NCBI GenBank assembly: GCA_023262365.1
Contig: JALRBF010000114.1
Location: forward strand, 1-16,029
Source of the DNA: Burkholderiaceae bacterium
GTDB lineage: Bacteria > Pseudomonadota > Gammaproteobacteria > Burkholderiales > Burkholderiaceae_C
Length of the DNA stretch: 16,029 nt
Reading direction: 5' to 3'
The position numbers were made by a program, and so were the translations under genes. The notes under the pieces are model-generated. The model saw nothing but the letters and a program-made list of their open reading frames with translations, did no database searches and had not been told where the DNA came from. How positions within the stretch are numbered: position 1 is the stretch's first letter; each line of letters opens with the position of its first letter. Shown in pieces: positions 1 through 16,029 of the stretch.

Positions 1-392
1 CAGTCCTCCACTGTCACCACCGGAAAGTCAGCGCCGTATACCTTGCCCGTGTCCGGGTGCGTGTCCATCGGGCCGGTCGAGCCAAAGCACGAGCCCAGGT
101 TGTTTACGCCAATCACAAAAAATCGGTTCGTATCCACCGGTTTGCCTGGGCCCACCATGTTGTTCCACCAGCCCTCGGTACGCGGCTGGGGTGCGCCACT
201 GGCGTCGGCATAAAGCCCGGCGACATGGTGCGAGGCGTTGAGCGCGTGGCAAATCAACACCGCGTTGTCGCGCGCGGCGTTAAGCGTGCCGTAGGTTTCG
301 TAGGCAAGCGTGTAGCTGGGCAACACCGCGCCGCTGCGCAGCGCCAAGGGCTGCGTTATCGATAGGCTGCGGGGGGTGGCAATCCAACTCAT
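1..392 (-). CDS. metX: Homoserine O-acyltransferase MetX, N-terminal part
   Basis: This is the first 130 codons of a MetX-type alpha/beta hydrolase, cut by the left edge of the window. The family activates homoserine by acylation in methionine synthesis. Reading from the ATG at 392, the protein begins [20 protein letters not shown]. Family signatures are [12 protein letters not shown] (residues 49-60, oxyanion region), [15 protein letters not shown] (74-88) and [12 protein letters not shown] (97-108). The nucleophile serine and the His/Asp of the triad lie outside the window. Many betaproteobacterial MetX proteins are annotated as homoserine O-succinyltransferases (metXS), so the acyl donor (acetyl-CoA or succinyl-CoA) cannot be decided from this part. 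No strong ribosome binding site is visible before the ATG; the start rests on similarity. The gene is divergent from the RNA-binding protein gene at 668. Confidence 0.93.
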
Positions 393-625
393 CCCGGCAG
401 TTTACCGGTTGAGCGGCAGCCCCCGCGGCCGGTGGCCTGGCACCATTTGTGGTGAGAAAGCCTCATTTCTTGGCCATTTGCGCCCTCCACAGGGGACAAA
501 AGCCCCCCAGAGCCAGGGTTTGCCCCCGATAATACGGCCACGCTCGCCAGTGTCACTGGGGTGCGGGTGGTGATTGGATGAGGTCTCTCGTTTCCTGCGC
601 GTGTCGCATGGTTGGTGTCTGCTGA

Positions 626-660
626 ACTCCTATCGCTGTGAACAATGTGTTTTTAGGAGT
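626..660 (+). promoter_or_regulatory. Hairpin that could hide the ribosome binding site of the RRM gene
   Basis: ACTCCTA at 626-632 is the exact complement of TAGGAGT at 654-660, with a 21-nt loop. The right arm contains the Shine-Dalgarno AGGAG (655-659), 8 nt before the ATG at 668. In the transcript the site could therefore be paired. Cold-responsive control is known for some bacterial RRM protein genes; applying it here is inference. I see no gene and no convincing promoter in the rest of the 393-667 spacer. A GATAAT at 528-533 lacks a matching -35. Confidence 0.4.
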
Positions 661-667
661 CCCAACC

Positions 668-1018
668 ATGGGCAACAAACTGTACGTGGGCAACTTGCCC
701 TATTCCGTGCGCGACGATGATTTGCATCAAGCGTTTTCGGCTTTTGGCGCCGTCGCCAGCGCCAAAGTCATGATGGAGCGCGACACCGGTCGCTCCAAAG
801 GCTTTGGTTTTGTAGAAATGGGCAGCGACAGCGAAGCCCAAGCCGCCATTGAAGGCATGCACGGCCAAAGCCTGGCCGGCCGCGCCTTGGTGGTCAACGA
901 AGCCCGCCCCATGGCACCGCGCCCCCCGCGTAGCGGTGGCTTTGGTGGTGGCGGCGGTGGTGGCGGCGGCGGCGGTTTTCGCAGCCCCTACGGCGGCAAC
1001 CGTCGCCGTGACGGCTAG
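668..1018 (+). CDS. RRM-domain RNA-binding protein with glycine-rich tail
   Basis: A 116-aa cytoplasmic protein with one RNA recognition motif at about residues 4-80. RNP2 is LYVGNL (5-10) and RNP1 is KGFGFVEM (44-51), with the aromatic residues that stack on RNA in place. The tail is RPPRSGGF, then eleven consecutive glycines (about 93-103), then FRSPYGGNRRRDG, so it is basic and flexible. Small RRM-plus-glycine proteins of this kind occur in cyanobacteria and many proteobacteria and bind single-stranded RNA; some are cold-induced. The ATG at 668 is chosen because AGGAG lies 8 nt upstream. An in-frame GTG at 638 lacks such a site and would add residues not typical of the family. The gene stands alone, is convergent with lptC, and ends in its own terminator. 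The RNA target cannot be told from the sequence. Confidence 0.93.
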   Translation: MGNKLYVGNLPYSVRDDDLHQAFSAFGAVASAKVMMERDTGRSKGFGFVEMGSDSEAQAAIEGMHGQSLAGRALVVNEARPMAPRPPRSGGFGGGGGGGGGGGFRSPYGGNRRRDG

Positions 1019-1041
1019 TCGGCCCTAAGCGTTTACGCTTG

Positions 1042-1671
1042 CTAAGACGCCGCCCCCTGGGGCGGCGTTTTGCTTGGTGCGTCGGCCTGCCACACGGCGC
1101 GCACTTTGCCCTCAAATTGCGCCACGCCGGTATCGGTGCGGTATTCAAAACGGCGGGCGGTGATTACCTGATGGGCGCCGCGCTGCACGCGCACGGCGCG
1201 GTCGGTCCACACGCGTGACTCGGGCTGGGCGTACACCAGTCGCTGCGACGTCATGCGCACCACCTGCCCGTCACGTTGTTGTGTCACCTCGGCCTGGCCG
1301 TGCAATTCAAAGCGTTGCCCATCGTCCCAGGCCCACAGGCGATCGGCCCGCGCGTTAACCGGCGGCGAGGCATCGCTTAGGCTGCGTAGCTTGGCCTGCG
1401 TCACGCGCAACACCTCGCGATCAGGAAAATGCGTCCCCACTTCGCCCTGCAGCTCGCTGCTAAGCACGCCGTCGACGTTGAATTGCTTGGCCACAAAGTT
1501 GCGCACGGTGTAGTCGGGCTCGGCGCTGGGGGCCGCCTCGGCGGCTTGGGGTTGGCCCGCTGGGGTTTGCCGCTCCAGCCAAAAGGTAAACAGGGCCAAC
1601 AAGGCCATGATGACCACCGGCGCGGCAGCCACCAACGCCGCGTACCAGGCTTGCCAGCCTTGGGCCTTCAT
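1042..1671 (-). CDS. lptC: LPS export protein LptC
   Basis: A 209-aa protein of the LptC family, the bitopic inner-membrane component that links the LptBFG transporter to periplasmic LptA in lipopolysaccharide export. The sequence shows a short cytoplasmic N-terminus, one membrane segment at about residues 11-31 (YAALVAAAPVVIMALLALF), then a periplasmic domain. The stretch PDYTVRNFVAKQFNVDGVLS (about 52-71) is the usual start of the LptC beta-jellyroll, and repeating beta-strand patterns run to about residue 195. The start codon overlaps the kdsC stop (ATGA at 1668-1671), which indicates translational coupling. In many betaproteobacteria lptA and lptB follow; here the operon ends and the convergent RRM gene lies 23 bp away. 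The family is divergent in sequence, so the call rests on topology, the core motif and the kdsC context. Confidence 0.88.
   Translation of the reverse strand: MKAQGWQAWYAALVAAAPVVIMALLALFTFWLERQTPAGQPQAAEAAPSAEPDYTVRNFVAKQFNVDGVLSSELQGEVGTHFPDREVLRVTQAKLRSLSDASPPVNARADRLWAWDDGQRFELHGQAEVTQQRDGQVVRMTSQRLVYAQPESRVWTDRAVRVQRGAHQVITARRFEYRTDTGVAQFEGKVRAVWQADAPSKTPPQGAAS
1047..1074 (+). terminator. Intrinsic terminator of the RRM gene
   Basis: ACGCCGCCCC (1047-1056) pairs with GGGGCGGCGT (1059-1068) and is followed by TTTT and GCTT. It lies 29 bp after the RRM stop codon. It also falls inside the last codons of convergent lptC, whose stop is at 1042-1044. A smaller hairpin, AAGCG/CGCTT (1027-1040), precedes it. 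On the minus strand no T-run follows the stem, so it should work mainly for plus-strand transcripts. Confidence 0.8.
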
Positions 1672-2234
1672 GCGCTGGCCTCACGCCAAAACGCCGCGTA
1701 GTGGCCGCGCGCTTGCAGCAGCAAGTCGCACACCTCGCGCACCGCCCCTTGGCCCGCACCCGCGCGCGTGACGTGGTGCGCCAAGCGCAGCACCTCGGCA
1801 TGGGCCTGCGGCGGCGCGCACGCCAGCGCCGCGCGGCGCAGCAGGGGGGCGTCGGGCCAGTCGTCGCCCACGGCGGCCACCTGGTTCCACGATACCCCCA
1901 ACTCGTCCAGCACCTGTTGGGCCAGCGGCAACTTGTTGGCGTCACCCAGCCGCGCGTGCGCCAGCATGTTTAGGGTTTGCAGCCGATGGCGTAACGCCGC
2001 CGAATCACGTCCCGAGACCACCACCGGCCGCACCCCAGCCGCCGACAACAAGCGCAACCCATGACCGTCCAAGGTGTGAAAGCGCTTAATCGCCTCACCG
2101 TGCTCGCCCCACCACAGCCCACCGTCGGTGAGCACGCCGTCCACATCCAACAGCAGCACGCGTACGGCTGCGGCCCGCGCCAACAAGTCCGGGCCAAAGG
2201 CCAGTGCGGGGGTGAAGTCAGAGGGTGGCGTCAT
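1668..2234 (-). CDS. kdsC: 3-deoxy-D-manno-octulosonate 8-phosphate phosphatase KdsC
   Basis: A 188-aa HAD-superfamily phosphatase of the capless KdsC type, which releases Kdo from Kdo-8-phosphate in the cytoplasm for the inner core of LPS. HAD motif I is DVDGVLTDG with nucleophile Asp30 and acid/base Asp32. Motif II is SGR (74-76), motif III is Lys101, and motif IV is GDDWPD (123-128) for magnesium. The length is normal for the family (about 170-190 aa). Its stop overlaps the lptC start, and it begins 24 bp after the kdsD stop, so the three genes form one transcription unit for Kdo formation and LPS export. Nothing appears broken. Confidence 0.95.
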   Translation of the reverse strand: MTPPSDFTPALAFGPDLLARAAAVRVLLLDVDGVLTDGGLWWGEHGEAIKRFHTLDGHGLRLLSAAGVRPVVVSGRDSAALRHRLQTLNMLAHARLGDANKLPLAQQVLDELGVSWNQVAAVGDDWPDAPLLRRAALACAPPQAHAEVLRLAHHVTRAGAGQGAVREVCDLLLQARGHYAAFWREASA

Positions 2235-2258
2235 ACGCGGCTGCCATAAAGGGTTGAT

Positions 2259-3248
2259 TTAAATGACGCGCGCGCGCATCAAATCGTTGCTGTTAAGCAC
2301 GCCTTGCAACACGCCTTGGTCGTCCACCGCCAGCACGCTGGTGATGCGTTGCTCCTCCATCACGCGCGCGGCCTCAGCGGCCAAGGCTTCGGGTGCCAAA
2401 TGGCGTGGTTGGCGCTGCATCACCTGCGCCACCGTCAGTGTGCGAACGTCACCGCCTTGGGCCAACAACCGGCGCAAGTCGCCGTCGGTTAACACCCCTT
2501 GAACACGGCGCGCGGCGTCCACCGCCACCACCAGCCCTAGCCCCTTTTCGCTCATCAGCGGCAACACATCGAGCAAGCGGTCTTGCGGCGCCACCAGGGG
2601 CATGGCGGCGTCGCGTCGCATCAAGTCGGCCACCCGTGTGAGCAGGCGCCGCCCCAGCGCACCACCGGGGTGCGATCGCGCAAAGTCTTCGGGGGCAAAG
2701 CCACGCTGCTGCAACAGGGCAACGGCCAAGGCGTCACCCAGCGCCAACTGCGCGGTGGTGCTGGCTGTAGGCGCCAGGTTGTGCGGGCAAGCCTCATGCG
2801 TCACCGCGCTGTCGAGCACCACATCGGCGGCTTGTGCCAGCGCCGAATCGGGCGCGCCCGTCATGACCAACAACGGCACACCCATGCGTTTAATGAGCGG
2901 CAACAACACCAGCAGCTCCTCGCTTTGGCCGCTGTTGCTAATGGCCAAGGCCACGTCGCGCGCGGTAAGCATACCCAAGTCGCCGTGGCTGGCCTCGGCC
3001 GGGTGCACAAAAAACGCAGGGGTGCCGGTAGAGGCCAGCGTGGCGGCGATTTTGCCGCCCACGTGGCCGCTTTTGCCCATGCCCATGACCACCACGCGGC
3101 CCGCGCAGTGCAGCATGCAATGCACCGCGTGGCCAAACGGCTGCCCCAAACGCTGAGCCAAGTCGGCCACGGCCGCGGCCTCGGTGGCCAGCGTGGCGCG
3201 CGCGCTGGCCACGGCAGCGGCAACAAAATCAACGGTGGGCTGGCTCAT
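2259..3248 (-). CDS. kdsD: D-arabinose-5-phosphate isomerase KdsD
   Basis: A 329-aa sugar-phosphate isomerase that converts ribulose-5-phosphate to arabinose-5-phosphate, the first step of Kdo synthesis. An SIS domain (about 35-180) is followed by two CBS domains (about 205-262 and 272-326). Residues matching the E. coli KdsD catalytic set are present at the same numbers: Lys59 in GMGKSG, His88 in ASHGD, Glu111, Glu152 and His193 in RSHPGGALG. The ATG at 3248 (MSQPTVDFV) gives the normal family length. An upstream in-frame ATG at 3311 would add 21 untypical residues and overlap the divergent antiporter start at 3310, so I reject it. It heads the kdsD-kdsC-lptC operon. A GATAAT lies 5-10 nt before the ATG on this strand, too close for an ordinary leader, so the promoter is unclear. 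Confidence 0.96.
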   Translation of the reverse strand: MSQPTVDFVAAAVASARATLATEAAAVADLAQRLGQPFGHAVHCMLHCAGRVVVMGMGKSGHVGGKIAATLASTGTPAFFVHPAEASHGDLGMLTARDVALAISNSGQSEELLVLLPLIKRMGVPLLVMTGAPDSALAQAADVVLDSAVTHEACPHNLAPTASTTAQLALGDALAVALLQQRGFAPEDFARSHPGGALGRRLLTRVADLMRRDAAMPLVAPQDRLLDVLPLMSEKGLGLVVAVDAARRVQGVLTDGDLRRLLAQGGDVRTLTVAQVMQRQPRHLAPEALAAEAARVMEEQRITSVLAVDDQGVLQGVLNSNDLMRARVI

Positions 3249-3309
3249 GCGAGGATTATCGGCCAAGCAGCCTCCGCTGGGGCTTGACGCGGGGCTTACC
3301 ATGTGAGCC

Positions 3310-5292
3310 ATGAATGCGCTTGACCTAACCCTGCTCTACCTGCTGGCTGCGGTGCTGGGGGTGGTGTTGTGCCGCGTCATGCAGTTGCCGCCCGTGCTGG
3401 GTTACCTGGGGGTGGGGGTGGTGATTGGCCCCAACGCCTTGGCATTGGCGCAAAACTCCGAGCAGGTGCGCGACGTGGCCGAGTTTGGCGTGGTGTTTTT
3501 GATGTTTGTGATCGGGCTGGAGTTCAGCCTCACGCGGCTGCGCACCATGGGGCGCCATGTGTTTGGGTTGGGGCTGACGCAAGTGGCCACCACGTTGGGC
3601 ATGGTCACCATCACCTCGGTGGCCTTTGGCACCCTGGCTCCGCAGTGGTGGGGCATGCCGTGGCAAACGGCACTGGCGTTTGGTTGCGTGGCCGCCATGA
3701 GCAGCACGGCGCTGGTGATGAAGATGACCGCCGAGCGCGGCGAATTAGAAACCGAACACGGCAAGCGCGTGGTTGGGATTTTGCTGTTTCAAGATTTGGC
3801 CGTGGTGCCGCTGCTGGTGCTGATTCCGGCACTGGGCTCGCCGCCAGAGGCCATGGTTCAAGCCCTGGGGTTTGCCGTACTCAAAGCGGCCGTGCTGCTG
3901 CTGGTGTTGCTCACCGGCGGGCAGCGCGTGTTGCGCTGGTGGTTGGCGCTGGTGGCCAACCGGCGCAGTCACGAGTTGTTTGTGCTCAATTTGCTGCTGA
4001 TCACGCTGGGGCTGGCCTGGCTCACCGAACACGCCGGGCTGTCACTGGCGCTGGGGGCTTTTGTTGCCGGCATGCTGATCTCGGAGACCGAATTCAAGCA
4101 CCAGGTTGAAACCGACATCAAGCCGTTTCACGACGTGTTGCTGGGCTTGTTCTTTATCACCATCGGCATGCTGCTGGACTGGCGCATCGTGTGGCAACAA
4201 TGGTTGTTGTTTTTGCTGCTGTTGCTGCTGCCCATGGCGCTAAAGTTTGCGTTAATTGCCGGCCTGTCGCGTGCTTTTGGCGCCGCCCCTGGGGTCTCGG
4301 TGCGTGTGGGGTTGTATTTGGCACAGGCCGGTGAGTTTGGGCTGGTGCTGCTGACCCTGGCCTCCAGCCAAGGACTGGTGCCGCCCACGCTCTTTAACCC
4401 GCTGCTCGCAGCCATGGTGGTGTCCATGCTGCTGACGCCTTTTTTGATTCAATACAGCGACGGCTTGGTGATTCGCTTGGTGGGCAGCGACTGGCTGCTG
4501 CAATCGGTGCAAATGACCACCATTGCCAAGCAAGCGATGGGCGCACAAAAGCATGTGCTCATTTGCGGCTACGGCCGCAGTGGCCAAAACCTCGCGCGCT
4601 TGCTGCAGTCGCAAGACATTCCCTACCTTGCGCTTGACTTAGACCCTGACCGCGTGCGCCACGCCGCCAGCGGCGGCGACGCGGTGGTGTTTGGTGACGC
4701 CACCCGGCTGCAAGCCCTCATGGCCGCGGGCTTAGCACGCGCCAGCGCAGTGGTGGTGACGTACCCAGACCGAACCACCGCCCTTAAGGTGCTGGCCCAC
4801 ACCCAGTCGCACGCGCCCACGGTGCCGGTGATTGTGCGCACCGTGGACGACCGAGACTTGGATTTGCTGCGCCAAGCAGGCGCCACCGAGGTGGTGCCCG
4901 AAGCGATTGAGGGCAGCCTGATGCTGGCCTCTCACGCCTTGGCACTGGTGGGTGTGCCCATGCGCCGCGTGCTGCGCTTGGCGCAAGCGCAGCGCGCCCA
5001 GCGCTACGGCCTGCTGCGCGGGTATTTTCATGGTGCCGATGACGACTCGGCCGACGAACAAGAACAAATCCGCTTGCTCAGCGTCAACCTCACCCCGGGC
5101 ACGCACGCCATTGGCCGCAGCTGGCAAGCACTGATACCGGCTGACAGTGCGGTGCAGCTCATCAGCCTGCGTCGCGGTGGCGCGCGGCTCAACCCCGCGC
5201 CCGAGACCATCTTTATGATGCACGATGCCTTGATTTTGCAAGGCCCGCCCAGCGCCCTGACGCTGGCCGAACAACAACTGTTACACGGATAA
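3310..5292 (+). CDS. CPA2 cation/proton antiporter with RCK domains (KefB/YbaL-like)
   Basis: A 660-aa inner-membrane protein. Residues 1 to about 395 form some twelve hydrophobic segments of the sodium/proton exchanger fold, with FQDLAVVPLL (160-169) and FFITIGMLLD, both typical of CPA2 carriers. A cytoplasmic RCK_N/TrkA-N domain starts near 415, with a Rossmann loop GYGRSG (420-425), and an RCK_C domain follows at about 570-658 (LTPGTHAIGRSW). This build is shared by KefB, KefC and YbaL. Members exchange potassium or other monovalent cations for protons, with gating through the RCK part. The glutathione-gated Kef function cannot be assumed. The gene diverges from kdsD, a pairing often seen in betaproteobacteria, and runs into apt after 3 nt. 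No strong ribosome binding site is seen before the ATG. Confidence 0.9.
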   Translation: MNALDLTLLYLLAAVLGVVLCRVMQLPPVLGYLGVGVVIGPNALALAQNSEQVRDVAEFGVVFLMFVIGLEFSLTRLRTMGRHVFGLGLTQVATTLGMVTITSVAFGTLAPQWWGMPWQTALAFGCVAAMSSTALVMKMTAERGELETEHGKRVVGILLFQDLAVVPLLVLIPALGSPPEAMVQALGFAVLKAAVLLLVLLTGGQRVLRWWLALVANRRSHELFVLNLLLITLGLAWLTEHAGLSLALGAFVAGMLISETEFKHQVETDIKPFHDVLLGLFFITIGMLLDWRIVWQQWLLFLLLLLLPMALKFALIAGLSRAFGAAPGVSVRVGLYLAQAGEFGLVLLTLASSQGLVPPTLFNPLLAAMVVSMLLTPFLIQYSDGLVIRLVGSDWLLQSVQMTTIAKQAMGAQKHVLICGYGRSGQNLARLLQSQDIPYLALDLDPDRVRHAASGGDAVVFGDATRLQALMAAGLARASAVVVTYPDRTTALKVLAHTQSHAPTVPVIVRTVDDRDLDLLRQAGATEVVPEAIEGSLMLASHALALVGVPMRRVLRLAQAQRAQRYGLLRGYFHGADDDSADEQEQIRLLSVNLTPGTHAIGRSWQALIPADSAVQLISLRRGGARLNPAPETIFMMHDALILQGPPSALTLAEQQLLHG

Positions 5293-5295
5293 ACC

Positions 5296-5841
5296 ATGGA
5301 CACCGCCGCCTACCTTAAGCAACACATACGCACGGTGCCCGATTGGCCGTTGGCCGGCGTGCAGTTTCGTGACATCACCCCGTTGCTGCAAAACCCGCTG
5401 GTCTTTCGCGTGCTCATTGACGCCTTTGTGCACCGTTACATGGCGCCGTCACACCGCCCGGACGTGGTGGCCGGACTGGACGCGCGCGGCTTCATCATTG
5501 GCTCGGTGCTGGCGTACGAGCTGGGGGTGGGTTTTGTGCCCATACGCAAAAAGGGCAAGCTGCCGTTTACCACCGTCGAGGAGACCTACGAGCTTGAGTA
5601 CGGCAGCGCCGCGGTCGAGCTTCACACCGACGCGGTGCAGCCGGGCCAACGCGTGCTGCTGATTGACGACTTAATCGCCACAGGGGGCACCATGATGGCG
5701 GGCAAACGCGTGCTCGAAAAGCTCGGCGCCACGGTGGTCGAGGGCGCGGCCATTGTTGACCTGCCCGATTTGGGCGGCTCGCACAAACTGCGCGCCCATG
5801 GCCTGGCGCTGCACACCTTGGTGCACTACGACGGCCACTGA
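5296..5841 (+). CDS. apt: Adenine phosphoribosyltransferase
   Basis: A 181-aa cytoplasmic enzyme that makes AMP from adenine and PRPP (purine salvage). Signatures are [10 protein letters not shown] (22-31), GLDARGFI (60-67), the hood region RKKGKLP (84-90) and the PRPP loop [14 protein letters not shown] (120-133) with its Asp-Asp pair. Length and layout are complete. The ATG lies 3 nt after the stop of the antiporter gene, with no ribosome binding site of its own except GGA within the end of that gene. Translation is probably coupled and the two genes are probably co-transcribed. No clear terminator is seen in the 101-bp spacer that follows. Confidence 0.96.
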
Positions 5842-5914
5842 ACTCGTCCGCACCAAACCCGACCAAAGTACATACCAATAGCCTCTTTTGACACAATAAA
5901 AATTTAAAATGTAG

Positions 5915-5936
5915 CCCCTATGGTTGAATATAGGGG
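5915..5936 (+). promoter_or_regulatory. Hairpin overlapping the ribosome binding site of the tetrahaem cytochrome gene
   Basis: CCCCTAT (5915-5921) and ATAGGGG (5930-5936) are perfect inverted repeats around an 8-nt loop. The right arm is part of the purine-rich ribosome binding site AGGGGAG, 5-11 nt before the ATG at 5943. The repeat could be an operator or an RNA hairpin that limits translation. The upstream DNA (5862-5910) is strikingly AT-rich for this genome and contains TTGACA at 5888-5893. No good -10 lies at 16-18 bp, so the promoter is not assigned. Confidence 0.4.
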
Positions 5937-5942
5937 AGACAC

Positions 5943-7541
5943 ATGAAATGCATCACTTGGCGCCCAAACGGGGCGTCACGCCAGACTAAGGCATGGCGTA
6001 TGGGATTGGGCTTGGCCCTTTTGCCGTGGCTGTCCATGGCCCAAACAGCCACCATGCCGCCAGCTGCCACCAGCTGCGTGGCCTGCCATGGCCCAAGCGG
6101 CCAAGGGGTGGCTGGCCTTGGCCCACGGCTGGCCGGGTTATCTGCGGCCTACCTCAGCAACCAAATCGAGCGCTTTCGCCGTGGCCAACGCCAAAGTCCC
6201 ACCATGACGCCCATGGCCACCGCCTTGCCTGATGCCCAGGCCATTGCACAGGTGTCGGCCTACTTTGCCAGTTTGCCCGCCCCCGCCAACTCCACCCGTT
6301 TACTGGCGCGCGGCGACGTGGTTGCCCCCGCCACTCAAGTGGGCAAGTTGGTGCTGCAAGGCGATTGGGCGCGCAACCTGCCTGCGTGCTTTACCTGCCA
6401 CGGCTCATCGGGCGTCGGCGTGGGTGACACCCCCCGCCTCATGGGCCAGCAAGCCGACTACCTGGCCAAGCAGCTGCGCGACTTCAAACACGGCCTGCGC
6501 ACCGGCGACCCGGCGGGCGCCATGACGCGCGTGGCTCAAGCCCTCACCGAAGACGAAATCCAACCGCTGGCAAACTACTTTGCCAACCACGCCACGCTGC
6601 CCAGCGAGCAAGCCACCCCCGCCAGCCGCCCGGCCACCATGGCGCTGGCCGACATTCCCGACACCGCCTTTGGGCGTAAGGTCAAGCTCGGCTACCAATT
6701 GTTTGTCAACACCCAGCAGCTGCGCGGCTCGTACGTGCGCAACTCGCTCAACTGCGTCAACTGCCACCTCGACGCTGGGCGTCGCCCGACCGCCTCTCCG
6801 ATTGGGGTGGCGTTTTGGGCATATCCGGCCTATCGCAAGAAAAACAACAAAGTCAACAGCTACCAAGAACGCATTCAAGGCTGTTTTCGCTACAGCATGA
6901 ACGGCACCCCGCCCCCGGACGGCAGCCCCGAGCTGGTGGCTTTGTCGGCCTACTCGTATTGGCTCGGCATGCGCGAGCTGATGGACCGCGCCGGTCAAAC
7001 TGGGCCGGTGCCCGAACTCAGCGACTTGCAATTGCTCAGCGGTGGCAAAACCCAAGCCATCCACACCCCCGGCAACTTAACGGTGGAGCAACGCGCCAAC
7101 CAACCCACGAGGCTGTTCCCCAAACTGGCCAAGCCTGCACTCACGCCCTCGCCGCTGCGCGGCGCCAAGGTTTACGCCGCCAACTGCGCCGCGTGTCATG
7201 GCGCCAACGGCCAGGGCGCCAGCGCCGCTGGCTTGGCCACCCTGCCACCGCTGTGGGGCGCCCAGTCGTACAACTGGGGCGCGGGCATGCACCAAATCAA
7301 CAAGGCGGCCAACTTTATTTACGCCAACATGCCGCTGGCCGCCGAGCATACGATCACCGAGCAAGACGCCTGGGATGTGGCCGCTTACATCAACTCGCAC
7401 GACCGGCCGCAAGACCCGCACTTCGAAGGCAACGTCACCCGCACCGCGCAGCGCTTTCACCAACACGCCGGCTACTACGGTGACGCACCCAACGGCGTGG
7501 TGCTGGGCAGCCAATCGCCGCCGGCCAACCCGACGCCGTAG
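5943..7541 (+). CDS. tsdBA: Tetrahaem cytochrome c: TsdB-TsdA fusion, probable thiosulfate dehydrogenase/tetrathionate reductase
   Basis: A 532-aa secreted protein. The signal peptide covers about 1-33 (MGLGLALLPWLSMA, predicted cut before Gln34), so it acts in the periplasm. Four haem sites are visible: CVACH (45-49), CFTCH (149-153), CVNCH (271-275) and CAACH (415-419). Residues 35 to about 220 look like a dihaem cytochrome c4/TsdB, with candidate methionine ligands at 88 or 91 and at 194. From about 240 on, the pattern is that of TsdA: NCVNCHLDAGRRPTASPIG, YPAYRKK (294-300), ERIQGCFRYSMNG (309-321) and PPLWGAQSYNWGAGM (435-449). Cys314 matches the unusual cysteine axial ligand of the TsdA active-site haem. 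TsdA couples two thiosulfates to tetrathionate, or the reverse, and TsdB passes the electrons on. A TsdBA fusion is known from Marichromatium purpuratum. The gene stands alone between apt and convergent mnmE. Fold and haem count are sure; the reaction direction is inference. Confidence 0.85.
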   Translation: MKCITWRPNGASRQTKAWRMGLGLALLPWLSMAQTATMPPAATSCVACHGPSGQGVAGLGPRLAGLSAAYLSNQIERFRRGQRQSPTMTPMATALPDAQAIAQVSAYFASLPAPANSTRLLARGDVVAPATQVGKLVLQGDWARNLPACFTCHGSSGVGVGDTPRLMGQQADYLAKQLRDFKHGLRTGDPAGAMTRVAQALTEDEIQPLANYFANHATLPSEQATPASRPATMALADIPDTAFGRKVKLGYQLFVNTQQLRGSYVRNSLNCVNCHLDAGRRPTASPIGVAFWAYPAYRKKNNKVNSYQERIQGCFRYSMNGTPPPDGSPELVALSAYSYWLGMRELMDRAGQTGPVPELSDLQLLSGGKTQAIHTPGNLTVEQRANQPTRLFPKLAKPALTPSPLRGAKVYAANCAACHGANGQGASAAGLATLPPLWGAQSYNWGAGMHQINKAANFIYANMPLAAEHTITEQDAWDVAAYINSHDRPQDPHFEGNVTRTAQRFHQHAGYYGDAPNGVVLGSQSPPANPTP

Positions 7542-7571
7542 CCAGCCGGCGCCGCAGCGCGATGAACCCAC

Positions 7572-7591
7572 CACGCGCCAGCCCGCGCGTG
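7572..7591 (+). terminator. Weak hairpin between the cytochrome gene and mnmE
   Basis: CACGCGC (7572-7578) pairs with GCGCGTG (7585-7591) around a 6-nt loop, 31 bp after the cytochrome stop. Only a poor T-rich stretch (GGGGCTTATTT) follows, so termination of the plus-strand transcript is possible but weakly supported. The structure lies between two convergent genes, just past the mnmE stop at 7600-7602. Confidence 0.3.
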
Positions 7592-7599
7592 CGTGGGGC

Positions 7600-9003
7600 T
7601 TATTTGCCTATGCAAAAGTCGGCAAAGATGTGACCCAGCAACTGCTCGGTGTCCACCGCCCCGGTCACCTGTCCCAGTGCCGCGTGGGCCAGCCGCAACT
7701 CTTCGGCCACCACGTCCAGTGCGTTGGCGCCGTCCTCTAGCAAAGCCTGAGCAGTCTGCAGGTGCTCGTCGGTTTGTTTCAGCGCGTGCAGGTGTCGCGC
7801 CCTGGCGCTAAAGGGTGCCTCGGCGCCGCTTTGCGCCCCGGCCAGTTGCAACAAGGTACGGCGTATCGCATCCAAGCCCGCCCCCGTGGTGGCCGAGACC
7901 ACCAGCGCCGCGTCGTTGGCCGGCGGGTGCTCGGCCGGGGCCACCAAATCGGCCTTGTTCCACACCGTCACGCACGGCAGCGAGGGCGGCAGCCCCTGCT
8001 GCACCAGGGCGTCGGCTTGCTGCGCCTGCGGCTGATGGCGCAGGCTGAGGTCACGCACCCACAACACCGCGTCGGCTCGGCCCACCTCACGCCAGGCGCG
8101 ACTGACGCCCTCGCGCTCCACCACGTCGGTGGCGTCACGCAGCCCGGCGGTGTCCAACACGTGCACAGGCACGCCTTGAATATGCAGGGTTTGCTGCAAC
8201 ACATCGCGGGTGGTGCCCGCCAGGTCGGTCACGATGGCCACCTCGGCTTGCGCCAGCGCATTGAGCAACGAACTCTTGCCGGTGTTGGGTTGACCCGCCA
8301 ACACCACCCGCAGGCCGTTGTGTAAGGCCACACCCTGGCGCGCTTGTTGACCGATGGTCTGTAGCTGCTGGCGCGCTTGTGCCAGCTGACCTTGAGCGTC
8401 GGCACGCTGCAAAAACTCGATTTCCTCTTCAGGAAAGTCCAACGTGGCCTCCACCAGCACGCGCAAGCGCAGCACGTCGTCGGCCAGCTGATGCACGCGC
8501 GCAGAGAACGCGCCGTCCAAACTGCGCACTGCGCTGCGCGCGGCCTGGGCGGTGCTGGCGTTGATTAAGTCGGCCACGGCCTCGGCCTGGGCCAAGTCAA
8601 TCTTGTCGTTCAAAAACGCGCGCTGGGTGAATTCGCCCGGCTCAGCCAAGCGGCCCGCCAAGGGCAATTGGCCTTGATCGGCCAAGATTTGTAACCACTG
8701 CAAACAGCGCGCCTGCAACAGTTGCAGCACCAGAGGGCCACCGTGGCCTTGCAGCTCGACCACGTCTTGCCCGGTGTACGAGGCCGGCGCCTCAAAGTAC
8801 AACAGCAACCCATGGTCAATGGGCTGTCCGTCCTCGTCGGTAAAGCGCGTAAAGTGGGCATGCCGCGGCCGCGCCGGCTGCCCCAGCAAGGCCGCGGCCA
8901 AAGGGGCCAGCCCCTTGCCCGAGACCCGCACCACCCCCACGCCCCCGCGCCCTGGGGCGGTGGCAATGGCCACAATGGGTTGGTTGGGGTCGGTGAGCAT
9001 CAT
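7600..9003 (-). CDS. mnmE: tRNA modification GTPase MnmE
   Basis: A 467-aa protein that, with MnmG, modifies uridine 34 of certain tRNAs at C5, using GTP hydrolysis and a folate cofactor. The N-terminal folate-binding domain covers about 1-120 (IVAIATAPGRGGVGVVRVSG), a helical domain follows, and a G domain is inserted at about 230-390. G1 is GQPNTGKSS (237-245), with G2 TTRD (264-267), G3 DTAG (284-287) and G4 NKAD (349-352). The protein ends in FCIGK with the conserved Cys464. Two consecutive ATG codons (9003 and 9000) make the exact start uncertain by one residue. It follows yidC by 30 bp in the usual rpmH-rnpA-yidD-yidC-mnmE order. MnmG is not in the window. Confidence 0.97.
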   Translation of the reverse strand: MMLTDPNQPIVAIATAPGRGGVGVVRVSGKGLAPLAAALLGQPARPRHAHFTRFTDEDGQPIDHGLLLYFEAPASYTGQDVVELQGHGGPLVLQLLQARCLQWLQILADQGQLPLAGRLAEPGEFTQRAFLNDKIDLAQAEAVADLINASTAQAARSAVRSLDGAFSARVHQLADDVLRLRVLVEATLDFPEEEIEFLQRADAQGQLAQARQQLQTIGQQARQGVALHNGLRVVLAGQPNTGKSSLLNALAQAEVAIVTDLAGTTRDVLQQTLHIQGVPVHVLDTAGLRDATDVVEREGVSRAWREVGRADAVLWVRDLSLRHQPQAQQADALVQQGLPPSLPCVTVWNKADLVAPAEHPPANDAALVVSATTGAGLDAIRRTLLQLAGAQSGAEAPFSARARHLHALKQTDEHLQTAQALLEDGANALDVVAEELRLAHAALGQVTGAVDTEQLLGHIFADFCIGK

Positions 9004-9033
9004 GGATGCATGCCGCGACGGCCGCGGCGGCGG

Positions 9034-10704
9034 CTACCTCAATTTGGGCAAGTTAAAGGTGACCTTGACCCCCATGCTGCGGTTAATCACGTACTGTTGG
9101 GCGATGGTCAGCGAGTTGTTGGTGATCCAGTACAGCACCAACCCGGCGGGGAAAAAGAAGAACATGACCGAAAAAGCCAGCGGCATGAACCACATCAACT
9201 TAGCCTGCAGCGGGTCGGGTGGCAAGGGGCTAAGGGCAGTTTGAAACAACGTGGTGGCCGTCATGATGACGGGCAAAATAAACCACGGGTCTTTGCTGGA
9301 CAAGTCGTGAATCCAACCCAGCCAGGGCGCGTTGCGCATCTCCACGCTGGACAGCAACACCCAGTACAGCGCAATAAACACCGGGATTTGCACCATGATG
9401 GGCAAGCACCCGCCCAGCGGGTTGACCTTTTCTTCGCGGTAAATGCGCATCATTTCTTGCTGCATTTGCTGCGGTTGCTCTTTAAGTCGCTCACGCATTT
9501 CGGTGATGCGCGGCGACAACGCCTTCATTTTGGCCATGCTGCGGTAGGCTTTGGCGTTGAGCCAATAAAAGGCCGCCTTGATCACCACCACCAGCAGCAC
9601 AATCGACCAGCCCCAGTTGCCCACCAAGGCGTGAATTTTTTCAAGCAGCCAGTAAAGCGGTTTGGCCAAAATGGTGACCCAGCCGTAGTCCTTAACCAAC
9701 TCCAGCCCGGGCGCGATGCGCTCCAAATTTTTCTCGTCTTGCGGGCCCACAAACAGGCGCGAATTGAGGGTTTGTTCGGCCCCTGGAGCCACGACGGGCA
9801 AATCGGTCAGGGTGCCCACGGCGTAGAGCTTGCCGCCGATGGGGCGGGCATAGTTGGTGCGGCTAAGCCCTTGGGGCAACAACCAAGCGCTGGCAAAGTA
9901 GTGCTGAACCATGGCCACGTAGCCCGAGGTGCTTTGGGTTTGAAACTCGGCTTGTTTTTTCGCCAAGTCTTCAAAGTGAATCTTTTGAAACTTTTTTTCT
10001 TCGGTATAGACCGCCGGCCCGGTAAAGGTTTGATAAAAAGGCGTTTCGGATTCGGCCGGGGTGTCGTCCCGCACCAGCTGCTCGTACACCTGCGGCGAGA
10101 CCGGCTGGGTGCCTTGGTTGCGCACCACGTGCTGCACGTCGATCACGTAGCTGCCACGTTTGATGGTGTAAATGGTCTCGAGCACCACGCCGTTTTGTGG
10201 CACCGAGGTGTAGCGCACTTGTAGCTGGTTCTGGCCTTCGGCCAGCGCGGTTGGCCCGGGTTGGCGCTGAAACATCGTGGTGTGATTCACGCCACCCACC
10301 CCAGTCAACCCCGATTGCGCCACGTACGTGGATTCGGGCGTGGTTTGCAGCAGTTGCAAAGGCTTGAACTGACCTTTTGCCCCACCAAGCTGTGTGGCGT
10401 GTTGCTTGAGCACGGCGCCCACGAGGCTGGCGCCTTGGCTATCAAATGTCAGACTCAACACATCGCTTTGCACCGTGGTGCGTTCGCTGGCTGCAGCCGG
10501 CGCCACGCTTGCCCCTGGCAGGCCCTGGGCAGAGGCACCTGCGACAGGAGCACTGGCGCTGGCGTTGGTCGGGGCCGTGACGGCTGGCTTGGGTGCGGCA
10601 AAAAAGGTGGGCTCCTTGCCGTTGTACAGCTGCCAGTTGTCCCACAGCATCACCATGGAAAAACCAAATACCACCCACAGAATGGATCGCCGAATGTCTG
10701 TCAT
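9034..10704 (-). CDS. yidC: Membrane protein insertase YidC
   Basis: A 556-aa inner-membrane insertase that places proteins in the membrane alone or with SecYEG. The N-terminal anchor is at about residues 7-22 (SILWVVFGFSMVMLW). An Ala/Pro/Ser-rich linker follows to about 75, then the large periplasmic beta domain (about 78-350). The conserved core lies in the last 200 residues: TM2 (GWSIVLLVVVIKAAFYWLN), the coiled cytoplasmic hairpin with KALSPRITEMRERL, NPLGGCLPIMVQIPVFIALY, then two further hydrophobic segments ending near YWITNNSLTIAQQYVINR. Length is normal for Gram-negative YidC. It starts 36 bp after the yidD stop, and its product may be made from the long rpmH transcript. Confidence 0.98.
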   Translation of the reverse strand: MTDIRRSILWVVFGFSMVMLWDNWQLYNGKEPTFFAAPKPAVTAPTNASASAPVAGASAQGLPGASVAPAAASERTTVQSDVLSLTFDSQGASLVGAVLKQHATQLGGAKGQFKPLQLLQTTPESTYVAQSGLTGVGGVNHTTMFQRQPGPTALAEGQNQLQVRYTSVPQNGVVLETIYTIKRGSYVIDVQHVVRNQGTQPVSPQVYEQLVRDDTPAESETPFYQTFTGPAVYTEEKKFQKIHFEDLAKKQAEFQTQSTSGYVAMVQHYFASAWLLPQGLSRTNYARPIGGKLYAVGTLTDLPVVAPGAEQTLNSRLFVGPQDEKNLERIAPGLELVKDYGWVTILAKPLYWLLEKIHALVGNWGWSIVLLVVVIKAAFYWLNAKAYRSMAKMKALSPRITEMRERLKEQPQQMQQEMMRIYREEKVNPLGGCLPIMVQIPVFIALYWVLLSSVEMRNAPWLGWIHDLSSKDPWFILPVIMTATTLFQTALSPLPPDPLQAKLMWFMPLAFSVMFFFFPAGLVLYWITNNSLTIAQQYVINRSMGVKVTFNLPKLR

Positions 10705-10740
10705 GCCTTTGCTTTCAATGTGTGAGGGTTGGGCTTGGGG

Positions 10741-10980
10741 TTAGGGCTTGGCCTGTTCAGAGACAACGCCAGGCACCGGGTCGTGACCGCCCTGGCACCA
10801 CGGGTTACAGCGCACCAATCGGCGTATCGCCAACCAGCTGCCGCGGCCCGCACCGTGGGTTTGTAAGGCGTGCAGCGCGTAGTGTGAGCAAGTCGGCGTA
10901 AACCGGCACGCCCCTCCAAGGGTCGGACTAAGCAACAACTGGTAAGCCCTTACCAGTGTCATCAGGGCGCGGTGCATCAT
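10741..10980 (-). CDS. yidD: Membrane protein insertion efficiency factor YidD
   Basis: A 79-aa protein of the YidD (DUF37) family, a membrane-associated helper of YidC-dependent insertion. The signature is GGACRFTPTCSHYALHAL (22-39), followed by GSWLAIRRLVRCNPW (47-61) and GGHDPVP (64-70). An N-terminal amphipathic or hydrophobic stretch (RALMTLVRAYQLLLSP) precedes it. The start is taken at the double ATG (10980/10977), where ATGA overlaps the rnpA stop. Longer in-frame extensions would run into rnpA with unlike residues. The overlap suggests coupled translation. Confidence 0.93.
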   Translation of the reverse strand: MMHRALMTLVRAYQLLLSPTLGGACRFTPTCSHYALHALQTHGAGRGSWLAIRRLVRCNPWCQGGHDPVPGVVSEQAKP

Positions 10981-11330
10981 GTCGCGCCACCGCTGAGCAA
11001 CTGCTGCAGCTCGGTGCGCACCTGACGCTTGAGGGGCAGCGACCACGCACTGGGAAAGTCGTCTTGAGAAAACGCCGCGCGTTGTCGTACCACCAAGGCA
11101 CAACCGGGGCTGGCACGCAGCGCCTGTGCGGCCACCGCGTAAATCTGGCGCCGAATGCCGTTGCGCGTGACCGCACGCCGCGCCCAGCGTTTAGGTAGCA
11201 CCACGCCCACACGGGCAGCGTGGGCTGCGGGCTGCAGCACGTGCAGGGCAAAGTGCGGCGTCCAGCGGCTAGGGCGTTGGGCCAGCACGCTTTCAAAATC
11301 GCGCTTGTGCACCAGCCGCTGCAGCGCCAC
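10977..11330 (-). CDS. rnpA: Ribonuclease P protein component
   Basis: A 117-aa basic protein subunit of RNase P, which helps the catalytic RNA trim tRNA 5' leaders. The family core is RVGVVLPKRWARRAVTRNGI (40-59), continuing RRQIY, which includes the RNR motif with Arg56, Asn57 and Arg60-Arg61. The early LQRLVHKRDFESVL stretch is the usual N-terminal helix/strand. The likely start is a GTG at 11330, 17 bp after the rpmH stop; no ATG is available near the expected N-terminus. The GTG start is an inference from similarity, and its ribosome binding site is weak. The stop overlaps yidD. Confidence 0.93.
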   Translation of the reverse strand: MALQRLVHKRDFESVLAQRPSRWTPHFALHVLQPAAHAARVGVVLPKRWARRAVTRNGIRRQIYAVAAQALRASPGCALVVRQRAAFSQDDFPSAWSLPLKRQVRTELQQLLSGGAT

Positions 11331-11347
11331 GTTGGGTCTGCCTGCGC

Positions 11348-11482
11348 TTAAGCGGCCAGCCGCTTACGTCCCTTGGCACGACGGGCGTTGATTACGGCGC
11401 GACCACCGCGTGTCTTCATGCGCACCAAAAAGCCATGAGTACGAGCGCGTCGGGTTTTGGAGGGTTGGTATGTACGTTTCAT
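11348..11482 (-). CDS. rpmH: Large ribosomal subunit protein bL34
   Basis: A 44-aa, very basic ribosomal protein of the 50S subunit, read from the ATG at 11482. It begins [20 protein letters not shown] and ends KGRKRLAA, which is nearly invariant in proteobacteria. It is the first gene of the minus-strand rpmH-rnpA-yidD-yidC-mnmE cluster and lies next to the origin region, as is usual. The TAA stop is at 11348-11350, 17 bp before rnpA. Confidence 0.98.
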
Positions 11483-11508
11483 GGTGTCAATCTTTCAAGT
11501 AACCCGCG

Positions 11509-11514
11509 ATTATC
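11509..11514 (-). promoter_or_regulatory. Possible -10 element of the rpmH promoter
   Basis: Read on the minus strand, GATAAT lies 27 nt before the rpmH ATG and is preceded by TTTTTGC. No recognisable -35 is found at the usual distance, so this is a weak call based on position and on one hexamer. Confidence 0.3.
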
Positions 11515-11621
11515 GCAAAAACCCGAGCGCACCGCCCTTCGTCTTCTGCCGCCAAGCGCACCCCTTGGGCCAACCAGTCACGCCGCGGGGCAGGGCACCT
11601 TGCCAACCGCCCCAAGGGCGG

Positions 11622-11637
11622 CGGTGTCGCGACACCG
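11622..11637. repeat. 16-bp perfect palindrome in the rpmH-dnaA spacer
   Basis: CGGTGTCGCGACACCG equals its own reverse complement. It lies about 20 bp upstream of the dnaA -35 candidate and directly after a second inverted repeat, CCGCCC/GGGCGG (11607-11612 and 11616-11621). A protein dimer binding site near the origin or dnaA promoter is plausible. No known consensus was recognised. Confidence 0.6.
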
Positions 11638-11656
11638 ACTAGGGACATCCCGAGGC

Positions 11657-11686
11657 TTGTGGATAACTTAAATCCGTGGCTACAAT
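11657..11686 (+). promoter_or_regulatory. Candidate dnaA promoter
   Basis: TTGTGG (11657-11662) and TACAAT (11681-11686) are spaced 18 bp apart on the plus strand. The -10 is good and the -35 matches at three positions. A start site near 11693 would give a leader of about 50 nt before the dnaA ATG. The -35 overlaps a perfect DnaA box, which fits repression of dnaA by its own product. Confidence 0.5.
11658..11666 (-). promoter_or_regulatory. DnaA box, perfect match
   Basis: TGTGGATAA is the reverse complement of the consensus TTATCCACA. It lies between rpmH and dnaA, where the origin or the dnaA control region is expected, and covers the -35 candidate of dnaA. Confidence 0.75.
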
Positions 11687-11706
11687 ACGAGCTCCAAAGC
11701 ACCCGT

Positions 11707-11715
11707 CTATCCACA
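11707..11715 (+). promoter_or_regulatory. DnaA box, one mismatch
   Basis: CTATCCACA differs from TTATCCACA only in the first base. It lies 40 bp after the perfect box in the opposite orientation, within the presumed dnaA leader. Confidence 0.6.
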
Positions 11716-11742
11716 GCACCCCGTCGGCTACTTAAGCACTTC

Positions 11743-13152
11743 ATGACCGAATCTTCTTCCCCCTCCCACTTGGCGGCGGTGCTGCCCGACCTGTGGCAAA
11801 GCTGCCTCGAGCAGCTGGCCCGCACCATTCCCGAGCATCAGTTCAGCACCTGGATCAGCCCCTTGGTGCCGGGCCCGAGCACAGGCACCGCGGGGTTGGT
11901 GCTGCTGGTCGAAAACCGGTTTAAATTGGACTGGATCCGTAGCCAATACCTACCGCGTATCCGTCAGGTGGTGGCCCATTTACACGGCAGTGGCCTCTCC
12001 GTAGAGTTGGCGCTTACTCCTCGCGAAACCCAGACGAGGATTGCATCACAAGCCATCGTCTCATCGCACGATCCGATTGTTGCCGAGGCCGCCAACTTGT
12101 TGGTAGCAGACGCCGGCGAGGCCCCGGGGCATCGCTCGCGCATCAACCCCTCACTGACCTTTGACACGCTGATCGAAGGCAGCGCCAACCGCATGGCGCG
12201 CGCCGCCGCCATGCACGTGGCCGCCCAAGTGGGACAGCTATATAACCCCTTGTTTATTTATGGTGGAGTGGGGCTGGGCAAAACCCACCTGATGCACGCC
12301 ATTGGCAACCAGCTACTGGCCGAGCGCGCCGAAGCCAAGGTTCTCTACATTCACGCCGAGCAATTCGTCTCGGATGTGGTTAAAGCGTACCAACGCAAAG
12401 CTTTTGACGAGTTTAAAACCCGTTACCACTCGCTGGATTTGCTCTTAATCGACGACGTGCAGTTTTTTGCCAACAAGGAGCGGACGCAAGAAGAATTTTT
12501 TAATGCCTTTGAGGCGTTGCTGGCCAAACGCTCGCACATTGTGCTCACCAGCGACACCTACCCCAAGGGCTTGACCGACATCCACGAGCGGCTGGTCTCG
12601 CGCTTTGACTCAGGGCTCACGGTGGCCATTGAGCCGCCCGAGCTGGAGATGCGCGTGGCGATTTTGATCAACAAAGGCAGCGCCGAGGACGCGGTGATTC
12701 CCGAGGACGTGGCCTTTTTTGTGGCCAAAAACGTGCGCTCCAATGTGCGCGAGCTCGAAGGGGCGCTGCGCAAAATTTTGGCCTACTCGCGGTTTAACCA
12801 AAAAGACATCAGCGTGGGGCTGGCACGCGAGGCCCTGCGCGACTTGCTGTCCATCCAAAACCGGCAAATTTCGGTTGAAAACATTCAAAAAACCGTGGCC
12901 GATTTTTACAAAATCAAGGTCGCGGACATGTACTCCAAGCGGCGCCCAGCTTCCATTGCCCGGCCACGCCAAATTGCCATGTACCTAGCCAAGGAGCTGA
13001 CCCAAAAAAGCCTGCCTGAAATCGGCGAATTGTTTGGCGGGCGCGACCACACCACCGTGCTGCACGCCGTGCGCAAAATAGGCGCCGAGCGTCAGCAGCA
13101 CACCGAACTCAACCAGCAACTGCATGTGCTCGAACAAACCCTCAAAGGCTAG
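11743..13152 (+). CDS. dnaA: Chromosomal replication initiator DnaA
   Basis: A 469-aa AAA+ ATPase that binds DnaA boxes, melts the origin and loads the helicase. Domain I covers about 8-90 ([21 protein letters not shown]). A short variable linker follows to about 135. Domain III holds Walker A GGVGLGKT (174-181) and Walker [10 protein letters not shown] with Asp237-Asp238, and the arginine-finger region is near HERLVSRF. Domain IV carries the DNA-binding signature [14 protein letters not shown] (from 433). The ATG at 11743 (MTESSSPS) is the family-like start; an in-frame GTG at 11659 would lie inside the DnaA box and is rejected. The ribosome binding site is weak. dnaN follows after 108 bp. 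Confidence 0.98.
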
Positions 13153-13202
13153 GCCCAGAAGCGGCAATCGGCGGGGTTTTTCGGCGACAATACACCGTCT
13201 GT

Positions 13203-13218
13203 CGGTGCCAGCGCACCG
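13203..13218 (+). other. Small hairpin in the dnaA-dnaN spacer
   Basis: CGGTGC (13203-13208) pairs with GCACCG (13213-13218) around CAGC. No T-run follows, so it is not a standard terminator. It could form in the dnaN leader. No clear promoter or DnaA box was found in this spacer (13153-13260). Confidence 0.3.
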
Positions 13219-13260
13219 GCGGGCCAACCCCTTACCCAAGATTCATCACTGAGAGTTGGC

Positions 13261-14370
13261 ATGATTGTTTTCCAAGCCGCGCAAGAACACGTTTTGGCCG
13301 CCCTGCAGCGGGTCGCTGGCATCGTTGAGCGCCGCCACACGTTGCCGATTTTGGCTAACGTGCTGTTGGTCAAATCCGGCGCCTCAATCGAGCTCACCAG
13401 CAGCGACCTGGAGGTGCAAATTCGCACCCAGGCCGAACTGGACGGCGAGGCCGAGAGCTACACCACCACGCTGTCGGCGCGCAAATTACAAGACATCTTG
13501 CGCACCATGGCGCCCGACCAGCAAGTCACGCTGGAAGACAAGGGCGGCAAAATCACCCTCAAAGGTGGCAAAAGTCGCTTCACGCTGCAAAGCCTGCCCG
13601 CCACCGACTTTCCCCTGGTGCAAGAACAAACCGACTGGGGCGACGCATTTGCGGTGCCGCAAAAATTGCTCAAGCACTTGCTGGCCCAGGTGTCCTTTGC
13701 CATGGCGGTGCACGACATCCGTTACTACCTCAATGGCATCTTGTTCGAGGTTGATGCGCGCCAATTGACCTTGGTGGCCACCGACGGGCACCGGCTCGCG
13801 CTCACGCGCGCCGAACTCAGCCAAGCCGTGGCGCAGCGCCAAGAGGTGATCTTTCCGCGGAAAACGGTGCTTGAATTGCAACGCCTGCTGGCCGACACCG
13901 ACGAGCCCGTGCAGTTGCAGCTGGCCAGCAACCAGGCGCGCCTGCGCTTTGGCAACATTGAGTTTGTCACCAAATTGGTTGAGGGCAAGTTTCCCGACTA
14001 CAACCGCGTCGTGCCGCAGAGCCATCCGCACCAGCTGGCGCTGGGCCGGCAAACGCTGCTCACCGCTTTGCAGCGCGCGGCCATCATGACCTCGGACAAG
14101 TTCAAGGGCGTGCGTCTGAACTTTGACAACAGCGGCTTGCACGTGGGCGCGCACAACGCCGAGCAAGAAGAAGCTGCCGACGAGCTCGACATTGACTACG
14201 ACGGTCCAGCGATTGACATTGGTTTTAACGTCACCTACCTGATGGACGTGCTCAGCCACGCCAGCACGGACATGGTGAACATGGCCCTGGCCGATGGCAA
14301 CAGCTCGGCCTTGTTTACGCTGCCCGATGACCCGTCCTTTAAGTACGTCGTCATGCCCATGCGCATCTGA
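13261..14370 (+). CDS. dnaN: DNA polymerase III beta sliding clamp
   Basis: A 369-aa subunit that forms the dimeric ring holding the polymerase on DNA. Three repeated clamp domains are present: about 1-122 (HTLPILANVLL), 130-250 (DIRYYLNGILFEV, ATDGHRLAL) and 255-369. The C-terminus VVMPMRI is typical and forms part of the pocket that binds clamp-binding motifs. Length is as expected (about 366-370). The ATG follows a GAGAG stretch about 6 nt away. It lies in the dnaA-dnaN-gyrB order with 48 bp to gyrB. Confidence 0.98.
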   Translation: MIVFQAAQEHVLAALQRVAGIVERRHTLPILANVLLVKSGASIELTSSDLEVQIRTQAELDGEAESYTTTLSARKLQDILRTMAPDQQVTLEDKGGKITLKGGKSRFTLQSLPATDFPLVQEQTDWGDAFAVPQKLLKHLLAQVSFAMAVHDIRYYLNGILFEVDARQLTLVATDGHRLALTRAELSQAVAQRQEVIFPRKTVLELQRLLADTDEPVQLQLASNQARLRFGNIEFVTKLVEGKFPDYNRVVPQSHPHQLALGRQTLLTALQRAAIMTSDKFKGVRLNFDNSGLHVGAHNAEQEEAADELDIDYDGPAIDIGFNVTYLMDVLSHASTDMVNMALADGNSSALFTLPDDPSFKYVVMPMRI

Positions 14371-14406
14371 CGCTGCACGTGGTACGCGGTTCTTTGCTCC
14401 ACTTAA

Positions 14407-16029
<1,623 letters not shown>

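Follow-up and report, generated by a model that had tools for sequence, protein, structure and literature searches.

A tetrahaem TsdB-TsdA fusion in a Comamonadaceae genome, probably made from long-insert TsdA independently of the Marichromatium type

Within the window, as we call the whole 16,029-nucleotide stretch of DNA analysed, a single reading frame carries four haem motifs. The question raised by this locus is twofold: is the frame a genuine fusion of TsdB with TsdA, and, if so, from which TsdA lineage was it made? The frame, tsdBA, runs from an ATG start to a single stop at 5943-7541 (+) and encodes 532 amino acids; the features given below lie on the same strand unless otherwise stated. 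Residues 1-33 (5943-6041) probably form a signal peptide: read by eye, a basic stretch is followed by a hydrophobic run and then by SMA-Q, with predicted cleavage after SMA, and pLDDT is below 50 in most of residues 1-22. The TsdB half, cytochrome c4-like and dihaem, occupies about residues 36-217 (6048-6593), with CXXCH motifs at residues 45-49 (6075-6089) and 149-153 (6387-6401). A linker of about residues 218-237 (6594-6653; pLDDT below 50 at 222-231), in which no second signal peptide was seen by eye on comparison with the N-termini of stand-alone TsdA, leads to the TsdA half, about residues 238-532 (6654-7538).

In the TsdA half, structure-sequence alignment and motif reading locate a CXXCH motif at residues 271-275 (6753-6767), and the fourth motif, equivalent to that of TsdA haem 2, is found at 415-419 (7185-7199). 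The first-pass annotation had placed CXXCH motifs at 45, 149, 271 and 415, and all of them are read in the translation. It had also proposed Cys314 (6882-6884; context ERIQGCFRYSMNG) as candidate distal ligand of the active-site haem. At the sequence level this residue aligns with the cysteine of 5lo9 and 4v2k/4wqc, and Cys3 is the only other cysteine outside the CXXCH motifs. Residues 349-384 (6987-7094) form a 36-residue insert common to TsdA of the Shewanella/Vibrio/Pseudomonas type. Further on, alignment identifies Asn462-Met463 in FIYANMPL (7326-7331), with Met463 as the likely haem 2 ligand; the ligand roles are those of PMC5146829.

The proposed identity, a c4-like half followed by a TsdA-like half, held against solved structures. 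Cytochrome c4 (6q2u, 1etp) matches the N-terminal half, which combines a dihaem c4 fold with kinship to the TsdB genes found beside tsdA; unlike this half, cytochrome c4 is not fused to an enzyme. The C-terminal half has two haem c motifs with the TsdA fold and is matched by TsdA of Allochromatium vinosum (4v2k, 4wq7), with which it shares the fold of the catalytic half and the Cys ligand motif. A. vinosum TsdA, however, lacks a TsdB half and presents Lys208-Met209 at haem 2 in the place of Asn462-Met463. TsdB followed by TsdA in a single chain is the TsdBA architecture, which was already known (PMC5146829, PMC8981238), and 5lo9, the TsdBA of Marichromatium purpuratum, matches the window protein in three stretches over both halves (E 5.4e-98). 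Membership of two other families was rejected, both scoring below their cut-offs: SoxA (NCBIfam TIGR04484) scored 45.7 bits against a cut-off of 110, and the periplasmic dihaem shuttle PdsA (NCBIfam NF049874) 50.4 bits against 330, with its best match on residues 30-215.

A trivial explanation for a fused frame would be an error of assembly or sequencing. The genome is a draft of 376 contigs, and in one of the listed copies of this sequence (P0122) the frame is lost around residue 210. However, a second 532-residue protein (P0002), 99% identical and fused alike, has 38 member sequences and lies on a 13,150-base contig, which makes an error of a single contig unlikely. The joint shows by eye no remnant of a TsdA leader, and composition is similar on either side of it. 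Altogether, we regard an artefact as very improbable.

Fusion of TsdB with TsdA is not rare. The 121 best of 3,216 homologue matches were compared. Besides the window protein and P0002, they comprise 67 proteins with four CXXCH motifs, one with three (P0067) and 51 with two; hence, 68 of these 119 carry three or four haem motifs. What sets the window protein apart is the spacing between the two CXXCH motifs of its TsdA half, which is 144 in this protein and in P0002 versus 107-109 in all 68 of the other listed homologues with three or four motifs. In the 51 listed two-haem homologues the spacing is 148-153 without exception; those with a name are mostly from Shewanella, plus Microbulbifer and Photobacterium. 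Long spacings (145-154) are found in stand-alone TsdA of the Shewanella, Vibrio, Pseudomonas and Microbulbifer type, and among the sequences compared the long insert appears to be otherwise confined to this type. The difference in spacing is the insert at 349-384, in which several proteins share the pattern PVPELSD..LL.GGK. On average, the insert shares 41% identity with its counterparts in 60 long-insert proteins. For the rest of the TsdA half, the mean identity to the same 60 proteins is 57.6%, compared with 50.3% to 32 short stand-alone proteins and 50.2% to 35 short proteins that are fused (L111 and 34 of the 67 short matches with four haems). After P0002, the closest listed match scores 422 bits. 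This is about the score of stand-alone TsdA (414), so any second long-insert fusion about as distant should have outranked it; none was present among the matches listed by the protein search, which needs shared words. In L204, L206, L208, L209 and L211, the TsdA spacing is intermediate, at 114, and the protein carries an ERIRGCF-like motif; these loci may represent a further subgroup.

A scan of genome contigs, from which the best 80 of 569 loci were taken (hence at least 80), yielded the 60 readable long-insert tsdA genes mentioned above, and in none of them was TsdB in the same frame. A separate dihaem gene lies immediately upstream in 57 of the 60, its stop being separated from the first tsdA ATG by 2-12 bases in 50 loci and overlapping it in the other seven. 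In the remaining three, the upstream frame carries one haem motif (L079) or four (L082 and L084). One locus of Microbulbifer hainanensis (L091:1137-2198) was not counted among the 60, since a single haem motif was all that could be read; its tsdA is seemingly out of frame in the first third, and the first haem motif is unreadable.

Genomes with matches at 1e-30, counting the window's own genome each time, numbered 29 of 399 in the order, 25 of 399 in the family and 27 of 369 in the class. The 84 loci from these samples, some of which repeat one gene, gave 65 readable TsdA frames, all with a spacing of 108-112; the other 19 gave 107-108 in eight cases, 114 in five and no spacing in six. A frame among the 65 was called fused if four haem motifs lay in one stop-to-stop frame. 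Four-haem, short-insert TsdA frames were seen in L172, L176 and L183, all from the window's family, and in L111 and L203, and are probably TsdB-TsdA fusions.

Could the window protein be a TsdBA of the Marichromatium type, inherited or transferred as such? Order and architecture are alike, and 5lo9 is the best solved match. However, 5lo9 has no counterpart of the 36-residue insert (12 residues separate the matched stretches, versus 47 in the window protein), and the contrast in spacing between 144 and 107-109 points in the same direction. The TsdA tree was built with 24 of the 60 long-insert, 18 of the 35 short fused and 26 of the 32 short stand-alone TsdA proteins, and the filling rule excluded the insert columns. 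In it, the TsdA half of the window fell with the long-insert stand-alone proteins, in a group of 26 rows supported at 100/99 and in another of 25 rows, with Oceanisphaera outside, at 98/96. A single clade of all 20 fusions was 214 log units worse (AU p 2.9e-36). In a first tree of TsdB, the window half grouped with the TsdB of long-insert operons (25 rows, 100/94; 22 rows, 97/90), and L008 (from genome G058) formed a pair with the window, its branch measuring 2.09. With L008 removed, together with 11 further c4 rows and three rows of homologues, the repeated tree gave 100/99 for 24 rows and 96/87 for 21. Union of the window with 12 fused TsdB halves in a single clade was rejected (AU p 9.5e-20); a clade of the window plus the TsdB_long rows had a p of 1e-7, a value that says nothing about the grouping because four rows from the homologue search lie among the TsdB_long rows. 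Hence, both halves group with long-insert operons. 5lo9 itself was outside the trees, where the fusions that share its short spacing lie apart from the window. Descent from the Marichromatium type was rejected on these grounds under the models used, and we find it scarcely credible.

TsdB and TsdA of the Shewanella/Vibrio/Pseudomonas/Microbulbifer type resemble the window protein in the insert and in the clustering of both halves; outside the insert TsdA is 51-62% identical, and many of these proteins share a Tyr two residues before Asn-Met. In contrast with the window, they are encoded by two genes, and TsdA has a leader of its own by eye. Named members include SO4048 of S. oneidensis, a TsdB (PMC8524038), and tsdBA of V. 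parahaemolyticus (PMC11293645); the strains of those papers are absent from the loci surveyed.

An alternative is that fusion was ancestral to long- and short-insert TsdA, so that the window would have retained it while its relatives split it into two genes. The window branch is long (0.67-0.72), with more than one change per column from the nearest rows. A position outside all stand-alone long-insert rows survives testing with TsdA alone (p 0.23), and the inside position of the window depends on a single row; moreover, the short-insert group mixes fused with separate proteins, so switches between the two states are frequent. In the joint tree of both halves (24 rows, 100/100; 23 rows, 100/95), however, that row, Oceanisphaera L089, itself a long branch and with separate genes, is the only long-insert row outside the window, which adjoins all the others, and the outside position of the window is weakly rejected (AU p 0.028). 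The four rows next outside the long-insert group (L088, L093, L095 and L101, from Thiohalophilus, Amphritea, a Sulfuricaulis MAG and an Ectothiorhodospiraceae MAG) are stand-alone, though their grouping is weak (32/81, joint tree). Had an ancestral fusion been split, TsdA would, in addition, have had to acquire a leader and a start of its own. By eye, a leader is present in the stand-alone TsdA examined from both classes, and several of these proteins carry after it an ELP-like stretch that is absent from the fusions examined. Because the next outside rows are stand-alone, and because leader and ELP-like stretch are missing from the fusions examined, we favour fusion over retention and consider an ancestral fusion quite unlikely.

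Our preferred reading, which we hold to be probable, is that a long-insert TsdA was fused to TsdB independently of the Marichromatium type, and that the product is a thiosulfate dehydrogenase with a built-in dihaem acceptor. The source would be a tsdB-tsdA operon of the Shewanella/Vibrio/Pseudomonas type, from which the tsdB stop and the signal peptide of TsdA were lost. To our knowledge, a separate origin of such a fusion within the long-insert lineage has no earlier description, in a literature search that did not include the main TsdBA paper. Among the short-insert rows, firm branches force at least four changes of label between fused and separate in the TsdA tree and two in the joint tree; several events of fusion or splitting have probably taken place there too.

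As for function, the tsdBA product would be a periplasmic enzyme in which TsdA follows, in the same chain, the dihaem TsdB that takes up its electrons. By homology, thiosulfate would bind at the haem of residues 271-275, with Cys314 as distal ligand, and two thiosulfates would be joined to yield tetrathionate. Electrons would then pass to the haem of residues 415-419 (on the side of Met463), to the two haems of TsdB, and finally to a small cytochrome c or a terminal oxidase.

The protein might, however, work in the opposite direction, on the acceptor side, as a tetrathionate reductase in the cell. TsdA enzymes are bifunctional, and that of Campylobacter jejuni, which likewise has an Asn before the haem 2 Met (Asn254-Met255, as Asn462-Met463 in the window protein), is biased to reduction (PMC5146829). 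Asn462 aligns with A. vinosum Lys208, and Asn is also found in 5lo9. On the other hand, C. jejuni Lys252, a residue whose change altered direction, corresponds to Tyr460. A further difference is that C. jejuni TsdA does not reduce TsdB in vitro (PMC5146829). At the Tyr460 position, Tyr is present in 22 of the 29 two-haem matches read (22 unread) and Lys in 36 of the 53 short fused ones (15 unread). A relative has also been tested in vivo: tsdBA mutants of V. parahaemolyticus show no thiosulfate consumption, and the same paper (PMC11293645) describes the pair in S. oneidensis as primarily a thiosulfate dehydrogenase; according to PMC8524038, the S. oneidensis role is inferred in silico. The long form occurs in V. 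diabolicus (L070) and other Vibrio, V. parahaemolyticus being outside the loci surveyed. Because of the Vibrio mutants and the description of the S. oneidensis pair, oxidation is favoured by analogy. Aerobic use of thiosulfate would also fit with soxC, soxY, soxZ, cytochrome b (PF00033) and an oxidase subunit I fragment, all present in the genome. We therefore deem a reductase role unlikely.

The sulfur genes just mentioned lie elsewhere in the genome: the first-pass annotation had noticed no other sulfur gene nearby, and none was found among the nine other frames of the window that were scanned. On contig C376 (L160, 3935-7260), soxC (601 bits; cut-off 420), soxY and soxZ are found, and a frame at the position of soxD is matched by no family. 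The contig breaks off before the soxZ frame has closed, so soxA, soxX and soxB most likely lie past the break. SoxB had no match in the window's own genome and was found in the other nine of the 10 genomes of the genus; in the same genome, the SoxA/TsdA domain matches the window's own gene alone. The idea that Sox had been lost and replaced by TsdBA was dropped because soxC, soxY and soxZ are present. The sox genes also speak against our reading of the function, as they could use thiosulfate without TsdBA. ccoN was found neither in this genome nor in that of the closest relative (G003). Among the 10 genomes, TsdA was seen only in that of the window.

The host had been taken for a relative of the Comamonadaceae, and YidC agrees: it lies near Hydrogenophaga and other Comamonadaceae, with 66% identity to the nearest named species and 96% and 87% to two proteins without species name. 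The neighbours of tsdBA are lptC, kdsC, kdsD, a Kef-like antiporter and apt (5296-5841) on the left, and mnmE (7600-9003, minus strand), yidC, dnaA and dnaN on the right; dnaA and dnaN, at 11659-14370, bear out the earlier mention of replication origin genes. The gap between apt and mnmE measures 1,758 bases in the window, tsdBA included, and 18-108 nucleotides in all eight relatives of the genus in which the apt locus could be read, among them 58 bases in G003 (apt 94% and mnmE 83% identical); apt was not found in relative G001. Hence, among the relatives seen, tsdBA lies between apt and mnmE in the window's lineage only, which points either to gain here or to loss in the other lineages. A recent arrival from a compositionally different donor was also considered, and no sign of it was found: GC at third codon positions is 0.77 and 0.81 in the two halves, within the range of the neighbours (0.72-0.83).

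TsdBA is thus placed in a Comamonadaceae genus in which nine of 10 genomes show soxB, and our literature search found no report of a TsdA thiosulfate dehydrogenase in this family. Recurrent fusion of the enzyme with its acceptor would amount to a natural experiment, in which two TsdA lineages, with and without the 36-residue insert, have come to the same four-haem chain. Comparison of both fusions, and of the window protein with the separate Shewanella-type pair, would reveal what is gained by fusion: rate, bias in direction or independence of a soluble partner.

A different arrangement was seen in Vibrio inusitatus (L082:384-4930) and Vibrio sp. 10N.286.49.B1 (L084), where genes for oxidase subunit I (PF00115), a ccoO-like protein (family-tested in L082 only), a 484-residue protein with four CXXCH motifs and a long-insert TsdA lie in a row. 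The first part of the 484-residue protein is CcoP (TIGR00782, residues 32-284; 219 and 222 bits against a cut-off of 180); its final part, in L082, shares 45% identity with the TsdB half of the window. From its sequence, this protein looks like a TsdB fused to the oxidase instead of TsdA, a combination of which our literature search found no description. A possible interpretation is that the operon is a dedicated chain from thiosulfate to oxygen, with TsdB joined to a cbb3 oxidase. A broader speculation, to which we give an even chance, is that TsdB is a docking module that has been joined at one end or the other of a single electron path, at least twice with TsdA and in two Vibrio with CcoP; handover through TsdB would be the slow or leaky step, and the natural route would run from TsdA to TsdB and cytochrome oxidase.

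Upstream of tsdBA, a scan of 5700-7700 found no sigma-70 promoter. An inverted repeat, CCCCTAT-N8-ATAGGGG, is present at 5915-5936, and its right arm runs into the purine-rich stretch that precedes the tsdBA start. An equally good repeat arose in 116 of 5000 shuffles of the gap. The repeat could be an operator or a hairpin that hides the ribosome site.
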